Source: Opitutia bacterium (GTDB lineage: Bacteria; Verrucomicrobiota; Verrucomicrobiia; Opitutales; Opitutaceae). From it: 64,000 nucleotides of DNA. Shown here piece by piece: positions 1 to 64,000 of this stretch (position 1 is its first letter; every line of letters starts with the position of its first letter). The notes below the pieces were generated by a model. The model did not search any database. It worked only from the letters and a program-made list of their open reading frames with translations, and was not told the DNA's origin. The stretch spans positions 248,001 through 312,000 of the forward strand of contig JACPIT010000001.1 of NCBI GenBank assembly GCA_016187945.1, read 5' to 3'. The position numbers and the translations under genes are program-made.

Positions 1-1
1 G

Positions 2-181
2 GAAATCGACGGCGTGCCGGTGGACGCGCGACAACTCGAGTTGCTCAACGACTGGATAGGCGTCGGCGGCGCGTTCAACGCCTCGCGGCAGAATTATTTC
101 GAGGCGTGGGCGCGCCTCGATCGCGTGCTCAAGTCAACTTACCGGCGGCCTCGTCCGTCGGGCGGCCGGGCAGGCCCTTGA
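2..181 (+). CDS. C-terminal fragment of an unidentified protein (cut by window edge)
   Basis: An open frame runs from the window edge to a TGA at 179-181 and encodes about 59 residues. The first 45 have ordinary protein composition (segments such as DGVPVDARQLELLNDW and NYFEAWARLDRVL). The last 12 are arginine- and proline-rich, so the true end of the family may be earlier. I do not recognise the family. The frame overlaps the 3' end of the minus-strand ORF at 129-371 by 53 bases. Both may be real and convergent, or one may be spurious. Confidence 0.4.
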   Translation, partial: EIDGVPVDARQLELLNDWIGVGGAFNASRQNYFEAWARLDRVLKSTYRRPRPSGGRAGP

Positions 182-371
182 GGATTTCGGGCGGAAGCGA
201 CGTGAGCGCGGTCAGTGCGTGCCCGCGTTTCACCCGGCGAATTTGGCCGAACCACAGTTGCAGGTAGCCGGAACGATCGACCCCAGCTTCGCGCGCGAGT
301 AGGTCGAAATCGCGGACGGCGTCGGCGTCGATGCGGACGACGACGGTGGTAGTTGGTGGCTTAGGCGGCAT
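129..371 (-). CDS. Small ribbon-helix-helix-like hypothetical protein
   Basis: This 80-residue ORF starts with ATG at 371. Its N-terminal half has the pattern of a ribbon-helix-helix DNA-binding protein: a short basic strand (TTTVVVRIDADAV), then helix-turn-helix-like segments (FDLLAREAGVDRSGYLQLWF). The C-terminal tail is polar. Such proteins are often antitoxins or small repressors, but no toxin gene is visible next to it. A perfect inverted repeat lies 62 bases upstream of the start and could be its operator. The assignment rests only on pattern and size. Confidence 0.45.
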   Translation of the reverse strand: MPPKPPTTTVVVRIDADAVRDFDLLAREAGVDRSGYLQLWFGQIRRVKRGHALTALTSLPPEILKGLPGRPTDEAAGKLT

Positions 372-904
372 TAGCGGAGTTTAATCGATGGGAATCCTAC
401 GGGAAACCCCGATGTTTTGAATCGACTTTGTTGCGTCGTATCACAATTGAATACGACGCTGTTGGAACGTCCAGATTGCTTATTGTGCGCTACAGCAAAG
501 GCAAATCCGCGCCATCGAAATCCCACCTGGATCTGCATTGTGGATCGGCGTCGGCTCTCGCTTGGCTTGCCAGATCGCTCCTCGTCTCGCCGGAACTTTC
601 GCGCGCAGTTTTGCCGTAGCCCTTTCCCGGAAATCCCACCGAGCGAATTTCTGGGCGCGGCGTTGCAGTCGCCCTGCTTTGGGTCAAGGAATGCGCCAAA
701 AGATTTCTCAATCCGTGCGCAGTCAGCGCACCGCGGTTGCGCGATAGTTAGCCACGTCGACCGCGCGCGCATCCAGCTCCGCCGGTCTGAGGCCGTTCCC
801 CTCGCCACCATGAACACCGTGCGTGCGATCACCGCCTGCCATGCGGCGCGATTTCTTGTCGTTGTCCGCACCTGCACGTCGCGCGTCCCAACCCGTCCAC
901 GATT
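372..904. other. Non-coding stretch of about 530 bases
   Basis: No convincing gene was found. Open frames here on both strands have unnatural, arginine/serine-rich compositions. The first 120 bases are more AT-rich than the surroundings and carry the inverted repeat at 433-459. The rest looks like ordinary spacer or decayed sequence. Confidence 0.5.
433..459. promoter_or_regulatory. Perfect 9-bp inverted repeat, possible operator
   Basis: GCGTCGTAT at 433-441 is matched by its exact reverse complement ATACGACGC at 451-459 across a 9-base AT-rich spacer. It sits upstream of the small ribbon-helix-helix-like ORF on the minus strand, so an autoregulatory operator is plausible. No repeat unit like it was noticed elsewhere in the window. 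Confidence 0.4.
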
Positions 905-1627
905 ATGAGCACAGCGATTCTCCACACCACCGAACTCGACCTCGATCTTTCGGACGCACGGCTCGAGGCCGAGTTCTCGATTCCGCCGAACGCCCTCGGC
1001 TTCGTCATCTTCGCCCACGGCAGCGGCAGTTCGCGGCATACTTACCGCAACTGCGATGTCGCGGCTCATCTTCAGTCCGTCGGCTTTGCGACGTTGCTGT
1101 TCAATCTTCTGACTCGCGCCGAAGAAGCCCAGGAATGCATCGAACCGCGCCTGCGCTACGATGTGCCGTTCCTCGCACGCCGCCTCGTCCTCGCCGTCCG
1201 ATCGCTGCAACAGCACCCGGCAATCCAAGGTCTGCGCTTCGGGCTTTTCGGCGGCAGCACGGGTGCGACGGCGGCCATCATCGCCGCCGCGCAGATGCCG
1301 GAGTTGATCGACGCCGTCGTCTCGCGCGGCGGACGCCCCGACCTCGCCGGCGACGCGCTTCGACGAACTCTCGCGCCGACGCTGCTGCTCGTCGGCGGCT
1401 GGGACGACGCGACGCTTCAGGCCAACCGTGCCGCGCTCTCGTTGATGCGTTGCGAAAAACACCTCGAAGTCATCCCCCAAGCCACGCACCGGTTCATCGA
1501 GCCGGGCGCGATTCCGCGCGTGGCCGAGCTCGCCGCCGCGTGGTTCCAGACGCACCTCGCGCGTCCGCCTCTGCCGTCGCGTGCCAGCATCGTCACTCCG
1601 ACCGATCGCAGTCTTTCAACACCGTGA
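905..1627 (+). CDS. Dienelactone hydrolase-like alpha/beta hydrolase
   Basis: A 240-residue cytoplasmic alpha/beta-hydrolase. The oxyanion region FAHGSGSS is near residue 37 and the nucleophile elbow is GGSTG near residue 118 (GxSxG pattern). A late aspartate (GGWDD) and the histidine in QATHRF complete a plausible Ser-Asp-His triad. Related proteins are annotated as dienelactone hydrolases and are often encoded beside, or fused to, phosphoribosyltransferases, as here. It heads an operon of four overlapping genes; its TGA overlaps the GTG of the next gene (GTGA). The substrate cannot be inferred, and a true dienelactonase role is unlikely. Confidence 0.85.
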   Translation: MSTAILHTTELDLDLSDARLEAEFSIPPNALGFVIFAHGSGSSRHTYRNCDVAAHLQSVGFATLLFNLLTRAEEAQECIEPRLRYDVPFLARRLVLAVRSLQQHPAIQGLRFGLFGGSTGATAAIIAAAQMPELIDAVVSRGGRPDLAGDALRRTLAPTLLLVGGWDDATLQANRAALSLMRCEKHLEVIPQATHRFIEPGAIPRVAELAAAWFQTHLARPPLPSRASIVTPTDRSLSTP

Positions 1628-2013
1628 ACCTCTACCCGCACTTCCGCATTCTCCAACGCACTCACCCGCGCCGCGCATGCACGCTCGAGCTCTCGCGCGA
1701 CGAACTGCGCAAAACCTGGAACGTCCCACACGGTCCGCCGCTTCATCCGCACGAGCGTCACCTCGCCGTCGAACTCGCGGGCGATCCGTCGGCGTCGCCG
1801 ACGGTCGCCGGTTGCTGGGATGCCGGCCCTGCCGAGGTCCGCAAATGGACACCTCGGCAGATCGTCGTCGTGCTGCACGGGGCCAAGCTCCGCGGCTGCT
1901 TTTCCTTCGTTCGTTTCCGCAACACCGGCCAGCCGCATTGGCTCTGGGTGCGCGTGACACCGCGTGCGCGCACACCACGGCGCCGACCCGCTCTGGCAAA
2001 TCTCACGCCATGA
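1624..2013 (+). CDS. Degenerate LigD 3'-phosphoesterase-domain-like protein
   Basis: A GTG-start ORF of 129 residues, overlapping both neighbours by four bases (GTGA upstream, ATGA downstream), which argues that it is translated. Residues 25-50 (KTWNVPHGPPLHPHERHLAV) match the core of the LigD phosphoesterase domain, usually SWAVPKGPSLDP..KRLAV. Residues 82-95 (VVVLHGAKLRGCFS) match the later FRLHGERLRGDW segment. The catalytic HxASRLHYDFRLE motif is reduced to a region reading THPRRACTLEL, and the EGVIPEGxYG loop is missing. It is therefore probably not an active phosphoesterase. It could be a nucleic-acid-binding remnant or a repurposed scaffold. Confidence 0.6.
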   Translation: MNLYPHFRILQRTHPRRACTLELSRDELRKTWNVPHGPPLHPHERHLAVELAGDPSASPTVAGCWDAGPAEVRKWTPRQIVVVLHGAKLRGCFSFVRFRNTGQPHWLWVRVTPRARTPRRRPALANLTP

Positions 2014-2699
2014 ACACCACGCTTTCCACTCATGTTTTTCGCGACCGGCAGCACGCCGGCGATCTGCTCGCCAGCCGTCTCCAGGCGATCGCGCCCGCCG
2101 GTTCCGCCATCGTGCTCGGCCTGCCCCGCGGCGGCGTGCCGGTCGCCGCGGCCGTCGCGCGCAAGCTCGGTTGCCCGCTCGACGTCATCGTCGTGCACAA
2201 GCTCTGCGTGCCCGGCGACGAGGAAATCGCGTTCGGCGCGCTGGCCAGCGGCGGCGTCGAAATTCACAACGAGGACATCATCTCCTCGTTCGGTCTCCCG
2301 CCGCACACGATCGGCCGCATCGCGACGCGCGCGCGCATCGAGCTCGCCCACCGCGAGCACCTGGTGCGCTGGGCACGGCCTCTCCTCGCGCTCCGCGATG
2401 CGCTCGCCGTCATTGTCGACGACGGCATGGCGACGGGCGCCACGATGCGGGCGGCCGTGTGCGCCGCGCGCTGGCGGGGCGCGGCACGCGTGATCGTTGC
2501 CGCTCCGGTGGCCGCACACGAATCCGTGGAACGTCTCCGCCAGGACGCCGACGCGGTCGTTTCCGTCATCGAGCCGGACCATCTACTCTCGGTCGACGAA
2601 TTTTATGCCGATTTTTCGTCGACGACGGACGACGAGGTGCTCGCGATCCTGCGCGCGCAGCCGTTCGGCGTCGGACACGTGGAGGAGGATCCGCTATGA
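2010..2699 (+). CDS. Phosphoribosyltransferase family protein
   Basis: A 229-residue type I phosphoribosyltransferase-fold protein. The PRPP-binding loop is visible as VIVDDGMATGATM near residue 135, and an N-terminal LGLPRGGVPVA segment is typical of the stand-alone family found beside dienelactone-hydrolase-like proteins. The chosen ATG at 2010 overlaps the preceding stop (ATGA). A longer upstream frame would run through the preceding gene and is rejected. The next gene overlaps its stop in the same way. No base specificity can be assigned. The context suggests stress or salvage rather than de novo nucleotide synthesis. Confidence 0.85.
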   Translation: MNTTLSTHVFRDRQHAGDLLASRLQAIAPAGSAIVLGLPRGGVPVAAAVARKLGCPLDVIVVHKLCVPGDEEIAFGALASGGVEIHNEDIISSFGLPPHTIGRIATRARIELAHREHLVRWARPLLALRDALAVIVDDGMATGATMRAAVCAARWRGAARVIVAAPVAAHESVERLRQDADAVVSVIEPDHLLSVDEFYADFSSTTDDEVLAILRAQPFGVGHVEEDPL

Positions 2700-3202
2700 A
2701 AAAGACGATTCTGGTTCCGGTGGGCCTTTCGGAAGCCACCGTGCAAGTGTGCAAAGCCGCGCGCGATCTCGCTCTCGCACTCGATGCCCGTCTGCTGATC
2801 GCACACGCGCTCGAGGCCGAGCCCTTGGTGAATTCCTACTACGCGCTCTCGGCGTTTGAAGTCACCACGTTCACGAACGACGTGCGCCGCCGCACCGCCG
2901 AGAAGATGCAGTCGCTCGGGCGCTGGTTCCGACGCAGCGTGCCGCAGACGAAGATCATCGTTCATACCGGCGCCGCGGCCGCGACGATCCTGCGCATGGC
3001 GCGCCTCGCTCACGTGGACTACATCGTGCTCGGCTCGCACGGTCACACCGCCGCCTACGAACTGCTCGCCGGCAGTGTGGCGCATGCCGTGATCCGCCAC
3101 GCCCCCTGCCCTGTCGTCCTCGTTCCGATCGCGCCGCGGCCGAAACGCATTGCGGCGGCGACTCCGGCTCAAGCTCGCGTGGAACTCGCCGGATACCGCT
3201 GA
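2696..3202 (+). CDS. Universal stress protein (UspA family)
   Basis: A 168-residue UspA-domain protein. It starts KKTILVPVGLSE, where the usual D after VPV is G. It ends with the nucleotide-binding signature GSHGHTAAYELLAGSVA, fitting G-x2-G-x9-G-S, followed by APCPVVLVP. It is thus likely an ATP-binding type that acts as a dimer in the cytoplasm. It is last in the four-gene operon and starts on an ATGA overlap. A Usp next to a phosphoribosyltransferase and a hydrolase recalls dormancy or low-energy stress clusters; that role is inferred. Confidence 0.88.
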   Translation: MKKTILVPVGLSEATVQVCKAARDLALALDARLLIAHALEAEPLVNSYYALSAFEVTTFTNDVRRRTAEKMQSLGRWFRRSVPQTKIIVHTGAAAATILRMARLAHVDYIVLGSHGHTAAYELLAGSVAHAVIRHAPCPVVLVPIAPRPKRIAAATPAQARVELAGYR

Positions 3203-3250
3203 AACGACCCCTCGCGCTTGGAAAAATCCTCGCCGCGATCGCCTCGCGAG

Positions 3251-4618
3251 TTACTTGGCGAGGCCCCAGCGGCGCGTGAGCGGATAGTAGATGAACAGCG
3301 GTTTGCCGACGACATCCTTGTTCGGCACGAAACCCCAGTAACGGCTGTCCGCGCTCTCGGGCGAGTTGTCGCCCATCGCCATATAGTTGTTCGCCGGCAC
3401 TTCGGCGACCTTGCCGACTCCGAGAAGACCGATGTTGGTGTAGCCGCGGTAAAGGCCGCGTCTCTCGGCGTTCGCGACGAACGCATCCGCACCCGTGATC
3501 GGCGCGCCATTGCGGAGGAGTTGGCCGGCCGAATCGACCGTATCGTTCGCCCCATCGCGAGTCGGCTTCGGCACGCGCACTTCGAGTCTGTCGCCGGGCG
3601 TGCCGACGAGGCGCTTGATGTAATACTGGCGGATCTGTTCGCCGGTGTTCCGGTCCTTCATGTCGGGCGCGTCGATGTTCTCGGTCTTGAACACGAAGCC
3701 CTGCCCGACTTTCGGCGGGAAGAAATTGTAGGTGACGCGATCGACAAACAGCAGGTCGCCGGTGAGGATGTCGAACGAAACGATCGTCTCGCCCTTGCGC
3801 ACTTTTTTGCCGATCGGCAGCAGATTGATGCGACGCTCATGCTCGCGGCCACCGGAGCTGAAATACATCGTGGCGGTTTCGGGTGCGGGATGCAGCCGGA
3901 TCTGCTCGCGCAGTTGCGCACCGAACCGCGCCGGCTTGCCGAAGCCGAAGGCGTCGTCGAGCACGCGTTCGAAGCCGAAGTCGCCGGGCGTCTCGAGGCG
4001 CACGGGCGTGCCGTCCACGAAAAAGGTGTATTCGCGGCGCGTCGTCGGAATCACGCCGAGCATCCGTCCGGGTTTGATCGAATACGGCATGCCGTATTCG
4101 CCGTTCGTGTAGGGAACGACGGGCACCATCACTTCGCCGTCGGCGGGCGCTTTCAACTCGTAGTGCGTCGCGCCGAACGCGAGGAAGCGCCCCACCTGCG
4201 CGAGCGTGCCGTGCTCCTCGCCGGGCCGGATCAGCTCGTGCGTCATGCCGTAGTAGGTCGGCCACATCGAGTTCGTCGGAATCTTGAACGGCTGCACGAA
4301 ATACGCGCGCAGGCCGAGGATCACGATCGCGGCGACGAGGAGAAATTCGACGTTCTCGACGAGCGACGACGTCGGATAAATCCGACCGCCGGTCTGGCGC
4401 AGGACGTCTTCGAGTTTCTCGATCGCAATCTTGAGCTTCGAGGCATCGGCCTTGTCTTTGAGGCGGAGCTTGAGATCGCCGGTCGCGGCGACGAGTTGCT
4501 GCACTTGCGCGGCGGGGAGCAGGTCGCGACGGAAGTGATAGACGCGCTCGGCGACTTCGAGCCAGTTGGCGGCGTGGCGCCGCATTTTCTTTTCTTCGGA
4601 GAGGAGGAAGTCGAACAC
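3251..4618 (-). CDS. lepB: Signal peptidase I
   Basis: A 455-residue inner-membrane serine protease that removes signal peptides from exported proteins. A coiled, charged N-terminal region (about 75 residues) precedes one membrane segment (FLLVAAIVILGLRAYF). The catalytic serine is in FKIPTNSMWPT near residue 115. The Lys-containing YYIKRLVGTPGD segment and the C-terminal MGDN..DSRYWGFVP box are present. It is longer than the 324-residue E. coli enzyme because of the N-terminal region and insertions in the periplasmic domain. The start codon is GTG. It follows lepA by 28 bases, the same order as lepA-lepB in enterobacteria. Confidence 0.95.
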   Translation of the reverse strand: MFDFLLSEEKKMRRHAANWLEVAERVYHFRRDLLPAAQVQQLVAATGDLKLRLKDKADASKLKIAIEKLEDVLRQTGGRIYPTSSLVENVEFLLVAAIVILGLRAYFVQPFKIPTNSMWPTYYGMTHELIRPGEEHGTLAQVGRFLAFGATHYELKAPADGEVMVPVVPYTNGEYGMPYSIKPGRMLGVIPTTRREYTFFVDGTPVRLETPGDFGFERVLDDAFGFGKPARFGAQLREQIRLHPAPETATMYFSSGGREHERRINLLPIGKKVRKGETIVSFDILTGDLLFVDRVTYNFFPPKVGQGFVFKTENIDAPDMKDRNTGEQIRQYYIKRLVGTPGDRLEVRVPKPTRDGANDTVDSAGQLLRNGAPITGADAFVANAERRGLYRGYTNIGLLGVGKVAEVPANNYMAMGDNSPESADSRYWGFVPNKDVVGKPLFIYYPLTRRWGLAK

Positions 4619-4646
4619 GGCGGGGGAAAGCGGAGTGGCGGCGAAC

Positions 4647-6446
4647 TCAGTTGTTGGTCTTTAGAACCTGAATAAAGGCGTCTGGAGGGATGGAAACTTT
4701 GCCGATCTGCTTCATCTTCTTTTTGCCCTCCTTCTGCTTGTCGAGGAGCTTGCGCTTGCGGGTGATGTCGCCGCCGTAGCATTTCGCGGTGACGTCCTTG
4801 CGCATCTCGCGGACGTTGTCGCGCGCGATGATCTTGCCGCCGATGGCGGCTTGCACGGCGATCTTGAACATCTGCGGCGGGATGATGTCGGCGAGTTTCT
4901 CGCAAAGCGCGCGGCCCTGCGTCTCGGCTTTCGAGCGGTGCACGATGCTCGCGAACGCGTCAACGGGGTCCTGGTTCACGAGGATTTCCATCTTCACCAG
5001 GTCCGAGGCGCGATACTCGCCCAACTCGTAATCCATCGAGCCGTAGCCACGTGTGATGCTCTTCAGGCGGTCGTTGAAATCGACGAGGATTTCGTTCAGC
5101 GGCAGCGTGCAGGTGAGCATCACGCGGTTGGAGTCGAGCGTGTCGGTGTGGTCCACCGTGCCGCGTTTTTCCATGATGATGTTCAGGATGTCGCCCATGA
5201 ACTCATTCGGAATGTGGATCGAGGCCTTGATCGTCGGCTCGCTGATTTCCTCGATCGACGCGGGATCGGGCAGATTGACGGGGTTGTCGATTTCGATCTC
5301 GTCCTTGCCGTGCGTCTTCACGCGATAGACGACGCTCGGATAGGTGGAGATGATGTCGACGTCGTATTCGCGGCGGATGCGCTCCTGGATGACTTCCATG
5401 TGGAGCAAGCCGAGGAAGCCGCAGCGGAAACCGAAGCCGAGCGCGACAGACGATTCCGTGGCGTAGATGAGCGCGGAGTCGTTGAGGCGGAGCTTGCCGA
5501 GCGCGACCTTGAGTTTTTCGTAGTCGTCGGACTCGAGCGGATAAAGGCCGCAATAAACCATCGGGCGCACTTCCTTGTAGCCCGGCAGCATGTCGGTCGC
5601 GGGCTTGTTGGCGTGCGTGACGGTGTCGCCGATCTTGATCTCGTCGGTGCTCTTGATGTTCGAGACGATGTAGCCGACGTCGCCGGGGCCGAGATGCGAG
5701 ACCTTCTCCATCGCCGGACGGAACACGCCGACTTCCTTCACTTCGGAGCGCTGGCCGGTGCTCATCAGCATCATCATCTCGCCAGCTTTGATCGTGCCCG
5801 AGAACACGCGGGCGTAGGAAATGACGCCGCGATACGAGTCGTATTTCGAGTCGAACACGAGCGCCCGCAGCGTCGGATAATCCGTCCAGCGCGGCGCCGG
5901 CACGCGAGTGACGACGGCTTCGAGAATGTCCTGGATGCCGATGCCAGCCTTGCCGCTCGCGAGAATCGCCTCTTCGCCCGGGATCGTGAGGATGTCTTCG
6001 AGCTGCTTGATGCAGAGTTCGAGGTTCGCGCTCGGCAGGTCGATCTTGTTGATGACCGGGATGACCTTGAGCCCCTGCGCGAAAGCCAGGTGCGCGTTCG
6101 CCACGGTCTGGGCCTCGACGCCTTGCGCGGCATCGATGAGCAACAACGCGCCCTCGCACGCAGCGAGCGAGCGCGAGACTTCATAAGAAAAGTCGACGTG
6201 GCCCGGCGTGTCGGTGAGGTGGAGCTTGTAGATTTTGCCGTCCTTCGCCGGGTAGTTCATCACCACCGGGTGCATCTTGATCGTGATGCCGCGCTCCTTC
6301 TCGAGATCCATCGAGTCCAAGTGCTGGTCGGTCATCACGCGCTTCGTGATGGTGTTGGTAAACTCGAGCAACCGGTCGGACAGCGTCGTCTTGCCGTGAT
6401 CGACGTGCGCGATGATGCAGAAATTTCTGGTGAGCAAGTCGGCCAT
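4647..6446 (-). CDS. lepA: Elongation factor 4 (back-translocating GTPase LepA)
   Basis: A 599-residue translational GTPase that binds stalled or mistranslocated ribosomes. G1 is AHVDHGKTTLSDRLL at residues 12-26, G3 is DTPGHVDF and G4 is NKIDLPSA. The C-terminal LepA-specific domain ends in a basic segment (KRKLLDKQKEGKKKMKQIG). The length is typical of the family. Its ATG immediately follows the fabD stop (no intergenic base), and lepB follows, so the three are probably cotranscribed. Confidence 0.98.
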   Translation of the reverse strand: MADLLTRNFCIIAHVDHGKTTLSDRLLEFTNTITKRVMTDQHLDSMDLEKERGITIKMHPVVMNYPAKDGKIYKLHLTDTPGHVDFSYEVSRSLAACEGALLLIDAAQGVEAQTVANAHLAFAQGLKVIPVINKIDLPSANLELCIKQLEDILTIPGEEAILASGKAGIGIQDILEAVVTRVPAPRWTDYPTLRALVFDSKYDSYRGVISYARVFSGTIKAGEMMMLMSTGQRSEVKEVGVFRPAMEKVSHLGPGDVGYIVSNIKSTDEIKIGDTVTHANKPATDMLPGYKEVRPMVYCGLYPLESDDYEKLKVALGKLRLNDSALIYATESSVALGFGFRCGFLGLLHMEVIQERIRREYDVDIISTYPSVVYRVKTHGKDEIEIDNPVNLPDPASIEEISEPTIKASIHIPNEFMGDILNIIMEKRGTVDHTDTLDSNRVMLTCTLPLNEILVDFNDRLKSITRGYGSMDYELGEYRASDLVKMEILVNQDPVDAFASIVHRSKAETQGRALCEKLADIIPPQMFKIAVQAAIGGKIIARDNVREMRKDVTAKCYGGDITRKRKLLDKQKEGKKKMKQIGKVSIPPDAFIQVLKTNN

Positions 6447-7352
6447 TTAGGCGGGGAGTTCGGAGAGTTCGCTGAACGATTTCACGCCCCACGCCTTGTC
6501 GGTGCGACGCGCGAGGCCGGCGAGGACGCCGCCCGGGCCGCACTCCCAGAATTCAGTGACGCCCGCCGCGACGGCGCTGCGCATGCAATCTTCCCAAAGG
6601 ACGCTCGACACCACCTGTTTGACCAGCGCCTCGCGAATCTGTGCCGGCTCGCTGACCGCCTGGCCGGTGGTATTGGTGAAGACAGTGAACGCCGGACGAT
6701 TGAACGCGACGCCTTCAAGAAATTTCGCGAACTCCACGCGCGCCGGCTCCATGAGGCGGCTGTGGTAAGCGCCCGCGACGTTCAGCGGCATCACGCGCTT
6801 CAGACCTTTGTCCTTCGCGGCCGCTACGAGTGCTTCCACCTTGGCCTTTTCGCCGGAGACGATGATCTGGCCGGGCGCGTTGAAATTCGCCGCCTCGATA
6901 TCGAACTCGCGGCACAGCTCGTAAACCTTCGCGCGCTCCTCGCCGATGATCGCGGCCATGCCGCCGACGCTCTTCTCGCAGGCCTGCTGCATCAGCTCGC
7001 CGCGTCGCGCAACGACCTTGAGACCGGTCGCAAAATCGAAGACCCCCGCAGCGGTCAGCGCGGTGACTTCACCGAGACTGAGGCCGAGCGCGAAATTCAC
7101 CTCGGGCAACTTGCCGCGCTCTTTCAGCGCCGCGAGGACCGCGAGGCCGTGCACGAACAAGGCGGGCTGGCACACTTTGGTCTGCGTCAGTTCGGCGTCC
7201 GGACCTTCGAAACTGAGTTTCGCGAGATCCCACCCGAGCACTTGGTTGGCTTGGTCGTAAAGCGCGCGGGCCGCCGCCGAACCGTCGTAAAGCGACTTGC
7301 CCATGCCGACTTTCTGGGCGCCCTGCCCTGCGAAAAGAAGTGCCAATGACAT
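6447..7352 (-). CDS. fabD: Malonyl-CoA:ACP transacylase
   Basis: A 301-residue enzyme that transfers malonyl groups from CoA to acyl carrier protein for fatty-acid synthesis. It shows the FAGQGAQ motif near the N-terminus, the active-site serine in GLSLGE near residue 90, the catalytic His in AGAYHSRLM near residue 197, and a C-terminal GPGGVLAGL. It is not next to other fab genes. It heads a transcription unit with lepA and lepB on the minus strand. FabV at 60.5 kb is the other fatty-acid gene in the window. Confidence 0.96.
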   Translation of the reverse strand: MSLALLFAGQGAQKVGMGKSLYDGSAAARALYDQANQVLGWDLAKLSFEGPDAELTQTKVCQPALFVHGLAVLAALKERGKLPEVNFALGLSLGEVTALTAAGVFDFATGLKVVARRGELMQQACEKSVGGMAAIIGEERAKVYELCREFDIEAANFNAPGQIIVSGEKAKVEALVAAAKDKGLKRVMPLNVAGAYHSRLMEPARVEFAKFLEGVAFNRPAFTVFTNTTGQAVSEPAQIREALVKQVVSSVLWEDCMRSAVAAGVTEFWECGPGGVLAGLARRTDKAWGVKSFSELSELPA

Positions 7353-7359
7353 AGATGAA

Positions 7360-7382
7360 AGGGGCCGGTTAAACCGGTCCGC
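7360..7382 (-). terminator. Weak hairpin after the proline-rich protein gene
   Basis: On the minus strand GGACCGGTTTAACCGGCCC can fold into a short GC stem and is followed by only three T. It lies between the gene at 7400-8308 and fabD. It may be an inefficient terminator, so some read-through into fabD is possible. Confidence 0.3.
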
Positions 7383-7399
7383 CGCGACGAATCCAAGCC

Positions 7400-8308
7400 C
7401 TAAAATTTTTTCAACTGCGGGAAGTATTTTTTATCCTCTGCCGGCGGCGGCGGCAGCGTCTGCTTCAGGTCAACCTTGGGGCGCTCCGGCAAGTCGTAGA
7501 TCGTGCTCGCCGGCGTCGGGAGCGGCGGCGCGCCGGGCGCATTTTGCACGTCGGCCGGCGGCGCGCGCGTCTCGGCGGGCTTCGGCGCCTCGAGCGCGGG
7601 CAAGCCGAGCGCTTGCACGAACGGATTCGTCGCAGCCGCGGTCGCGCGCGGAGCGTCGGCTGTCGGCGCGTTGGGCGAGCTGCCGGCGGGCGTCGCACCG
7701 GGTCCGACGGCGGGGGCGGCGAACTCGCTCGTCCCCTCGCTGCGGAACGCGTCTTTCAGCGCGTCGCGCACGGGCGAGTTCGCGAGCCAGTCTTTCATGA
7801 ACGGCGCAAACGGGTCGTCGGCGGCGGTCTTGAGTTCGCCCACCCGGCCCGGTGCACGCGCGTCGAGTTGCTTCGCGTCGCGCTCGGCGCGTTGGCGCTC
7901 GTAGACGCGCAGGAAGTAGTCGGGATCGTTTGGGTCGAGCGGCTTTTCGTCGGCGCTCGCGCTCCCCTTCCGGTCGGATCGCCGAGCGCCGACGCCCGTC
8001 GACGCTCGCTTGCTTTCGAGTTTGTCGTAGCCGTCGAGCAGCCAGTTTTTCTGCCCCGCGCGTTTCCCGTTCTTCGCGTCGCCGTCCTCGCGCTTCGGAG
8101 CGGGCAGGTCGAGTTCCTGCCCCGGCGTGTTGAGCGCCGGCAAGTCGAGCTTCGCTCCGCTCTGCGTGCCCGCGTTCCGCGCGGCTTCGTCTTTTTTCAA
8201 CGACTGCAACTGCTCCTTCGTGTGCGCGAGCGGCGCATTCGGGTCGTCCGCCGCGAACGCCAGCGCGGCGGCGCCGAGTGCGGCAACGACTGCGAAGCGG
8301 CGCGTCAC
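7400..8308 (-). CDS. Secreted proline/alanine-rich hypothetical protein next to pilT
   Basis: A 302-residue protein with an N-terminal signal peptide (MTRRFAVVAALGAAALAFAA, likely cut after AFA). The remainder is low-complexity, rich in Ala, Pro, Asp and Lys, with no recognisable domain; segments such as DPNDPDYFLRVYERQRAE may be helical. The start is GTG at 8308 and overlaps the pilT stop by four bases, so translation is coupled. Co-expression with pilT suggests a periplasmic or envelope role linked to type IV pili or twitching, but this rests on context alone. Confidence 0.75.
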   Translation of the reverse strand: MTRRFAVVAALGAAALAFAADDPNAPLAHTKEQLQSLKKDEAARNAGTQSGAKLDLPALNTPGQELDLPAPKREDGDAKNGKRAGQKNWLLDGYDKLESKRASTGVGARRSDRKGSASADEKPLDPNDPDYFLRVYERQRAERDAKQLDARAPGRVGELKTAADDPFAPFMKDWLANSPVRDALKDAFRSEGTSEFAAPAVGPGATPAGSSPNAPTADAPRATAAATNPFVQALGLPALEAPKPAETRAPPADVQNAPGAPPLPTPASTIYDLPERPKVDLKQTLPPPPAEDKKYFPQLKKF

Positions 8309-9399
8309 GTCTTGAAGAAGATGCCCTTGAGATTCATCTCGAGCGCCGGCGGGTTCGGCGAGAAACGCAGACCGTCGGCCTTGCTGATTTTGCCCTCTTT
8401 GATGAGGCGATAGAGATCCTTGTTGAACGACTTCGACATGCCGTCGGCGCCGCCGTCGAGCAGTTGCTGGATCTTGTCGTTCTGCCCCTCGAGGATGAGG
8501 TTTCGCATCGTCGCGTCGGCGACCATGATTTCGTGCGCAGCGAAGCGTCCGCCGCCCTCGAGCGCCGGGACGAGCTTTTGGCAGATGAAGCCGCGGAGCG
8601 AGCCCGCGATCTGCCGGCGCGCCTGCGCGATCTGCTCGGGCGGAAAGAACTCGAAGAGGCGCGTCAGCGATTGCGCGACGGTGGCGGCGTGCATCGTCGA
8701 GAAGACCAAGTGGCCCGTCTCGGCCGCGGAGATCGCCGTCTCGAACGTCTCCTTGTCGCGCATTTCGCCGATGAGGATGATGTCCGGGTTCTGGCGCAGC
8801 ACGGATTTGATCGCCATGCCGAAGTTCGGCACGTCGATGCCGATCTCGCGTTGCTGGAAGACGGACTTGTCGTCGCTGAAGGTGTATTCGATCGGGTCTT
8901 CGATCGTGACGATGTGTTTGTCGAGGTTCTGGTTAATCCAGTTCATCATCGCGGCCATCGTCGAACTCTTGCCCGAGCCGGTCGCGCCGCACACGAGCAG
9001 GATGCCGTCTTTCGACTGCGCGAGCTTCACGAGCACGTCCGATTCGATCTTCAACTCCTCGAAAGTCGGCGGTCGGCTCTTGATATGACGCAACACGATC
9101 GAGACCGTGCCGCGCTGGTGAAAGCCGTTCACGCGGAAGCGCCCGACGTCGTCGGCGGCGTAGGCGAAGTCGCATTGGCCGTCCTTTTCCCAATTGGGCC
9201 GAAACACCGCGGGCACGTGCTCGCTGACCCAAGCATCAGCCTGCTCGTGGGTAATCGGGTCCATCTCCACCGCGCGGAGCCGTCCGCCCATGCGCAGATA
9301 GCCGGGCTTGTTCGACTTTATGACGATGTCGCTCGCGCCGCTTTCGACGGCGAGCTTCAACAGATCGTTCATGATTTCCGTGTGAACCGTTGTGCTCAT
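8305..9399 (-). CDS. pilT: Type IV pilus retraction ATPase PilT
   Basis: A 364-residue secretion-type hexameric ATPase that drives pilus retraction at the inner membrane. The Walker A is CGATGSGKSSTM near residue 136. The Asp box (ITIEDPIEY), the Walker B (DIILIGEMRD) and the His box (GHLVFSTMHA) follow. The ATG at 9399 gives the family's usual length; an open frame continues upstream to 10188 but is antisense to dapA and is rejected. It is divergent from dapA with 75 bases between starts. No other pil gene is in the window. Confidence 0.95.
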   Translation of the reverse strand: MSTTVHTEIMNDLLKLAVESGASDIVIKSNKPGYLRMGGRLRAVEMDPITHEQADAWVSEHVPAVFRPNWEKDGQCDFAYAADDVGRFRVNGFHQRGTVSIVLRHIKSRPPTFEELKIESDVLVKLAQSKDGILLVCGATGSGKSSTMAAMMNWINQNLDKHIVTIEDPIEYTFSDDKSVFQQREIGIDVPNFGMAIKSVLRQNPDIILIGEMRDKETFETAISAAETGHLVFSTMHAATVAQSLTRLFEFFPPEQIAQARRQIAGSLRGFICQKLVPALEGGGRFAAHEIMVADATMRNLILEGQNDKIQQLLDGGADGMSKSFNKDLYRLIKEGKISKADGLRFSPNPPALEMNLKGIFFKT

Positions 9400-9474
9400 G
9401 GGGAATTTTGGGCGTGAACCGGCGGCGAAGCTTGTTTTGCCTACGGACTTCTCGAATCGTTGAGACAACTTTCC

Positions 9475-10371
9475 ATGAAGTCCAGCCGCCCCTTCACCGG
9501 GACCATCACCGCCCTCGTCACGCCGTTCAAGAATGGCGCGGTCGCCTACGACGACCTGCGCTCCCTCGTTAATTTCCAGATAAAATCCGGCATCGACGGC
9601 ATCGTCTCGGTCGGCACGACCGGCGAGTCGCCCACGCTCGATCACGAGGAGCACCTCGAGGTCATCCGCGCGACGATCGCCGCCGCACGCGGTCGCACGC
9701 CGGTGATCGCCGGCACCGGCTCGAACTCCACGAAGGAAGCGATCCACCTCACCGAGGAATCGCACCGCGCCGGCGCGGACGCGATGCTGGTCGTCGCACC
9801 CTACTACAACAAGCCGACGCAGCAGGGCATCTTCGAGTATTTCTGCGCGATCGCCGACGCGACCGACAAGCCGATCATCCTCTACTCTATCCCCGGCCGT
9901 TGCGGCATCGAGGTCGGCGTGCCCGTGATCGAAAAACTCCGCGCGCGCTACAAGCACGTCGCCCACGTGAAGGAAGCCGGCGGCTCCGTCGATCGCGTTG
10001 ACCAGATTCTCCAGGCGTGCGGTGACTCCGTCACCGTGCTTAGCGGCGACGACTCGCTCACCCTGCCCTTCATGTCCGTCGGCGCGAAAGGCGTGATCTC
10101 GGTCGCGTCGAATCTCTATCCGAAGGAAACCGGCAAGATGGTGCACCTCGCACTCGACGGCGAATTCGCGAAGGCCCGCGCGCAACACCGCAAGCTCTAC
10201 GCGATGTTCAAGGCGATCTTCATCGAAGCGAACCCGGTGCCGATCAAGGCCGCCATGGCCCGCGCCGGAGTCATCGCCTCCGAGGAAGTGCGCTCGCCGC
10301 TCTGCCCGCTCCTCGACGCGAACCGCGCCACCCTCTTCGGCGTGCTCGACGCACTCGCCGCCAAGAAGTGA
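9475..10371 (+). CDS. dapA: 4-hydroxy-tetrahydrodipicolinate synthase
   Basis: A 298-residue TIM-barrel lyase that condenses pyruvate with aspartate semialdehyde in lysine/diaminopimelate synthesis. The GTTGESPTL motif is near residue 47. The catalytic tyrosine is in APYYNKPTQQG and the Schiff-base lysine in HVKEAGG near residue 165. The ATG at 9475 fits the family start; an upstream TTG in frame is less likely. Its TGA overlaps the GTG of dapB (GTGA). Confidence 0.97.
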   Translation: MKSSRPFTGTITALVTPFKNGAVAYDDLRSLVNFQIKSGIDGIVSVGTTGESPTLDHEEHLEVIRATIAAARGRTPVIAGTGSNSTKEAIHLTEESHRAGADAMLVVAPYYNKPTQQGIFEYFCAIADATDKPIILYSIPGRCGIEVGVPVIEKLRARYKHVAHVKEAGGSVDRVDQILQACGDSVTVLSGDDSLTLPFMSVGAKGVISVASNLYPKETGKMVHLALDGEFAKARAQHRKLYAMFKAIFIEANPVPIKAAMARAGVIASEEVRSPLCPLLDANRATLFGVLDALAAKK

Positions 10372-11108
10372 GCACGCCCCGCCTCATCATCAACGGCGCG
10401 AAAGGCCGCATGGGCCACGCGCTGCTCGCCGCCGCCGCGGACTTGAAACTTCCCGTCGCCGCCGCCCTCGATGCCGGCGACGACCTCGCCGCCGCCCTCG
10501 CGCTTGGCGACGTCGTGGTGGACTTCAGCGCGCACAGCGCCACCCACCGCGTGATCGAGCTCGCCGCGGCGCAGAAAAAGGCACTCGTCATCGGCACGAC
10601 CGGCCACTCGGCCGAAGAGAAGAAGAAACTCGCCGCGCTCGCGGCGCAGGTGCCGACCGTCTGGGCCGGCAACTTCTCCGTCGGCGTGAATCTGCTCTTC
10701 GCCCTCACGCGCCGCGCCACCGCCGTGCTCGGCGCCGACTACGACACCGAGGTCGTCGAGATGCACCACCGCTTCAAAAAGGACGCCCCCAGCGGCACCG
10801 CCGCGCGCTTGCTCGAGATCATTCTCGAAGAGCGCAAGCTGGCCGCGGCCGACGCGCTGCGCCACGGCCGCTCCGGCATCACCGGCGAGCGCAAGCCGAC
10901 CGAGGTGGGCGTGCACGCGCTGCGCGGCGGCGACGTCGTCGGCGATCACACGGTCATCTACGCCGCGCTCGGTGAACGCGTCGAACTCACGCACAAAGCG
11001 AGCGACCGCCAGATTTTCGCTCGTGGCGCGCTGCGCGCCGCGCAGTGGATCGTTGGCCAGAAGCCCGGCGTCTACGACATGCAGGACGTCCTCGGCCTGA
11101 AGGATTGA
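10368..11108 (+). CDS. dapB: 4-hydroxy-tetrahydrodipicolinate reductase
   Basis: A 246-residue NAD(P)H-dependent reductase for the next step of diaminopimelate synthesis. The Rossmann motif is INGAKGRMG near residue 8, and IGTTGHSAEE and the family signature EMHHRFKKDAPSGTA (around residue 126) are present. The start is GTG, overlapping the dapA stop. ruvA starts one base after its stop, so dapA-dapB-ruvA is probably one operon. Confidence 0.97.
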   Translation: MSTPRLIINGAKGRMGHALLAAAADLKLPVAAALDAGDDLAAALALGDVVVDFSAHSATHRVIELAAAQKKALVIGTTGHSAEEKKKLAALAAQVPTVWAGNFSVGVNLLFALTRRATAVLGADYDTEVVEMHHRFKKDAPSGTAARLLEIILEERKLAAADALRHGRSGITGERKPTEVGVHALRGGDVVGDHTVIYAALGERVELTHKASDRQIFARGALRAAQWIVGQKPGVYDMQDVLGLKD

Positions 11109-11109
11109 A

Positions 11110-11712
11110 ATGATCACGCGCATCACCGGCACGCTCGTCAGCGCGACTCCGTTGCACGCCGTCGTCGAGATCGGCGGCCTCGCCTACGAGGTGCACGTCC
11201 CGGTGACGACGGCCGAGCGACTCCCCCAGCCTGGCCAACAAGCTCGCCTCCACACGCTCGTCGTCTATCGCGAGGATTCGCAGACGATGTATGGCTTCGC
11301 GAGCGAGGAAGAACGCGATTTCTTCCGCCTGCTCGTGGAGAAAGTTTCCGGCATCGGCCCAAAGACGGCGCTCAGCATTTTCAGCAAGCTGTCCCTCGCC
11401 ACGTTGCAAGGTGCGATCGCAAGCGGCGACGTCGCACTCCTCGCGAAGTGCCCCGGCATCGGCAAGAAAACCGCCGAGCGGCTGGTGATCGAGCTGCGCG
11501 ATAAACTCGGCGCGATCGGCGCGACGGCAAACGCACCGGCCGCCAGCGATGGGGCTGCGGCGCCGGCCGACAACAAAGTCCGCGACGCGGTGCTCGCGCT
11601 CGTCGCACTGGGCTACAAGGCCGCCGACGCCGACAAAGCGGTGCGCCAAGCGTGGGTCGCGCTCGGGCCGACCGCGAGCACCGAGGCGCTCATCAAAAAA
11701 GCGCTGGGCTGA
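11110..11712 (+). CDS. ruvA: Holliday junction DNA helicase subunit RuvA
   Basis: A 200-residue Holliday-junction-binding subunit that works as a tetramer with RuvB. It has an N-terminal OB fold (MITRITGTLVSATPLHAVVE), two helix-hairpin-helix motifs (VSGIGPKTALSIF and CPGIGKKTAERLVIEL), an Ala/Pro-rich linker and the C-terminal RuvB-interacting domain (VRDAVLALVALGYKAADA). ruvB and ruvC are not in the window; ruvA instead follows dapB. Confidence 0.97.
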   Translation: MITRITGTLVSATPLHAVVEIGGLAYEVHVPVTTAERLPQPGQQARLHTLVVYREDSQTMYGFASEEERDFFRLLVEKVSGIGPKTALSIFSKLSLATLQGAIASGDVALLAKCPGIGKKTAERLVIELRDKLGAIGATANAPAASDGAAAPADNKVRDAVLALVALGYKAADADKAVRQAWVALGPTASTEALIKKALG

Positions 11713-11772
11713 CGGTAACGCGCGGACTCGGCTCGTCGCCGAATCGACAACGCGCGCAGGAGTTGCAAGCGA

Positions 11773-11798
11773 CGGCTCGTCGAGACGACTCGCCCTAC
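11773..11798. repeat. Single REP-like hairpin
   Basis: Read on the minus strand it begins GTAGGGCGAGTCG and folds back imperfectly (GGC-GTCG against CGAC-GCC). Its head and shape match the other GTAG-headed hairpins of this window, although no inverted partner is clear. Confidence 0.45.
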
Positions 11799-11811
11799 CT
11801 CGCGCAAAATG

Positions 11812-11837
11812 AAAAACCCGCGTCTTGCGACGCGGGT
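11812..11837 (-). terminator. Intrinsic terminator of the sigma/anti-sigma-like operon
   Basis: The minus strand has ACCCGCGTC, loop GCAA, GACGCGGGT, followed directly by a run of five T. It lies 25 bases beyond the stop of the gene at 11862-12560. It also faces ruvA and may serve both directions weakly. Confidence 0.85.
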
Positions 11838-11861
11838 CGGGTAACGAAGTGCGTGCAGCGC

Positions 11862-12560
11862 TTAGCGCTGGAATTGGAAGGCGGTGAACTCCGTCTGCAG
11901 GCGCGGATTTTTGCGGTTCTGCACGTTCGTGCGATTTTGCAGGCCGTTGCGGTCGTCGAACACCCCGTCGTCGAACAGCGAGTTCAAGCGCGGTGCGGCG
12001 GTGCCGTTCTGCAGCGAGAGGAGGCGATCTTCTTCCTGACGAAGTGAGGCGAGGATCGAGGCGTAGTCGCGCTGCGCAAGAGTCTGATTGACCGTTTCGG
12101 CGTGGCGCGGCGTTTCTTGGATCGCCGGAGCAGGTGCGGGCGCGGGTTGGGCGGCCACGGCCACCACCGGAGCAGCCGGCGTGGTCTTGGCAGCCGCGAG
12201 AGTTGGCAGCGAAGAATCGGCGTCGGTCGCGTCCGAGCGGATAACCGCCACGAAGGCGATGCACGCTGCGGCGGCGAGGCCGCTGGCCGCGTAAACCCAG
12301 CGCAAGCGGCGCTGGCGGATGCGCCCCTGGATGTGCGCGATGCTCGCGGGTTGGCGAACCGGTTGGCCGGTCTGCTCGGAGTGCGCGCGGAAGCTGTCGT
12401 AGACGAGCTTGGTGGCGCGATGCATCCGGCAGTATTGGAGGTAAACCTGGCGGCGGCGCGGATTGCTCTGAATTTCGAGCTCCAGTTCGGCGGCCTCGGC
12501 CGGCGAAATCTGCCGGTCGATGTAGAGGTTCACCAGTTCGATGAAACGTGCGTCCTTCAT
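11862..12560 (-). CDS. Membrane-anchored anti-sigma-like protein partner of the ECF sigma factor
   Basis: A 232-residue protein. Its first 85 residues are a cytoplasmic domain (MKDARFIELVNLYIDRQISP), resembling the N-terminal domain of anti-sigma and zinc-finger-type regulators but without the HxxxCxxC motif. One membrane segment follows (VYAASGLAAAACIAFVAVI), then an Ala/Pro-rich linker and a polar C-terminal domain with FQFQR at the end. Its ATG overlaps the stop of the sigma-factor gene (ATGA). Position and topology suggest that it sequesters the sigma factor at the membrane; that is inference. Confidence 0.65.
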   Translation of the reverse strand: MKDARFIELVNLYIDRQISPAEAAELELEIQSNPRRRQVYLQYCRMHRATKLVYDSFRAHSEQTGQPVRQPASIAHIQGRIRQRRLRWVYAASGLAAAACIAFVAVIRSDATDADSSLPTLAAAKTTPAAPVVAVAAQPAPAPAPAIQETPRHAETVNQTLAQRDYASILASLRQEEDRLLSLQNGTAAPRLNSLFDDGVFDDRNGLQNRTNVQNRKNPRLQTEFTAFQFQR

Positions 12561-13207
12561 TGCTGAAATTCCTCCCCTAGTTTCTCGCGCAGGCTCTCGC
12601 GAGCGCGAGCGATGCGGCTTTTGACGGTGCCAACGCTGATGCCGAGGATGTCGGCGATTTCTTCGTAAGAAAGATTCTGAACGTTGCGCAGGATCAGAAT
12701 CTCGCGGTGCTTCTCGTTGAGTTCCTCCATGCACTCGGCCACGCGGTTGACGAATTCCTGCGTGACGGTGGCGTCTTCGGGAGTTTCCTGCTCGGCGGGG
12801 ATGAGTTCGGCGATCGTGGTGTCGTTGTCGGCACCAAGCGGGGCGTCGAAAGAAATCGATTGATCGCGCTTGCGCCGCCACCAATACCAGTAGCGGTTGC
12901 GCGCGAGGTTCGTGGCGATCTGGTAAAGCCAGGTGGAGAACGCGGACTCACCGCGGAAATTCGTCAGGCCGCGGTGCGCGCGGATGAAGGCGTCTTGGGT
13001 GACTTCCTCGGCGTCCTGCTGGTTGCGCAGGAGCTGGTTCACCATCGCGTAGATGCGATCCCAATAACGCGAGACGAGCTGGTCGAACGCGGCGGAGTCC
13101 CCGCCTTTGAAGCGTTCCACCAGCATGCGGTCCAATGCGACTTCCTGGGCTTTGGCTGTCATGTGCTCAGGCTCGTTTGGATTTGGAAAGTCGTGAATTG
13201 TTCCCAC
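12557..13207 (-). CDS. ECF-type RNA polymerase sigma factor (sigma-70 family)
   Basis: A 216-residue sigma factor. Region 2 is at about residues 30-100 (AFDQLVSRYWDRIYAMVNQL, QDAEEVTQDAFIRAHRGLT, FSTWLYQIATNLARNRYWYW). Region 4 is near the end (LSYEEIADILGISVGTVKSR). The chosen GTG at 13207 has GGAG 8-11 bases upstream; an internal ATG at 13162 would give a protein 15 residues shorter. The downstream membrane protein is translationally coupled. The regulon cannot be inferred. Confidence 0.93.
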   Translation of the reverse strand: MGTIHDFPNPNEPEHMTAKAQEVALDRMLVERFKGGDSAAFDQLVSRYWDRIYAMVNQLLRNQQDAEEVTQDAFIRAHRGLTNFRGESAFSTWLYQIATNLARNRYWYWWRRKRDQSISFDAPLGADNDTTIAELIPAEQETPEDATVTQEFVNRVAECMEELNEKHREILILRNVQNLSYEEIADILGISVGTVKSRIARARESLREKLGEEFQQ

Positions 13208-13305
13208 AGAAATTTCTCCGAGGCGACATGGTGCGTTTTTTCCGCGCCACGCAAGATGAGGTTGCGGCTACGCTGCGCGGACGTGCGTCCGTTGCCAAAT
13301 AATTC

Positions 13306-13335
13306 TTGCGTTGCCGCCCAACTGAAAAAATAAAC
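13306..13335 (+). promoter_or_regulatory. Candidate promoter of tRNA-Lys
   Basis: TTGCGT at 13306 and AATAAA at 13329 are separated by 17 bases and lie in a locally AT-rich stretch 20 bases before the tRNA. Each hexamer matches four of six consensus positions. It is a plausible sigma-70 type promoter, unproven. Confidence 0.4.
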
Positions 13336-13355
13336 TGCGCGCTTCACCGGTTCGG

Positions 13356-13430
13356 GGGTCGATAGCTCAATGGTAGAGCAGCGTCCTTTTAAGTCGTTGG
13401 TTCTGGGTTCGAATCCCAGTCGACCCACCA
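13356..13430 (+). tRNA. tRNA-Lys (anticodon UUU)
   Basis: The acceptor stem GGGTCGA pairs perfectly with TCGACCC. The D arm is TAGCTCAATGGTAGAGC and the anticodon loop CTTTTAA gives UUU. The T arm is CTGGG-TTCGAAT-CCCAG, and CCA is encoded at 13428-13430. The anticodon stem GCGTC/GTCGT has one G-T wobble and a T-T mismatch at the fourth pair. All other hallmarks are intact. Confidence 0.95.
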
Positions 13431-13549
13431 CCTTTCAAAAATTTGTGAAGCCGGGGCGGGAAAACATCCGGGTTGTGTTTTCAGGTCTGTTTGTCTTACC
13501 TGCGCCGAGTTTTACCTAACCACGCCCTAGGCAAATTTCTCATCATCAC

Positions 13550-14221
13550 GTGGCCACGTCCCCTCAAGTGAAACGCATTGTTATCGTTGAAGATCAGACC
13601 GCCATCCGTGAGATGCTCGCGGAAATCCTTCGGATCGACCCAAGTTACAAGATCGTCGGCGAGACCGGCGACGGCCAAGCCGCCTGTAACCTCTGCCTCG
13701 ACCTCAAACCCGACGTGATCGTCCTCGACGCGCGTCTGCCGGGCTTGAGCGGCGTCGACATCCTCCGCCGTATTGCCAAGCAGCTCAAGAACACGCGCGT
13801 GATGGTGTTCTCCGGCTACGAGAGCCCCGCGCTCGTGCGCGAGATGCTCGAAGCCGGCGCCCATGGCTTCGTCGAAAAAACCGCCGGCCTCACGGAATTC
13901 AAGAAGGGCCTCGAGACCGTCGCCAACGGCGGCACCTACTTCGGCCCCGGCGTCGCTGCGCTGTTGCGCAACGTCGTCGCGAACAACTCGCCCACTTCCG
14001 GCGCCGACCTGCTCACCGATCGCGAACGCGAGATTCTCAAGCTCGTCGCCGAAAGCCACAGCACGAAGGAAATCGCTCAGAAGCTCGGCATCAGCGTGAA
14101 GACCGTCGACAACCACCGCACGAACCTTATGCGGAAGCTGAACCTGCACGACGTCGCCAGCCTCACGCGCTACGCTCTCGAAATCGGTTTGATCGATCAT
14201 CGCACCCAAGCGTGGGTGTGA
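13550..14221 (+). CDS. NarL/FixJ-family response regulator
   Basis: A 223-residue two-domain response regulator. The receiver domain (residues 8-125) has acidic residues in VEDQ, the phospho-acceptor Asp in VIVLDARLPG near residue 61 and the conserved Lys in FVEKT. The LuxR-type helix-turn-helix is at about residues 152-210 (LTDREREILKLVAE, STKEIAQKLGISVKTVDNH). GTG is the only reasonable start. No sensor kinase is adjacent, so it is an orphan here. The gene starts 119 bases after tRNA-Lys. Confidence 0.93.
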   Translation: MATSPQVKRIVIVEDQTAIREMLAEILRIDPSYKIVGETGDGQAACNLCLDLKPDVIVLDARLPGLSGVDILRRIAKQLKNTRVMVFSGYESPALVREMLEAGAHGFVEKTAGLTEFKKGLETVANGGTYFGPGVAALLRNVVANNSPTSGADLLTDREREILKLVAESHSTKEIAQKLGISVKTVDNHRTNLMRKLNLHDVASLTRYALEIGLIDHRTQAWV

Positions 14222-14247
14222 TGACAGCGCCAGCGGGGTTTTATTTC

Positions 14248-14276
14248 TTGCCGCCCTCTGGGGGTTAATCGATAAC
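14248..14276 (+). promoter_or_regulatory. Candidate promoter of the Pal-like lipoprotein gene
   Basis: TTGCCG at 14248 and GATAAC at 14271 have 17-base spacing. They lie 24 bases before the ATG at 14301, which would leave a very short leader. Each hexamer matches four of six consensus bases. Confidence 0.35.
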
Positions 14277-14300
14277 TCGCGCACTCTCCGTCCTTTTTCC

Positions 14301-14840
14301 ATGAAGCATCTCAAGAAGTTCCTCAGCGTCGCGCTCGCCGGCACCGTGCTGCTGCTCGCGGCCTGCTCCAAGAAACCGGTTCGCGATCCGAACGCGCTCG
14401 CGAATCAGACGGGCAACACCATCGATCCCAACTCGGTTGCCATCCCGCAGGATCAAGCGCCGAACACCGATCTCGTCCCCCGCACGGCTGAAACCCCCTT
14501 CGGCAAGAGCGTCGTGGAACCCGTCTATTTCGACTTCGATCGTTCCGCCGTTCCGGAGCGCGAGCGCGCGAAGGTCGAAGCCGCCGCCAAGTGGCTCAAA
14601 GACAATGCCGACAAGCGCCTCGTCCTCGAAGGCCATTGCGACTGGCGCGGCACCGCCGAATACAATCTCGGCCTCGGTGACCGTCGCGCGAACGCCGTCC
14701 GCCGCTACCTCGAACACCTCGGTGTCGATTCGAAGCGCCTCGAAATCCTCTCGAAAGGCTCGACCGAAGCGAAGCAGACCGGTGGCGACGCCGAATGGGC
14801 GAAAGACCGCCGCGTCGACTTCATCGAGTTGACCAAGTAA
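14301..14840 (+). CDS. Peptidoglycan-associated lipoprotein (OmpA/Pal family)
   Basis: A 179-residue outer-membrane lipoprotein. The lipoprotein signal peptide ends with the lipobox LLAAC (Cys at residue 22). After a polar linker, an OmpA-like peptidoglycan-binding domain spans about residues 72-178. It includes VYFDFDRSAVP, LEGHCDWRGTAEYNLGLGDR and RRVDFIEL, close to the Pal consensus. It should tether the outer membrane to murein. It stands alone, without tolA/tolB/tolQ/tolR nearby, and is followed by a strong terminator. Confidence 0.93.
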   Translation: MKHLKKFLSVALAGTVLLLAACSKKPVRDPNALANQTGNTIDPNSVAIPQDQAPNTDLVPRTAETPFGKSVVEPVYFDFDRSAVPERERAKVEAAAKWLKDNADKRLVLEGHCDWRGTAEYNLGLGDRRANAVRRYLEHLGVDSKRLEILSKGSTEAKQTGGDAEWAKDRRVDFIELTK

Positions 14841-14865
14841 CGCGTCTCGCACGCACCTGATTTCC

Positions 14866-14891
14866 AAGCCGCGGTTCGCCGCGGCTTTTTT
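14866..14891 (+). terminator. Strong intrinsic terminator after the Pal-like gene
   Basis: AAGCCGCGG, tetraloop TTCG, CCGCGGCTT, then a run of six T. It ends 51 bases after the stop codon. Confidence 0.93.
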
Positions 14892-14898
14892 GTTTCCT

Positions 14899-14968
14899 GT
14901 AGCGGCGGACTATGATCGCCGGTCGCGCGCGGCACTACGTTCGCCCGGCGGTCATAAACCGCCGCTAC
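14899..14968. repeat. REP-like inverted pair, GTAGCGGCGG family
   Basis: The left unit starts GTAGCGGCGGAC and the right unit is the inverse (GTCATAAACCGCCGCTAC). Each has the GTAG head and a GC hairpin. The pair fills the gap between the Pal terminator and the terminator of the M20 peptidase gene. A third copy of the unit lies inside the YCF48-like gene at 35724. Confidence 0.75.
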
Positions 14969-14993
14969 AGAGCGGACGAGCGAACGCGCAGGG

Positions 14994-15024
14994 AAAAACA
15001 AAAGCGGCGCCTCACGGCGCCGCT
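14994..15024 (-). terminator. Intrinsic terminator of the M20 peptidase gene
   Basis: On the minus strand AGCGGCGCC, loop GTGA and GGCGCCGCT are followed by TTTGTTTTT. A second hairpin (GCGCGAACG/CGTTCGCGC) lies between it and the stop codon. Confidence 0.88.
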
Positions 15025-15073
15025 CGGAATTCTTCTCTTGCGCGAACGTCTCGCGTTCGCGCGCATTCGGACG

Positions 15074-16450
15074 TTAGCCTTTCGCGAGTTCGGCGAGCAC
15101 GCGTTTGCTCGTCTCGATGCCCTTTTTCATCACGCCGAGGTGGAAGCTCTCGTTCGGCGCGTGGAGATTATCCTCGGGCAGGAAGAGGCCCATCATCACC
15201 GCGTCGAGGCCGAGCACGGTCTTGATGTCGGCGATGAGCCCGACGCTGCCGCCCTCGCGCAGGTAGAGCGCGGGCTTGCCCCAGACCTCCTTCGTCGCCT
15301 TGTCGAGCGCGCGGAAGCACGCGGCGAGTTTCGGCGACTGATTCTTCGGCGTGTTCGAGCGATCCGGCGGGATCACCACGTAAGGCGTGGCCATGTGCTG
15401 CTCGGTGATCTTGATCGTCACCCCTTTCGGGCAGCGCTTCTTCACCGCGTCAACCACCAGCTTCTTCATGTTCTCCGGCGTCTGGTTCGGCACCAAGCGG
15501 CACGTGACCTTCGCCGAGGCCTTGCTCGGGATGACGGTCTTCGTCCCCTCGCCCTGGTAGCCGCCGCTGAAGCCGTTGAACTCGAGCGTGGGCTGGAAAC
15601 GGATCGCCTCGAACGGCGTGTAGCCGGGCGGCGTGTGGAATTTCGGCACGCCGAGAAATTTCTGGTAAGCGTCCTTCTTCATGCCCGCTTTCTTCAGTTG
15701 GGCGCGCTCCCAGTCCTCCGGCTCGACGACCTTCTTGTAGAAGCCCGGGATGTTCACGCGACCGTCCGGCGTATGCAGCGAGGCGCAGAGCTCCGCGAGG
15801 GCCTGCAGCGGATTCATCAGCACGCCGCCGTGCATGCCGGAATGCAGGTCCATCTTCGGGCCGGTGAGTTCGATCTCGAACGCGAGCATGCCGCGCAACC
15901 CGACCGTCACGACCATCTGGTCGGGCGACGGGATGCCGTTGTCGGACATGAAAATGAAATCGCCGTCGAGGCGGTGCTTGTTCGCCTTGAGGAAGCTCTT
16001 GAAATTCTTCGAGCCGATCTCCTCCTCGCCCTCGACGATGAAGGTGATGTTGAGCGGCAGATTCGGGTTTTCCTCGAGCAACTGGCCGACCGCCGTCACG
16101 TGCACGAGCAGCGGGCCCTTGTTGTCGGCGGTGCCGCGGCCGTAGATGCGCTCGCCCTTGATCGTCGGCTCGAACGGCGGCGTTTCCTTGCCCCACTTGT
16201 CGAGCGGATCGGGCGGCTGCACGTCGTAGTGGCCGTAGATCATGACGTGCGGCGAGGTTTGGTTGACGATGCGCTTCGCGACGATGACGGGGTGCAATCC
16301 CGTCGGCACGACGTCGACGCTGAAGCCCATTTCCTTGAACAAAGTCGTCAGAAAATTCTGCGCTCCGACCATGCCGTCCTTGAATTTCGGGTCGGCGGAG
16401 ACGCTGGCGTGACGAACGTATTCCTTCAGTTTTTCAACGGGGTCGAACAT
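15074..16450 (-). CDS. M20-family dipeptidase / metallopeptidase
   Basis: A 458-residue dinuclear zinc peptidase. Metal-ligand motifs are GHYDVQPPDP near residue 76, GRGTADNKGPL near 110 and EGEEEIGS near 143; the dimerisation-domain region (MDLHSGMHGG) follows. It is of the cytosolic dipeptidase / Xaa-His-like branch, without a signal peptide. The ATG at 16450 gives the family length; the frame open further upstream overlaps the preceding intergenic region and is not used. Its substrate is probably small peptides. Confidence 0.92.
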   Translation of the reverse strand: MFDPVEKLKEYVRHASVSADPKFKDGMVGAQNFLTTLFKEMGFSVDVVPTGLHPVIVAKRIVNQTSPHVMIYGHYDVQPPDPLDKWGKETPPFEPTIKGERIYGRGTADNKGPLLVHVTAVGQLLEENPNLPLNITFIVEGEEEIGSKNFKSFLKANKHRLDGDFIFMSDNGIPSPDQMVVTVGLRGMLAFEIELTGPKMDLHSGMHGGVLMNPLQALAELCASLHTPDGRVNIPGFYKKVVEPEDWERAQLKKAGMKKDAYQKFLGVPKFHTPPGYTPFEAIRFQPTLEFNGFSGGYQGEGTKTVIPSKASAKVTCRLVPNQTPENMKKLVVDAVKKRCPKGVTIKITEQHMATPYVVIPPDRSNTPKNQSPKLAACFRALDKATKEVWGKPALYLREGGSVGLIADIKTVLGLDAVMMGLFLPEDNLHAPNESFHLGVMKKGIETSKRVLAELAKG

Positions 16451-16627
16451 GCGCGCAGTGTGCGCCGACGCACGCGATGCGGCTAGCCGAAACCATTGGG
16501 CCGAACGACTAGTAGGTCTCTCGGGGACAACAGTAGCCGCACCCGCAAGCATCTACGCGCCCACCCTGCCCGCGCGCGGCGGCGTTTTTCCGCTTCCGGG
16601 GGACGCGCGCTTTTTGCAGCGTCGCGT

Positions 16628-17329
16628 GTGCATCTCGATCTGGTCAGCGGTCTCCTTTGGTATGTCGTCTTTCTGTTCTCGACGGTTTGTCACGAAGCGG
16701 CGCACGCGTGGAGCGCCCTGAAACTCGGGGACGACACCGCCGCGCGCGGCGGGCAGGTCTCGCTGAGCCCGTGGCCGCATGTGCGGCGCGAGCCGTTCGG
16801 CATGGTGGTGGTGCCGCTGCTTTCGTGGTTCGCGGGCGGCTGGCTGCTCGGCTGGGCCAGCGCGCCCTACGATCCGCAATGGGCGCGCCAGCACCCGCGC
16901 CATGCCGCGCTCATGGCGCTCGCAGGCCCGGCCGCAAATCTCGCGCTCGTCCTCGCCTGCGGGTTGCTGCTGCGCCTCGGCTACGAGTGGCACGTCTTCG
17001 CGCCGCCGCTGAAAGTCGCCGCCGCGCGCCTCGCCGTCGGCGTCGATGCCGGCTGGCCGGAACTCGCCGCGCAGTTTCTCAGCATCGGCGTTTCGCTGAA
17101 TCTCCTGCTCTTCCTCTTCAACCTCGTCCCGCTGCCGCCGCTCGACGGCAGCAGCCTGCCCTTGCTGTGGCTGTCGCCGGCCAGCGCCGAGCGTTATCAA
17201 AACGCGCTGCGCTCGCCCGCCTTCGCGATGCTCGGCATTTTTCTCGCCTCGCGCCTGGTCTCGCCCATCTTGCCGAAGCTGCTGCTCGGGGCCACGAGCG
17301 TGTTGTATCCTTCAATCCGTTTCCACTGA
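16628..17329 (+). CDS. Site-2-protease-type (M50) membrane metallopeptidase
   Basis: A 233-residue polytopic membrane protease. HExxH lies in the first membrane helix (FSTVCHEAAHAW) and the second metal-ligand motif is NLVPLPPLDGSS. Between them are hydrophobic segments (MALAGPAANLALVLACGLLL). No PDZ domain is present, so it is of the minimal type. The GTG at 16628 starts the family-typical sequence HLDLVSGLLWYVVFLF; the open frame continues upstream to 16496 but with implausible arginine-rich sequence. Its stop overlaps the next gene by one base (TGATG). Confidence 0.88.
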   Translation: MHLDLVSGLLWYVVFLFSTVCHEAAHAWSALKLGDDTAARGGQVSLSPWPHVRREPFGMVVVPLLSWFAGGWLLGWASAPYDPQWARQHPRHAALMALAGPAANLALVLACGLLLRLGYEWHVFAPPLKVAAARLAVGVDAGWPELAAQFLSIGVSLNLLLFLFNLVPLPPLDGSSLPLLWLSPASAERYQNALRSPAFAMLGIFLASRLVSPILPKLLLGATSVLYPSIRFH

Positions 17330-18282
17330 TGAAACTTTTCCGCCCCTTGCTGCTCGCGGCGTTCGTCGCCGCCGTCCGCCTCTTCGCGACCGCGCCGGAA
17401 GATCCGACCGCACAACTCGCCGAGATGCGCAAACTCGCCGACGGCCTCCGTCCGCAATCCGGCAAAGTCATGCTCCACGGCGGACTCGCCGAACTCAACC
17501 TGCCGAACGAGTTCCGCTTCCTCAACGCGGACGACACCGCGACCGTGCTCTCAAAAATCTGGCGCAACCCGAAGAGCGATTCGCTTCTCGGCATGATCGT
17601 CCCGGCCGGCTTCGACCCGATCGACGACGAGACGTGGGCCGTGGTCGTCAGCTACGAAGAAGACGGCTACGTGAACGACGACGACGCCGCGAAAATCGAC
17701 TACGCCGAACTCATGGCGAAGATGAAAGTGGGCGCCAGGGAAGCGAACGAAGAGCGCCAAAAGGAAGGCTTCGTGCCGATCGAGATCGTTGGCTGGGCCG
17801 CAACGCCCCGCTATGACGCTGCCGCGCACAAACTCTATTGGGCGAAAGAAATCAAGTTCGGCGACGAGGCCACACACACGCTGAACTACAACATCCGCAT
17901 GCTCGGTCGCCGCGGCGTGCTCGTGCTCAACGTCGTCGCCGGCATGCCGCAGCTCGCCGACGTCGAGAAGGCCACGCCCGCGCTGCTCGCGATGGTCGAT
18001 TTCCAACCGGGCCATCGTTACGCGGACTTCAACGCCGACACCGACAAGACCGCCACCTACGGTATCGCCGCGCTCGTCGCCGGTGGCGTCGCGGCCAAGA
18101 CGGGACTGCTGAAAGCGCTCTGGCTCGGCATCCTCGCGTTCAAGAAGTTCATCATTCTCGGGCTCATCGCGCTCGCCGGTTCCGCCAAGAAAATTTGGGA
18201 CTGGATTCGCGGTCGCGCGGCGACCGAACCCTCCGTCGCCACCGCTACGCCGCCGAGCGATCAGCGACCGCCCACGGCCTGA
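17329..18282 (+). CDS. DUF2167-family membrane protein
   Basis: A 317-residue protein with a signal peptide (MKLFRPLLLAAFVAAVRLFA). A long extracytoplasmic domain carries the DUF2167 features (WAVVVSYEEDGYVNDDDAAK, IVGWAATPRYDAAAHKLYWA, LNVVAGMPQLADVE). C-terminal membrane segments follow (AALVAGGVAAKTGLLKALWL, FIILGLIALAGS) with a short basic tail. The function of DUF2167 is unknown. Coupling to the M50 protease by a one-base overlap hints that the two act together in the envelope. Confidence 0.85.
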   Translation: MKLFRPLLLAAFVAAVRLFATAPEDPTAQLAEMRKLADGLRPQSGKVMLHGGLAELNLPNEFRFLNADDTATVLSKIWRNPKSDSLLGMIVPAGFDPIDDETWAVVVSYEEDGYVNDDDAAKIDYAELMAKMKVGAREANEERQKEGFVPIEIVGWAATPRYDAAAHKLYWAKEIKFGDEATHTLNYNIRMLGRRGVLVLNVVAGMPQLADVEKATPALLAMVDFQPGHRYADFNADTDKTATYGIAALVAGGVAAKTGLLKALWLGILAFKKFIILGLIALAGSAKKIWDWIRGRAATEPSVATATPPSDQRPPTA

Positions 18283-18310
18283 CGAGAAAAGAAACACTCG
18301 CTGCGAGACT

Positions 18311-18384
18311 GTAGGCGCGACTTTACGCCGCGACCGGCTGCGAAGGGCACGCCGCGTTCGGATCGCGGCGTAAAGCCGCTCCTA
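18311..18384. repeat. REP-like inverted pair, family A copy 1
   Basis: The left unit GTAGGCGCGACTTTACGCCG and right unit CGGCGTAAAGCCGCTCCTA form inverted hairpins around a 27-base spacer containing GCCGCGTTCG. It is the least conserved of four family A copies (others at 26818, 28974 and 62358). Confidence 0.85.
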
Positions 18385-18419
18385 AACCCAGACCGAGCCG
18401 GTCCACGCAAAACCCACCG

Positions 18420-18445
18420 CAAAAAATGGCCGATGAAAACCGGCC
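18420..18445 (-). terminator. Intrinsic terminator of purH
   Basis: On the minus strand GGCCGGTTTTCATCGGCC is followed by ATTTTTT. It lies about 15 bases after the purH stop codon. Confidence 0.7.
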
Positions 18446-18460
18446 CTGCTCGCTGCTCGC

Positions 18461-20017
18461 TCAGTGTTTGAAGTGGCGGACGCCGGTGAAGACCATCGCC
18501 ATGCCGCGTTCGTCGGCGGCTTTGATGACTTCTTCGTCGCGGATCGCGCCGCCCGGCTGGATCGCGGCCGTCGCGCCCGCATCGGCGGCGGCCAGCAGAC
18601 CATCCGGGAACGGGAACAGCGCCTCGCTGGCCACGACCGAGCCCTTCAAGTCGAGTTTCGCTTCGCCGGCTTTCCACACCGCAATGCGCGAGCTGTCGAC
18701 GCGCGCCATCTGACCGGCGCCCACGCCGAGCGTCTGCTCGCCGCGGCAATAGACGATGGCGTTCGACTTGACGTGCTTGCCGACCTTCCAGCCGAAGAGC
18801 AGCGACTCCCACTCCTCCGCGGTCGGCTGGCGCTTCGTAACGACCTTGCAGCCGGTGATCTTTTCCATCGAGCGATCGCGGTCTTGCACGAGGACGCCGC
18901 CGACGACCGAGCGCACCTCCTGGAGCGCGTCGGCGCCGATGCCGCCCTTCGCGATCATCAGGCGCAGGTTTTTCTTCTTCGCGAAAATCGCGAGTGCCTC
19001 GTCGCTGAAGCGCGGCGCGATGATGACCTCGGTGAAGATGTCCTTGATCTGCTCGGCGACGTCCTGCCCGAGCGTCTGGTTGACGACAATGATGCCGCCG
19101 AACGGCGCCTGGCGGTCCGTCGCGTAGGCTTTTTCCCAGGCGCCGAGCAGCGTGTCCGCACTCGCAACGCCGCAGGGATTCGTGTGCTTGAGGATCGCGA
19201 CGGTCGGCTTCTCGAATTCGCCGATCAGGTAGGTCGCGGACGTGATGTCCAAAATGTTGTTATACGAGAGCTCCTTGCCCTGGAGCTGCTGGAAGTGCTC
19301 GTGGAACGTGCCGTAGAGCGCCGCCTTTTGGTGCGGGTTCTCGCCGTAGCGGAGGCTCTGGGCCTTCTTGAGCGAGAGCGTGAACGTCGCCGGGAAACCG
19401 CTCAGCGCCTCGAGATCGGGCTCGTCCTGCTGCGTCTCGAGATACTTCGCGATCGCGGTGTCGTAGGCGCCGGTGCGCTGGAAAACCTTCAACGCGAGCT
19501 TGCGGCGCAGCGCCTTCAATTCCGCGCTCCCCTCGCCCGCGGTCAACGCGGCGAGGACGCCGTTGTAGTCGGCCGGATCGCAGACGACGGTGACGCTCTC
19601 GTGATTTTTCGCCGCGCTGCGCAGCATCGACGGGCCGCCGATGTCGATGTTCTCGATCGCCTCCTCGAATTCGACGTGCGGCTTCGCCACGGTCTGTTCG
19701 AACGGATAAAGGTTCACGACGACGAGGTCGATGAGATCGATGCCGTGCTGTTGCGCGGCATCGAGGTGGTCAGGCTTGTCGCGCCGGCAGAGGAGGCCAC
19801 CGTGGATTTTCGGATGCAGCGTCTTCACGCGCCCTTCCATCATCTCCGGGAAACCGGTGTGCGCGCTCACCTCGGTGACCGGCAGGCCGGCCTCCGCGAG
19901 CAGTTTCGCCGTGCCGCCGGTCGACAGCAGCTTGTAGCCGTGTTGGCGGACGAGAGCCGTGGCGAAGTCCACCAGGCCGCGTTTGTCGGAGACGGAAAGA
20001 AGCGCGAGCTTAGCCAT
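18461..20017 (-). CDS. purH: Bifunctional AICAR transformylase / IMP cyclohydrolase
   Basis: A 518-residue enzyme for the last two steps of IMP synthesis. The cyclohydrolase (MGS-like) domain is N-terminal ([39 protein letters not shown]). The AICAR transformylase domain follows ([43 protein letters not shown], ending [10 protein letters not shown]). The substrate 10-formyl-THF is made by Fhs, encoded just upstream on the same strand. An unusual nested stem-loop lies just before its ATG. Confidence 0.98.
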
Positions 20018-20032
20018 GAATCTAGGGACGTG

Positions 20033-20080
20033 CCCGCCGCGTAGGCTGGCAAGCGGGAAAACCAGCCGTGACACGGCGGG
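20033..20080 (-). promoter_or_regulatory. Nested stem-loop in the purH leader
   Basis: On the minus strand an outer stem CCCGCCG/CGGCGGG (20074-20080 with 20033-20039) encloses an inner stem GGCTGG/CCAGCC (20062-20067 with 20044-20049) with a 12-base loop containing TTTT. It ends 15 bases before the purH ATG at 20017, close enough to influence ribosome access. It may be a regulatory leader, or a degenerate GTAG-headed repeat (GTAG occurs at 20041). Confidence 0.45.
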
Positions 20081-20081
20081 A

Positions 20082-20285
20082 AAGCACCAAGCACCAATCT
20101 CCAAGCTCCAGAGAAGCTCCAAACATCGAAACTCGAAAACTCCCGCCGATCGTGCCGCGTTCGCGCATGGGGCGCGCGGAGCGTGCCACCTACCTTGCGA
20201 AGAGCCGGAACACCCATTCGGTCGATGTTCGTCGATGCTCGACGATTGGTGTTTCTCCGGAGCTTGGAAATTGGTGCTTGGAGTT
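20082..20285. repeat. Long imperfect inverted repeat, CTCCAAGC family, copy 1
   Basis: The left side holds repeated words such as GCACCAATCTCCAAGCTCC. The right side holds the inverse, GGAGCTTGGAAATTGGTGC. The arms are roughly 30-55 bases long with about 110 bases between them. The AT content is higher than in the neighbouring genes. It fills the fhs-purH gap. A second member lies at 61669-61790. Confidence 0.7.
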
Positions 20286-20310
20286 TCCGCGACGCGACGC
20301 GGCGCGGCGG

Positions 20311-21936
20311 CTAGGTGCCGGAAATTCCCACGACCGCGCCGGTCGCATTCACGTCGATGCGCTCGGCGGCCGGCGCCTTCGGCAGCGCCGGCATGCGCAT
20401 CATCTGGCCCGTGAGCGCGACGACGAATCCCGCTCCCGCCGCCAGCTCGAAGTCGCGGACAGTGATCTTGAAGCCGCGCGGCCGGCCGAGCTTCTCGGGA
20501 TCGTCCGTGAGCGAATGCTGCGTCTTGGCCATGCACACCGGCAGTTTCCCGAAGCCGGCGATCTCGAGGAGGCCGAGTTTGATCTCGGCGGCCGGGAGAA
20601 TGTCGACGCCATCCGCGGCGTAGAAGCGGTCCGCGATCGCCTCCATCTTTTCGCGAATCGGCTGGTCGTCGCGATAAGTGAACTGCAGCGGCGGCGTGCT
20701 CGACAGGATCGAATGCACGACCGTCTCCGCGAGCACCATGCCGCCCTCGCCGCCCTGCTCGAACACGTCCGAAACCTCGCAGTTCACTCCGAGCGCGTGA
20801 CAGAACGCGCGCACTCGCACGAGTTCGTCGGCCGCGTCGGCCGGGAACCGATTCAGCGCCACGGTGACGGGGCGGCCGAAGTTTCGCGCGGCGCTGACGT
20901 GCGCCTCGAGGTTGGCGAGGCCGCGCTCGAGCGCGGCGAAGTCTGGTTGCGCCAGCGCGTCCGCTTTCGCTCCACCGTGGAGCTTGAGCGCGCGCACGGT
21001 CGCGACGATGACGATCGCGTCCGGATTCAGGCCGCTTTGCCGGCACTTGATGTCGATGAATTTCTCTCCGCCCAGATCGAACGCGAAGCCCGCCTCGGTC
21101 ACGACAAAGTCCGCGTGCGCGAGCGCCAGGCGGGTCGCCAGGATCGAGTTGCAGCCGTGCGCGATGTTGCCGAACGGCCCGCCATGGATAAACGCCGGCA
21201 CGCCTTCGACCGTCTGCACGAGATTCGGTTTGATCGCATCGCGGAGGAGCGCGAGGAGCGCGCCCGTCGCCTTGAACTCCGCGGCGCGCACCGGCACGCC
21301 TTCGGTCGTGAAACCGATCACGATGCGGTCGAGCCGCTCGCGGAGGTCGGGCATCGACTCGCTCAGGCAGAGGATCGCCATGATCTCAGAGGCGGCCGTG
21401 ATGTCGAAGCCGCTGCGGCGCTCGCCCGCTTTCGCGCCGACGTTGACGACGATGTTGCGGAGCGCGCGGTCGTTCACGTCGAGCACGCGTTTCCACAGCA
21501 CCTGCGTCGGCGTGAGACGCGTTTGCTTCAGGTAAAGCTGGTTGTCGATGATCGACGCGAGGAGGTTGTGCGCCGAGGTGATCGCGTGGAAATCGCCCGT
21601 GAAATGCAGGTTGATGTCCGTGGCGGGCTGCACCGTGCTCCGTCCGCCGCCCGTAGCCCCGCCCTTGCGGCCGAACACCGGCCCCATCGACGGCTGGCGC
21701 AGCGCGAGCGCGGCGCGCTTGCCGAGCTTCGCGATGCCTTGCGCGAGTCCGATCGACGTCACCGTCTTTCCCTCGCCCGCTGGCGTCGGCGTGATGGCCG
21801 ACACCAGAATTAATTTTCCGCGCGACGGCTTGTTCTCGAGTGCCTCGAGCGCCACCTTCGCCTTGTCATGGCCGAAAAGCACCAGATGCTTTTCCGCGAT
21901 CCCAATCTCCCTCGCGAGTTCCGCGATATTCTTCAT
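20311..21936 (-). CDS. fhs: Formate-tetrahydrofolate ligase
   Basis: A 541-residue ATP-dependent ligase that makes 10-formyl-tetrahydrofolate from formate. The P-loop region is [19 protein letters not shown] near residue 50; [20 protein letters not shown] follows. The ATG at 21936 has a strong GGAGG six bases upstream; the open frame before it is discarded. Its product feeds PurH, which follows on the same strand after a repeat-filled 293-base gap. The length is slightly below the usual 550-560. Confidence 0.97.
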
Positions 21937-21990
21937 GGGTTCCTCCGGTAAACTTATACAACCTCGCCGCGAAATTTCGCTCAACGCCTA

Positions 21991-22374
21991 ATGCCTGCTG
22001 CCCCTCTGGAATTACCCGGACTTCGCGTCGAATTAGATAAACTCGTCTACCGGCGCGGCGAAGACCTGCCTCCGGATCGCCCGCACGCGTTCATTTATTA
22101 CCTCACGATCCACAACGATGCCGACCGCGCCGTGACGCTCCTCGGCCGCAAATGGGTCGTCGAACACGACGACGGTTCGCGCCTGGTGATCGAAGGCGAT
22201 CGCATCGTCGGCGAGACGCCGCGCCTCGCTCCCGGCGAACATTTTTCCTACAACAGCTATCACGTCACCGCGACCGACGCGCGCGTCTACGGCAGCTTTC
22301 ATGGCCTCGACGAGTTCGGCGCGCACGTCTTCGTGCGCATCCCGCCGTTCGCGCTCGAAATCCCGCCGGAGTGA
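21991..22374 (+). CDS. apaG: ApaG-domain protein
   Basis: A 127-residue single-domain protein of the ApaG/DUF525 family with an immunoglobulin-like fold. Characteristic segments are FIYYLTIHNDADRAVTLLGR, KWVVEHDDG, VVGETP-like VGETPRLAPGEHFSYNSY and the C-terminal FVRIPPFAL. The biochemical function of ApaG is unsettled; some homologues bind pyrophosphate or influence Co2+ resistance. It is divergent from fhs. Confidence 0.93.
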   Translation: MPAAPLELPGLRVELDKLVYRRGEDLPPDRPHAFIYYLTIHNDADRAVTLLGRKWVVEHDDGSRLVIEGDRIVGETPRLAPGEHFSYNSYHVTATDARVYGSFHGLDEFGAHVFVRIPPFALEIPPE

Positions 22375-22462
22375 GCCGCGCGCCCCACCGCTAACGCGGA
22401 AAATCGCCCGCGCGCTTTAACTTGCGCTCGTCGGACGCGTGCGCCTCCTTGGCAGGTCCGTA

Positions 22463-23821
22463 ATGAAGCTCATTGACCTCAATCGCGACGGCGGCATCGG
22501 CGCCAATTCGCTCTACTGCCAGCTCGGCGATTTCCATTTCGTCATCGATAGCGGCCTGCACCCCAAGCAGGTCGGCCGCCAGGCCGCGCCCGACCTCACG
22601 CCGTTGCGGGACGTCGACCTGGACCTGATCATCATCACGCACTGCCACCTCGATCACATCGGCTCGCTGCCGATCCTCATGCGCGAACACCCCGGCGTTC
22701 CCGTGGTCACGACCCAGCCGAGCCGCATGATCATCGACCGCATGCTGCACAACTCCGCCAACGTGATGGTGCGCGAACGCGAGGAGAAAGGCGTGATGGA
22801 CTACCCGCTGTTCACGCACGAGGAGATCGATCGCCTCATGCCGCGCCTGCACGCCCACGGTTTCAACAACCCGAAAAAATTCTCCGGCAAGCGCGACGAG
22901 ATCGAATTCACCTTCTATCCCGCCGGTCACATCGTGGGCGCCGCGGGCGTCGAGATCGTCCACAAGCACCGCCGCATCTTCTTCACCGGCGACGTGCTCT
23001 TCGAGGCGCAGCGCACGATCAACCCGGCCAAATTCCCACGCACGCACGCCGACACGCTCGTCATGGAAACGACGCGCGGCGCCACTGAGCGCCCCGCCGA
23101 CCATTCGCGCCTGCGCGAAGTCACGCGCTTGATCGATACGATCAACGAAACGCTCCAGCGCGACGGCTCGGTGCTGATCCCGGTCTTCGCCCTCGGCCGC
23201 ATGCAGGAAATCCTCGCCGTGCTGCATGACGCGAAGAAGTTCGGCAAACTCGTCGAATCGCCGATCTTTGCCTCCGGCCTCGGCATGGACCTCTGCGACT
23301 ACTTCGACGAGATCGCGAAGAAGACCGGCCAGGTGCACTTCACGCGCACGATTCTGAAAGACCTCGGCGTCCGCAAAACCCCGCGCGATCTCCCTCCCGG
23401 CAAACAGCCGCCGATGCAAGGCATCTACGTCGTCAGCTCCGGCATGGTCGTGGACAACACGCCGTCCTACGTGCTCGCCTCCGCTCTCGCCGGCAATTCC
23501 AAGAACTCGATCTGCTTCGTCGGCTACTGCGACCCCGACACCGCCGGCGGCCGCCTGCTCGCGGCGAAGAAGGGCGACGAGTTCCTCTTCGAAGCCGCGA
23601 ACGTGAAGACGAAGATCCGCTGCGACATCGAACGCTTCGACCTCTCCGGCCACGCCGACCGCGAAGAGTTGCTCCGCTTCGCCATCGACACGAACCCGCG
23701 CTCGCTCGTCGTCACCCACGGCGACCCGCCCGCGCGCGCGTGGTTCATGCAGCAGCTCGCGGAAAAGCTTCCCAAAACGAAGCTGCTCGATCCGACGCCG
23801 CTGCAGGAGTATCGAGTTTAG
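22463..23821 (+). CDS. Metallo-beta-lactamase-fold hydrolase with beta-CASP-like RNA-specificity region
   Basis: A 452-residue MBL-fold hydrolase. The zinc motif THCHLDHIG lies near residue 60. Further ligands are in PAGHIVGAAG (about 155) and FTGDV, and DLSGHADREELLRF is near residue 395, as in the YSH1/CPSF nuclease family. The mid region (SVLIPVFALGRMQEIL) is typical of beta-CASP enzymes. It may be an RNA nuclease. The ATG at 22463 is chosen over a GTG 24 bases earlier because it begins the family sequence. Its stop codon is immediately followed by the stop of the convergent gene. Confidence 0.88.
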   Translation: MKLIDLNRDGGIGANSLYCQLGDFHFVIDSGLHPKQVGRQAAPDLTPLRDVDLDLIIITHCHLDHIGSLPILMREHPGVPVVTTQPSRMIIDRMLHNSANVMVREREEKGVMDYPLFTHEEIDRLMPRLHAHGFNNPKKFSGKRDEIEFTFYPAGHIVGAAGVEIVHKHRRIFFTGDVLFEAQRTINPAKFPRTHADTLVMETTRGATERPADHSRLREVTRLIDTINETLQRDGSVLIPVFALGRMQEILAVLHDAKKFGKLVESPIFASGLGMDLCDYFDEIAKKTGQVHFTRTILKDLGVRKTPRDLPPGKQPPMQGIYVVSSGMVVDNTPSYVLASALAGNSKNSICFVGYCDPDTAGGRLLAAKKGDEFLFEAANVKTKIRCDIERFDLSGHADREELLRFAIDTNPRSLVVTHGDPPARAWFMQQLAEKLPKTKLLDPTPLQEYRV

Positions 23822-24616
23822 TTATCGTCCGAGCACTTCGTGCAGCTTCGCCACCATCGCGGCGTTGCCGGCGAGGTATTGGACGCGCGGGCTTTTCAGC
23901 CAAAATTCCTTCAGCGGAAACGGCGTGGGCGTCAGGTAGTCGATCGTGCCGCCGCCTTCCTCGATCATAGCGGCCGCGGCGGCGATGTCCCAGAGCTTGT
24001 TGTTGTGCTCCACGACGCCGTCGAGATGACCGACCGCGCAATACGCCAGGTGCAACGCGCTGCTGCCGAGCCCGCGAATCTTGAAGTTCTCGATGATACG
24101 CTTGCCCTCGGCGGCGTAGCCTTTTTCCACCGGCGAATGAAACCCGATGAGGCTGTGCCCGTGCGGTGCCTCGGGCGCGACGCGCGCGGGCTTGCCGTCG
24201 TCCCACAGGCCGCGGCCCGGGCCGCCGTGCACCAACACGCGACGCGCCATGTCGTAGATGACGCCGTAAACCGGCACGCCGTTTTCCAGCAGCGCGAGCG
24301 AGATCGAGACGTAGATGATGCCGTTCGCGTAGTTGTTGGTGCCGTCGATCGGATCGAGAATCCAGCAGTAGCGCGCGGTGACCGGAATCGGCTGGTCGGT
24401 CACGGCCAGTTCCTCGCTGAAAAACTGGTCTTCGGGAAACTGCTTCGTAATCGCCGCCTGGATGGATTCGGAAATCGCGATGTCCACCGGCGTCACGCGC
24501 GTGCCGTCGTATTTCAGATGCGCCTTCGTGCGGCCGAACTCGGCGTGCAGGCGACCGGTCTCGGCGAGCACGGCGGCTTTGGCGGCTTCGATGCGGGAGT
24601 CGATGGCGGAAGACAT
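23822..24616 (-). CDS. Inositol-monophosphatase-family phosphatase
   Basis: A 264-residue Mg2+-dependent, Li+-sensitive-type phosphatase. Metal-site motifs are FFSEEL near residue 63, ILDPIDGTNNYANG near residue 85 and LWDIAAAAAMIEEGGG near residue 210. The substrate could be inositol phosphate, fructose-1,6-bisphosphate or 3'-phosphoadenylates; the motifs do not decide. It is convergent with the MBL gene, and the two stop codons abut with no base between them. Confidence 0.9.
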   Translation of the reverse strand: MSSAIDSRIEAAKAAVLAETGRLHAEFGRTKAHLKYDGTRVTPVDIAISESIQAAITKQFPEDQFFSEELAVTDQPIPVTARYCWILDPIDGTNNYANGIIYVSISLALLENGVPVYGVIYDMARRVLVHGGPGRGLWDDGKPARVAPEAPHGHSLIGFHSPVEKGYAAEGKRIIENFKIRGLGSSALHLAYCAVGHLDGVVEHNNKLWDIAAAAAMIEEGGGTIDYLTPTPFPLKEFWLKSPRVQYLAGNAAMVAKLHEVLGR

Positions 24617-24669
24617 TCCGGGCAAAGGAACACGAGAACCGGGAAGAACCAAGCGCAGAGTGCGGCAGG

Positions 24670-24751
24670 GTGGAACGCGTTGACCTCAACGCGTTCTGAG
24701 ATTTCCGCCGGCGGACGGACGTTTGAGCGCGTTGGGGTCAACGCGCTCCAC
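24670..24751. repeat. REP-like inverted pair with GTGG head
   Basis: The left unit GTGGAACGCGTTGACC folds back with TCAACGCGTTC. The right unit is its inverse (GAGCGCGTTGGGGTCAACGC, then CTCCAC). It has the same architecture as the GTAG families but a GTGG head. It ends one base from the stop codon of the FmdB-like gene. Confidence 0.7.
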
Positions 24752-24752
24752 C

Positions 24753-25322
24753 TCACTCGTAATCGTAGAGCTTCGGATCGCGCGTCGGCGGCGGGCGCCG
24801 CACTTTGAACTTCGCGCGGCCTTCCTTCGGCTCCGCCTGCTTCTCGGCGCCGGGCATCGGGCCGTCGCCGTAGGGATCGCCCTCTGCCCCACCCTCCGGT
24901 CCGAACGCGTCGCCCATCTCGGCCTCGAGCGAATCCGGATCGGCGCCCTCTTCGAGTTTGCGCACGGCGTCCTCCATCGGCTCGTCGAGCTTTTCGCCGC
25001 TCAGCTCGGCCATGCGGCGCATCATGCGCGCCATGGCGCGCGGGTCGTTTTCGTCGACGTTCGAGAACTCGCGCTCCATCGCGCTCATCGCCGCTTCCAT
25101 GCGCGCGTCGTCGGTCGCGTCTGCACCGGTTGGTTCCGTCTTCGGTCCTCCGTCTTCCGTCTTCTGCTTCGTGCCGCCGACCGAGAAGGCCGAGAGGAGT
25201 TTCACCATCCGCGCCTTCGGGTTGTCGGGGCAACGCGGCGTGAGTTTCCCCTGCGCGAGCGTCTTCGCGAAGAACGAGTAGATCTTGTGCGTGTCGGGAC
25301 TGTAATACTCGTAGATGGGCAT
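24753..25322 (-). CDS. FmdB-like protein that has lost its zinc-ribbon cysteines
   Basis: A 189-residue protein that starts like FmdB/CxxC_CxxC_SSSS proteins (MPIYEYYSPDTHKIYSFFAK) but has a single cysteine in that region (RCPDNP) instead of two CxxC pairs, so it should not bind zinc in the usual way. The rest is acidic and helical (MARMMRRMAELSGEKLDEPM) with a Gly/Asp/Pro-rich C-terminus. Residues about 44-62 (KTEDGGPKTE) are encoded by a pyrimidine-rich repeat resembling one at the start of the DUF1329 gene. The function is unknown. Confidence 0.7.
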   Translation of the reverse strand: MPIYEYYSPDTHKIYSFFAKTLAQGKLTPRCPDNPKARMVKLLSAFSVGGTKQKTEDGGPKTEPTGADATDDARMEAAMSAMEREFSNVDENDPRAMARMMRRMAELSGEKLDEPMEDAVRKLEEGADPDSLEAEMGDAFGPEGGAEGDPYGDGPMPGAEKQAEPKEGRAKFKVRRPPPTRDPKLYDYE

Positions 25323-25468
25323 GGCTTGAACGCCTCCACGGATTGCGCGCTTCGGCGCGGTTTCAAATCCAAACTTACGTCCCGAGCGTCGGCTCCTCGT
25401 AGCGGAATTCGGCAGAATTTCGCGCTTCGTGGCCCGGGAAAGCCTCACGGCTTCCGCGACGCGGGACA

Positions 25469-26665
25469 TCAGCTCTGCCCGCCGAGTTGGTGGCCGCGCT
25501 TAACCGTCGGTTTCTTGCCGGTGTTGAGCTTGTCGAGCACGGCGGCCAGGCGGCGCTTCTTCTCGTCGGTCTGCGCAAACATTTCCAACTGCGTCGCCGG
25601 TTCCTCGATCCCGGAGAACCGCACGCTCACGAGCCGCAGTGGCCGCCGCTTCGTCCACGCGGCTTTGAGCAACGGCGCCACGAGCGAATAAAACGGCGCC
25701 TCGAGGTCCGACGCTTCGCTCAGGCTCCGTCCGCACGAGCTGTCCTCCATGCCCGGGTAACGCACCTTCACGGTCAGCGTGCGCGCGCGTTTGCCGTCGG
25801 CGCGGATCGACGGCATCAAGTCGTCGATCATGCGCTTGGCGATCCGCTCGATTTCGGCGAACTCCCAGATGTCCTCCCCAAACGTCTCCTGCTGCGAGTA
25901 GGACTTCGCGTCCTCGTGGTCGACGTGCACGACGCGGTCGTCTTCACCGCGGGCCATGCGGAGAACCTCGTCCGCGAAATTGCCGAAAGCTTCTTCGCGC
26001 TCTCGCTCCGTCAGCGCCAACACATCGCGGACGAGCTTGAGACCGGACGCCTTGAGGCGCTCCTCGGTTTTCTTCCCGATGCCGGGCAGCACGCCGATCG
26101 AGAGCGGCGCAAGGAACTCGGCCTCCACGCCCGGCGGCACGACGGTGAAACCGCGCGGTTTGCGAGCCTTGCTGGCGATGGCGGCGACGAGTTTGTTCGC
26201 GGCGATGCCGAACGAGGTCGGGATCTGCAACTCGTCCCAAATGCGCTGCTGCAACGCACGCACGCGCGTCTCGATCTCCGCCGCGGTCTTGAAGCCGCAC
26301 ATCGCGAGATCGAGATAACCCTCGTCGATCGAGTTGCGTTGCACGAGCGGCGTGAGCGTTTCGCAGAGGTCGAACATCTGCCGCGAGACCTTGCCGTAGA
26401 GGCCCGACGTGTGCGGCAGCATGATCAGACCCGGACAGACGCGCAGGGCGAGCTTCGTCGGCATCGGCGTGTAGACGCCGGCGGCGCGCGCTTCGTAGCT
26501 CGCCGAGGAAATGATGCCGCGCTCACGGCCGCCGACGGCGGTTTTCTTGCCGCGCAATTCCGGTCGCAACGCCAGCTCGCACGACACGAAGAACGCGTCG
26601 GCGTCGAGGTGGACGATCGTCGGCAGGGCCGGTTTCGCGGCAGTGGTCGGCAGGGCGCGAGTCAC
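25469..26665 (-). CDS. dinB: DNA polymerase IV (Y-family translesion polymerase)
   Basis: A 398-residue Y-family polymerase. The first metal-binding Asp is in HLDADAFFVSCE near residue 21. The second acidic pair is in NSIDEGYLDL near residue 112 (the family usually has SIDEAYLD). The helix-hairpin-helix thumb motif is VLPGIGKKTEERL near residue 193. The little-finger domain follows to about residue 345. A C-terminal tail ends GGQS; a beta-clamp motif could be LEMFA. No SOS box was recognised upstream. Confidence 0.94.
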   Translation of the reverse strand: MTRALPTTAAKPALPTIVHLDADAFFVSCELALRPELRGKKTAVGGRERGIISSASYEARAAGVYTPMPTKLALRVCPGLIMLPHTSGLYGKVSRQMFDLCETLTPLVQRNSIDEGYLDLAMCGFKTAAEIETRVRALQQRIWDELQIPTSFGIAANKLVAAIASKARKPRGFTVVPPGVEAEFLAPLSIGVLPGIGKKTEERLKASGLKLVRDVLALTEREREEAFGNFADEVLRMARGEDDRVVHVDHEDAKSYSQQETFGEDIWEFAEIERIAKRMIDDLMPSIRADGKRARTLTVKVRYPGMEDSSCGRSLSEASDLEAPFYSLVAPLLKAAWTKRRPLRLVSVRFSGIEEPATQLEMFAQTDEKKRRLAAVLDKLNTGKKPTVKRGHQLGGQS

Positions 26666-26734
26666 GTCGGCAGTTTTGGTGCAAATCGCGCGCGTGCAAC
26701 TCCGCGTGCGCGGCCGGCCGCGCGGGTTCGCGAG

Positions 26735-26795
26735 GTAGCGCGGTGCTTCAGCCCGCGCCGGACGTCTCTCGGCGCGAGCTGAAGCACCGCGCTAC
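26735..26795. repeat. REP-like inverted pair, GTAGCGCGGTGC family, copy 1
   Basis: GTAGCGCGGTGCTTCAGCCC on the left and its inverse GCTGAAGCACCGCGCTAC on the right enclose a 19-base spacer. A single unit of the same family overlaps the uvrA stop codon at 29062-29084. Confidence 0.88.
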
Positions 26796-26817
26796 TCCAA
26801 ACCATCGCTGCGTGAAC

Positions 26818-26897
26818 TGTAGGAGCGGCTTTACGCCGCGATTGCTGAGATGCGGCTGCCGCGCTCGAACGAGTCGCGGCGTAAAGCCGCTCCTACA
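26818..26897. repeat. REP-like inverted pair, family A copy 2
   Basis: TGTAGGAGCGGCTTTACGCC and the inverse GGCGTAAAGCCGCTCCTACA enclose about 30 bases with TGCCGCGCTCGA. The adjacent gene's TAG (26902-26904, minus strand) lies in a second TGTAGGA word five bases away. Confidence 0.92.
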
Positions 26898-26901
26898 ATT
26901 C

Positions 26902-27552
26902 CTACAGACCGAGGTGGCGGCGCATCGCGATCTTCTTGATGTGCTCGGGCGTGTGGCGCTCGACGAGTTCGCCGAGGGTTTCCGGGTCGACGGTGGTCGA
27001 GGCGATCACGAGTTCGCGGTCGTTGACGACGGCGACGCAGATGTCGATCGGGTCGCCTTCGTCGAGATCGTCGGGCACGTAGATCAACACGGCCTCGGCG
27101 CCCGCACGCTCGGAGACGCCGACAAGGCGCGTCCAACCGCGCTTGTGCATCGCGCGATCGGTATCGACGAAAAGCTGCTCGCGCGACCAGTCGCTGCCAT
27201 CGTTCGTGCGCGTGTAGACGCCGACGCTGGCGTGTTTGACGGCGGCGAGGGCGAGGCGCGCGTCGGCGGCTTCGGGTTTGCGCACGAACAACATGCCGGT
27301 GCGCACAGCGCCGATCGTGAGGCGGCCGACGCTGCACTGCACCTTCGTGTGCCAGTCGGCGTTCGTCGCGATCATCACGTGCCGACGGAGCGCGGCGGCG
27401 TCACGGTCGAGCGTGACGAAGCTCAACACAACGAGCGCCAGGATCACGAACGGCGCGAGGCAGAGACCGAGCACCCAAGGCCAGATGCGGCGGCGGCGCG
27501 GAGCCGCGGGGGGAACGGGGGCGGCGGCGGGCGATGAAAGTGGCGAGTTCAT
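26902..27552 (-). CDS. DUF4252-like membrane protein (paralogue of the next gene)
   Basis: A 216-residue protein with a Pro/Ala/Arg-rich N-terminus and one membrane segment (WVLGLCLAPFVILALVVLSF). The extracytoplasmic domain resembles the DUF4252 protein encoded upstream: KRGWTRLVGVSE against KAGWHRMVTVRE, and VVNDRELVIASTTVDPETLG against VIDHKGEAVFVNIVGSISAD. The two probably arose by duplication. Its TAG stop sits beside a family A repeat and is part of a TGTAGGA word. The function is unknown. Confidence 0.72.
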   Translation of the reverse strand: MNSPLSSPAAAPVPPAAPRRRRIWPWVLGLCLAPFVILALVVLSFVTLDRDAAALRRHVMIATNADWHTKVQCSVGRLTIGAVRTGMLFVRKPEAADARLALAAVKHASVGVYTRTNDGSDWSREQLFVDTDRAMHKRGWTRLVGVSERAGAEAVLIYVPDDLDEGDPIDICVAVVNDRELVIASTTVDPETLGELVERHTPEHIKKIAMRRHLGL

Positions 27553-27588
27553 TCTAAATATGAAGCGATGAAGCGAGCGGGTGTCGCA

Positions 27589-27656
27589 GTAGGGCCAGTC
27601 TGTGACTGGCCCAAACGGTGCGGAGCGGAATGAGGCCGGTCACAGACCGGCCCTAC
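27589..27656. repeat. REP-like inverted pair, GTAGGGCC family, copy 1
   Basis: GTAGGGCCAGTCTGTGACTGG and its inverse CCGGTCACAGACCGGCCCTAC enclose a short spacer. It begins three bases after the stop codon of the DUF4252 gene (read on the minus strand). The same family is inserted inside uvrA at 30641-30748. Confidence 0.9.
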
Positions 27657-27658
27657 CT

Positions 27659-28225
27659 TCAGGCTTTCGCCTTGGCTTTGATCTTCACGTGGCGGAGCGG
27701 CTCGATGTCGTATTTCTCGGCGAGCGCGCCGATCTTGTCGGCGCTGATGCTGCCGACGATGTTCACGAAAACGGCTTCGCCCTTGTGGTCGATGACGGTG
27801 ACGACGAGTCCTTCGATCACGTCTTCGCCCTTCATCTTGGCGAAAATCGCGACGTCGTCGCCCTTGTTCTCTTCGCGCACGGTGACCATGCGATGCCAAC
27901 CCGCTTTCTCGAGCTTGGCGCGGACGGCCTCGATCTTCTCGACGTTGGCGGCGCGATTGGCGTCGTCCAGGCCGACGACATTGACGCGGATGCGCTGGAT
28001 GTCGCCCACGATGTCGGCGGCGTCGGCGTCCTGGTGCTTGGCGATGCGCGCCGCGAACTTGAGCATCGCGGGCGAGAGGTTGACCTCGACGAACTGGCCC
28101 TTGGCGGACGGCAGCAGTTGGCCGATGTCGACGAAACCGGAATCTTCATCGGCGGCGAACGAGGCGGTGGCGAGGGCCAGCGACACGGTCGCGGCGGCGA
28201 GGAGGGAGCGGAGGGAGACTTTCAT
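27659..28225 (-). CDS. DUF4252-domain secreted protein
   Basis: A 188-residue protein with a clear signal peptide (MKVSLRSLLAAATVSLALA, cut near SFA-AD). The mature domain has the DUF4252 layout: FVEVNLSPAMLKFAARI, an IQRIRVNVVGLDD strand, WHRMVTVREENKGDDVAIFA, and a C-terminal VTVIDHKGEAVFVNIVGS. It is probably periplasmic. The related membrane protein lies 106 bases downstream, across a REP pair. Confidence 0.85.
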   Translation of the reverse strand: MKVSLRSLLAAATVSLALATASFAADEDSGFVDIGQLLPSAKGQFVEVNLSPAMLKFAARIAKHQDADAADIVGDIQRIRVNVVGLDDANRAANVEKIEAVRAKLEKAGWHRMVTVREENKGDDVAIFAKMKGEDVIEGLVVTVIDHKGEAVFVNIVGSISADKIGALAEKYDIEPLRHVKIKAKAKA

Positions 28226-28311
28226 GGCGGAGTTGGTTGGGAGGGTTGTTGGCCGGATGCTCCCAACACCCCGCTCCGCGCGTCGAAGTTGCGGGAAAGT
28301 GCTGCCGCGCG

Positions 28312-28350
28312 AAAAAGAAAACGCGGCCCCGCCGGTGGAGCCGCGCTTGG
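28312..28350 (-). terminator. Hairpin terminator of the glycine-zipper lipoprotein gene
   Basis: On the minus strand CGCGGCTCCACCGGCGGGGCCGCG is a GC stem followed by TTTTCTTTTT. A second, perfect stem (GGACGGCGG/CCGCCGTCC) lies between it and the stop codon. Confidence 0.75.
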
Positions 28351-28396
28351 TCGGGACGGCGGCGATGCACCGCCGTCCGAGAGGTGACACCGCAAC

Positions 28397-28819
28397 CTAG
28401 TAACCGCGTCGGGCCGACGCGCGGGCGCGGAGATTCGCGCGCTCCTCGTTGGTCAGGTAGTCGGTCAAGTTGCCGCCACGGCCGGAAGCGCGCGCACGAA
28501 GCGTGTCCATTTCGCTCTGCGTGAGCAGCGAGAGGTAGTCGTTGTCGGTGTAACCGTAGGAATCGCGCACGTCGTAGCTCGAGCTCGAGCCCGCGACGCG
28601 GTCTTGTTGTCGTCCGATCGCGCCGCCCGCGAGGCCGCCGGCGGCGGCGCCGAGCGCGGCGCCCGCGACGGTTTCACCCGATTGGTGGCCGATGATTCCG
28701 CCGATGACCGCGCCCGCCGCCGCTCCGGTGCCGGCGCCCCGCTGAGTGTTGGGCCCCATGCTCTCGCAACCGGCCAGCAACACACAGCTCAGGGCTAGAA
28801 TGGAAGGAATTGTTTTCAT
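28397..28819 (-). CDS. Glycine-zipper lipoprotein
   Basis: A 140-residue outer-membrane-type lipoprotein. The signal peptide ends in the lipobox LLAGC (Cys near 18). A glycine-zipper segment at about residues 28-70 (GAAAGAVIGGIIGHQSGETV, GAALGAAAGGLAGGAIG) resembles the 17-kDa antigen / YMGG families. A polar C-terminus follows with two related motifs (TLRARASGRGG and NLRARASARRG). The ATG at 28819 is chosen because it starts the signal peptide; the longer upstream frame is discarded. Confidence 0.85.
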   Translation of the reverse strand: MKTIPSILALSCVLLAGCESMGPNTQRGAGTGAAAGAVIGGIIGHQSGETVAGAALGAAAGGLAGGAIGRQQDRVAGSSSSYDVRDSYGYTDNDYLSLLTQSEMDTLRARASGRGGNLTDYLTNEERANLRARASARRGY

Positions 28820-28973
28820 GCGCCGTGCGCTCTGCATCGGCGGTGCCAAACCGACCGCGCGCACAAGTGCTGCGCCGGCGCGGAGTTTGCCGTCGCTACG
28901 GTTCGACGCCCGCCAGCGCGCGGCGGGTTTTGCAGTGCGCGCCGTCGCAAAATGCAATGCGGGCGGCTGAAGT

Positions 28974-29050
28974 TGTAGGAGCGGCTTTACGCCGCGATAC
29001 GCTGCGTGGGCGGCATCACGTTCGAATCGCGGCGTAAAGCCGCTCCTACA
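28974..29050. repeat. REP-like inverted pair, family A copy 3
   Basis: TGTAGGAGCGGCTTTACGCC and its perfect inverse enclose 27 bases including GGCATCACGTTCGA. It lies between the lipoprotein gene and uvrA. Confidence 0.93.
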
Positions 29051-29061
29051 GTGCAGGCAGA

Positions 29062-29084
29062 CGCGGGCTGAAGCACCGCGCTAC
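29062..29084. repeat. Single REP-like unit overlapping the uvrA stop codon
   Basis: On the minus strand it reads GTAGCGCGGTGCTTCAGCCC, identical over these 20 bases to the left unit at 26735. The uvrA TAG stop (29081-29083) is the TAG of the GTAG head. Confidence 0.88.
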
Positions 29085-32035
29085 TTTTCGCGACGCCACG
29101 CGCGCAGCGCTTCGCCGGTGAGCGAGCGCGACTCCCCTTCGATGCCGGCGCGCGTGCCGGCGTAGACGATCTCGCCGCCCGCAGGGCCACCGCCGGGGCC
29201 GAGATCGATGAGCCAATCCGCGAGCGCGATCACGTCGAGGTTGTGCTCGATGATCACGACCGTGTTGCCGGCATCGCGTAGCTTGAAGAGCAGGTCCATC
29301 AACCGCTGGATGTCGGTCCAGTGCAGTCCGGTCGTGGGCTCGTCGAGGATGTAGAGCGTGCGCCCTTGCTCGCGTTTGCTCAGCTCGAGCGAGAGCTTCA
29401 AGCGCTGCGCTTCGCCGCCGCTGAGCGTCGTGGCGGATTGGCCGAGCCCGAGGTAACCGAGGCCGACGGCGTCGAGCGTCGCGAGTTTTTCGGTGATGCG
29501 CGGGATGGCGCGAAACAACTCCATCGCTTCGCGCACGGTGAGGTCGAGCACGTCGGCGATGTTCTTGCCGTGGTAGCGCACCTCGAGCGTCTCGCGATTG
29601 AAACGCCGGCCGTCGCAGCTCGGGCACGGCGCAAACGCGTCGGCCATGAACTGCATGTCGAGGCGGATTTGCCCGTCGCCCTGGCAGCGCTCGCAGCGAC
29701 CGCCGCGGACGTTGAAAGAGAAACGGCTCGCCTTGTAGCCGCGCACTTTCGCGAGCGGGAGTTGCGCGAAGAGATCGCGCAGCAAATCGAGCAGGCCGAC
29801 GTAGCTCGCGGGATTCGAGCGCGGGCTGCGACCGATCGGCTCCTGATCGACCTGCACGGTCTTCTCGAAGTGTTCGAGGCCGGCGAGGCCCTTGTGTTTG
29901 CCGGGAAGCGTCTTCGCGCCGTTCAGCTTTCGCGCCGTAGCGGTGGCGAGAATGTCGTTCACGAGCGAGCTCTTGCCCGAGCCGGAAACGCCGGTGACGC
30001 ACGTGAGCAAGCCGACGGGAAAACTCGCGTCGACACTCTTCAAGTTGTGCTCGCTCGCGCCGCGCACGGTCAGCCAACGGCCATCGGGTGCGAGTGTCTT
30101 CGCGTCTTTGGCGACGCCCATTTTCCGCGCGAGATACGGGCCGGTGCGCGAGGCGGACGCGGGGAGTCTCGCGCAATCGGCCGGCGTGCCTTGAAAAAGA
30201 ATCTCGCCGCCCTCGCGGCCGGCGCCGGGGCCGAGTTCGATGAGTTGGTCGGCGATGCGCATCGTGTCCTCGTCGTGCTCGACGACGACCACCGTGTTGC
30301 CGCGGTCGCGCAGGTCGCGGAGTGTGGCGAGGAGTTTCTGGTTGTCGCGCGGGTGCAGGCCGATGCTCGGCTCGTCGAGCACGTAGATGACGCCGACGAG
30401 GCCCATGCCGAGCTGCGTGGCGAGGCGCACGCGCTGCGACTCGCCGCCGGAGAGCGTGCTGTATTCGCGGTCGAGCGTGAGGTAGCCGAGGCCGGTTTCC
30501 TGGAGAAAATGCAGGCGCTGCTCGACGCCTTCGACGACTTCGCGCACGGCCTCGTTGCGCGCGATGAGCGTCGGCGCGACGCCGCGGGTGAACGCGAGCG
30601 CATCGTCGACGTCGAGCGCGGTGAAGTCGGCGTAGCCTAGGTAGCGCCGGTCTTCGACCGGCGAGGTTTGAGGTTGAGCTGGCCTCGCGATTTCGGAAGT
30701 GGCGGACGTTACGCTCGTCGAGCTGGGCCGGTCGGATACCGGCCCTACTTGCACCGCCGCGCTGCGCGGGTTCAGACGCGAGCCGCGGCACGTGGGGCAC
30801 TCACCGCTGACCATGAACGTCGTCAGGCGCGCGCGGAAGCCGTCGCTGTCGGTTTCGCGGAAGCTCTCCATCAGGTCCGCCACGACGCCGGGGAACGGCA
30901 TCGCGCGCGCCTCGCGCATCCGGCGGAGCTTGAAGCTGAACAACCGCTCGTCCGCTCCGTGCAGGATCAGGTCGCGCGTCTCCTCCGGGAGTTTTTTCCA
31001 GGGCACGTCGGGATCGAACGGCAGTTGCTCGGCGAGCTGCTTGAGGAGCGCGTTGTGTTTGATGATGAGATTTTTTCCGCCGATGCGCCACGGCTTGATC
31101 GCGCCCTCGCGCACGGATTTCTCCGGATCGGGGATGACGAGCTCGTCGTTGAAGGTGAGCTTGCGCCCGAGTCCGCCGCAGTCGGGGCACGCGCCTTCCT
31201 TGTGGTTGAAGGAAAAATGCCGCGGCGTGAGCGGCTCGAAGACGTCGCCGCAGACCTCGCACGCGAGATTCTGGCTGAGCGGAATCTCGCGCCACGGCGT
31301 CTCGGCGTTTTTTTGCACGAGCACGAGCGCGCGGCTCTGGCCTTCGCGGAAGGCGAGTTCGAGCGAGTCGGCGACGCGGCTGCGCTGGTCGGCGTTGAGC
31401 ACGACGCGATCGATCACAAGTTCGACGGCGACCTCGGCCGCACCGGTGGGGACGAGACGCGGTTCTTCGAGCGATTTGACCTCGCCATCGATGCGCACGC
31501 GCTGGAAGCCGCGCTGGCGGAGCCGCGGCATCTCGTCGCGCAGGACGGACGGCTTCGCCTTCATGAACGGCGCGAGAATGAGCGCGCGCTCGGCGGGCGC
31601 GTCGCGGAAGAGTTGAGCGATGCAGTCGTCGAGCGAGCGCTTCACGACGCGACCGCCGTCCTTCGGGCAGCGTTGCTCGCCGCAAAGCGACCAGAGCAGG
31701 CGCGCGTAGTCGGCGACTTCGGTCACGGTCGCGACGGTGCTGCGCGGGCCGCCGACGCCGGTGCGTTGCTCGATCGCGAGCACGGGCGAGAGGCCGTGGA
31801 TGAAATCGACGTCGGGCTTCTTGAGTTGCTCGAGGATCTGGCGCGCCTGCGCCGAGAGGCTCTCCATGTATTTCCGGTAGCCCTCGGCATAGAGCGTGTC
31901 GAACGCCAGCGAACTTTTCCCGGAGCCGCTCGGGCCGGTGACGACGACGAGTTTTCCCCGGGGGATGCGCAGCTCGAGATTCCGCAGGTTGTGCTCGCGG
32001 GCTCCCTTGATGTGAATGTGCGGGGCTGCGTCCAT
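29081..32035 (-). CDS. uvrA: Excinuclease ABC subunit A, with an in-frame repeat insertion
   Basis: A 984-residue damage-recognition ATPase of nucleotide excision repair. Walker A motifs are [16 protein letters not shown] near residue 34 and [13 protein letters not shown] in the second half. ABC signatures are [12 protein letters not shown] and [12 protein letters not shown]. Zinc-binding cysteine pairs are in CEVCGDVF...CPDCGGLG and CERCQGDG...CPSCDGRRF. Residues about 430-465 ([10 protein letters not shown] through [10 protein letters not shown]) have no counterpart in standard UvrA, and their DNA is a GTAG-headed REP pair of 108 bases. The TAG stop is supplied by another repeat. The protein is accordingly longer than the usual 940. 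Confidence 0.96.
30641..30748. repeat. REP-like pair inserted in frame within uvrA
   Basis: GTAGCGCCGGTCTTCGACCG (hairpin) at the low end and the inverse-oriented hairpin GGCCGGTCGGATACCGGCC with CTAC at the high end span exactly 108 bases, which is 36 codons. It belongs to the same family as the intergenic pair at 27589-27656. In the uvrA frame the head is read as GTA G, so no stop is created. Confidence 0.85.
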
Positions 32036-32243
32036 GGGCTTTCCACGGTTGCCGATTCGCCCGGAACGTCAAAACGCTAATGGCGAAACCAAACCGCTGC
32101 GCCTCCGAGGATTAAGTCTTGAAGTCATAAACGAAACGCCGCTTCATCCGCGCCGAACCCAGCGAGCTGCTTCGCTCGCGCTGCACCCCAAGAAATCGTC
32201 ACCCCCAGCCCCTCCGCGTGAGGCGGCAGTGTTTCCCATCGCT

Positions 32244-34229
32244 ATGAACCCAAGCAAACCCATGCATCGTCGTCTGCGCTTGCAGGCGATTGCCGCTCTG
32301 ACCGCCGTCCTGTGCGTCGTGCCCGCCTCGCGGGCCATCGTGCTGGATTTCGGCGAGGTCAAAGGGCACTTCGACACCACGCTGTCGGTCGGCGGACTCG
32401 TCCGCCTCAATGCTCCCAGTCCCGAACTCTACGGCATCTCCAACTCGGTCAACGGCGTCGCCGGCAAACAGCGCTCGGTGAACGCTGACGACGGCGACCT
32501 CAACTACGGCACCGGCCTCGCCTCGTTCCTCGTGAAAGCCAGCCACGACCTCGAGTTGAACTACAAGAACTCCGGCCTCTTCGTCCGCGGCTTCTATTTC
32601 AACGATTTCGTCAACACGAACGGCCAGCGCAAGAAAGCCGCGCTCTCCGACGAAGCCCTGCGCATCGTCGGCGAAGGCGGCGAACTCCTCGACGCCTACG
32701 TCTACTTCAAGCCCACGCTCGGCGACATGCCCGCGCGCTTCGCCATCGGCAAACAAGTCCTGAGCTGGGGCGAAAGCACCTTCATCCCGAACGGCATCAA
32801 CTCCGTCAACCCGATCGACGTCGCGAAACTGCGCACGCCCGGCTCCGAGTTGAAGGAGGCGCTCCGCCCGCTCAACATGATCTCCGCGTCGCTCAGCCTC
32901 ACCGACAAGCTGACGATGGACGCGTTCTACCTCCTCGATTGGGAACGCACCCGCGTCGACCCGCCCGGCACGTATTTTTCGACGAATGACTTCGTCGCGA
33001 AGGGCGGCTCGAAAGTCTACCTCGGCTTCGGCGCGATCAACGACGGCTCGTCGCTCGGCGCGATTCTCCGCGGCACCGACAACGAGCCCGGCACCTCCGG
33101 CCAGTGGGGCCTCGCGTTCCGTTACCTCGCCGAGAAACTCAACAACACCGAGTTCGGCTTCTACTACATGAATTACCACAGCCGCCTCCCGGTCATCTCG
33201 GCCCGCACGCCGACGGTGCCGGTGAACGGCGCGCTCGCCGCCTCCGACTCCGCCGTGGCGCTGCAGGCCAACGCCGCCTTCATGACCAGCCTCGCCACCG
33301 CCGTCGGTGGTGCGGCCAACGTCCCCAGCGCGCTCACCACGCTCATCGGCGCCACGCTCACCGGCGTGCCCGCCAGCGCATTGCCCGCGACGCTCCAGCC
33401 GTTCTACGCGACCGTCGCCGGTGTCACCGGCCAGCTCGCTCAGCGCGAACTGCTCAAATCCGCCGCGACCGGCAACTACCTGATCGAGTTCCCCGAGGAC
33501 ATCCATCTCTGGGGCGCGAGCTTCAACACCAACATCGGCGGCATCGCTCTCCAAGGCGAGCTCAGCTACCGCAACAACCAGCCGCTCCAGGTCGACGACG
33601 TCGAGTTGCTCTTCGCCGCGTTGTCGCCGCTCAGCTCGCGTTTCTCGTATAACCAGCTCGGCACTTTCGGTCTCAACACCTACGTCCCCGGCTATCGCCG
33701 CCACAAGGTCTGGACCGGCCAGATGACCGCCACGAAAGTCGCGCGCGGCATCTTCGGCGCCGATCAGACGACGCTGATCGCCGAAGTCGGCTACGTGAAC
33801 GCCGACATCCCGAACCCCGGCACGCTCCGCTACGACGGCCCCGCGACCTTCGTCGGCGGCGACGTCAACTACATGACCCTCTCCGGCAGCAACGCCTCCG
33901 GCGTCCAGCCGCTCTCCGAGCCGTCCAGCGCGTTCGGCACGAAATTCTCCTGGGGTTACCAACTCGTCGGAAAACTCGACTACAACAACGCCTTCGCCGG
34001 CGTGAACGTCTCGCCGCTCGTCCTCTTCGCGCACGACGTCACCGGCAACACGCCGCTCCCGCTCGGCAACTTCCGCGAAGGCCGCAAGACCGCGACGCTC
34101 GGCGCCGACTTCACGTTCCAGAACGCGTGGTCGCTCGAAGTCCGCTACGTGAACTTCTTCGGCGCCGGCCGCTACAATCTCCTCGGGGATCGCGACTACG
34201 TCTCCGCCACGCTCAAATACTCGTTCTAA
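32244..34229 (+). CDS. DUF1302-family outer-membrane protein
   Basis: A 661-residue predicted beta-barrel protein with a signal peptide (IAALTAVLCVVPASRA). The mature start (IVLDFGEVKGHFDTTLSVGG) and the segment FAIGKQVLSWGESTFIPNGI, with its Asn/Pro-rich continuation, are typical of DUF1302. The sequence ends in an aromatic residue (ATLKYSF), as outer-membrane barrels do. It is the first gene of a four-gene set with DUF1329, YCF48-like and RND proteins. Alternative start: ATG at 32262. Confidence 0.9.
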   Translation: MNPSKPMHRRLRLQAIAALTAVLCVVPASRAIVLDFGEVKGHFDTTLSVGGLVRLNAPSPELYGISNSVNGVAGKQRSVNADDGDLNYGTGLASFLVKASHDLELNYKNSGLFVRGFYFNDFVNTNGQRKKAALSDEALRIVGEGGELLDAYVYFKPTLGDMPARFAIGKQVLSWGESTFIPNGINSVNPIDVAKLRTPGSELKEALRPLNMISASLSLTDKLTMDAFYLLDWERTRVDPPGTYFSTNDFVAKGGSKVYLGFGAINDGSSLGAILRGTDNEPGTSGQWGLAFRYLAEKLNNTEFGFYYMNYHSRLPVISARTPTVPVNGALAASDSAVALQANAAFMTSLATAVGGAANVPSALTTLIGATLTGVPASALPATLQPFYATVAGVTGQLAQRELLKSAATGNYLIEFPEDIHLWGASFNTNIGGIALQGELSYRNNQPLQVDDVELLFAALSPLSSRFSYNQLGTFGLNTYVPGYRRHKVWTGQMTATKVARGIFGADQTTLIAEVGYVNADIPNPGTLRYDGPATFVGGDVNYMTLSGSNASGVQPLSEPSSAFGTKFSWGYQLVGKLDYNNAFAGVNVSPLVLFAHDVTGNTPLPLGNFREGRKTATLGADFTFQNAWSLEVRYVNFFGAGRYNLLGDRDYVSATLKYSF

Positions 34230-34249
34230 CCGGCGCCCCACCCCAGCCC

Positions 34250-35623
34250 ATGAAAACCAAAGCACTTCTGTTCTCCGTCCTCGGTTCTCTGTCCTCGGTC
34301 CTCGTGGCCCAAGCCGCCCTTTCGCAGGCCGACGCCGATCGTCTCGGCGCCGACCTCACCCCGCTCGGCGGCGAGAAGGCCGGCAACGCCGACGGCTCGA
34401 TCCCCGCGTGGGACGGCGGCATCACCACGCCGCCCGCCGGCTACAAACCCGGCATGCATCACCCCGATCCGTTCGCAGGCGAGCAACCGCTCTTCACGAT
34501 CACCGCGGCGAACGCCGACCAATACGCCGGAAAACTCACTGCCGGCCACGTCGCGCTCCTCAAGGCTTATGCGGACTACAAGATGCCCGTCTACGCCTCG
34601 CACCGCACGGCCTCGAACCCGCAGCGCATCTACGACGCCACGAAACGCCACGCCACCACCGCCTCCCTCACCGAAGGCGGCAACGGCATCAGCGGCTCCG
34701 TCGTCGGCATTCCGTTCCCGATCCCGCAGAACGGTCTCGAGGTGATCTGGAATCACCTGACGCGCTACCGCGGCATCGCCGCCTCGCGCACCATCAGCCA
34801 GGCCGCGCCGCAGCGCAACGGCAGCTACACGCTCGTCGATTTCGACGACGAGTTCCTGTTCAACTACTGCCGCGACGACATCCCGGAAACCGAACTCGCG
34901 AAGCAGGTCGTTTCCGACAACGTCCTGATCTACTTCAAGCAGGCCGTCACCGCCCCCGCCCGCCTCGCCGGCTCGATCCTGCTCGTGCACGAGACGATGG
35001 ACCAGGTGAAGGAAAAGCGACGCGCATGGCTCTACAACGCCGGCCAGCGCCGCGTCCGTCTCGCCCCCTCGATCGAATACGACAATCCCGGCACCGCCGC
35101 CGACAACATGCGCACGTCGGACCAGTTCGACATGTTCAACGGCGCCCCCGACCGCTACGAGTGGAAGCTCGTCGGCAGACAGGAAATGTTCGTCCCCTAC
35201 AATTCCTACAAGCTCCACAGCGACTCGCTCAAATACGACGACATCCTAAAGCCGCTGCACATTAATCAGGATCTCACACGCTACGAACTGCACCGCGTCT
35301 GGGTCGTCGATGCCACGCTCAAGCCCGGCATCGGCCACGTCTACGCGCGCCGCACGTTCTACGTCGACGAGGACAGTTGGCAAATCCTCGCCGTCGACCA
35401 ATACGACGGCCGCGGCCAGCTCTGGCGCGTCTCCGAAGCGCACTGCATCAATTACTACGATGCCCTCACGTTCTGGAGCACGCTCGAAGTCCACACCGAC
35501 CTCATCGCGGGCCGCTACCTCGCCATCGGCTTGGACAACCAGAACAAGATGTATGACTTCACGCTGAAGCGCACGCCGGCCGACTACACGCCCGCCCGCC
35601 TCCGCATGGAAGGCGTCCGCTAA
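34250..35623 (+). CDS. DUF1329-family periplasmic or outer-membrane-associated protein
   Basis: A 457-residue protein with a signal peptide (MKTKALLFSVLGSLSSVLVA). Hallmarks of DUF1329 include LTPLGGEKAGNADGSIPAWD, FPIPQNGLEVIWNHLTRYRG, RRAWLYNAGQRRVRLAPSIE and YARRTFYVDEDSWQILAVDQ. The signal-peptide codons lie in a pyrimidine-rich repeat resembling one in the FmdB-like gene. DUF1329 genes are regularly paired with DUF1302 genes. A LolA/LolB-like lipid-carrier fold has been suggested for related families, but I could not verify that here. Confidence 0.9.
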   Translation: MKTKALLFSVLGSLSSVLVAQAALSQADADRLGADLTPLGGEKAGNADGSIPAWDGGITTPPAGYKPGMHHPDPFAGEQPLFTITAANADQYAGKLTAGHVALLKAYADYKMPVYASHRTASNPQRIYDATKRHATTASLTEGGNGISGSVVGIPFPIPQNGLEVIWNHLTRYRGIAASRTISQAAPQRNGSYTLVDFDDEFLFNYCRDDIPETELAKQVVSDNVLIYFKQAVTAPARLAGSILLVHETMDQVKEKRRAWLYNAGQRRVRLAPSIEYDNPGTAADNMRTSDQFDMFNGAPDRYEWKLVGRQEMFVPYNSYKLHSDSLKYDDILKPLHINQDLTRYELHRVWVVDATLKPGIGHVYARRTFYVDEDSWQILAVDQYDGRGQLWRVSEAHCINYYDALTFWSTLEVHTDLIAGRYLAIGLDNQNKMYDFTLKRTPADYTPARLRMEGVR

Positions 35624-35705
35624 CCGCCAAGAATTGCGCAAGGGCGGCCACGATGCGGGCCGCCCTTTTGCTTGCCCGCCGCGCCCCACGGCAAATCATC
35701 GCCCC

Positions 35706-36689
35706 ATGTCCCCGCTGTTTGCTGTAGCGGCGGTCCGTGACCGCCGACTCACGCGACTCCTCGCCGCGACGTTCACCCTGCTCGCCTCCATTGCGGCAGC
35801 CTGCGCGTTCGCCGCCCCCGCCGAACGCTCCGAGCCTGCCCCACTCGCTGCGAAATCGCTCCTCCTCGACGTCACGAAGGCCGGAGACAACTTCGTCGCC
35901 GTCGGCGATCGCGGCCACGTCCTGATCTCGAGCGACGACGGCAAAACCTGGTCGCAAAGCATCACGCCCACCCGCGCCATGCTCACCTGCGTCAGCTTCG
36001 CCGACGCTCAGCACGGCTGGGCCGCCGGCCACGACGGCGTCATCCTCGCCACGAGCGACGGCGGCATCACCTGGACCCGCCAGGACAACGGCCAGGAACT
36101 CGACACCGTTTACCTCGACCTCCTCTTCACCGACGCCAACCACGGCTTCCTCGTCGGCGCTTACGGCAAATTCCTCGAAACCACCGACGCCGGCAAAACC
36201 TGGACGCCACGCAAAATCTCCGACGAGGACGTCCACTTCAACCGCCTCACGCACGACGGCGCGAACGCCTTCTACCTCGCCGGCGAGAGCGGCACCGTGC
36301 TCATCTCGCACGACGGCTGCCGCACCTGGATGCGCTCGCCGCTCGAATACGAGGGCTCGCTCTACGGCGTGCGCCCGCTCAGCGGCGGCCTCCTCGTCGC
36401 CTACGGCTTGCGCGGCCGCATCTTCGTCTCCACCGACGACGGCGCGTCGTGGCAGCCGCGCGACACCGACATCAAGGTGCTCATCATGTCCGGCACCCGC
36501 CTGCGCGACGGCGTGGTCGTCCTCTCCGGCCAGGGCGGCAATTTCTTCATCAGCCGCGACGCCTGCCGCACTTTTCACCACTGGAAACCCGATGATTTCG
36601 GCACCAGCGTCGCCGACCTGACTGTCGCCACCGACGGCACGCTCATCACCGTCGGCGAGGCCGGCGCGGTTCGCATCAAAATCCCGTGA
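35706..36689 (+). CDS. YCF48-like beta-propeller protein
   Basis: A 327-residue exported protein. A signal-peptide-like segment (LLAATFTLLASIAAACAFAA) follows a basic N-region. Then come repeated propeller blades with Asp-box-like motifs: SSDDGKTW, TSDGGITW, TTDAGKTW, SHDGCRTW, STDDGASW and SRDACRTF. YCF48-type proteins assist assembly of membrane complexes in phototrophs; here it is paired with an RND transporter. Codons for VAAVRDRR at residues 7-14 coincide with a GTAG-headed REP unit. Its TGA overlaps the GTG of the transporter gene. Confidence 0.87.
   Translation: MSPLFAVAAVRDRRLTRLLAATFTLLASIAAACAFAAPAERSEPAPLAAKSLLLDVTKAGDNFVAVGDRGHVLISSDDGKTWSQSITPTRAMLTCVSFADAQHGWAAGHDGVILATSDGGITWTRQDNGQELDTVYLDLLFTDANHGFLVGAYGKFLETTDAGKTWTPRKISDEDVHFNRLTHDGANAFYLAGESGTVLISHDGCRTWMRSPLEYEGSLYGVRPLSGGLLVAYGLRGRIFVSTDDGASWQPRDTDIKVLIMSGTRLRDGVVVLSGQGGNFFISRDACRTFHHWKPDDFGTSVADLTVATDGTLITVGEAGAVRIKIP
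35724..35746. repeat. Single REP-like hairpin inside the YCF48-like gene
   Basis: GTAGCGGCGGTCCGTGACCG continues to CCG at 35746, with stem CGGCGGTC/GACCGCCG. It is a unit of the family at 14899-14968. It encodes part of the basic N-region of the signal peptide. Confidence 0.7.
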
Positions 36690-39037
36690 CCATGCTCGCT
36701 CGCGTTGAGGAAATCGTCTTCCGCTTCCGCCACGTCACCGTCGCGGCCTTTGTCGTCGCCACGCTCGCGCTCGGCTGGTTCGCCGCCAAAACGCACGTCG
36801 ACGCCAGCTTCACCAAGCAGCTCCCGAGCGACCACGAATACATCCAAAACTTCAAGAAATACCAGGAGCAGTTCGGCGGCGCCAACCGCGTCGTCATCGC
36901 CCTGATCGCGAAAAAGGGCGACATCTTCACACCCGAGTTTTTCCAAACGCTCAAGACCGCGACCAACGACGCCTACTACCTCCCCGGCGTCGACCGCTCG
37001 CAGGTCACGTCGATCTTCACGCCGAACGTCCGCTACATCGAAGTCGTCGAGGAAGGCCTGACTGGCGGCAACGTCATCCCCGCCGACTTCGTCCCTACCG
37101 CCGCCGGCCTCGAACGCGTGCGGCAAAACATCATCAAATCCGGCCGCGTCGGCATGCTCGTCTCGAACGACTTCACCGGTGCCGCCATCATCGTCCAACT
37201 CCTCGAAGTCGATCCGCAGACGGGCAAAAAACTCGTTTACGCCGAAGTGGCCGACGCGCTCGAAACGAAGATTCGGCAGAAATTCGAGTCCGACACCTTC
37301 GGCGTGCACATCATCGGCTTCGCCAAAGTCATCGGCGACGTCACCGACGGCGCACGCGGCGTGCTGCTCTTCTTCGGCGTCGCGATCGTGCTGACAGCGT
37401 TCCTGCTCTACTACTTCTCGCAGTCGCTGATTCTCACGATCCTGCCGCTCATCACGTCGTTTTGCGCCGTGGTCTGGCAACTCGGTATTCTCAACCTGCT
37501 CGGCTTCGGCATCGACCCGCTGTCGATTCTGGTGCCGTTCCTCGTCTTCGCGATCGCGCTCAGCCACGCGACGCAGATGCTCCGCTCATTCCGCTACGAA
37601 TACAACGTCGGCGGCACCGAGATGGTCGCCGCGCGCGCGTCGTTCGCGAATCTCTTCATCCCCGGCACCGTCGCGATCCTCACCGACACCGTCGGTTTTC
37701 TCACCATCTGGCTCGTGAAGGTGCCGATCATCCAGGAGCTCGCCATCACTGCGTCGGTCGGCGTGACGCTCATCATTCTCACCGACCGCTTCATGCTGCC
37801 GGTGCTGCTCTCCTACACGAGAATGGCGCCGGACTTCCGCCGTCGCGTGAACTTCCGGCGCTTCGCCCTCCAGCCGACGTGGCGCCGGCTCGTCAATTTC
37901 ACCACCAGCCCGAAATCCTCCCTCGTCATCGTCGCCGTCGCCGCCGCGCTCTGGGGCTTCGGCCTCTATAAAGCCAAACAGATTCGCATCGGCGACATGC
38001 ACGCCGGCGTCCCGGAGCTCCGCCAAAGCTCGCGCTACAACCAGGACACCGCCGCGATCACGAGGAAGTTCAGCATCGGCGTCGACGTCATCACCGTGAT
38101 CGTAGAAACCGTGCCCAACGGCGTCATCGAGCATGACATCATGTCGCTCGTCGACCGCTTCGCCTGGCACATGCGCAACGTCGAAGGCGTGCAGTCGACG
38201 ATGGCGATCACCGACCTCGCGCGCACGATCAACGCCGGCTGGAACGAAGGCTCGCTCAAGTGGCGCGTCATCGCCCGCAACCGCGACGCCCTCGCGCAAT
38301 CCGTCTCCCCCGTCGAAACCTCCACCGGCCTGCTCAACAACGACGGCAGCGTCATCCCGGTGATGATCTACCTGCGGGACCACAAGGCCGAGACGATCCA
38401 GCGCGTCATCGCCGCCGTGAAGGACTTCCGCGCCGCGCACCAAAGCGAGCGCGTGAAGTTCCAGCTCGCCACCGGCAACGTTGGCGTCATGGCCGCCACG
38501 AACGAGGTCGTCGTCGCCGCGCAGTTCCCGATGGTGATGTGGCTCTACGTCGCGATCATCGTGCTTTGCCTGATTTCATTCCGCTCGTGGAAAGCCACCG
38601 TCTGCGTCGTGCTCCCGCTCATCATCGTCTCCGACCTCGCCTACGCGCTGATGGTTTTCCTCGAGATCGGCCTAAAAACCTCGACGCTCCCCGTCGTCGC
38701 CCTCGGCGTCGGCATCGGCGTCGACTACGGCATCTATCTCTGCTCCGCCCTGATGGAGCGCATGGAGAAGGGCGACTCGCTCGAAGACGCGATCTGCTTC
38801 GCCTACGCGACCATGGGCACGTCGGTGGTGTTCACCGGCCTCGCGCTCTCGATCGGCGTCGGCACCTGGGCGATCTCCGCGCTGAAGTTCCAAGCCGACA
38901 TGGGCGTGCTCCTCGCATTCATGTTCCTCGTGAACATGCTCGGCGCGATGCTGCTGATGCCCGCGCTCGCCACCTGGCTCTTCCGCGCCAAACGCGGCCC
39001 CGCCCTCACGCGCCCACCGTTTCCGATGACGAAGTAA
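36686..39037 (+). CDS. RND-superfamily (MMPL-type) transporter
   Basis: A 783-residue inner-membrane transporter. The first membrane segment is VTVAAFVVATLALGWFA, followed by a large periplasmic loop. Two membrane bundles follow, each with the SSD/MMPL pattern (ILVPFLVFAIALSHATQMLR in the first, LPVVALGVGIGVDYGIYLCS in the second), and SIGVGTWAISALKFQADMGV lies near the end. The start is GTG overlapping the previous stop; an ATG six bases later is possible. With DUF1302, DUF1329 and YCF48 partners it probably moves a hydrophobic molecule across the envelope. The substrate is unknown. Confidence 0.9.
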   Translation: MTMLARVEEIVFRFRHVTVAAFVVATLALGWFAAKTHVDASFTKQLPSDHEYIQNFKKYQEQFGGANRVVIALIAKKGDIFTPEFFQTLKTATNDAYYLPGVDRSQVTSIFTPNVRYIEVVEEGLTGGNVIPADFVPTAAGLERVRQNIIKSGRVGMLVSNDFTGAAIIVQLLEVDPQTGKKLVYAEVADALETKIRQKFESDTFGVHIIGFAKVIGDVTDGARGVLLFFGVAIVLTAFLLYYFSQSLILTILPLITSFCAVVWQLGILNLLGFGIDPLSILVPFLVFAIALSHATQMLRSFRYEYNVGGTEMVAARASFANLFIPGTVAILTDTVGFLTIWLVKVPIIQELAITASVGVTLIILTDRFMLPVLLSYTRMAPDFRRRVNFRRFALQPTWRRLVNFTTSPKSSLVIVAVAAALWGFGLYKAKQIRIGDMHAGVPELRQSSRYNQDTAAITRKFSIGVDVITVIVETVPNGVIEHDIMSLVDRFAWHMRNVEGVQSTMAITDLARTINAGWNEGSLKWRVIARNRDALAQSVSPVETSTGLLNNDGSVIPVMIYLRDHKAETIQRVIAAVKDFRAAHQSERVKFQLATGNVGVMAATNEVVVAAQFPMVMWLYVAIIVLCLISFRSWKATVCVVLPLIIVSDLAYALMVFLEIGLKTSTLPVVALGVGIGVDYGIYLCSALMERMEKGDSLEDAICFAYATMGTSVVFTGLALSIGVGTWAISALKFQADMGVLLAFMFLVNMLGAMLLMPALATWLFRAKRGPALTRPPFPMTK

Positions 39038-39054
39038 CGTCCGGAACGGCAGCG

Positions 39055-39116
39055 GTAGGGCGGCGAGTCCCTTCGCCGCCGGCCCCTCGCGGCGCGGAAC
39101 GGAATCCGCGCCCTAC
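39055..39116. repeat. REP-like inverted pair, GTAGGGCGGCG family
   Basis: GTAGGGCGGCGAGTCCCTTC with hairpin GGCGGCGA/TCGCCGCC at the left; GGCGCGGAACGGAATCCGCG with CCCTAC at the right. It sits between the convergent RND and ADOP genes, 10 bases from the latter's stop. Confidence 0.8.
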
Positions 39117-39126
39117 CCTCAACGCC

Positions 39127-41805
<2,679 letters not shown>

Positions 41806-41848
41806 GAAAAGAGTTTCAGTCCTGGGTCGGAGCGATGGCGCGCATCGT

Positions 41849-44512
41849 TCATTCTGCCCGCAACGCGAGCGCCGGATCGATCTTCGTGGCCCGGTGCGCG
41901 GGTAACAAACACGCGACCAGCGATACCAAGCCGAGCACGGCCGCAGCGATCGCAAGCGTGGGCAGATGCAGTGCGGGAACACCGAAGAGCAGACTCCGCA
42001 TCGCTTCGCCGGCGAGGATCGCTCCGAGCAGTCCCAAGCCGACGCCCAACAGGAGCAACCGCAAGCCGAGCGCGAGGAACTGTCCCCGAATTTGCTCCGG
42101 CCTCGCACCGATCGCCAGACGCACGCTGATCTCACGGTGCCGCTGCGAGACCGCATAGCTGAGCACGCCGTAAGTCCCGATGGCGGTCAGCAGCAGCGCC
42201 GTGAACGCGAATACTCCGCTCAACAACGCCGGGGAGCGACGCGCCATGAGGCTGTCGGTCACGCGCGCGTCCATCGACCGCAACTCCTCGATCGGCAGAT
42301 CCGCGTCCACCGACCGCACCGCGCGGCGCAACGTCGCCGCCAGCGCTTCAGGCACCAGACTCGTGCGGATCGTGACGAACAGGCGATTGTCCGGCTGATA
42401 ACGGAGCGGGAAATAGACGGCGCCGATGGCTTGCTCTTCGGTCACCGCGGCTTGTTTCACCGCGCCCACCACGCCGACAACCGTGAAAGCCTCCGCCTCG
42501 GGCCCCTCCGTCGAGCCCTGAAACAATTTCTGGCCGAGCGCCCCGCCCTGCGGCCAGTTCCGCCGCGCGAAATCCTCATCGACCACGCACACTCGCTCGG
42601 CCCGGTGCGAGTCGTCCGCGGACAGGACGCGACCTTCCCGCAGCGAAATGCCAAGCGTCGCGAAGTAGTCGCCGGTGACGCTGTAGGAATAATTACCGCG
42701 CGGCGATTCGCCGGGCTTGAGCGGGTGACCCTTCGCGGTGGCGGCGCTCTTGCCGTCGTTGCCGTCGAGCGGAATACGCGTGCTCAAACCGGCGGCCAGC
42801 ACGCCCGGTTGGCGGCCGATCTCGGCGAGCAACCGGTCCGCGAAGGCGATCTGCGCGGAACCGCCCGGATAATTTTTCGCCGGCAGCATGATCCGTCCGG
42901 TCAGGACGCTGTCGGCGCGAAAGCCCGGTGCCGCCGCGAGCGCCTGGTGCAGGCTCAGCCCGAGCAGCCCCGCGCCGGAGAGCAGCACGAATGCAAAAGA
43001 AATTTGCGCGACGATAAAACCGTGCCGCAAGCGTTGCGCCGCCCGATTGCTCGTGCTGCTGCGCGACTCCGTCTGCATCGCACTCGACAGATGGGCGCGC
43101 AGGTTCAGCCACGCGATCGGCACAGCCATGAAAATCCCCAACACTCCGGTGGACGCGAGGGCGATGACCACGAGCCGACCGTCGAACGCGATGTCCGCTC
43201 CGAGCGGCAACTGGCCGGCTCCGACGGTCGAGAGCAGTCGGACCCCGCCGGCTCCAATGCCGAGGCCGAGCAACCCGCCGAGGAGCGCCAGCAGCGCCGT
43301 CTCGGTCACCACCTCGCTCAAAACGTGGCGCCGGCTTGCGCCCAACGCCTGGCGCACCGCGATTTCCTTGGCCCGACCGCTGGCGCGGATCAGGAGCAAA
43401 TTCACCAGATTGACTCCGCCGATCACGAGCAGGAGCAGGCCGCCGGCTTGCATCAGCAGCAGCACCGGGCGGATCGAGGCCACATGGTCCGCGCGCAGCG
43501 GCACCACCAACGTCCGAAAGCCGGCATCGGCCATCATTTTCGCCTCCGGCGCGCCCTTCCCGACGAGATCGTTGTGCCGCTCGATCAGTCGCTGCGCATC
43601 GACCATCGTGAAACCGGGATTGAGGCGCGCGACGAGATTCGTCGCGCCACCGCCCGAATGCCGCTGCGTGGGGCTGCGCTGTTCGATCGTAGAGACGAAG
43701 GGCACATACAGGCGGGCCTCCGACGACAGAAACCGGAAACCCGGTGCGAGAACGCCGACCACTTTCCGCATCCGTCCGTCGACGCGGAGCTCACGTCCAA
43801 AAACGGCCGGATCGGCGTTGAAATGTTGCCGCCAGTAAGCGTCGGTGAGAACGACCACGTCGTCGGTCCCGGGCGTTGTCTCCGGCTCCGAAAACGTCCG
43901 CCCAAGCACGGGCTCACGCCCAAGAACCGAGAAAAACTCCGGCGAGACACTCGTGACGATCTCGTGCTGCGTGGAGCCAGTCTCACCGACAATCGCCGCG
44001 CCGTTCCGGTAGAGGGCCAAGTTCGCGAACGCTTCGATCTGACCGCGACGCTCGTAGTAATTCGCGATCGAAGAGCCGTCGCGGTCGACACCGGCTTTCG
44101 GGTAAGTGTTGAACATCGTCACGAGCCGGTTCGCGTCGGGGAACGGCAGCGGACGCAGCAACACCGCATCGACGACGGCGAAGATCGCGACATTGGCGCC
44201 CAGGCAAATGCCGAGCGTCAGCAACGCCGTCGCCGTGAAGCCCGGACTTTTGACCAGTCCTCGCACCGCGCGGCGCAGATCCTTCGCCGAGTGATCCAGC
44301 CACAGCCACCCGCGCGCCGCGCGCGCGCGCTCCTGCACGCTGGCCACGTTGCCGAACTCCCGCAGCGCCGCGTAGCGCGCCTCGTCCGCGCCCATCCCCG
44401 CCGCACGATTGCGCTCCGCGGCCAGCTCGAGATGCAGACGCATCTCCTCCGCCATTTCGGCGTCGAGTTTCTTCTTCCGAAGACGAGTCGAAAGCTTGCG
44501 CAAGAAATTCAT
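41849..44512 (-). CDS. ADOP-type ABC permease 3
   Basis: An 887-residue protein with the same architecture as its neighbours: prefix domain (EMAEEMRLHLELAAERNRAA, LREFGNVASVQERARAARGW), membrane helix (FTATALLTLGICLGANVAIF), MacB-like periplasmic domain, FtsX bundle (VNLLLIRASGRAKEIAVRQA), second periplasmic domain and last bundle (VSQRHREISVRLAIGARPEQ). The next gene starts 43 bases after its stop. The sequence differs enough from the other copies that recent duplication is unlikely. Confidence 0.9.
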   Translation of the reverse strand: MNFLRKLSTRLRKKKLDAEMAEEMRLHLELAAERNRAAGMGADEARYAALREFGNVASVQERARAARGWLWLDHSAKDLRRAVRGLVKSPGFTATALLTLGICLGANVAIFAVVDAVLLRPLPFPDANRLVTMFNTYPKAGVDRDGSSIANYYERRGQIEAFANLALYRNGAAIVGETGSTQHEIVTSVSPEFFSVLGREPVLGRTFSEPETTPGTDDVVVLTDAYWRQHFNADPAVFGRELRVDGRMRKVVGVLAPGFRFLSSEARLYVPFVSTIEQRSPTQRHSGGGATNLVARLNPGFTMVDAQRLIERHNDLVGKGAPEAKMMADAGFRTLVVPLRADHVASIRPVLLLMQAGGLLLLVIGGVNLVNLLLIRASGRAKEIAVRQALGASRRHVLSEVVTETALLALLGGLLGLGIGAGGVRLLSTVGAGQLPLGADIAFDGRLVVIALASTGVLGIFMAVPIAWLNLRAHLSSAMQTESRSSTSNRAAQRLRHGFIVAQISFAFVLLSGAGLLGLSLHQALAAAPGFRADSVLTGRIMLPAKNYPGGSAQIAFADRLLAEIGRQPGVLAAGLSTRIPLDGNDGKSAATAKGHPLKPGESPRGNYSYSVTGDYFATLGISLREGRVLSADDSHRAERVCVVDEDFARRNWPQGGALGQKLFQGSTEGPEAEAFTVVGVVGAVKQAAVTEEQAIGAVYFPLRYQPDNRLFVTIRTSLVPEALAATLRRAVRSVDADLPIEELRSMDARVTDSLMARRSPALLSGVFAFTALLLTAIGTYGVLSYAVSQRHREISVRLAIGARPEQIRGQFLALGLRLLLLGVGLGLLGAILAGEAMRSLLFGVPALHLPTLAIAAAVLGLVSLVACLLPAHRATKIDPALALRAE

Positions 44513-44550
44513 CGGTAGATTTGGATTCAAAAAATCGGATTCCCCAGTCC

Positions 44551-47307
44551 TCACTCGGCCCGCAACGCCACAATTGGTTCCACCTTCGCCGCACGGCGCG
44601 CCGGCAACCAGCACGCGATCAGAGCGACCACGCCCAAAAAGAGTGTCACTACCGCGAAGACCGCACACCGAAACGCCGGCGGCCCGGCGAAATCCGCCCC
44701 GGGCATCACCTTGCTCAGCAGCACGGCAAACGCGGCCCCGCCAGCCAGACCGAGCACTATGCCGAACGCGACGAGTCGCATGCCTTGCCGCACAAAAAAT
44801 CCGGTCACCCGATCCGCCGTTGCGCCGAGCGCCATCCTCACGCCGATTTCGCGGGTTCTTTGATTCACGCCAAACGAAACCACGCCGTAGAGTCCGACGG
44901 TGGCCAGCACCAGTGCGAGTGCGGTCAACGCGCCGCTGATCGACGCGAACGCCCGGTAGGGCCACAGCCCCCGATCAACGACGGTTTCGAGCCGTTCGGC
45001 GAATTTCAACGGAATGCCCGCCGCCGCAGCCGTGTTTTCCACGCCACGCAAGACCGACGTCGAATCCTTCTCCACGCGCACCAGAATGCTGCCGGCGGTG
45101 ACCTTGGGCGGCAGCGGCAGCAGCATGATGTCCTTGTTCTGGCTTCCGCCCCAGTTGCTCATGAAATCGCGGCTTACGCCGATGACCTCGCATTCGCGGT
45201 AGCCTTGAATCGGCTCCGTAGCTCCCGCCCACGTGCGCTGCACAAACATGCTGTCGTCGACGGAGAGCACCTTGCCCAGCGCTTCCTGGCCTGGCCACAA
45301 ACGCTGCGCGGCCGACTCGCTCACGATCACCACCTGCGCACCTCTCGAAATTTCCTGCGGCGTGAAGGCGCGTCCGCGCACCACCGGCACGCCGAACGAC
45401 TCGAAAAAACCCGCCGACACCCGATTGTGGGAAATTCGTGTGGGTTTCTCGCCAGCCACCCTCACCGGCACCGAGCGAACATTGTCGCCCGGCTTGCGTA
45501 ACGGAATATCCGCCACGAGACAGGCCGACACCACGCCGGGCAGCGTCCGCAGCGCCTCGACGGCTCCGAGCATGTCTTGCGCATACGAGGAGCCCGCAGC
45601 TTCAACGGAGGAAGGTTTGAGCATCACATAAACCCCGTCCATCGCGAAGCCCGTGCTGCTCGCGCGAGTCCGCAACAACTTTCCCGTCATCAATCCGCAC
45701 ACCGCGAGCAAGGTGAGACAAGCCGCAACCTGGCCGACGAGCAGCAAGGCGCGCAACTTCGCCGGAGTGACGTTCCGGCCAAACGCCGTGCCTTCGCTCT
45801 TGAGGGCGAACATGCCATCGCGTCGCACGGAGTGGAGCGCCGGAGCCAGTCCAGCCGTAAGTCCCGCGACGATCGCCAGCAACGCGCCGAAGCCGATAAT
45901 GCGGGAATCGAGGCCGATCTCGATCGTGGATACAAACGCCTGTGCCTTGGGCTCGGCGGCGAGTGCCGACACGAGCGCGGGTTTGAGCGCCTGTAGCGCC
46001 CACATCGCCAGCACCAGCGCCGCCGCCGCGCCCAACGCGCACAGCACGAGATTTTCGGCAAAAAGCTGGCGCACGAGGCGTCCCCGTCCCGCGCCCAGCA
46101 CCAGGCGCACGCCGATCTCGTGCTGTCGAGTAACCCCGCGGGCGAGGAGTAGATTGGCCACGTTGAGGCAGGCGACTACCAGCACGAGAACGAAGCCCAG
46201 CAAGACCGGCGACATCGCGACGGCCAACTCGCGATTGAGCCCGGTGTTCAGAATCCGCATAGCCGGCAGGAGCGACACCGCGTTAGCCCGACGCTCCTCC
46301 GGGAAGCTGCGCGCGAGACGCTGGGCAATGACCTCGAGGTCCGACTGCGCCTGTGGATACGTGACACCTTCGCGGAGGCGCCCCGTCAAGGAAACCAGAT
46401 GCTTCGACCGGTCGTTCAACGACAATGCTCCCGATCCGATCGGAATCCATCCCACCGGAGCCAGCGGCGACTGGCCGACGAAGCCCGGGCCCGCCACGCC
46501 TATGATCGTGTAAGCCGAGCGCTCGCCCGGCCGTTGTTGAATCACGAGGACGCGACCGAGCACGTGTGGATCGCCTCGCAGCCGTCCCTGCCAAAACTGA
46601 TGGCTGACGATCATCACCGGGCGACCTGCGTGCACCCCGGCCTCCTCGGGTTGGAAGTCGCGGCCCATGGCAAGTTCAGTGCCCAGCACGGGAAAATAGT
46701 TGCCCGACACTGCTTGCAGCACGGCCAGATCGGACCGGGCTTCGCCGGGCGCTTCCACTTCGAGCGGAGCTTCATCGAGTAGCTTCACGCCGATTTCGGT
46801 CACCGCTACCAGATCGGAGAATGCCTCGGTTTCGGCGCAATAATCGAGATAGTCTGCATATGAAAAGCGCGGATCAGCTCCACCGCGCACCCGCTCGTTG
46901 CGACCACGGATGTCAACCAACTGGTCTGATTCGCGCGTCGGCAGCGGCCGGAGCGCGAGGATATCGTAGACCGCTAACAAGGCCGCATTCACCCCAATGC
47001 CGAGCGCCAGCGTCACGACCGCGGTGATGGTCACGCCCGGCGTCCGCGTAAGTTGACGGCAAGCGTAGCGTAGATCCTGGGCAAATTGCTCCAACCACAC
47101 CCACCCGCGCGCTTCGCGCGCCCGCTCTTGCACGCTCGCGACGTTGCCGAACGCGCGCAGTGCCGCGTTGCGCGCTTCCTCCGAGCTCATCCCCGCCGCA
47201 CGGTTGCGCTCGGCCTGCATCTCGACGTGCGCGCGCATCTCTTCCGACATGTCGCGCTCGTCACGCGACCGCCGCAGAAATCGCCCAAGTCTCCGTATCA
47301 GTTTCAT
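44551..47307 (-). CDS. ADOP-type ABC permease 2
   Basis: A 918-residue ADOP permease, the longest of the four. It has the prefix (DMSEEMRAHVEMQAERNRAA, LRAFGNVASVQERAREARGW), the first helix (VTITAVVTLALGIGVNAALL), FtsX signature regions (NVANLLLARGVTRQHEIGVR and VNQRTREIGVRMALGATADR) and two MacB-like periplasmic domains. It is separated from the flanking permease genes by 20 and 38 bases. No catalytic motif is present. Confidence 0.9.
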   Translation of the reverse strand: MKLIRRLGRFLRRSRDERDMSEEMRAHVEMQAERNRAAGMSSEEARNAALRAFGNVASVQERAREARGWVWLEQFAQDLRYACRQLTRTPGVTITAVVTLALGIGVNAALLAVYDILALRPLPTRESDQLVDIRGRNERVRGGADPRFSYADYLDYCAETEAFSDLVAVTEIGVKLLDEAPLEVEAPGEARSDLAVLQAVSGNYFPVLGTELAMGRDFQPEEAGVHAGRPVMIVSHQFWQGRLRGDPHVLGRVLVIQQRPGERSAYTIIGVAGPGFVGQSPLAPVGWIPIGSGALSLNDRSKHLVSLTGRLREGVTYPQAQSDLEVIAQRLARSFPEERRANAVSLLPAMRILNTGLNRELAVAMSPVLLGFVLVLVVACLNVANLLLARGVTRQHEIGVRLVLGAGRGRLVRQLFAENLVLCALGAAAALVLAMWALQALKPALVSALAAEPKAQAFVSTIEIGLDSRIIGFGALLAIVAGLTAGLAPALHSVRRDGMFALKSEGTAFGRNVTPAKLRALLLVGQVAACLTLLAVCGLMTGKLLRTRASSTGFAMDGVYVMLKPSSVEAAGSSYAQDMLGAVEALRTLPGVVSACLVADIPLRKPGDNVRSVPVRVAGEKPTRISHNRVSAGFFESFGVPVVRGRAFTPQEISRGAQVVIVSESAAQRLWPGQEALGKVLSVDDSMFVQRTWAGATEPIQGYRECEVIGVSRDFMSNWGGSQNKDIMLLPLPPKVTAGSILVRVEKDSTSVLRGVENTAAAAGIPLKFAERLETVVDRGLWPYRAFASISGALTALALVLATVGLYGVVSFGVNQRTREIGVRMALGATADRVTGFFVRQGMRLVAFGIVLGLAGGAAFAVLLSKVMPGADFAGPPAFRCAVFAVVTLFLGVVALIACWLPARRAAKVEPIVALRAE

Positions 47308-47327
47308 GAAAAATTTCCTGCTCGCTC

Positions 47328-49928
47328 TTATTCCGCGCGCAGCGCAACCGCCGGATCCACGCGCGTCGCCTTCCGCGCCGGCCCCCACGCCGCCGCGACC
47401 GCGGCGCACGCGAGCATGCCCAACGCGAGCGCGAGCGTCGCCGGATCGCGCGGACTGACCTCGTAAACCTGCGTCGCCAGCAACGGCGCACCCGCCAGCG
47501 TCACGGCCAATCCGATCGCCGATCCCAGCAGCACGAGCCGGCCGTTTTCCCACAGGATGAGGCGCAGAACCCGGCCGGTGTCGCCGCCGAGCGCCAGGCG
47601 AATGCCGATCTCGCGCGTGCGCTCACTCACCGCGAACGACGTGACGCCGAACACGCCGAGCGCCGCCAGCGCGAGCGCCAGCACCGCGAACGCGCCGATC
47701 AACTGCGTGGTCATGCGCTCGTCGCCCACGCTTTCGGCGACCTGCTCCTCGAGCCGTCGCACGCCGAAAACCGGCAGCGTCGGATCGAGTTCGCGCACCG
47801 CGTCGCGCACCAGCGGCGCCAGCGCCTCCGGCGGTCCCGCCGTCTTCACGACCAGCGTCATCGACCACCACAACGTCCGATAGCCGGAGAAATAAAATCC
47901 CGGCGCGGCCGGCAGACCGGGATGCCGGTTGCGCACGTCGCCCACGACGCCGATCACGGTGGACGGATCGTCGTTGCCGCCGCCCGGATTGATTTGCCGC
48001 CCGATCGGATCCTCGTCGCCCCACAAGCTGCGCGCGAGCGTCTCGCTCACGACGACGACTTTGCCGGCGCGCCGATCGTCGCTGGGTAGAAAAGCGCGGC
48101 CGCGCACGAGCGGAATTCCCATCGCGGCAAAGGTGTCGTCGCGCACGATGCGCCACTCGGTCTGGATCGACTGCCCCGGCGCCAGCCGCGACGGCCCGAT
48201 CGGCACCACGTGCACGCTGGTGTTGAAGCGCTCGAGCGGCAGCCCGCTCGTCAGCCCGACCGCCTGCACGCCCGGCATCGCCTTCACGCGCTCGATCAGC
48301 CGCGTGTAGAAAGTCTGCTCGTCGCGCGTCGGCGCCAATTTCAGCGTCAGCACCTGTTGCGGCCTGAAACCGATCTCGGCCTGCGCGAGATTGCGCAAGC
48401 TCCGGAACAGCACGCCGGCGCTTGCGAAAAGCACGAACGACAGCGCGATCTGCACCACGACGAACGCGCGCAGCGAACGGTGACGCCCCGCGATCGTGCG
48501 CGCGCCGGCGTTCAGCGCCACGTGCCAATCGAGCCGGCGCATCCGCCACGCCGGCGCCACTCCGGTGAGCGCGCCTACGCACAAACTCGCGCCGACCGCG
48601 AACAGCAGCACGCCGCCGTCGAGCGACACCTCGTCGGCGCGCACGAGCGTCGCGGCGAACGGCGAGGAGTGCCACGCATCGATCAGCCAATACGCCAGCA
48701 ACACGCCGAGCACGCCGCCCGCCACCGCGAGCACGAGCGACTCCGTGAAGAGCTGCGTCGCGAGCCGCGCCTTCGAAGCGCCGAGCGCCGCGCGCACGGT
48801 CAGTTCACGCTCGCGTCCCGCCGCACGAGCCAGTTGCAGGCTGGAGAGATTCGCACACGCGTTCAGCAGCAGCAACCCGACCGCGCCGAGCAGCAGCAGC
48901 AAGCCCGCGCGCGTTCCTTCGCGCACCAGGATCGCGTCCAACGGCGAAACGCGCACGCCCCACCCGGCATTCGACTCGGGGTAGGCGCGCGCCAGGTCCG
49001 CCGCGATCGCCGAAAGTTCCGCGCTCGCCTGCTCGATGCTCACACCCGGCTTGAGCCGACCGATGACGTCGAGATCGTGACCGTCGCGCTCCTCCACGCG
49101 GAGATCGGCCGCGAGCGGCGTCAGCACATAGTCGCGGTCGGAAATGCCCGGCTCGCGCGCAAGCACGCCGACGATGACGCGCGGCTGGCCGTGCAACGTG
49201 ATGCGCCGTCCCAGCACGCTCACCTCGGCGTTGAACCGCCGCCGCCACAGACCTTCCGACAACAGCGCCACCGGCGCCGCCTCGGGTCGGTCCTCCTCCG
49301 CGCGAAACGCGCGCCCGTGCAGAAGCCGCACTCCCATGACCGCCATGTAATCGCTCGACGCCTGGCGAACGGTGACTTGCTCGGGTTCGCCGAGTTCGTC
49401 GACGAGGTTCATCGCCCGCGTGCGCACCGCGCCGAGCGCCGCGAAGCTCCCGCTGCGCGCGCGCCAGTCCACGAAGTTCGGCACCGACACCGAGAAGAAC
49501 GGCACGTCGCGCGCGAGATTGGTTTCCTGGACGATGACGACGCGATCCGGCTCCGGGATCGGCAGCGGCCGCAGCCACACGCCGCGCACGATGCTGAAGA
49601 TCGCCGTATTCGCGCCGATGCCCAACGCGAGCGTCAGCAAGGCGACGCCGGTGATCCCGGGCGATTTCGCCATCTGGCGGAGCGCCTGCCGCACGTCGCG
49701 GCAGAAATTTTCGAGCAACCAGGCCGTGCGCGTCTCGCGCGCCTCCTCCTCGATCCGCGCGCAGTTGCCGAACTCCCGCTCGGCCGCCCAGCGCGCCTCG
49801 CGCGCGCTCAGGCCCGCCGCCAAATGTCGCTCGACGCGCATCGACAGATCGTGCTCCAACTCGGCCTTCATCTCCGCTTCGCGGCGGCGACGTTGGAGCG
49901 ACCCAAAAATGCGGCGGAGCCAGTGCAT
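47328..49928 (-). CDS. ADOP-type ABC permease 1 (first in cluster)
   Basis: An 866-residue ADOP permease that starts two bases after the PadR stop. The prefix domain is divergent (EMKAELEHDLSMRVERHLAA, EREFGNCARIEEEARETRTA). The first helix (ITGVALLTLALGIGANTAIF) and FtsX regions (SSLQLARAAGRERELTVRAA, VSERTREIGIRLALGGDTGR) are standard. Its tight spacing to padR suggests that all four permeases are under PadR control. Confidence 0.9.
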   Translation of the reverse strand: MHWLRRIFGSLQRRRREAEMKAELEHDLSMRVERHLAAGLSAREARWAAEREFGNCARIEEEARETRTAWLLENFCRDVRQALRQMAKSPGITGVALLTLALGIGANTAIFSIVRGVWLRPLPIPEPDRVVIVQETNLARDVPFFSVSVPNFVDWRARSGSFAALGAVRTRAMNLVDELGEPEQVTVRQASSDYMAVMGVRLLHGRAFRAEEDRPEAAPVALLSEGLWRRRFNAEVSVLGRRITLHGQPRVIVGVLAREPGISDRDYVLTPLAADLRVEERDGHDLDVIGRLKPGVSIEQASAELSAIAADLARAYPESNAGWGVRVSPLDAILVREGTRAGLLLLLGAVGLLLLNACANLSSLQLARAAGRERELTVRAALGASKARLATQLFTESLVLAVAGGVLGVLLAYWLIDAWHSSPFAATLVRADEVSLDGGVLLFAVGASLCVGALTGVAPAWRMRRLDWHVALNAGARTIAGRHRSLRAFVVVQIALSFVLFASAGVLFRSLRNLAQAEIGFRPQQVLTLKLAPTRDEQTFYTRLIERVKAMPGVQAVGLTSGLPLERFNTSVHVVPIGPSRLAPGQSIQTEWRIVRDDTFAAMGIPLVRGRAFLPSDDRRAGKVVVVSETLARSLWGDEDPIGRQINPGGGNDDPSTVIGVVGDVRNRHPGLPAAPGFYFSGYRTLWWSMTLVVKTAGPPEALAPLVRDAVRELDPTLPVFGVRRLEEQVAESVGDERMTTQLIGAFAVLALALAALGVFGVTSFAVSERTREIGIRLALGGDTGRVLRLILWENGRLVLLGSAIGLAVTLAGAPLLATQVYEVSPRDPATLALALGMLACAAVAAAWGPARKATRVDPAVALRAE

Positions 49929-49930
49929 GG

Positions 49931-50266
49931 TCACGCGGAGCCGAGCACGAGATTGATCGCCGCCGAGACCCGCGCCCAGTTTTCCGTCTCCTCCGCGAGC
50001 TGCTTCCGACCCGCGGCGGTGAGCGAGTAGAACTTCGCCTTGCGGTTGTTTTCGGAGACGCCCCACTCCGACTTGATCCAGCCCTGATCCTCCAGCCGGT
50101 AGAGCGCCGGATAGAGCGAGCCCTGCTCCACGAGCAGGACGTCCTTCGACATTTGCGCGATGCGCAGCGAAATCCCGAAGCCGTGCATCGGTTCGAGCTG
50201 CAGCGATTTCAGGATCAGCATGTCGAGCGTCCCCTGCAGCAATTCCTGTTTTTCGTCTTTGGCCAT
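49931..50266 (-). CDS. PadR-family transcriptional regulator
   Basis: A 111-residue winged-helix repressor. Family features are LLQGTLDMLILKSLQLEPMH at the N-terminus, QGSLYPALYRLEDQGWIKSE in the wing and a short C-terminal dimerisation helix (YSLTAAGRKQLAEETENWAR). It is the first gene of the five-gene ADOP unit. A perfect palindrome that includes its own Shine-Dalgarno sequence lies directly upstream, pointing to autoregulation. PadR proteins usually respond to small hydrophobic or phenolic ligands; here the ligand is unknown. Confidence 0.93.
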   Translation of the reverse strand: MAKDEKQELLQGTLDMLILKSLQLEPMHGFGISLRIAQMSKDVLLVEQGSLYPALYRLEDQGWIKSEWGVSENNRKAKFYSLTAAGRKQLAEETENWARVSAAINLVLGSA

Positions 50267-50272
50267 GAGGTC

Positions 50273-50312
50273 TCTCCTAGATTATCTAGGAGAAGAGCAG
50301 TGCTCTCCTAGA
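50273..50312. promoter_or_regulatory. PadR operator: three alternating half-sites
   Basis: TCTCCTAGAT and ATCTAGGAGA flank a single T, forming a perfect 21-bp palindrome at 50273-50293. A third half-site TCTCCTAGA at 50304-50312 makes a second inverted pair with the middle half-site. Read on the minus strand, the AGGAG of the half-site nearest padR is the Shine-Dalgarno sequence of padR, 7 bases before its ATG. The divergent AI-2E-type gene starts 83 bases away and might share the control. Confidence 0.8.
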
Positions 50313-50394
50313 CCGTCAAGGGGAAAGAAAAATCGCCGCTCCGTTCCACTCTGTTTCCTCTGGCCACGCCAGGGCGCGTCGCTTTCCTCGCTGC

Positions 50395-51561
50395 ATGGCC
50401 GCGCCGGACGACACCCCGCTTCTGACTCCCCCTCAACGCCGTCTCGTCGGCACCGCGCTCGGTTTCGCCGCGATCGTCGGCATCTTCGCGCTGGTGATTT
50501 TCAGCCTGCGCATGCTCGGCCTCGTCGCGCGGGAATTTTCCGGCGTCATCTGGCCGATCGCGACCGCCGGCATCCTCGCGCTGATTCTCCAGCCGTTCGT
50601 GCGCTTCCTCGAAGTTCGCCTGAAGCTCCGCCGTCTGTCGGCGGTCATCGTGCTCTACGGCGTGGTCGTGCTCGCCGCCGCCGGCATCGTGCTCGCCATC
50701 GCGCCGGCCGTGATCGGACAGATCATCGACTTCTTCAACTACCTGCCGACGCTCTGGCAGCACGTCGTCACCTGGAGCGGCCAGCATTTCCCCGAGTGGC
50801 TCGCCACGTTCCGCAAATACTCCGACGTGCCCGCGGTGAAGAACGCGCTCGCCGCCCTCACGGCGCAGGCGCAGGACTTCGCGACGCACCTCATGCCGTC
50901 GCTGAAACAGGCGGGCGCGGGCCTGTTCGGGTTGTTCGGCGTCGTGGCGTCGCTCGCGATCGTGCCGGTCTATTTGTTCTTCTTCCTGATGGCCGACAGC
51001 CGCGATCCGACGCGCCGGATCGCGGATCACCTCGTGTTTCTCCGTCCGCCGCTCCGCGACGACGTCGTGTTTCTCGCGCGCGAATTCATCGGCATCGTCG
51101 TCGCGTTTTTCCGCGGACAACTGCTCATCGGCCTCATCATGGGCGCGCTGCTCGCCACGGGCTTCTCGATCGCCGGGCTGCGCTTCGGCCTCGCGCTCGG
51201 CATCGTCATCGGCCTGCTCAACATCGTGCCGTATCTCGGCTCGATCCTCGGCTTGAGCATCGTGCTCCCGCTCGCGTTGCTGCAGCCCGAAGGCGGCCTG
51301 TGGCTCGTCGGCGCGTGCCTCGGCGTGTTCGTCGCCGTGCAAGCGATCGAAGGCTGGTTCCTCACCCCGCGCATCATGGGCCAGCAAACCGGCCTGCATC
51401 CTGTCGCCATCATCTTCGCCGTGTTCTTCTGGGGCGAAGCGTTCGGCGGCATCCTCGGCATGCTGCTCGCGGTGCCGCTGACGGCGTTCTTCGTGACGGC
51501 TTGGCGACTTGTCCGGAAAAAATATTTCAGTGCAGACGCGCCCGCCGCAGCCGACGTTTGA
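50395..51561 (+). CDS. AI-2E-family / PerM-type permease
   Basis: A 388-residue polytopic membrane protein with the family's 7-8 hydrophobic segments (ALGFAAIVGIFALVIFSLRM, VIVLYGVVVLAAAGIVLAIA, FGLFGVVASLAIVPVYLFFF, LLIGLIMGALLATGFSIAG). The conserved region FGLALGIVIGLLNIVPYLGS and the C-terminal FFWGEAFGGILGMLLAVPLT are typical. Members include AI-2 exporters, PerM and Na+/H+ antiporter-like proteins, so the substrate is open. It is divergent from the PadR operon. Confidence 0.9.
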   Translation: MAAPDDTPLLTPPQRRLVGTALGFAAIVGIFALVIFSLRMLGLVAREFSGVIWPIATAGILALILQPFVRFLEVRLKLRRLSAVIVLYGVVVLAAAGIVLAIAPAVIGQIIDFFNYLPTLWQHVVTWSGQHFPEWLATFRKYSDVPAVKNALAALTAQAQDFATHLMPSLKQAGAGLFGLFGVVASLAIVPVYLFFFLMADSRDPTRRIADHLVFLRPPLRDDVVFLAREFIGIVVAFFRGQLLIGLIMGALLATGFSIAGLRFGLALGIVIGLLNIVPYLGSILGLSIVLPLALLQPEGGLWLVGACLGVFVAVQAIEGWFLTPRIMGQQTGLHPVAIIFAVFFWGEAFGGILGMLLAVPLTAFFVTAWRLVRKKYFSADAPAAADV

Positions 51562-51591
51562 CCGTCGGCCCCCCGCGCCTACCGTCCGCGC

Positions 51592-52566
51592 ATGTCCTGG
51601 GAGGTGCATTTCGATCACGGAATCTGGCTGCCGCAAATCGGCTGGTGGCTCGACGCGCCCAAATCCACGCCGCGTGCCATCGTCACCCACGGCCACTCCG
51701 ATCACATCGCCCGTCACCGCGAGATCGTCTGCACGCGCCCGACCGCGCGCTTCATCCAGGAACGCCTGCCCGGACGCCGTGAGTTTCACGTTCTGCCCTT
51801 CGGCCAGACGGAACAACTCACCCTCGACTGCACCGTGACGCTCCTGCCCGCCGGCCACATTTTCGGCTCGGCGCTGGTGCTGCTCGAACACGCCGTGCAC
51901 GGCACGCTTCTCTACACCGGCGACTTCAAACTTCGCGGCGGATGCGCCGCGGAAGCCTGCGCCATGCCGCGCGCCGACGTGCTGATTACCGAAACAACCT
52001 TCGGCCTCCCGCGCTACGCGATGCCGCCCGCCCCCGACACCGAGCGCGCGATCGTCGAGTTTTGCCGCGCCGCGCTCGCGGAGGGCGTCACGCCCGTGCT
52101 TTTCGCCTACGCGCTGGGCAAGTCGCAAGAACTGTTGCGCCTGCTCGACGCCGCCGGCCTGCCAGTCGCGATGCATCCGCACGCCGCGAGGTTCGCGCGA
52201 CTCTACGCCGAACTCGGCAACGCGATGCCGGCGCACCGCACGCTCGACACGCAGGGGCACCGCGGCCACGTCGTCATCGCTCCCGCCGGCGACGCCAGCC
52301 TCAACTACATCCACCCGAAACGCACCGCGGCGGTCACCGGCTGGGCGCTCGACACCCACACGCGCTACCAACTCGGCTGCGATGCCGCGTTCCCGCTGTC
52401 CGACCACTCCGACTTCAACGAGCTCCTCGCCTTCGTCGACGGCGTGCAACCGCGCACGGTTTACACGGTGCACGGTTTCGCCCGCGAATTCGCCGCGACG
52501 CTCCGGCAGCGCGGACTCGACGCGTGGGCGCTCGGCAAGGGCAACCAGTTGGAACTTTCCTTGTAG
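51592..52566 (+). CDS. Ligase-associated MBL-fold DNA exonuclease
   Basis: A 324-residue MBL-fold protein. The zinc motif THGHSDHI is near residue 32. PAGHIFGSALVLLEH near residue 85, YTGDFKLRGG and the late PLSDHSDFNELLAFV near residue 265 complete the site. The family is usually encoded with an ATP-dependent DNA ligase, an Lhr-like helicase and a phosphoesterase and is thought to act in DNA repair. None of those partners lies in this window, except perhaps the distant degenerate LigD-like ORF at 1624. Confidence 0.85.
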   Translation: MSWEVHFDHGIWLPQIGWWLDAPKSTPRAIVTHGHSDHIARHREIVCTRPTARFIQERLPGRREFHVLPFGQTEQLTLDCTVTLLPAGHIFGSALVLLEHAVHGTLLYTGDFKLRGGCAAEACAMPRADVLITETTFGLPRYAMPPAPDTERAIVEFCRAALAEGVTPVLFAYALGKSQELLRLLDAAGLPVAMHPHAARFARLYAELGNAMPAHRTLDTQGHRGHVVIAPAGDASLNYIHPKRTAAVTGWALDTHTRYQLGCDAAFPLSDHSDFNELLAFVDGVQPRTVYTVHGFAREFAATLRQRGLDAWALGKGNQLELSL

Positions 52567-52596
52567 CCGCCGGACTCACGCTTCACGTTTCGCCCC

Positions 52597-53355
52597 GTGT
52601 TCTCCCGTCTGTTCCTCCTGCTCGTTCTCTCGTCACCGATCCTTCGCGCCGCGCCGTTCACCGGCATGGTCGACGGCGAGCGGTTCACCTACAAGGTCGG
52701 CTTCGCGATCTTCCCGCACGCGGGCGACATCACCATCTCGGCCATAGCCGAAAAATCCCCGGAGGGCCGCGCGCTGATGCGGGTCACGACCGAGACGGCC
52801 TCGCGCGGGATCGTCCGCGGACTCTACGAATTCGACAACACCGCCAACGTGCTGATCGACGTCGCCAGCGGTCGCGCGCTCTCGATCCAGGAAAGCGGCG
52901 AAGATCCGAAGCGGAAAACCGACACCGCCACGACTTTCGATTACGAGAAACGCATCGCGCACCACGTCGATCGCAGCCGTCCCGAGCGCACGGCCGACGT
53001 CACGATTCCTGCCGGCGATCCGATCGATCTCATCAGCGCGCTCGTGCAGACGCGCGACTGGAACCTGAAGCCCGGCGAAAAACGCGACGTGCTGATGGTG
53101 TTCGGCCGCGATCTCTATCCGCTCTCGATCTACGCGGAGGGCTACGAGGACGTCCGCACACCGATTGGAAAATTCAAAACGCTGGTGCTCGTCCCGCGCA
53201 TGGAAAAAGACCCGAAGGGCCTCTTCAAGAAAGGCGGCGAGATCAAAGTCTGGATCGCACAGGACGGCTCGCGTTTGCCCGTGAAGATGCAGCTCAAACT
53301 GAAATTCGGCACCGCGTCGCTGCTGATGACGAAATACGAAGCGTCGGCGAAGTAG
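52597..53355 (+). CDS. DUF3108-domain secreted protein
   Basis: A 252-residue protein with a signal peptide (VFSRLFLLLVLSSPILRAAP, GTG start). The mature domain matches the DUF3108 layout: GERFTYKVGFAIFPHAGDIT, LYEFDNTANVLIDVASGRAL, TRDWNLKPGEKRDVLMVFGR and a C-terminal KVWIAQDGSRLPVKMQLKLK. These proteins are periplasmic or outer-membrane associated with unknown function. It lies 30 bases after the exonuclease gene and may share its transcript. Confidence 0.83.
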   Translation: MFSRLFLLLVLSSPILRAAPFTGMVDGERFTYKVGFAIFPHAGDITISAIAEKSPEGRALMRVTTETASRGIVRGLYEFDNTANVLIDVASGRALSIQESGEDPKRKTDTATTFDYEKRIAHHVDRSRPERTADVTIPAGDPIDLISALVQTRDWNLKPGEKRDVLMVFGRDLYPLSIYAEGYEDVRTPIGKFKTLVLVPRMEKDPKGLFKKGGEIKVWIAQDGSRLPVKMQLKLKFGTASLLMTKYEASAK

Positions 53356-53375
53356 GACGCGCCCCCTAGTCATCC

Positions 53376-53446
53376 GTCGCAGCCGCCGTCAAGCGGCTGG
53401 CGAGCGCCGGCGTCTCCCTCAGCCGACTCACGTCGGCTGCTACGAC
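53376..53446. repeat. REP-like inverted pair, GTAGCAGCCGAC family, copy 1
   Basis: The right unit (53420-53443), read on the minus strand, is GTAG then CAGCCGACGTGAGTCGGCTG, a perfect hairpin with a GTGA loop. The left unit (GTCGCAGCCGCCGTCAAGCG) has a degenerate head. The glycosylase TAG stop at 53440-53442 is in the head. The second family member is at 56138-56207. Confidence 0.82.
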
Positions 53447-54018
53447 GCAGCGTGCGCCGGCGAACTCACTCGCGCGACGGGCCGTTTGAGATTTTCCAGC
53501 GCGATCCGAAACCGCCATGGCTTCGCTGCCCAGATTGGTCCCGCGTAGTCGACTCCGACGCGCGGCCCCGAGATCACGTGCCGCGGCGGTGCGACGATGC
53601 CGTGGTCCTCGAGATGCAGGCCGCTCTCCGGCGCCGCCGGCTTCGCGTTCAGCGCGCGATCGATCGAAAGTTGTTTCGTCACGCGCCCCGGACCGATCGC
53701 ACCTTCGACTCCGCGAATCAGAATCGCCGCGGGATGCCCCGCCGGGCCGGTCACGAGATTGAGCATCTCGTGAATCCCGTAGCACAGGTAAACATACCAG
53801 ATGCCGCCTGGCCCAAACATCACCTGCGTGCGCGGCGTGCAGCCCTTGCTCGCGTGACAGGCGAGATCTTGTGGACCCACATAGGCCTCCGTCTCAACGA
53901 TTACCCGTTCCACTCGCGCGGTCGGCGTCGTGCGCACGAGCACCTTGCCGAGCAGCGCCCGCGCCAGCGCGACGGTGCCGCGGCTCTGCCATTTTTCGGG
54001 CGAAATCACGCGCGTCAT
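53440..54018 (-). CDS. 3-methyladenine DNA glycosylase (AAG/MPG type)
   Basis: A 192-residue base-excision-repair glycosylase of the mammalian AAG-like family. Characteristic regions are ALLGKVLVRT, VIVETEAYVGPQDLACHAS (with the catalytic Glu), GPGGIWYVYLCYGIHEMLNL and GPGRVTKQLSI. The ATG at 54018 gives the family start; the frame continues upstream to 54189 with unrelated sequence. The last residues (PAHAAS) and the TAG stop are at the edge of a REP unit, so the repeat has replaced or set the original 3' end. Confidence 0.93.
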   Translation of the reverse strand: MTRVISPEKWQSRGTVALARALLGKVLVRTTPTARVERVIVETEAYVGPQDLACHASKGCTPRTQVMFGPGGIWYVYLCYGIHEMLNLVTGPAGHPAAILIRGVEGAIGPGRVTKQLSIDRALNAKPAAPESGLHLEDHGIVAPPRHVISGPRVGVDYAGPIWAAKPWRFRIALENLKRPVARVSSPAHAAS

Positions 54019-54113
54019 CTTCGTGATTTGACGCGGCGCGGAGCCTTCCGCAAGCTGCGCCTCGTCAGCGCGAAGCCAATTTTCACTCGGGAAGTCGCGA
54101 AGTGAAAATAAAT

Positions 54114-54143
54114 CCTTGCACACCCTCCGGGCGCTCCCCTTAT
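54114..54143 (+). promoter_or_regulatory. Candidate promoter of rplU-rpmA
   Basis: TTGCAC starting at 54114 and TTATTT about 18 bases later precede the rplU ATG at 54161. The match is moderate and unproven, and the position overlaps the upstream end of the divergent glycosylase region. Confidence 0.3.
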
Positions 54144-54160
54144 TTCGGCCCTTTGAATTT

Positions 54161-54475
54161 ATGAAAGCCACTATCAAGACACAGGGCAAACAGTTCTCCG
54201 TGAGCGAGGGCGATATCCTCGTGGTGAACCGCTACCCCAAGACCGAAGCCGGCTCCACGGTGGAAATCACCGAGGTCCTCGCCGCTGGCGAAGGTGACAA
54301 CTTCAAGGTCGGCACCCCGTTCCTCTCGGGCGCCACGGTCAAGGCCAAGGTCCTTGAAAACAAGCGCGGCAAGAAGGTCGTCGTCTTCAAGAAGAAGAAG
54401 CGCAAGGGCTACGAGAAGAAGCGTGGCCACCGCCAAGAGCTTTCCGTCATCAAAATCGAATCCATCAGCGCCTAA
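54161..54475 (+). CDS. rplU: 50S ribosomal protein L21
   Basis: A 104-residue ribosomal protein that binds 23S rRNA. It begins [18 protein letters not shown] and has the L21 signature [19 protein letters not shown] near residues 74-92. The length is typical. rpmA follows after 12 bases, the near-universal order. Confidence 0.98.
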
Positions 54476-54487
54476 GGAACCACTGCC

Positions 54488-54727
54488 ATGGCACACAAGA
54501 AAGGTCAGGGAACATCCAGCAACGGCCGCGACAGCCACTCCAAGCGTCTTGGTGTGAAAGTTTTCGGCGGCCAGAAGATCCTCGCGGGCGGCATCATCGT
54601 CCGTCAGCGCGGCTCGAAGCACCACGCCGGCGACGGCGTCGGCATCGGCCGCGATTGGACGCTGTTCGCGCTGCGCGACGGCACGGTCCAGTTCGACAAG
54701 GCTCACCGCAAGGTGAACGTCGTCTAA
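54488..54727 (+). CDS. rpmA: 50S ribosomal protein L27
   Basis: A 79-residue ribosomal protein whose N-terminus reaches the peptidyl-transferase centre. It starts [20 protein letters not shown] and contains [20 protein letters not shown]. There is no N-terminal propeptide of the Firmicutes type. A strong terminator follows. The usual third partner, obg, is not adjacent. Confidence 0.98.
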
Positions 54728-54751
54728 GGCCGACTTCGCTAATTAACTTTC

Positions 54752-54777
54752 AAGGCGCACCGCTCGGTGCGCCTTTT
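54752..54777 (+). terminator. Intrinsic terminator after rpmA
   Basis: AAGGCGCACCG, loop CT, CGGTGCGCCTT, with a four-T tail. It ends 50 bases after the rpmA stop. Confidence 0.9.
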
Positions 54778-54825
54778 GTTTGGCCGGGCTTGCCGCGCGC
54801 GTCCCCCTCGCCCACTTTTCCGAAC

Positions 54826-55188
54826 GTGTCGTCCGATCGGCTCAACGAACTCCGCCGCCAGCGCGCACTCGTCCAGCAACACCTCGAGTGGCTCGAAGCG
54901 GAGATCGCCGCCGCCGAGAACAAGACGCGCCCCACCGCGCCGATCCGCGCGCCGGTAACGCCACTCGCGGCACCCGCAGAGGCCGCCGCGTCGCCCATCG
55001 AATCGATTTCGCTGCGCGAAACGCCCGCGACGCCCGATCTCGACGCTCTCGTCGCCGCGCAAAACTCCGCGCCCGCCAATTCCGTCGCCGAAGTGAAACG
55101 CGGCTGTTTCATCGCGTTCGCTGCTCTCTTCGCCGTGCTCGGCCTCGCCGTTTACGGCCTCTATCTCTACTCGAAGAGCAGGCACTGA
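54826..55188 (+). CDS. Small coiled-coil, single-pass membrane protein
   Basis: A GTG-start ORF of 120 residues. The N-terminal helix (DRLNELRRQRALVQQHLEWL) has heptad character. A proline/alanine-rich linker follows, then one C-terminal membrane helix (CFIAFAALFAVLGLAVYGLY) with a short basic tail (SKSRH). This is a tail-anchored type of topology. I do not recognise a family. The gene lies between the rpmA terminator and dapF. Confidence 0.6.
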   Translation: MSSDRLNELRRQRALVQQHLEWLEAEIAAAENKTRPTAPIRAPVTPLAAPAEAAASPIESISLRETPATPDLDALVAAQNSAPANSVAEVKRGCFIAFAALFAVLGLAVYGLYLYSKSRH

Positions 55189-55261
55189 GCCCGGGCTGGA
55201 CGCACGACGCCGCACTGCATCGTTGCGCCGTCCCCGCTTGAGCCGCTAGCACTGTCCGCGG

Positions 55262-56113
55262 ATGCGCTTCTACAAATACCACGCCCTCGGCAACGACTAC
55301 CTCGTGATGGACCCGGCCGACTACCCCGGCTTGACCGCGCCGAACTACGACCATATCCGCGCGATCTGCCACCGCAACTACGGCGCCGGCTCCGACGGCA
55401 TCCTCTGGGGTCCGATCCGCTCGACGCGCGCGCCGTTCGGCCTGCGCATCTTCAATCCCGACGGCTCCGAGGCGGAAAAATCCGGCAACGGTCTGCGCAT
55501 CTTTGCGCGCTACCTGTTCGACCGCGAGAAAGTCGGCGACGCGCCGTTCACGATCGAGACGCCTGGCGGGGTCGTCGACGTGCTGATCCGCCACGGCGGC
55601 AAACTCATCACGATCGACATGGGCCGCGTCTCCTTCACGAGCGAAAAAATCCCCGTCGCCGGTCCGCTCCGCGAAGTCGTCGGCGAGAAACTCGCGATCC
55701 AGGACCGCGAATTCACCTTCACCGCCGCCACGATCGGCAATCCGCACTGCGTGATCCCGCTCGGCGAAATCTCCGAGACGATCGCCCGCCGCTACGGCCC
55801 CGACATCGAAACGCACCCGAGTTTCCCGAAGCGCACGAACGTGCAATTCCTGAAAGTGATCGATCGCGCCAACATTCAGATCGAAATCTGGGAACGCGGC
55901 GCCGGCTACACGCTCGCGTCCGGCAGCAGTTCGAGCGCCGCCGCCGCCGCCGCGCACAGGCTCGACCTCGTCGACCGCAACGTCACCGTGCACATGCCCG
56001 GCGGCCATATCGGCATCGAGATCGGTGACGAATTCGCGATCCGAATGACCGGCCCCGTCACCCGCGTCGCCGAGGGCACGCTGCACGAGGAGCTGTTCAC
56101 GACGAAGGTTTGA
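55262..56113 (+). CDS. DapF-fold protein with both catalytic cysteines replaced by serine
   Basis: A 283-residue protein of the diaminopimelate epimerase fold. It starts RFYKYHALGNDYLVMD, as DapF does. The first active-site motif, normally CGNGxR, reads KSGNGLRIFARY near residue 75. The second, normally ACGTGA, reads LASGSSSSAAA near residue 222. Substrate-binding residues (NPDGSEAE, GNPHCVIP, ERGAGYT) are kept. It may be a serine-using epimerase subfamily, a different isomerase, or an inactive protein. dapA and dapB are elsewhere in the window, so a diaminopimelate role is plausible. Confidence 0.75.
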   Translation: MRFYKYHALGNDYLVMDPADYPGLTAPNYDHIRAICHRNYGAGSDGILWGPIRSTRAPFGLRIFNPDGSEAEKSGNGLRIFARYLFDREKVGDAPFTIETPGGVVDVLIRHGGKLITIDMGRVSFTSEKIPVAGPLREVVGEKLAIQDREFTFTAATIGNPHCVIPLGEISETIARRYGPDIETHPSFPKRTNVQFLKVIDRANIQIEIWERGAGYTLASGSSSSAAAAAAHRLDLVDRNVTVHMPGGHIGIEIGDEFAIRMTGPVTRVAEGTLHEELFTTKV

Positions 56114-56137
56114 GGGCGGTTGCGCGGAGCCACGGTC

Positions 56138-56207
56138 GTAGCAGCCGACGTGAGGAGGCTGAGATTGAGGCGAACGCGCGGCACAGCCTCGTTACCTCGG
56201 CTGCTAC
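56138..56207. repeat. REP-like inverted pair, GTAGCAGCCGAC family, copy 2
   Basis: GTAGCAGCCGACGTGAGGAG on the left and the inverse TTACCTCGGCTGCTAC on the right, each with the GTAG head. It fills the gap between the DapF-like and redoxin genes. Confidence 0.88.
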
Positions 56208-56298
56208 GACGCTGCGCGCATTTCTACCGAATCGATCCGGTTGAGCCGCCGCCCCGGAACGGCGATATCATATCGCCGCTCCTTCGTGTGCGCCGCGC

Positions 56299-56907
56299 TC
56301 AGTATTTCACCGAGCAACCGTAGGGCTGCGTCGAGGCGTGCGTGACGGCCTTGCCGCTCTTCAGCTCGGCGAGCGCCGTCGTCACGTAGTTCGTAGCCTT
56401 GGCGATGTCGCCAGCGTTCGCCGAGCGGATGCTGTCGATGCCACCCTGATACGCGAGCGTGCCGTCGGGCGTGATGATGAACAGGTGCGGCGTCGTGCGC
56501 GCGTCGTAGAGCTTGCCGACTTTGCCGTTCTGATCGCGGAAATACGCCGTGGCGCTCGCGCCGACGCGTTGCTGCCACGCCTTCGCTTTCGCGGCGTCGT
56601 AGTCGCCTTCCTTGCCGGGCGCGGCGGAATTGATCTGCAACCACACGACGCCGTCGGCCAGCGCGGCTTTCTGCGTGTCGGGCAGGTTCGTCGATTTCTC
56701 GTAGTGTTTCTTCACGAACGGGCAGTCTGGGTTCACCCATTCGAGCACGACGGTCTTGCCTTTGAACGACGCGAGCGTGTGCGTCTGGCCGTTGAGGTCC
56801 GTGAGCGTGAAGTCAGGCGCGAGTTTGCCCACCTCGAGCGAGGCGTGGGCGAAAACGGCGGCGGCCAATGCCACCGCGGCGGTCAGGAAGGAGATGACGC
56901 GTTTCAT
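56299..56907 (-). CDS. Secreted redoxin / AhpC-TSA-like protein
   Basis: A 202-residue protein with a signal peptide (MKRVISFLTAAVALAAAVFA). The thioredoxin-fold domain shows APDFTLTDLNGQTHTLASF, and the redox site is NPDCPFVKKHY, with one Cys in place of a CxxC. TTPHLFIITPDGTLAYQGGI holds the cis-proline region. The single cysteine suggests peroxiredoxin-like chemistry or a structural role in the periplasm. A second Cys is near the C-terminus (PYGCSVKY). Confidence 0.88.
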   Translation of the reverse strand: MKRVISFLTAAVALAAAVFAHASLEVGKLAPDFTLTDLNGQTHTLASFKGKTVVLEWVNPDCPFVKKHYEKSTNLPDTQKAALADGVVWLQINSAAPGKEGDYDAAKAKAWQQRVGASATAYFRDQNGKVGKLYDARTTPHLFIITPDGTLAYQGGIDSIRSANAGDIAKATNYVTTALAELKSGKAVTHASTQPYGCSVKY

Positions 56908-57057
56908 AGGGTGCCGGGAACGAAAACCGATTTTGTCCCCACGTCAAAACCGGCGCGATCAAACGCGCACAGCTTTCGGCCAACCGCGGCAAACAATGCG
57001 CCTTGCCGCGTTGGTCGCGCGCCGTAGCGTCGTCACAGCCGTCGATGCGGCGGCTCG

Positions 57058-58683
57058 ATGTCGACTCCTGCGCCCTCTCCTCCTGCCTCTTCGCGCGCCT
57101 GGCTGCGTCCGCCGGTCCTGTGGGTTAGCCTGCCGCTGCTCGGGTTCACCGCCGCGTTCGTCGCCCGACTCTGGGGCGAATGGACGAGCAACCCGGACCT
57201 CTCGCACGGCATTTTTGCGCCGGTGATTTTCGGCCTCCTGTTGTGGGAAGGCGCCCGCCACGGAACCTCGCGCTGGTTGCCGCACTCGCGCCTGCTCGGA
57301 GCGGCCGCTCTGCTCGTGACGGCGCTCGGCGTCGCGCTGTTTGCGGCGGCGGGTTTGCTGGCGGCGACGGTCGGCTGGGCGCACGCGCTCGTGAGCTTCG
57401 TGCTCGCCACGGCGCTCGTGACAGTCTGGAGCGGCGCGCTGCTGATCCTGGCGAGCAATCGCGTCCGCGCACTGCCGTTCAACTGGACCGTGCTCACCGC
57501 CATCGGCCTCTGGCTGCTCGCCGCGCCGTTGCCCGATGGCACTTACCGCCGCGTGATGCTCACGCTGCAACACTCCGTGACCTCCGGCGTGCTCGACTCG
57601 CTGCACATCCTCGGCATCCCCGCGCGGCAACTGGGCAACGTCATCGAGCTCGCCAACACCAGCGTCGGCGTCGAGGAGGCGTGCAGCGGCATCCGCTCGC
57701 TCATCTCGTGCCTCTACGCCGGATTTTTCTTCGCGGCCTGGCTCGTGCGCGGCGCGGTCCGGCGGACCGTCCTTATTCTCGTCGCGCCGGTGCTCGCGAT
57801 CGCGATGAACTTCATCCGCTCTCTCGCCCTCACGCTCATGGCCAACGCCGGCACCGACATCGCCGGCTTCTGGCACGACGCCACCGGCTACGCGATCCTC
57901 GGCATCACGGCGCTCGCGCTCGCCGGTTTGGCCAGCCTGCTCGGCTCGCCTCCGCGGGAAACGACCGCGCCCGCTTCGTCCCAACTCGTCGCCGCGATGC
58001 CGCGCGCGTGGTTGGGCAGCTTTGCGGCGCTCGCTGCGACCGCGTTGGCGCTGGCGGTTTTTTTCACGACGTATCATCGCCGCCCACCGTCCGCTTCGTC
58101 CTCCATCGCCGCCGCGGTCGAGCCGGAGAAGCTCATCCCGGAAACCGCCGCCGGCTGGCACGTCGAGACCGCGCGCGATCTCTATCGGTTTTCCGCCTTG
58201 CTGCGCACGCGCCAGCTCGCCGAACGCAGCTATTTCCGCCGCACGCCGGCGGGCTTCACGCAGATCACGCTCTACGTCGCACATTGGGCGCCGGGGGAAG
58301 CGTCGGTCAGCAGCGTCGCCGCGCACACGCCGGATGCCTGCTGGCCCGGCGGCGGCTGGGCGGTCGGACGCGTGCCCGACCCGCAAGTGCGCCTTGAGGT
58401 CGGCAGCCAGCGCCTGCCGACCGCCGAGCACCGCTTCTTCACCCAGGGCGCGCTGCCGCAGCACGTCTGGTTCTGGCACATCTACAACGACCGCCCGATC
58501 AACTACCGCGATCCCTACTCGGTGCCCGCACTCTTCGAGATCGCCTGGCGCTATGGTTTCCGGCGCGATGGCCACCAGTATTTCGTTCGCTTCTCGAGCA
58601 ACCAGCCGTGGGAAAAAATCTCGCGCGAACCGCTCGTGCAGGAAATCTTCGCCCGCCTCGCCGCGATCGGCATCTCGCCATGA
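57058..58683 (+). CDS. Exosortase fused to an EpsI-like domain
   Basis: A 541-residue protein with an N-terminal multi-pass exosortase (about residues 20-300). The catalytic Cys is in VEEACSGIRSLI, the Arg in MNFIRSLALT and the His in FWHDATGYAI. After another membrane helix (SFAALAATALALAVFFTTYH), a periplasmic EpsI-type domain spans residues 350-541 (HTPDACWPGGGWAV). Exosortases cut PEP-CTERM-like sorting signals and are linked to exopolysaccharide export. No PEP-CTERM target is recognisable in the window. A 30-residue ORF overlaps its stop. Confidence 0.93.
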   Translation: MSTPAPSPPASSRAWLRPPVLWVSLPLLGFTAAFVARLWGEWTSNPDLSHGIFAPVIFGLLLWEGARHGTSRWLPHSRLLGAAALLVTALGVALFAAAGLLAATVGWAHALVSFVLATALVTVWSGALLILASNRVRALPFNWTVLTAIGLWLLAAPLPDGTYRRVMLTLQHSVTSGVLDSLHILGIPARQLGNVIELANTSVGVEEACSGIRSLISCLYAGFFFAAWLVRGAVRRTVLILVAPVLAIAMNFIRSLALTLMANAGTDIAGFWHDATGYAILGITALALAGLASLLGSPPRETTAPASSQLVAAMPRAWLGSFAALAATALALAVFFTTYHRRPPSASSSIAAAVEPEKLIPETAAGWHVETARDLYRFSALLRTRQLAERSYFRRTPAGFTQITLYVAHWAPGEASVSSVAAHTPDACWPGGGWAVGRVPDPQVRLEVGSQRLPTAEHRFFTQGALPQHVWFWHIYNDRPINYRDPYSVPALFEIAWRYGFRRDGHQYFVRFSSNQPWEKISREPLVQEIFARLAAIGISP

Positions 58684-58772
58684 TTTTCTCCACCACGAAA
58701 CAGGAACGGAAAATCCTCGGCTACGTCGCGCTCCTGCTGGCGCTCGGCCTCGTGAGCCTGTGGCTGCTCTGA
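58680..58772 (+). CDS. 30-residue membrane microprotein coupled to the exosortase gene
   Basis: Its ATG overlaps the exosortase stop (ATGA). The encoded peptide has a polar N-terminus (IFSTTKQERKIL) and one hydrophobic helix (ALLLALGLVSLWLL), ending at TGA 58770-58772. Overlap, hydrophobic composition and position suggest a real small membrane protein, perhaps a subunit or stabiliser of the exosortase. It could also be chance. Confidence 0.5.
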   Translation: MIFSTTKQERKILGYVALLLALGLVSLWLL

Positions 58773-58921
58773 GATGCAGAAACCGTATTGCTCCGCCGCG
58801 CCGGTCCTTCAAACCTGCGTCCGTTCGTCCGTTTCGTTCGTAGTCCGATGAAATGTCTCCGGCCAACGTCTGCGCGCTCCCCTCTTGCTGGCAAATCGGC
58901 GAGCGGGACGCGCCTGCCCGC

Positions 58922-59512
58922 ATGACGCTGGCCGCTTCCACCGATGCCACAGGCGACCCCGCCGCGGAACACCGCGCGCTCGCCACCGCTCTCGCCCGCG
59001 GCGACAAGGCCGCGCTCGCGCGCCTCTACGATCTGCTGGCAAAGCCGCTCTACTCGCTCGCCCTCCGCATCACGAACGACGGCGCGGAAGCGCAGGACGT
59101 CGTGCACGACGCCTTCCTCCAACTCTGGAACCGCGCCGCCGACTACGATCCCGCGCGCGGCAGCTATTTCTCCTGGGCCGCCACGCTCACCCGCAACCGC
59201 GCGCTCGATCGCGTCCGCACCCGCCAGCGGCGCTCCGAGATCGTCCACTCCGCCGCGCCCGACATCCTGCCGGCCGCGAACGACGATCTCGATTCCAGCG
59301 AGAACCTCTGGCTCCGCGAAAAAGCCACCGCCGTCCGCGCCGCCCTCGGCTCCCTGCCCGCCGAACAAAAAGGCGCCATCGAACTCGCCTTCTTCGGCGG
59401 GCTTACCCAGCAGCAAATCGCGGAAAAACTCGGCGAGCCGCTCGGCACCGTCAAAGCCCGCATCCGCCGCGGCCTCCTGCGCCTGCGCGAATCCCTCTCC
59501 TCCCGCCTATGA
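58922..59512 (+). CDS. ECF-type RNA polymerase sigma factor
   Basis: A 196-residue sigma factor of the RskA-partner (SigK-like) class. Region 2 holds LARLYDLLAKPLYSLALRIT, AQDVVHDAFLQLWNRAADYD and FSWAATLTRNRALDRVRTRQ. Region 4 holds LTQQQIAEKLGEPLGTVKAR. The ATG at 58922 is preferred; an in-frame ATG at 58853 would add 23 residues of poor composition. Its stop overlaps the anti-sigma ATG. Together with the exosortase gene upstream, it may govern envelope or extracellular-matrix genes. Confidence 0.92.
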   Translation: MTLAASTDATGDPAAEHRALATALARGDKAALARLYDLLAKPLYSLALRITNDGAEAQDVVHDAFLQLWNRAADYDPARGSYFSWAATLTRNRALDRVRTRQRRSEIVHSAAPDILPAANDDLDSSENLWLREKATAVRAALGSLPAEQKGAIELAFFGGLTQQQIAEKLGEPLGTVKARIRRGLLRLRESLSSRL

Positions 59513-60354
59513 TCGACGAACGCCACGAAGAACTCGCTGCGCTCTACGCCGTCGATCTGCTCGACGGCTCCGAGAAAGCCGCCTTCGAAGCCGAACTCGC
59601 ACGCCACGCCGAGTTGCGCGCCCTCGTCGACCAATTGCGCGAATCGAGCGCCTCGCTCGCGCTCACGGCGCGCCAGGTCGAACCGCCCGCGGCGCTGAAG
59701 ACTCGCCTGCTCTCCGCCATCGAGGCCGGCACCGCCCGCGCTCCCGCTGCGGCGCCGGACTCGCGCGACAACGTCGTTCCGTTCCCTCTGGCGCGCGCGC
59801 TGCCGTGGGGCGTCGCCGCCTGCTTCGCCGTCGCGGCCGCATTCCTCGGGCTGCGCACGATTTCGCTTCGCTCCGAAAACGCCGCGCTCCGCACCGAGCG
59901 CCAGCTCGCCGAGGTCGCCTGCCAGATGGCGCAAAATCAACTCGGCGAGCGAACGCTGCTCGCGGAGAAAATGATCGCCGACCTCGGCGCCAAGCTGCAG
60001 CGCACCGAGGATCTCAGTCGCCTCAAGATCACCGCCCTCGCCTCGCTCCTCGGCAACACGCCCGAGGCGAAAGCCATCGCCGTCTGGGATCCCGAGCAAC
60101 AGAGCGGCCTGCTCACCGTCGAAAAACTCCCCGCGATCGCCGCCGAACAGGACTACCAGATTTGGGTCGTCGACCCGCAATACGCGGCCCCGGTCGACGG
60201 CGGCGTGTTCAAGCCCGACTCGACCGGCCGCGCCACGCTTACGTTCAAGACCGGCAAGCCGATCCAGAAAGCCGCCGCGTTCGCCATCAGCCTCGAGAAG
60301 AAAGGCGGCGTTCCCAAAGCCGAGGGCCCGCTCGTCCTGCTCGGCAAGCTGTGA
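59509..60354 (+). CDS. RskA-type anti-sigma factor
   Basis: A 281-residue single-pass membrane protein. The cytoplasmic anti-sigma domain is at residues 1-75 (HEELAALYAVDLLDGSEKAA). A membrane helix follows (LPWGVAACFAVAAAFLGL), then a coiled segment (SENAALRTERQLAEVACQMA). The extracytoplasmic RskA domain includes KAIAVWDPEQQSGLLTVEKL, YQIWVVDPQYAAPVDGGVF and a C-terminal FAISLEKKGG. It should hold the preceding sigma factor until proteolysis; the M50 protease at 16.6 kb is a possible but unlinked protease. Confidence 0.92.
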   Translation: MIDERHEELAALYAVDLLDGSEKAAFEAELARHAELRALVDQLRESSASLALTARQVEPPAALKTRLLSAIEAGTARAPAAAPDSRDNVVPFPLARALPWGVAACFAVAAAFLGLRTISLRSENAALRTERQLAEVACQMAQNQLGERTLLAEKMIADLGAKLQRTEDLSRLKITALASLLGNTPEAKAIAVWDPEQQSGLLTVEKLPAIAAEQDYQIWVVDPQYAAPVDGGVFKPDSTGRATLTFKTGKPIQKAAAFAISLEKKGGVPKAEGPLVLLGKL

Positions 60355-60476
60355 CCGCAGCCCGCACGACGCGAGTGGGTCGCCGAGCATGCGCGCCGTC
60401 GCGCTGGCGAGCATAATTTTCCCCAGCGGAAGTTGGCTCTTGTCACTCGGCGGACCGCCCGAAGACTCGCGCGCGT

Positions 60477-61664
60477 ATGATTATCAAACCGAAGGTCCGC
60501 GGCTTCGTCTGCGTGACTGCGCACCCCACCGGCTGTGCCGCCCACATCCAGGAACAAATCGACTACGTGAAGTCGAAGGGCCCGATCCAGAACGGCCCGC
60601 GCAACGTGCTCGTGATCGGAGCGTCGACGGGCTACGGCCTCGGCTCGCGCATCGCCGCCGCGTTCGGTTCCGGCGCGAAAACCCTCGGCGTATTCTTCGA
60701 ACGCCCCTCCGAGGACGGCCGCCCCGCCACGCCCGGCTGGTATAACACCATCGCTTTCACCAACGCCGCCCGCGCCGCCGGCCTCTACGCCGCCAACCTC
60801 AACGGCGACGCCTTCTCCGACGACATCAAGAAGCAGGCCCTCGAGATCATCGCCCGCGACATGGGCCCGATCGACCTCGTCGTCTACTCGCTCGCCTCGC
60901 CCCGCCGCACCCACCCGCGCACCGGCGTCGTGCACAAGTCCACGCTCCAGCCCATCGGCGCCCCTTACACCAACAAGACCGTCGATACCGACAAGGGCAT
61001 CGTCAGCGACGTCACGATCCAGCCCGCCGACGAAGCCGGCATCGCCGACACCATCGCCGTCATGGGCGGCGAAGACTGGGAAATGTGGATGCAGGCCCTC
61101 GGCGACGCCCAGCTCCTCGCGCCCGGCGCGACCGCCATGGCCTACTCTTACATCGGGCCGAGTCATACCTGGCCGGTCTACCGCGACGGCACCATCGGCC
61201 GCGCCAAGCTCGATCTCGAACGCGCCGCCCGCGCCATCGACGCGAAGCTGAAAGCCCACGGCAACGGCCGCGCCTTCATCTCGGTGAACAAAGCGCTCGT
61301 CACGCAGGCCAGCTCCGCGATCCCCGTCGTGCCGCTCTACATTTCGATCCTCTACAAAGTCATGAAGGAAATGGGCCTTCACGAAGGTTGCGTGGAGCAG
61401 ATGCAGCGCCTCTTCGCCACGCAGCTCTACAACGGCAACCAGCCCACCTTCGACAGCGACGGCCGCGTGCGCGTCGACGATTGGGAAATGCGCCCCGACG
61501 TGCAGGCCAAGGTCGCCGCGATCTGGCCGCAGGTCACCACCGAGAATCTCCCGCAGCTCACCGACATCGCCGGCTACCGCACGGAGTTCCTGAAACTCTT
61601 CGGCTTCGGCCTCCCCGGCATCGACTACGACGCCGACGTCGAGCCGCATGTGCCGATGCCGTAG
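60477..61664 (+). CDS. fabV: Trans-2-enoyl-ACP reductase FabV
   Basis: A 395-residue NADH-dependent enoyl-ACP reductase. It begins MIIKPKVRGFVCVTAHPTGC. The Rossmann motif is VIGASTGYGLGSRIAAAFG near residue 47 and the catalytic Tyr-x8-Lys region is YSYIGPSHTWPVYRDG followed by TIGRAK near residue 225. DWEMRPDVQAKVAAIW is near the C-terminus. FabV is intrinsically poorly inhibited by triclosan in species where this was tested. It stands alone with repeats on the 3' side. Confidence 0.96.
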   Translation: MIIKPKVRGFVCVTAHPTGCAAHIQEQIDYVKSKGPIQNGPRNVLVIGASTGYGLGSRIAAAFGSGAKTLGVFFERPSEDGRPATPGWYNTIAFTNAARAAGLYAANLNGDAFSDDIKKQALEIIARDMGPIDLVVYSLASPRRTHPRTGVVHKSTLQPIGAPYTNKTVDTDKGIVSDVTIQPADEAGIADTIAVMGGEDWEMWMQALGDAQLLAPGATAMAYSYIGPSHTWPVYRDGTIGRAKLDLERAARAIDAKLKAHGNGRAFISVNKALVTQASSAIPVVPLYISILYKVMKEMGLHEGCVEQMQRLFATQLYNGNQPTFDSDGRVRVDDWEMRPDVQAKVAAIWPQVTTENLPQLTDIAGYRTEFLKLFGFGLPGIDYDADVEPHVPMP

Positions 61665-61668
61665 GCGT

Positions 61669-61790
61669 CGGAAGCTCCAAGCTCACAAGCTCCAACCGCC
61701 AGTGAATCACCAACGGTCAGGTTCGCCGGCCTTGTGATTTGAATCCGATGTTTCCTTGGAGCTTGGATGTTGGCGCTTGGAGCTTCCACG
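61669..61790. repeat. Long imperfect inverted repeat, CTCCAAGC family, copy 2
   Basis: GGAAGCTCCAAGCTCACAAG on the left and GGAGCTTGGATGTTGGCGC with CTTGGAGCTTCC on the right. It shares words with the copy at 20082-20285. The right arm ends five bases before the dtd ATG, so it also forms the dtd leader. Confidence 0.72.
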
Positions 61791-61794
61791 AGCG

Positions 61795-62322
61795 ATGCGA
61801 GTGTTAATCCAACGCGTCCGCTCCGCCTCCGTCACGGTCGACGGCCGCATCACCGGCGAAATCGGCCGCGGCCTGCTCGTCTTCCAAGGCATCGCAGCCG
61901 ACGACACCGCCGCGGACGGCGAGTGGCTCGCGCAAAAACTCGCGAAGCTGCGCATCTTCGAAGACGCCGACGGCAAGATGAACCTTTCCCTCGCCGACCT
62001 CGCCGCTAGGGCTCCGTCCTCGCCTGCCGCGAAGCGATTGGACGAGCCTCGCCAGAGTCCGCAGGACGACGGCGGGCGCCCGCTGATTCTGCTCGTCAGC
62101 CAGTTCACCCTGCACGCCAGCACCGCAAAAGGCACGCGCCCGTCCTTCAACGCCGCCGCGCGCCCGGAAATCGCGCGACCGCTCTACGACCTTTTCCAGC
62201 AGCAGCTCGCCGCCGCGCTGGGCCGTCCGGTCGCCACGGGCGAATTCGGCGCGATGATGCAGGTCACGCTCGTGAACGACGGCCCCGTGACGCTCCTCAT
62301 CGACTCGAAGCAGCGCGAGTGA
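61795..62322 (+). CDS. dtd: D-aminoacyl-tRNA deacylase with a mid-protein insertion
   Basis: A 175-residue enzyme that removes D-amino acids from tRNA. It has [16 protein letters not shown] at the start, the catalytic-side motif LVSQFTLHA and the Gly-cisPro motif VNDGPVTLL near the end. Typical DTDs have about 145-150 residues. Here about 24 residues ([20 protein letters not shown] and following) are inserted between NLSLADL and the SQFTL strand. The inserted DNA has a GCTAGGGC head and inverted arms, suggesting a decayed REP-like element. Confidence 0.94.
62005..62080. repeat. Probable decayed REP-like insertion inside dtd
   Basis: The stretch begins CTAGGGCTCCGTCCTCGCC and contains the opposing GCAGGACGACGG about 50 bases later. 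It coincides with the extra residues of Dtd and keeps the reading frame. Confidence 0.5.
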
Positions 62323-62357
62323 CGCAGCATCGCCCGCGACCGAGAACTCCGCCACTG

Positions 62358-62433
62358 TGTAGGAGCGGCTTTACGCCGCGATTGGTTCGATGCGCATGCC
62401 GCGTCCGAATCGCGGCGTAAAGCCGCTCCTACA
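62358..62433. repeat. REP-like inverted pair, family A copy 4
   Basis: TGTAGGAGCGGCTTTACGCC and its perfect inverse enclose 27 bases (with GCATGCCGCGTCCGA). It lies between the convergent dtd and PEP-mutase-family genes. Confidence 0.93.
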
Positions 62434-62458
62434 ATTCACGCAATCGCGCTTCGCTGCC

Positions 62459-63283
62459 TCACCGCAGCCACGCCTTCACCTCGTCGCCTTTCAAAATCGT
62501 GCCCGTGTATCCGAACGTGCCGTGCTCGAGGATTTCCCGCGCCGCCGCGTCGACGCCGCTGAGCGCCGCGCGGTAGAGCGACGCCGCGAGACTCACGCGC
62601 TTCACGCCGGCCGCTTCGAGATCGCGCAACGTGAAGCCCGCGCCCGGGATGCTCGCCATCAGGTTCACCGGCTTCGTCACGGCGGCGCACACGCGCCGGA
62701 TGTCGTCGAGGCTGCGCAGCCCCGGCGCGAACAGCACGTCCGCGCCCGCCGCCTCGTAGGCGCGGAGGCGCCGGATCGTCTCCTCCACGCCGCCGCCGCC
62801 ATCGTGGAGCAGGTTCTCCGCGCGCGCGGTCACCACAAACGGAAACCCGAGACTGCGTGCCGCCGCCACCGCCGCGCGCACGCGCTCCGCCGCGAACGCC
62901 ACGTCGAACAACGGCGCCGCCGCGTCGCCCGTGAAATCCTCGATCGATCCGCCGACGAGCCCCGCCGCCGCGGCGAGCCGGATCGTCTCCGCGACCACCT
63001 CCGGTTCCGCACCGAAACCGTTTTCCAAGTCCGCGGCGACGGGAATATCCACCGCGTTCGCGATCAGGCGCGCGTGCGCCAGCGCCTCGTCGCGTGTGAT
63101 CGTATTGTCCGCCTTCCCCAGCAGCGCCGCCGCGGCCGCGCTCGACGTGGCGAGCGCGCGAAAGCCCCGTGCCTCCAACAGACGCGCCGAGACGGCGTCC
63201 CAGGGATTCGGAATCACGAATGCGCCGGGCGCCTCGTGCAGTTCGCGGAATCGGCGGGCCTTGTCGTTCTGGCGGGTGCTCAT
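62459..63283 (-). CDS. Isocitrate lyase / PEP mutase family protein
   Basis: A 274-residue TIM-barrel enzyme. Family motifs are FVIPNPWDAVSARLLEARGF near residue 22, the metal-site region VAADLENGFGAEPE near residue 83 and GGSIEDFTGD near residue 110; VTARAENLL and PGAGFTLRDLEAAGVKRVS follow. The KKCGH motif of true isocitrate lyases is absent. It belongs to the PrpB/phosphonomutase-like branch, and its substrate (a 2-oxo or phosphono acid) is unknown. The ATG at 63283 is preferred over upstream in-frame codons. Confidence 0.88.
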   Translation of the reverse strand: MSTRQNDKARRFRELHEAPGAFVIPNPWDAVSARLLEARGFRALATSSAAAAALLGKADNTITRDEALAHARLIANAVDIPVAADLENGFGAEPEVVAETIRLAAAAGLVGGSIEDFTGDAAAPLFDVAFAAERVRAAVAAARSLGFPFVVTARAENLLHDGGGGVEETIRRLRAYEAAGADVLFAPGLRSLDDIRRVCAAVTKPVNLMASIPGAGFTLRDLEAAGVKRVSLAASLYRAALSGVDAAAREILEHGTFGYTGTILKGDEVKAWLR

Positions 63284-63419
63284 GCCGTGTTTCTTTCGCG
63301 CGCGTTCGCGCGAGGCGAGCGGCAATCGCGTCCCACACCGGCACAGCGCCACGCTTTTCCGCGGCGGCGCGCGCGACTGCTCCGTGGACATTTCGCCGCC
63401 GAGTCGCTTGCCTCCGGTC

Positions 63420-64000
63420 ATGCGTTCCCTGCCCCTTCTCGCGCTCGCGACCCTCGCATTCGCCGCTCCCGCCTCTGCGATCCGCGCCGACGACGACGCC
63501 CGCCTCCAGTATTTCCGCGACCTCGCCGAGACGCGCAACTTCACCCTCGGCCGCCCGGTCTCGCCGAAACTCACGCCCGACGGCGAGCACGTCATTTTCC
63601 TCCGCGCGCAGTCGCGCAACCCCACGCTCCGCCTCTACGAGTTCGCGGTGGCCGACGGGTCCGAGCGCGAGTTGTTCTCGCCCGAGCAGATCCTCGCCGG
63701 CAACGAGGAACACCTCACCGCCGAGGAGAAAGCGCGCCGCGAACGCCAGCGTCAGAGCCTCCGCGGCTTCACCGCGTTTGAGTCGTCCAAGGACGGCGCG
63801 AACCTGCTCGTATCGTTGTCCGGCAAACTCTACGTCGTCGAGCGCGCCACGGGAAAATTCACGGAGCTGACCGGCCGCAACTGGATCGATCCGCGCTTCT
63901 CGCCCGACGGACGCTTCGTCGCCGCCGCGCGCGAGCGCGAGCTCTTCGTCATCGACCTGGCCACGAATCGCGAACGCTCGCTCACCACCGGCGCCACCGC
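63420..64000 (+). CDS. S9-family (DPP IV-like) peptidase, N-terminal part
   Basis: The frame is open to the window edge, giving the first 193 residues. A signal peptide (MRSLPLLALATLAFAAPASA) is followed by the start of a beta-propeller of the DPP IV N-terminal type (VSPKLTPDGEHVIFLRAQSR, FTAFESSKDGANLLVSLSGK, WIDPRFSPDGRFVAAARERE). The catalytic alpha/beta-hydrolase domain should lie beyond the window. It is probably periplasmic. Confidence 0.88.
   Translation, partial: MRSLPLLALATLAFAAPASAIRADDDARLQYFRDLAETRNFTLGRPVSPKLTPDGEHVIFLRAQSRNPTLRLYEFAVADGSERELFSPEQILAGNEEHLTAEEKARRERQRQSLRGFTAFESSKDGANLLVSLSGKLYVVERATGKFTELTGRNWIDPRFSPDGRFVAAARERELFVIDLATNRERSLTTGAT

Follow-up and report, generated by a model that had tools for sequence, protein, structure and literature searches.

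The uvrA gene of an Opitutaceae bacterium carries, within its reading frame, a pair of REP-like hairpins. Did a mobile repeat insert into this DNA repair gene, or does a native segment of UvrA merely resemble a repeat? And if a repeat did insert, why is it found at this place in the protein? We analyzed a window of 64,000 nucleotides (the whole stretch of DNA under study), which includes these features:

29081..32035, minus strand: uvrA, excinuclease ABC subunit A; 984 amino acids, an open reading frame without internal stop that carries the in-frame insert
30641..30748, 108 bases: inverted REP pair (REPIN) in frame in uvrA; codons 430–465, with peptide end SPVEDRRY
30641..30662, plus strand: REP unit with GTAG head and 3-nt loop; the 3' end of the insert, reading along uvrA; 0 mismatches to the pattern; folds on its own
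30663..30726: 64-nt spacer between the two REP units
30727..30748, minus strand: REP unit with GTAG head; the 5' end of the insert, reading along uvrA; 0 mismatches to the pattern; folds on its own
27589..27656: intergenic REP pair of the same family as the uvrA insert; matches the same pattern

The gene exceeds the cut-offs of two UvrA equivalog models, with 1167.6 bits for NF001503 (cut-off 1147) and 1141.7 bits for TIGR00630 (cut-off 729.8). Its best solved relatives are 2r6f and 3uwx, and both ATPase sites are present, with Walker A, signature, and Walker B motifs. Each arm of the insert consists of GTAG, an 8-bp stem, and a short loop, and folds alone. The 22-nt arms are 86% complementary, and the 108-base element as single-stranded DNA has z = -2.77 relative to shuffles. 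With a GTAG head and a short palindrome in each of two inverted units, the element is a GTAG REP pair, or REPIN. A sequence-only reading had described it as an inverted pair of GTAG-headed hairpins from the family of the intergenic pair, and the coordinates, the arms, and the pattern matches agree with this. That reading was also correct that the insert is in frame: by its coordinates it corresponds to codons 430–465, and these 36 codons are read through without a stop. Finally, it had placed the insert in the first ATPase half, ahead of the ABC signature, where standard UvrA has no such residues. The extra residues do follow the CxxC motif and precede the first-half ABC signature, and the stretch from CxxC to GLGY has 106 residues instead of the 72 of the insert-less baseline, for a net gain of 34 residues.

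The repeat is abundant in this genome. Searching the 5.47-Mb genome for the pattern of this family, with up to 2 mismatches, gave 205 + 201 matches (406), compared to 8 + 3 (11) in the reversed control; some palindromes were matched on both strands, so there are fewer REP units than pattern matches. Within the window, we found 9 matches with up to 3 mismatches, where 0.86 were expected, and none of 100 shuffles reached 9. The element as a whole has 71 matches in the genome, nearly all of which are limited to a REP end. The spacer is spanned by one genome match (C15:26433–26531, 72% identity). The window also contains variant REP units with a GCGGCGGT stem (14947–14968 and 35724–35745) and, directly downstream of uvrA (28975–29049), an inverted pair from a second GTAG repeat family, GTAGGAGCGGCTTTACGCCGCG.

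Some of the longer loops in this part of UvrA are rich in proline and alanine and lack palindromes (L003, L007, and L152; see below), as might be expected if the segment were an old UvrA feature or resembled a REP by chance. But both arms match a repeat with 406 matches in the genome instead of 11, and the segment is missing from close relatives. In a tree of 145 UvrA genes, built without the insert columns (those occupied in fewer than half of the rows), the window's uvrA is sister to L012 and L013, both of which lack the insert (FastTree local support of 99). The dS between the window's uvrA and these sisters is 0.45–0.48. Across 13 genomes of the same genus, 11 UvrA genes were readable, and 9 of these have no insert. 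The one gene besides the window's that has an insert (L002) contains a different palindrome. So, the segment is not shared by all relatives, and because it is absent from the nearest ones, the insertion arose on the window's own branch. An old native UvrA segment is ruled out by the sisters, and for the window we give next to no credence to a chance resemblance.

To see where these repeats lie, we classified the pattern matches in 840 kb of the genome (contig C1 1–360000 and C2 1–480000) using genes from a home-made gene finder. Among the 65 matches of the insert's own family, 47 are intergenic, 11 are at the edges of predicted genes, and 7 are inside genes, including the window's copy. As expected for REPINs, the family is mostly outside of genes. 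The second GTAG family has 76 matches, some of them by chance, of which 70 are intergenic, 2 are at an edge, and 4 are inside. Just 6 of the 141 matches, from three elements, look truly in frame and well inside a plausible gene: the uvrA insert (2 matches), C1:203899–203969 (3 matches), and C2:41038 (1 match). By appearance, the other 5 of the 11 inside matches are N-terminal extensions or chance matches. The element at C1:203900–203969 (about 3900–3969 of L251) is an own-family REP pair in an Ala/Pro-rich linker of a 479-residue protein, and the element at C2:41039–41060 (1039–1060 of L203) is a single REP of the second family in an 805-residue protein that, by eye, is glycoside hydrolase-like.

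How would the repeat have reached uvrA? We found eight matches to Y1 transposases in the genome, and one of these, L363 on contig C15, is a RAYT according to NF047646 (86.5 bits, cut-off 80). The L363 gene has REPs of the insert's own family on both flanks, much as excerpts of PMC8266576 describe for REPtron Sm. The window's REP also has the features of REPIN/RAYT systems of groups 2 and 3: a GTAG head, an 8-bp stem, a 3-nt loop, and an inverted pair. Most copies in such systems are intergenic; in contrast, the window's copy is coding, and its host is an Opitutaceae bacterium. We propose that, after the split from the nearest sampled relatives, uvrA received a REPIN of the abundant GTAG family by transposition. 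The agent would most likely have been a RAYT, such as the REP-flanked gene on contig C15.

To ask what the insertion did to the protein, we compared AlphaFold2 models (pTM 0.68–0.69). In the insert-less L012, strands 429–430 and 433–434 are joined by a two-residue turn, and this block has a pLDDT of 92–94. In the window's UvrA, pLDDT drops to less than 50 for residues 434–462 but is 91 in the blocks on either side (before 430 and after 470). As modelled, the insert-less site is a two-residue beta-turn at the surface, and the insert is a disordered loop. The landing site would be this beta-hairpin turn in the first ATPase half, just past the CPxC motif, and with a stop-free frame the inserted sequence could have become a disordered loop of about 36 residues. 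The earlier suggestion that such insertions might be a route to new protein loops holds as a description, but we saw no sign that the loop gained a function.

We then surveyed UvrA across the Opitutaceae. The 150 loci are not a random sample: L001–L030 are the best full-length matches, and L081–L200 are 120 of the 126 further rows among the matches listed (252 genomes). The stretch from CxxC to GLGY could be parsed by motif in 145 of the 150 loci; L192 and L193 were read by eye, and L029, L030, and L135 were unusable. This stretch usually has 72 residues, but among the matches listed, it is longer by 11 to 90 residues in 42 of the 145 Opitutaceae genes (11/28 in the first set and 31/117 in the second). 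Adding L193, which has an insert, and L192, which does not, at least 11 extra residues are present at the turn in 43 of the 147 readable Opitutaceae UvrA among the matches listed. In-frame REPs had been called unusual, and this is accurate for the genome (6 of 141 matches in 840 kb) but not for this site (43 of 147 UvrA in the family).

In an alignment with 954 consensus columns, the extra residues of all 42 insert genes fall at columns 431–435. Other inserts of at least 8 residues are rare: four of the 145 sequences have one at columns 245–250, there is one each at columns 18, 456, and 948, and five sequences have C-terminal extensions. Columns 245–250 are the sole other internal place with several inserts among the 145 UvrA. 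By eye, the inserts there (L010, L128, L011, and L006) are palindrome pairs, three with GTAG heads and one with GTGG heads, and they fall in a loop between the modelled strands 235–241 and 249–254. At the turn in the second half (YHGKNI), which we take as homologous by sequence, the alignment has no insert of at least 8 residues; this fits with tolerance only if the second-half turn is constrained.

When the presence or absence of an insert at the first-half turn is mapped onto the tree, at least 22 changes (gains or losses) are required. In some lineages, a later insert may have replaced an older one, so 22 changes should not be equated with 22 transpositions. We also examined a double-length UvrA paralog in 20 genomes (L261–L280; open frames of 1889–2278 amino acids). 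It has inserts of at least 10 residues at 13 internal positions, not at one turn. Peptides in this paralog such as SQPSTLNSQP and ARASRPQ resemble repeat translations.

The inserts at the turn are of several kinds. By eye, there are about a dozen types of GTAG or GTGG palindrome, along with five palindromes of heptamer repeats and some Pro/Ala-rich loops. Inverted repeats beyond those in shuffled sequences are present in 27 of the 42 inserts at p ≤ 0.05 (about 2 would be expected by chance), and in 19 of them at p ≤ 0.005. The 15 inserts with no inverted repeat beyond shuffles are either eroded repeats or insertions of another origin. Sister species can have different repeats, as in L114 versus L122, L005/L148 versus L151 versus L160, and L082 versus L083. 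The heptamer palindromes are in L109, L151, L181, L167, and L006; to our knowledge, they do not belong to any named mobile family.

For four of the repeats, including the window's own (406 matches), we counted matches in host genomes. The palindrome of L005 has 30 matches in G014, 39 in G117, 1 in G118, 6 in G119, and 0 in the window's genome (G000), and the L114/L011 type has 32 in G099, 111 in G036, 10 in G106, 56 in G135, and 1 in G000, with 0 in the control in each case. The heptamer type of L109 has 279 matches in G105, 78 in G103, 10 in G000, 3 in G118, 0 in G018, and 0 in the control, with tandem heptamers counted in several registers per array. A repeat-rich genome can stay insert-free: G098 has 53 matches of the L114 type, yet its uvrA (L106) has no insert. 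Within 20 kb of uvrA, 4 of 20 neighborhoods had matches to their insert (L004, L002, L167, and L010, where the match is only to its own local duplication), versus 2 of 20 in the reversed control, a sample too small to be decisive. The uvrA of L010 has a 12-residue tandem duplication (LDIEAAHEFARR) close to the REP insert.

Is the turn also used outside of the Opitutaceae? In a sample of 115 genomes from the phylum, 11 of which are in the family, we read the table by eye and found no row outside the family that is split at the turn, although some net spans are up to about 13 codons longer; partial or paralog-only rows are uninformative. The first half was readable in 65 of 80 UvrA loci from named genomes. 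These include 15 records from Verrucomicrobia/Opitutia (L281–L295), partly from the same contigs as the family loci (L281 is L002). Among the 50 readable loci outside Verrucomicrobia/Opitutia, the turn is 28 residues longer in L317, from a Spirochaetaceae MAG, and 8 residues longer in L340 (Mycobacterium), and L335 is longer elsewhere. The L317 insert on its own does not stand out from shuffles (p = 0.10), but a 21-nt palindrome from this insert has 45 matches in its own genome and 0 in the control.

The concentration of inserts at one turn could reflect where transposases land. Eight GTAG inserts start at the identical codon, which could hint that the transposases prefer the DNA sequence at the turn, so that the hotspot would be due to target choice instead of selective tolerance. 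IS608-type enzymes pick their sites via guide tetranucleotides, a role that GTAG might play for REPs (excerpts of PMC8266576). However, the repeats at this turn belong to different families, some of which (the heptamer palindromes) have no GTAG head, and the spirochete has yet another repeat there. Also, genes without an insert contain on average 3.4 in-frame copies of GTN-GG, yet only 6 of these 95 genes have one at the turn. Given no excess of GTN-GG at the turn, we rejected a DNA target motif there, and we consider target choice to be unlikely. Instead, we suggest that selection purges nearly all other coding insertions and that a tolerant turn keeps repeats from many genomes.

Another possibility is that the inserts are adaptive, either because they alter the activity of UvrA or because they regulate uvrA at the DNA or RNA level. 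PMC3733652 speculates about mutator effects of REPs in repair genes, and its survey includes many REP-tagged genes for DNA synthesis and repair, a pattern that it doubts is fortuitous. Also, many lineages keep an insert. But in our tests, UvrA has not lost constraint. The dN/dS between the window's uvrA (L001) and L012 is 0.10, and it is 0.03–0.14 across all 14 pairs computed, with inserts or not. With L016 as the outgroup, the window's branch is no faster than its sister's (22 unique changes versus 23 for L012). In 16 relative-rate comparisons with a threshold of 3.84, the row with the insert was faster in one (L083) and slower in three (L126, L004, and L081). The Walker A, signature, and Walker B motifs of both halves, scored by alignment position so that the halves are told apart, are unbroken in 38–42 of the 42 insert genes, depending on the motif, and the rest are cut off; so the motifs are intact wherever they can be read. 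Thus, uvrA is under purifying selection despite the insert, and its activity is probably unchanged. The dN/dS values, the relative rates, and the intact motifs give no support to loss of UvrA function or to a mutator.

The inserted peptides themselves are unlike between sister species, which also argues against an adaptive role. In the orthologous inserts of L155 and L181, pN is 0.116 and pS is 0.118 (10 and 4 differences), while the dN/dS of the gene is 0.04. The inserts of L005 and L148 differ by only 2 bases. In the one informative pair, with its 14 differences, the insert peptide appears to evolve without amino-acid constraint. Overall, an adaptive role for the inserts seems even less likely than target choice. 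We also consider it unlikely that the turn serves as a landing place across phyla where repeats are kept because the longer loop, or a DNA or RNA hairpin in uvrA, benefits either repeat or host. One such benefit could be a safe harbor, in which REP families persist because the gene is indispensable.

Taken together, we think it quite probable that a REPIN of the GTAG family transposed in frame into uvrA, that the turn tolerates a linker, and that the repeats of many genomes accumulate there independently.

Rickettsia palindromic elements (RPEs) are another example of in-frame insertions in protein genes. Like the uvrA inserts, they are short palindromes in frame in the genes of likely functional proteins (excerpts of PMC3733652). 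RPEs are other repeats (CGTC or longer types), and according to the abstract of PMC3733652, they apparently lack a dedicated transposase. Unlike the RPEs, the repeats described here come from many families and share a single turn of a single protein.

Locus L010, the uvrA of genome G015, has repeat pairs both at the turn and at columns 245–250. G015 is presumably O. terrae PB90-1, and the two inserts of L010 would fit the published double insertion. PMC3733652 (2013) reports REPs within genes of many kinds; Opitutus terrae has the highest number of GTAG cases, which include both of its uvrA genes. These are in-frame GTAG REP dimers in uvrA from the same bacterial family as our window, whose insert is a further instance of published intragenic REPs in uvrA. 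In contrast to our results, the excerpts do not mention REP families converging on one turn of UvrA: the REPs in the uvrA genes of O. terrae are "at different sites," and the one same-site case that is named is recB of Xanthomonas. Among open PMC papers, we found no report of convergence on one turn, of a cross-phylum case, or of selection tests.

With mobile repeats of many kinds at this turn of UvrA, nature has in effect tested, more than once, where a conserved DNA repair machine accommodates new sequence. The inserts range from fresh repeats to eroded loops, and they date REP activity lineage by lineage. They also open to direct testing the question from 2013 of whether a REP in a repair gene is harmful, beneficial, or neutral. 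Finally, the turn is a candidate permissive site for tagging UvrA.
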